7,234 bases of DNA, from contig MHDQ01000233.1 of the NCBI GenBank assembly GCA_001803565.1, forward strand, positions 1-7,234, read 5' to 3'. Shown here piece by piece: positions 1-7,234 of this stretch. The notes beneath the pieces were generated by a model. The model was given only the letters and a program-made list of their open reading frames with translations, made no database searches and was not told the origin of the DNA. Source of the stretch: Nitrospinae bacterium RIFCSPLOWO2_12_FULL_45_22 (GTDB lineage Bacteria; 2-12-FULL-45-22). Made by a program: the position numbers and the translations under genes. Position 1 is the stretch's first letter, and every line of letters begins with the position of its first letter.

Positions 1-1242
1 TTCCGCTAATTTCCTTACCTCATCCGCTACTACCGCAAAACCCCTCCCCTGTTCTCCCGCACGGGCCGCTTCAATAGCGGCATTCAAAGCCAACAGGTTA
101 GTCTGGTCTGCTATATCATCAATCACGGCAATAATCTCACCGATCTGGTTGGAATTTGCCCCCAGGGTCTGGATAGTATAGCTGGATTTCTGTACTGCCT
201 CAGCTATACGGTTCATACCATCAATAGTCAGGGTTACGATCTCTCCTCCTTTAGCTGCGGTCTCGGAGGTCTTTTTAGCCGATTCAGCGGCCTGGTTAGA
301 GTTTTTTGCTACCTCCATTACCGTAGCGCTCATCTGCTCAACCGCAGTAGCTACCTGACTGGTCTGAGAAGAACTTTCTTGCGACCCATGTGCCATCTGT
401 TCTGCCGACGCAGAGAGTTCTTCGGTAGCAGAAGCCAGCAGGTCGGCCGTCTGGGCAATCTTACCGATCATATCCCGTAGATTATTATTCATGGTATTGA
501 GCGAGGTACTGAGCTCGCCGGCCTCATCCTCAGAGTAGACCTCTAACCCTTCCTTAGTCAGGTCGCCACTGGCTACGGCCCTTGCCAGAGAGACATTTTT
601 CTTTAACGGCTTAATTATTATAAGGCGTACTAATAGATGAATGATCCCACCGATTAGCAGAATTATCCCTACCGCTACCCCTATTAGTACTAGCGAATTA
701 GATTTTACGGCCTTTTCTACCTCTACCATAGGGAGCGTTATACTGGTTGCCCCCAGGACATCCCCTAACTTTTTGCCGGGATGGCAATGGAGACAATCTT
801 CCGTGGTAGCGCTATCTGGGGCCATCCAGCGGAATACCTTTCCTACGCCATTGCCCTCCACCCTAAAATACTCTGTTTTACCGCTTTCCAGGGCCTGAAG
901 CCCCACCCCCTCAAAGTCATCCCTGGGAGCATTTTCTGGATTCAGGGGATCAGAGCTGGGCAGCCTTACACTATATATTCCTGATCTATTGGCTAACTTA
1001 GCCGTCTCGATAGTCATAATAGATGGTTCTATATCCAGATTCTTTTCTACGACGGCATTAGCCGCCCATTCCCGATCTACATGCAGTTGGGTGACAATTA
1101 ATTTTGCCTTACTCTTTACCTGCTCCAGGATCTGGGCCTTTTGCATCTTGATAGAAAAGAACAAGATTACTCCCATAGAAATTAATAATATTACTCCTAC
1201 TACCAACATGAATTTCAGCTCTAACTTTAGCCTCTTCCACAT
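1..1242 (-). CDS. Methyl-accepting chemotaxis protein with c-type haem sensor domain (C-terminus cut by window edge)
   Basis: Transmembrane chemoreceptor expected to pass an extracytoplasmic redox or gas signal to CheA/CheW. Reading the minus strand gives 414 codons, open to the window edge. TM1 is about residues 11-31. An extracytoplasmic domain of about 150 residues follows and contains CLHCH (C150, C153, H154; bases 781-795), a CXXCH haem c attachment site. The surrounding [10 protein letters not shown] and the GATSITLPM strand resemble the Tll0287-like/DUF3365 PAS-type haem fold. TM2 is about 183-207, HAMP about 208-260, then the coiled-coil signalling domain with a good methylation consensus (E302/Q303 in ATAVEQMSA). 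The conserved hairpin tip begins at about 377 ([20 protein letters not shown]) and the frame runs out at VRKLAE. The start is set by GGGAGGTG (1251-1258), 8 bases before the ATG. Known relatives are the Geobacter sulfurreducens haem chemoreceptors (GSU0582/GSU0935 type). The missing part should be the second helix of the hairpin. The receptor class is certain; the ligand is inferred. Confidence 0.93.
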
Positions 1243-1268
1243 AACACTAGCACCTCCCAGTATTCAGC

Positions 1269-1290
1269 TTAAGTTCCAATTAAGTTCCAA
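1269..1290. repeat. Exact tandem duplication of an 11-mer
   Basis: TTAAGTTCCAA occurs twice back to back (1269-1279 and 1280-1290) with no mismatch. It lies in the 68-base gap between the small ORF and the haem chemoreceptor, just upstream of that receptor's Shine-Dalgarno on the minus strand. It could be a recent slippage duplication or a paired protein-binding site. No promoter hexamers at good spacing were found around it. Confidence 0.8.
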
Positions 1291-1310
1291 TGGGCAATAT
1301 CTGGGTGAAA

Positions 1311-1433
1311 TTACTGATGGCGGATAGGGCTTAAAGCCACAAAGAACAAGGAAATGAAAAAAGGCAATGACGCAATCAGGTTATTTATCATTAACATGGT
1401 CTGGTTGGCTGGAAAGCTATACATGTTTCCCAT
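1311..1433 (-). CDS. Candidate 40-residue hydrophobic small protein
   Basis: This open frame of 40 codons runs from ATG to TAA and lies between two chemoreceptor genes in the same direction (38 bases after one, 68 before the next). A strong Shine-Dalgarno, GGAAGGAG, sits 6 bases before the ATG (1440-1447), which is the main reason to believe it. The product has a polar, Met-rich start (MGNMYSFPANQ) and one hydrophobic stretch at about residues 18-35 (NNLIASLPFFISLFFVAL), followed by SPIRHQ, so it could be a single-pass membrane peptide. I recognise no family. Against it: part of the frame (1337-1356) resembles a CCACAAAG-type intergenic repeat also seen at 5913-5934, so the frame could be fortuitous. 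If real, translation from the receptor transcript is likely, with a possible role beside the receptors. Confidence 0.42.
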   Translation of the reverse strand: MGNMYSFPANQTMLMINNLIASLPFFISLFFVALSPIRHQ

Positions 1434-1471
1434 TTTTTTCTCCTTCCTTCCCCAGCTTTACTTTTTCGAGG

Positions 1472-3061
1472 TTAATTTAACTTGCTCCTACCATTTAATC
1501 TAAACTGCCCTACCATTTCTTTAAGTTCCAGGGCCAGATTACTCAAATCTTTACAAGACGTCCAGGACTGCTGAGAAGCAGTAGCAGTCTGCCTGGATAT
1601 AGTAGCTACAGAAACCACATTAGAGGATATCTCATCCGCCGCGGCCGACTGCTGGTCAGCGGCAGTAGCAATCTGGTTGATCATGTCAGTAACCCGGTTA
1701 ACGGCATCTATGATCTCATGCAAGGCACCTCCTGCTTTGAGGGCCAGTTGTACTCCAGACTCCACCTCTTTAGTCCCAGCATCCATAGAGGATACTGCCC
1801 CGGATATTCCTTTCTGGATAGACTTAATCATCTCAGCTATCTCTTTAGTAGCTTTAGTAGTTCGTTCCGCAAGTTTTCTGACTTCATCGGCAACTACGGC
1901 AAAACCCCGGCCCTGTTCCCCGGCCCGGGCCGCTTCAATAGCAGCATTAAGGGCCAATAGATTGGTCTGATCAGCAATGTCATCAATGACGGCTACGATT
2001 TCTCCGATCTGCTGGGAGGATTTACCTAGCTCCTCGACAGTCTTAGCGGAGTCTTTTACCGATTTAGCAATACTATTCATCCCTTCAACGGTTTTAGAAA
2101 CTACATCACCCCCCTGGGTGGCAGTATGGACTGCTGTTTTAGCCGATTCAGCCGCCTGGGCAGAGCTTTTTGCCACCTGGATAACGGTAGCAGACATCTC
2201 CTCAATGGCAGTGCTTACCTGCTCAGCCTGTGAGGTTTGTTGATCTGCCCCTTCGGCTATTTGTTTGGTCGTGGCTGCCAGCCCCTCCACTGAGGTAGAT
2301 ACCAGACTAGAACTAGAGACAACTTTATGGATCATCTCCTCGAGTGAGAGGCACATATTATTAAAAGTACTCCCCAACTGACCGATCTCGTCCCTGGCTT
2401 TTATATCAACTCTCTGCCTCAAATCACCATTGGCCATCTCTTTAAATGACGCTAGCAAGGAATTAACTGGGTGACTGATCCCTTTAGATAGGAAATACCC
2501 CCCGATAATTGAGCCAGCAAAACATATTAGCAAGACGAAAAGCATCCTGGACCTCATTTTATAAGTACTTTCCAGGGCTTCATCTTTAAAGGCATTTATT
2601 ACTAATACCCAGCCGGTTTGCTTATAGGGCTTAAAGGCCCCGATATAATCTTTCCTATCCCAGTTATACTCAATTACCCCGCTCCCTCGAGCCAGGATTG
2701 CTTTAACAAAATTCTGTTCTTTTAACTCTGGAGTTTTTAATCTACCGTTACCGTTGACCAGGACTTTACCTTCTCTATTTAATAGATAGGCAAATCCCTC
2801 CTGACCTACCTTTACCTCCTGTATCTTATCGGCAATCATCTTTGCCCGGCTGGCTTCATCTAAGTTGCTGCCCTGGATTACAGAAAGGATGCCTTCGGTC
2901 TCCATTAACTTTAAGTCTGCCAGACTGGTCAATTTCTCTTCCACGGACTCTAATAGTCCCTTCCTTGCCCCTGAATAGGCTAAAAACCCTACCAGGGTCG
3001 AAGGTACAATCACCAATAAAGAGAAAATGGTCATCAATTTTTTTCCTATAGTCCAACTCAT
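1472..3061 (-). CDS. Methyl-accepting chemotaxis protein with Cache-like sensor domain
   Basis: Complete 529-residue chemoreceptor. TM1 is about residues 11-31. The extracytoplasmic region (about 32-171) has the hallmarks of a single Cache domain: [20 protein letters not shown] (85-104), then GSGVIEYNW and [19 protein letters not shown] (139-157). Such domains bind small organic ligands directly. TM2 is about 172-192, HAMP about 193-245 ([25 protein letters not shown]). The long helical signalling domain has a methylation site at E287/E288 (STAIEEMSA) and the CheA/CheW-binding hairpin tip at about 360-400. It ends [17 protein letters not shown] with no CheR-tethering pentapeptide. GGAGG at 3069-3073 precedes the ATG by 7 bases. 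Its tip region is nearly identical to that of the downstream haem receptor, while the sensor domains are unrelated, as expected for receptors sharing one signalling array. The ligand cannot be told from sequence. Confidence 0.96.
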
Positions 3062-3094
3062 GGTTGTTCCTCCAGAGCTATGTACTGACCTGGA

Positions 3095-3125
3095 TTGGGG
3101 AGGTAGACAATCCCCCTCTCCCCAA
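3095..3125 (-). promoter_or_regulatory. Leader hairpin upstream of the Cache chemoreceptor
   Basis: TTGGGGAG (3095-3102) and CTCCCCAA (3118-3125) form a perfect 8-bp stem with a 15-base loop. It lies about 20 bases upstream of the receptor's GGAGG on the minus strand. Without a T-run it is not a standard terminator. It may be an operator or an mRNA leader structure; the function is inferred only. Confidence 0.4.
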
Positions 3126-3198
3126 ACAAATTCTTGAAATTAGCAGTTAACCTGCATTATGCCTGCCTAATTTTTCCAGCGTTATTCACCATTCATCA

Positions 3199-3284
3199 CC
3201 GCAAAGATGGGTATATTGTAAGGAGTGAGGAGTTAGCAGTATGCAGTTAACTGCTCACCCCTTACTGAACTTTGCGCTTTGCGG
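3199..3284. repeat. Nested inverted-repeat element in the receptor leader region
   Basis: Inner arms 3218-3235 (GTAAGGAGTGAGGAGTTA) and 3248-3265 are inverted copies matching at 16 of 18 positions, around a 12-base centre. Outer arms CCGCAAAG (3199-3206) and CTTTGCGG (3277-3284) are a perfect 8-bp inverted pair. A perfect 12-base palindrome GCAGTTAACTGC lies at 3243-3254, and the 9-mer GCAGTTAAC recurs at 3143-3151. Nothing in the element codes. It resembles the small palindromic intergenic repeats of many genomes, or a folded 5' leader of the Cache receptor transcript. No terminal duplication or transposase shows how it would move. Confidence 0.6.
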
Positions 3285-3310
3285 GGCATAATTGCAGGAT
3301 ATGTGCCCCG
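3282..3310 (-). terminator. Hairpin just after the secreted-protein gene, possible weak terminator
   Basis: CGGGGCA (3282-3288) and TGCCCCG (3304-3310) form a perfect 7-bp GC-rich stem with a 15-base loop, starting 8 bases past the stop of the gene ending at 3319. No U-tract follows on the minus strand, so a rho-independent terminator is doubtful. It may protect the 3' end of the mRNA or attenuate read-through into the chemoreceptor. Confidence 0.35.
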
Positions 3311-3318
3311 TGATGGTT

Positions 3319-3672
3319 CTACAGTTTATCCTGAAATTCTCTAGATATGCCCTCTAGTACCTGGAGATAATTCATTGCTCCACCTATATCACGGGTGCTG
3401 ATACTCTCTTCTAATTTATCCACAAACATACCGAAGGTAGCTACTTTCTGAGAATCTACTACCTTGACTAAAGTTGGTACGAGATCTCCATAGCTAGTCT
3501 TTAGTCGCTTAAGGCTATCCAGGGCAGCCCGGGCATTGGTTCGATAGTTCTGCTGACAGTTAGTCAGCTCGGCGGTTATTGTATCCAGGCCGGCCTCACT
3601 CCAGGTGGGTACCGCTGCTAAAAATAAAATCCCTAATACCGACAGAGATATTACCTTAATCATTTTCTGCAT
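3319..3672 (-). CDS. Small secreted helical protein of unknown function
   Basis: Precursor of 117 residues. The N-terminus MQKMIKVISLSVLGILFLAA followed by VPTWSEA is a clear Sec signal peptide with probable cleavage after SEA (residue 27), leaving a soluble, mostly helical mature protein of about 90 residues with one cysteine (C39, in TNCQQNY). It has no lipobox and no membrane segment after the signal. I recognise no family. The chosen ATG has GGGGGTGA just upstream (3677-3684). An in-frame ATG at 3702 would add MNKRKRGGET before the signal peptide; it has its own purine-rich upstream region and cannot be excluded. The gene lies upstream of, and in the same direction as, the two chemoreceptors, behind a FliA-like promoter. 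An extracytoplasmic partner for a receptor or flagellum is therefore possible, but this rests only on context. Confidence 0.8.
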   Translation of the reverse strand: MQKMIKVISLSVLGILFLAAVPTWSEAGLDTITAELTNCQQNYRTNARAALDSLKRLKTSYGDLVPTLVKVVDSQKVATFGMFVDKLEESISTRDIGGAMNYLQVLEGISREFQDKL

Positions 3673-3676
3673 AGTT

Positions 3677-3684
3677 TCACCCCC
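3677..3684 (-). promoter_or_regulatory. Ribosome binding site favouring the internal start at 3672
   Basis: GGGGGTGA differs at one position from the GGAGGTGA complement of the 16S tail. It sits 4 bases from the ATG at 3672, counting from its last base. It decides for the shorter protein, whose signal peptide begins in the usual MQKMIK fashion, over the start at 3702. Confidence 0.55.
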
Positions 3685-3724
3685 TCTCTTTCTCTTATTC
3701 ATTCTCTCCCTTTCACCCTCTTAC

Positions 3725-3751
3725 TTTTCGGCAGAAATCAATTTTTTATTA
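3725..3751 (-). promoter_or_regulatory. Candidate sigma-28 (FliA) promoter for the secreted protein and receptors
   Basis: On the minus strand, TAAT is followed by 15 bases and then GCCGAAAA. The enterobacterial FliA consensus is TAAA, 15 bases, GCCGATAA, so the match is 3 of 4 and 7 of 8 at exact spacing. Transcription would start near 3718, about 45 bases before the chosen ATG. Chemoreceptor genes are classic FliA targets, which makes the position sensible. The AT-rich context raises the chance of a fortuitous match. Confidence 0.4.
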
Positions 3752-3779
3752 GAAAAATTTTTTGTAACTCAGTCTGTAG

Positions 3780-3793
3780 AGGTATTATTACCT
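3780..3793. promoter_or_regulatory. Short inverted repeat, possible operator
   Basis: AGGTATTATTACCT has perfect 5-bp arms around TTAT. It lies in the divergent spacer, upstream of the sigma-28-like site and upstream of the ribF promoter. Its size and position fit a dimeric repressor site, but no regulator gene is present to connect with it. Confidence 0.2.
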
Positions 3794-3809
3794 GACGGGC
3801 AATAATGAA

Positions 3810-3859
3810 AGGGTTAAATGTGTGGGCTGTTTCCCGGGCAGAACCCCGCGTTTAACCCT
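3810..3859. repeat. 50-base hairpin element upstream of the ribF promoter
   Basis: AGGGTTAAA (3810-3818) and TTTAACCCT (3851-3859) are perfect 9-base inverted arms. The stem continues with wobble pairs through GGG/CCC (3824-3826 with 3844-3846) and CTG/CAG (3827-3829 with 3839-3841), with CCCGGG at the top. No T-run follows on either strand. It may insulate the two divergent transcription units, act as an operator, or be a small intergenic repeat. Confidence 0.5.
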
Positions 3860-3869
3860 GCACGTTTAA

Positions 3870-3898
3870 TTGACAAGGGGGGATTTTTGGATGATAAT
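3870..3898 (+). promoter_or_regulatory. Sigma-70 promoter for ribF
   Basis: TTGACA (3870-3875) is a perfect -35 box. A 17-base spacer leads to GATAAT (3893-3898), one base off the TATAAT consensus. The expected start is near 3905, giving a leader of about 75 bases before ribF. The leader shows no FMN-riboswitch pattern, so expression looks constitutive. Confidence 0.75.
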
Positions 3899-3981
3899 AA
3901 AAGTCTTTGTACTCGGCAAAATTATTACATTATTCACTCCAAAGAGCCGTAGGGTAAGGTGACTAGATAAAGGGAAATGCC

Positions 3982-4905
3982 ATGAGAATCATCCGTGATT
4001 TGTCAACTGACAAAAAAGATTTATCAAATCTGGTACTGACTATTGGTAACTTTGATGGGGTACACCTGGGCCACCAGGCCATCTTTAAAAAGCTGACCCA
4101 GCGGGCGGCCGAGTTAGAAGGTGTAAGCGCGGTCTTGACTTTTGATCCCCATCCCTCAAAAATCCTGCGCTCTACGGCATCTATACCCCTCTTGACCCCC
4201 TTTGAAGAAAAGATGAGATTATTAGAGGATCTAGGTATCCAGTCGGTTATTTGTATCGCTTTCACGGCTGACTTTGCCCGGTTGACCAAGGAAGAGTTTG
4301 TAGAAAAGGTTTTGAGCCAATCTTTGGCGGTAAAAGAATTGTTTGTAGGCCACGATTTCGCCTTTGGCTTTCGACGAGAAGGAAGCCTGAAATTCCTCCA
4401 GGAGATGGGAAAGGATCGGGGCTTTAAAGTTAATGTAGTTGATCCCGTAGAAATAAATGGCACTATAGTAAGCAGCTCTTTGATCAGGCGGTTGGTTCAG
4501 GAGGGGGTAGTGTCTCAAGCCTCTACTATGCTTGGAAGGAATTATGTGATTACAGGCCGGGTAGTTCAGGGGTATAGGGTAGGTAAGAAGCTGGGATTCC
4601 CTACCGCTAATCTTCTCTGTGCTAACAAGTTAATACCGGCTCCGGGTATCTATGCCGTAAAGACCGTATTTAAGGGAAATGAATTCGTAGGGGTTGTCAA
4701 TATTGGGACTTGCCCTACTTTTGACCGGGAAGGGCTCAGTGTAGAGGTTCATATCCTGAGCTTCCATCAGGATATCTATGATGAGATGCTAAAGGTGGAG
4801 TTCTATGAGCGGTTACGGGAAGAGAGGCGGTTCGAGTCTCCTGAGGCCCTGGCAGAACAAATCAAAAAAGATATCGAACAGACCGAAAAGATAGTCCAGA
4901 TATGA
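3982..4905 (+). CDS. ribF: Bifunctional riboflavin kinase / FAD synthetase
   Basis: Cytoplasmic enzyme that phosphorylates riboflavin to FMN and adenylylates FMN to FAD. The 307 residues match the usual bacterial length. The N-terminal nucleotidyltransferase domain (about 15-185) shows IGNFDGVHLGH (21-31), the HxGH-type ATP site, then TFDPHP (53-58), GHDFAFGFRREG (123-134) and SSSLIRRL (164-171). The C-terminal kinase domain (about 187-307) shows GRVVQGYRVGKKLGFPTAN (192-210) with the flavokinase PTAN motif, PGIYAV, NIGTCPTF (240-247), VEVHIL (254-259) with the expected catalytic glutamate, and the closing RFESPEALAEQIKKDI helix. AAAGGG (3969-3974) lies 7 bases before the ATG. The gene is driven by the TTGACA/GATAAT promoter and overlaps the next gene by ATGA. 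All key motifs are intact and nothing is truncated. Confidence 0.97.
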   Translation: MRIIRDLSTDKKDLSNLVLTIGNFDGVHLGHQAIFKKLTQRAAELEGVSAVLTFDPHPSKILRSTASIPLLTPFEEKMRLLEDLGIQSVICIAFTADFARLTKEEFVEKVLSQSLAVKELFVGHDFAFGFRREGSLKFLQEMGKDRGFKVNVVDPVEINGTIVSSSLIRRLVQEGVVSQASTMLGRNYVITGRVVQGYRVGKKLGFPTANLLCANKLIPAPGIYAVKTVFKGNEFVGVVNIGTCPTFDREGLSVEVHILSFHQDIYDEMLKVEFYERLREERRFESPEALAEQIKKDIEQTEKIVQI

Positions 4906-5897
4906 ACCTGAAGTTTTGGCTCGGGATAATTATCAGCCTGGTTTTAATGGTTATTATATTTTACCAGGTTGATTTCACAGAAGTGGTTACTGCCCTAAAA
5001 TCCGTTAACTATCTTTTATTAATCCCGGCAGCAATGATATTGATCCTTACTATATTAATCAGGGCTTTCCGCTGGAAATATCTACTAAAACCAGTAAAGA
5101 CCGTCCGGCTATATAATCTATTCTCTGCTACTTCTATAGGCTTTATGGCCAATATGATCCTCCCAGCCCGTTTAGGAGAGTTTATCCGGGCATATCTTAT
5201 TGGCCAGAGAGAAGATATTAGTAAGAGCGCTTCGCTGGCTACAATAGTAGTAGAGAGATTATGGGATATCCTTATATTGCTCCTCTTCCTGGGCCTGATC
5301 CTTCTGGTGACTCCTTTAGCCAGGGGAGACTCATCGCTAGAAGAAGGGTTGAAGTGGGGCGGGGGTATTTCTCTTACTATTTTATTTGCCATGCTGCTAT
5401 CTCTAGTATTACTGAAAGAAAAGACCACAGCTTCATTGAGCATAGTGCAGACAATAATGAATCCCTTGTCTGCTACCTTATCCTTGAAGGTAGAGAATTT
5501 TATCTCCTCTTTTGCGGCTGGCCTGGGTACTATTAAGGGTAATAAAGACCTGATCTATATAGCCCTATGGTCTTTTATCTTATGGGTGGTATCAGCCCTT
5601 TCTATGCACATCATATTCTTTGCCTTCCACATTTATCTACCTTTCTATGCCCCTTTTTTCCTTATTGTGCTCCAGGCTTTTGGAGTAGCCCTACCCTCAT
5701 CACCCGGCTTCATAGGTACCTATCATGTTGCTACTATTGCTGGCCTAACCCTCCTGGGTATCCCGAAAGAACAAGCCCTGAGTATCGCTATTGTTATGCA
5801 TGCCTCTTTTTTTGTCCCTATGATCGTCCTGGGTATATCCCTTTTGTGGCTGGAGGGTCTTTCATTAGCCCAAATCCGAAATATCTCTAAACCCTAA
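4902..5897 (+). CDS. Flippase-like integral membrane protein (LPG-synthase transmembrane / UPF0104 family)
   Basis: Inner-membrane protein of 331 residues with roughly eight hydrophobic segments (for example about 5-22, 37-54, 117-137, 153-172, 217-243, 293-318). Family motifs are intact: RAFRWKYLLKP (54-64), GFMANMILPARLGEFIRAYL (80-99) with the conserved N, P, R and GE, ATIVVERLWD (113-122), and LPSSPGFIGTYH (264-275). This is the transmembrane half of MprF-like proteins; the soluble aminoacyl-transferase domain is absent. Stand-alone members are usually annotated as flippase-like or AglD/YbhN-like, and their substrate (lipid or lipid-linked) is mostly unknown. The start overlaps the ribF stop as ATGA with no strong Shine-Dalgarno, so translation is probably coupled to ribF. 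That pairing need not mean a flavin role. Confidence 0.9.
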   Translation: MNLKFWLGIIISLVLMVIIFYQVDFTEVVTALKSVNYLLLIPAAMILILTILIRAFRWKYLLKPVKTVRLYNLFSATSIGFMANMILPARLGEFIRAYLIGQREDISKSASLATIVVERLWDILILLLFLGLILLVTPLARGDSSLEEGLKWGGGISLTILFAMLLSLVLLKEKTTASLSIVQTIMNPLSATLSLKVENFISSFAAGLGTIKGNKDLIYIALWSFILWVVSALSMHIIFFAFHIYLPFYAPFFLIVLQAFGVALPSSPGFIGTYHVATIAGLTLLGIPKEQALSIAIVMHASFFVPMIVLGISLLWLEGLSLAQIRNISKP

Positions 5898-5948
5898 CTG
5901 GGTTAAGTTGAACCACAAAAGCACAAAGAGCATGGGTAGAGGAGTAAA

Positions 5949-6080
5949 AGGTAATTAGGTCATTGGGTCACTAGGTCATTAGGATTCAAGGGGTGGAGGA
6001 TTCATGTTTCTCCACTTGAATCCTTAAATCCTCGAATCCTTTGAACCCAATAACCCAATAACCCAATAACCTAATAACCT
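5949..6080. repeat. Two opposed arrays of degenerate octamers forming a large imperfect palindrome
   Basis: From 5949 to 6004 the sequence divides without gaps into seven octamers of the kinds AGGTCATT (three near-identical, plus GGGTCACT) and AGGATTCA (twice). After a 12-base centre, 6017-6080 divides into eight octamers, which on the minus strand read AGGTTATT twice, GGGTTATT twice, then GGGTTCAA, AGGATTCG, AGGATTTA and AGGATTCA. The unit types mirror each other about position 6010. There is no coding potential. This looks like a low-complexity intergenic repeat family. It occupies most of the spacer between the membrane protein and the cysteine desulfurase. Confidence 0.8.
5981..6024 (+). 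terminator. Central hairpin of the octamer palindrome, possible end of the ribF operon
   Basis: AGGATTCAAG (5981-5990) pairs perfectly with CTTGAATCCT (6015-6024). After a 3-base bulge, TGGAG (5994-5998) pairs with CTCCA (6010-6014), leaving an 11-base loop. That gives fifteen pairs in total, so the RNA would fold firmly. No U-tract follows, so termination is possible but not shown. Confidence 0.4.
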
Positions 6081-6086
6081 AAAGTT

Positions 6087-7234
6087 ATGGAGCAGATGGG
6101 AATATATTTTGACCATGCAGCTACTTCCTTCCCTAAGCCAGAATCGGTCTATCAAGCAATAGAGCATACTCTGCGCCATGTAGGGGGGAATCCGGGCAGG
6201 GGTAGTCATAAGAGGGCACTGAATGCCAGTCGCCTGGTATTTAATGCCCGGGAGAAGCTGGCCCAGATCCTAAATATCCCGGACTCAAGCCATATTATCT
6301 TTACCCTTAATGCCACTGAGGCCCTTAATCTTGCCCTGAAGGGGTTGCTAAAGGATGGAGACCATGTCATTACTTCTAGCCTGGAGCATAACTCTGTCCT
6401 GAGGCCGCTCAGGGCATTAGAGCAAAAAAGAGGTGTCTCAAAAACTATTATCCCCTGCACACCCGAGGGCTTCATTGATATGGAAGTCCTGGGAAAATCC
6501 CTACAGCGCAATACCCGCTTAATGGTCCTTACCCATGCCTCCAATGTTATTGGTACTATTATGCCGGTAGAGGAAATAAGCCATCTGGTGCACAAAAGAG
6601 GAGTACTTTTAGTTCTAGATGCTGCCCAAACTGTCGGTACCATGCCTATTGATGTAGGCGAGCTAGGGGTAGACCTTTTAGCTGCCTCAGGCCATAAAGG
6701 ACTATTGGGACCCCAGGGGACGGGATTCCTATATATTAAGGAAGGGTTAACATTAGAGCCTTTATTTGAAGGAGGTACCGGGAGCTATTCTGACTATGAA
6801 GAACAACCACCAGAGTTGCCGGATCGGTTTGAGAGTGGCACCCATAATACCCCCGGCATAGCCGGCTTAGGGGCCGGCGTAGAATATCTTCTTAAAGAAG
6901 GATTGGGTAAGGTCTGGCAACATAAAAAGATGCTAACAGCCCTGGCCCTGGAGGCATTAAAAGAAGTCCCTGGTATCCAACTTTATGGGCCGAAAGAACC
7001 AGAGCAGCAAATATCTGTTATATCCTTCAACCTGGCGGGCCATGACCCAACTAGCATAGGGAGGAGCCTGGATGAAGAATTTGATATCCAAACCCGTCCC
7101 GGCCTCCACTGTGCCCCATTAGCCCACAGAGCGATAGGGAGTTTTCCCCTGGGTACTGTGAGGATCAGTTTTGGCTATTTTAATACCCCAGCCGAGATTG
7201 AATATTTTATTAGTGCCCTAATAAAAATAGGATG
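6087..7234 (+). CDS. Cysteine desulfurase family protein (class V aminotransferase fold), stop just beyond window
   Basis: PLP enzyme expected to convert cysteine to alanine and deliver sulfur as a persulfide. 382 codons are visible, then TG at the edge, probably the stop, because the family is about this long. Motifs in order: IYFDHAATSFPKP (6-18), GNPGRGSH (34-41), TLNATEALNLALKG (73-86), SSLEHNSVLRPL (97-108) with PLP-stacking H101, LDAAQTVG (177-184) with D178, SGHKGLLGPQGTGFLY (201-216) with Schiff-base K204, FESGTHNTPG (248-257), RPGLHCAPLAH (337-347) with catalytic C342, and VRISFGYFNT (358-367) with carboxylate-binding R359. This pattern fits the EF2568-type branch (TIGR01977) rather than IscS or classical SufS. 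The start is uncertain: there is no Shine-Dalgarno before 6087 because the octamer array ends there, and M4 (6096) has GGAG only 3 bases upstream. No Fe-S assembly partner is visible. Confidence 0.92.
   Translation, partial: MEQMGIYFDHAATSFPKPESVYQAIEHTLRHVGGNPGRGSHKRALNASRLVFNAREKLAQILNIPDSSHIIFTLNATEALNLALKGLLKDGDHVITSSLEHNSVLRPLRALEQKRGVSKTIIPCTPEGFIDMEVLGKSLQRNTRLMVLTHASNVIGTIMPVEEISHLVHKRGVLLVLDAAQTVGTMPIDVGELGVDLLAASGHKGLLGPQGTGFLYIKEGLTLEPLFEGGTGSYSDYEEQPPELPDRFESGTHNTPGIAGLGAGVEYLLKEGLGKVWQHKKMLTALALEALKEVPGIQLYGPKEPEQQISVISFNLAGHDPTSIGRSLDEEFDIQTRPGLHCAPLAHRAIGSFPLGTVRISFGYFNTPAEIEYFISALIKIG

Follow-up and report, generated by a model that had tools for sequence, protein, structure and literature searches.

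The described systems closest to the locus analysed here are GSU0582 and GSU0935 of Geobacter sulfurreducens (PDB 3B47 and 3B42), two methyl-accepting chemotaxis proteins (MCPs) in which a periplasmic sensor with a single haem c lies between the transmembrane helices TM1 and TM2 and is followed by HAMP and MCP signalling domains. NO binds to their sensors whether oxidised or reduced, CO to the reduced form (PMC3460858, PMC8396549); the sensors crystallise as swapped dimers and show a redox-linked Met exchange (PMC8396549), the exchangeable distal residue of GSU0935 being Met60. Tll0287 (PDB 5B82), a stand-alone protein, has an axial Cys as well as a CXXCH motif. The Tll0287-like domain (PF11845, formerly DUF3365) has been renamed sCache_heme and reassigned to the Cache superfamily (PMC12889525, a 2026 preprint). 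Stand-alone members of the family (Cluster 1) are recognized by an axial Cys and the lack of a signalling domain; from one of them, the Pseudomonas putida protein, NO dissociates fast. The one signalling-type member studied, from Pseudomonas azotoformans, shows slow NO release and no stable oxy complex (PMC12889525).

Organization of the Locus

The window, that is the whole stretch of DNA analysed, is a complete contig (C233) of 7234 bases from a 3.67 Mb assembly that is 85% complete. The features relevant to the receptor are the following:

1..1242, minus strand: probable haem-c methyl-accepting chemotaxis protein (TM1, sCache_heme sensor, TM2, HAMP, MCP signalling domain), ending with the contig after residue 414
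730..1137, minus strand: Tll0287-like/sCache_heme sensor domain (PF11845), residues 36-171, from Pfam and the predicted model
781..795, minus strand: CLHCH, probable haem-c attachment motif, residues 150-154, with His154 as putative proximal ligand
1015..1017, minus strand: Met76, candidate distal residue from the alignment column of relatives
475..627, minus strand: HAMP domain, residues 206-256 (Pfam)
1..285, minus strand: MCP signalling domain, residues 320-414, incomplete (Pfam)
1472..3061, minus strand: neighbouring complete MCP with a Cache sensor (PF17201), without CXXCH

Because the open reading frame 1242..1 meets no stop before the contig end, only 414 residues of the first receptor are visible. 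Pfam nevertheless finds PF11845, HAMP and MCPsignal all in this one protein, and the order of its parts, with a signalling domain cut short by the contig end, is that of the haem-c MCPs GSU0582/GSU0935; the initial annotation had already compared the sensor fold with that of Geobacter haem chemoreceptors. The neighbouring receptor (3061..1472) had been described as a paired Cache receptor devoid of the motif, and it does contain a Cache domain (PF17201) and no CXXCH. In their signalling parts the two MCPs share 47% identity, against 37% between the haem MCP and the third MCP of the genome; judging from these sequences, the pair may therefore have arisen by duplication, each receptor carrying a sensor of its own kind.

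A 127-residue ORF (3319-3702, minus strand) with a signal-peptide-like start, for which no Pfam or NCBIfam family was matched, lies on the same strand as the Cache MCP and upstream of it. The plus strand encodes an LPG-synthase-TM/flippase-like protein (4902-5897), immediately after ribF, and a TIGR01977-type cysteine desulfurase (6087-7232). No sigma-70-like site was found on the minus strand between 1150 and 3800, and no FliA-type site anywhere in the window.

The CXXCH Motif and the Family of the Sensor

Positions 795..781 of the minus strand read TGT CTC CAT TGC CAT and encode CLHCH at residues 150-154, exactly where the motif had first been reported, and its assignment to the extracytoplasmic part of an MCP, between TM1 and TM2, agrees with the predicted model. 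The sensor region (residues 32-182) contains two Cys, both within this motif; CXXCH arises in 0.015% of shuffles of the same residues; and its C, C and H line up in 54 of 54 aligned sensors, all of which were chosen for having CXXCH, most having been found as relatives of the window sensor or of PF11845. Taken together, these observations argue that the motif is not there by chance. Seven further residues (R57, P73, N104, P106, E111, P142, and G164), strongly conserved among the same 54 CXXCH-selected sensors, are all present in the window protein.

A Pfam search, proposed in the initial annotation as a check for a haem-sensor family, matched the sensor to PF11845 with 61.8 bits (E=1.2e-16; curated cut-off 24.1 bits) over profile positions 2-144 of 144. 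This is the single PF11845 match in the host genome; the family is matched in 13 of 60 relatives, almost all distant, and a protein match to the window sensor was obtained in 56 of 386 genomes. A scan of named genomes with the single protein sequence gave no relative, and no plasmid-borne relative was found. The relatives found are only about 22-39% identical. The best named ones (~27-33%) come mostly from Deferribacterota (L073-L075, L077-L082), with a Desulfobacteraceae, a Desulfuromonadales, and an alphaproteobacterial MAG. Their output is a histidine kinase, as checked by Pfam for L073 and by reading the sequence for the other Deferribacterota proteins, or in one case of GGDEF type, whereas that of the window protein is an MCP; two other genomes (L003, L006) were confirmed to combine a PF11845 sensor with an MCP output. 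The window sensor differs from the named relatives at position 93 (Arg instead of His) and position 95 (Pro instead of Thr), and it has two extra residues, one after NPENAP and one before CXXCH. Low identity, the location of the closest sensor relatives found on kinases rather than MCPs, and these sequence differences all count against reading the protein as a haem-c sCache_heme chemoreceptor.

Predicted Structure of the Sensor

Searching PDB chains with the sensor alone (phmmer) gave no match, and a profile search retrieved 5b82 at E=5e-7 but 3b47 only at E=0.51; identity to 3b42 is as low as 12-15% (Foldseek). An AlphaFold2 model, haem-free and built on a 13-sequence alignment (mean pLDDT 86), comprises a long helix including TM1, a helix at 73-87, strands at 91-93, 125-131, 134-145, and 162-171, and TM2, with the CXXCH on a short helix (148-152) flanked by the last two strands. 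The top crystal structure is that of Tll0287 (5b82; Z 11.4, 132 residues aligned, rmsd 4.1; E=2.9e-4 by Foldseek); the single row above it is an integrative WalK-YycH model, aligned full length including the membrane helices, and below it come haem-free Cache sensors such as TlpB (Z 9.6 and under). The GSU0935 structure aligns just in the core (Z 6.5, 72 residues), which would be expected were its N-terminal helices swapped between chains (PMC8396549). Structure prediction, also suggested at the outset, thus yields a fold closer to a haem protein than to any other listed crystal structure. The original proposal of a Tll0287-like/DUF3365 haem PAS fold holds for the family and for the nearest fold, but the PAS label has to be given up, the domain now belonging to the Cache superfamily (PMC12889525).

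Gene Content of the Host

ResB and CcsA, which serve haem c attachment, are encoded next to each other on contig C222. Another CcsA-like match, on C83, was discounted: it directly precedes apparent hemA and hemC and in our own reading is probably HemX. CXXCH codon patterns number 418 in the genome, against 75 in a reversed control. Three neighbouring ORFs on C3 (L122, 3086-7156) contain 7, 13, and 11 CXXCH and are probable multihaem cytochromes. A flavodiiron-type protein with ODP and flavodoxin domains (L032:3899-5080, minus strand) is possibly an NO or O2 reductase.

CheA and CheB are found on C189 beside fliG and other flagellar-looking genes, and C40 carries another Che cluster, accompanied by an MCP of its own. 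In this genome (3.67 Mb, 85% complete), which has flagellar genes and two clusters of Che genes, only three MCP signalling proteins were found, two of them in the window; further receptors may be missing from this count because the assembly is incomplete.

Distal Side of the Putative Haem and Possible Signals

In a profile alignment, Pro73 falls at the position of the axial Cys68 of Tll0287, while the stand-alone members L007, L009, and L012 of the 54-sensor alignment have a Cys in helix 2. Having no sensor Cys beyond the motif, and Pro73 in the Cys68 column, the window protein is grouped with the signalling-type members; it is likewise fused to TM, HAMP, and MCP domains, unlike Tll0287. Since the distal Cys of the stand-alone members is missing, our best guess is that the sixth ligand is labile and that NO or redox is the signal; by analogy with the signalling type, either would be better supported than stable O2 binding, which is disfavoured. 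Met76 is a possible distal ligand: its alignment column holds the Met of a common 'NPAYMTR' in relatives, with Met the commonest residue (20 of 54) and Val or Ala in the closest relatives.

That the sensor reports NO, as its P. azotoformans counterpart would, has in our estimate a little less than an even chance. The two proteins share the domain, the TM helices, the HAMP fusion, and the absence of a distal Cys (PMC12889525), and the host has a flavodiiron-type protein, from a family in which some members reduce NO or O2. The window protein, whose ligand binding is putative, differs in having an MCP signalling domain. Against an NO signal, the preprint covers a single signalling-type member, and Pfam/NCBIfam annotation of the window revealed no NO-specific gene adjoining the receptor. 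A redox potential sensor, in which a distal Met (perhaps Met76) would bind in the reduced state and be released in the oxidised state, is nearly as likely, at somewhat less than an even chance. Such a role has been proposed for GSU0582 and GSU0935, where Met exchange is tied to redox (PMC8396549), and would suit both the prevalence of Met in the Met76 column and a host with abundant CXXCH motifs and multihaem ORFs. Against it, Met76 is no more than a tentative counterpart of Met60 of GSU0935, and the closest relatives have other residues at this column. Finally, it is very improbable that the CXXCH arose by chance, or serves as a metal or disulphide site, in a Cache sensor of the ordinary ligand-binding sort, for although the crystal structures ranked under Tll0287 are haem-free Cache domains, the PF11845 score exceeds the cut-off, shuffling seldom yields the motif, and CXXCH is retained in 99% of the family (PMC12889525).

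A Probable Haem-c Chemoreceptor of the sCache_heme Family

The window protein is thus very probably a haem-c sCache_heme chemoreceptor, a reading based on motif, family, predicted fold, and architecture, and on the genes for haem-c assembly, CheA, and flagella in the genome; both the observation and the interpretation of the initial annotation are borne out. As to haem binding, distal ligand, signal, and taxis response, we reason by analogy, every step past the sequence, the predicted fold, and the gene content being modelled on GSU0582/GSU0935 and the P. azotoformans protein. Cys150 and Cys153 would hold one haem c through thioether bonds, with His154 as proximal iron ligand and a Cys-free distal side weakly occupied by water or perhaps Met76. 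Binding of NO, or oxidation and reduction of the iron, would alter distal coordination; the sensor helices would then shift and pass the change through TM2 to HAMP, which in turn would modify CheA activity and flagellar behaviour.

The receptor is a divergent addition to a known receptor type whose architecture is already described. Its lineage has a single order-level relative in the set of genomes searched. A sensor that lacks the distal Cys, in a host rich in cytochromes and poor in chemoreceptors, would offer a clean place to ask whether such proteins respond to NO or to redox potential. Given the unusually small set of receptors found, flagellar taxis might depend mainly on the neighbouring pair, a haem-c redox/NO receptor and a small-molecule Cache receptor, a scenario that we consider rather unlikely; if true, it would provide a simple natural system in which two receptors integrate redox or gas taxis with chemical taxis.
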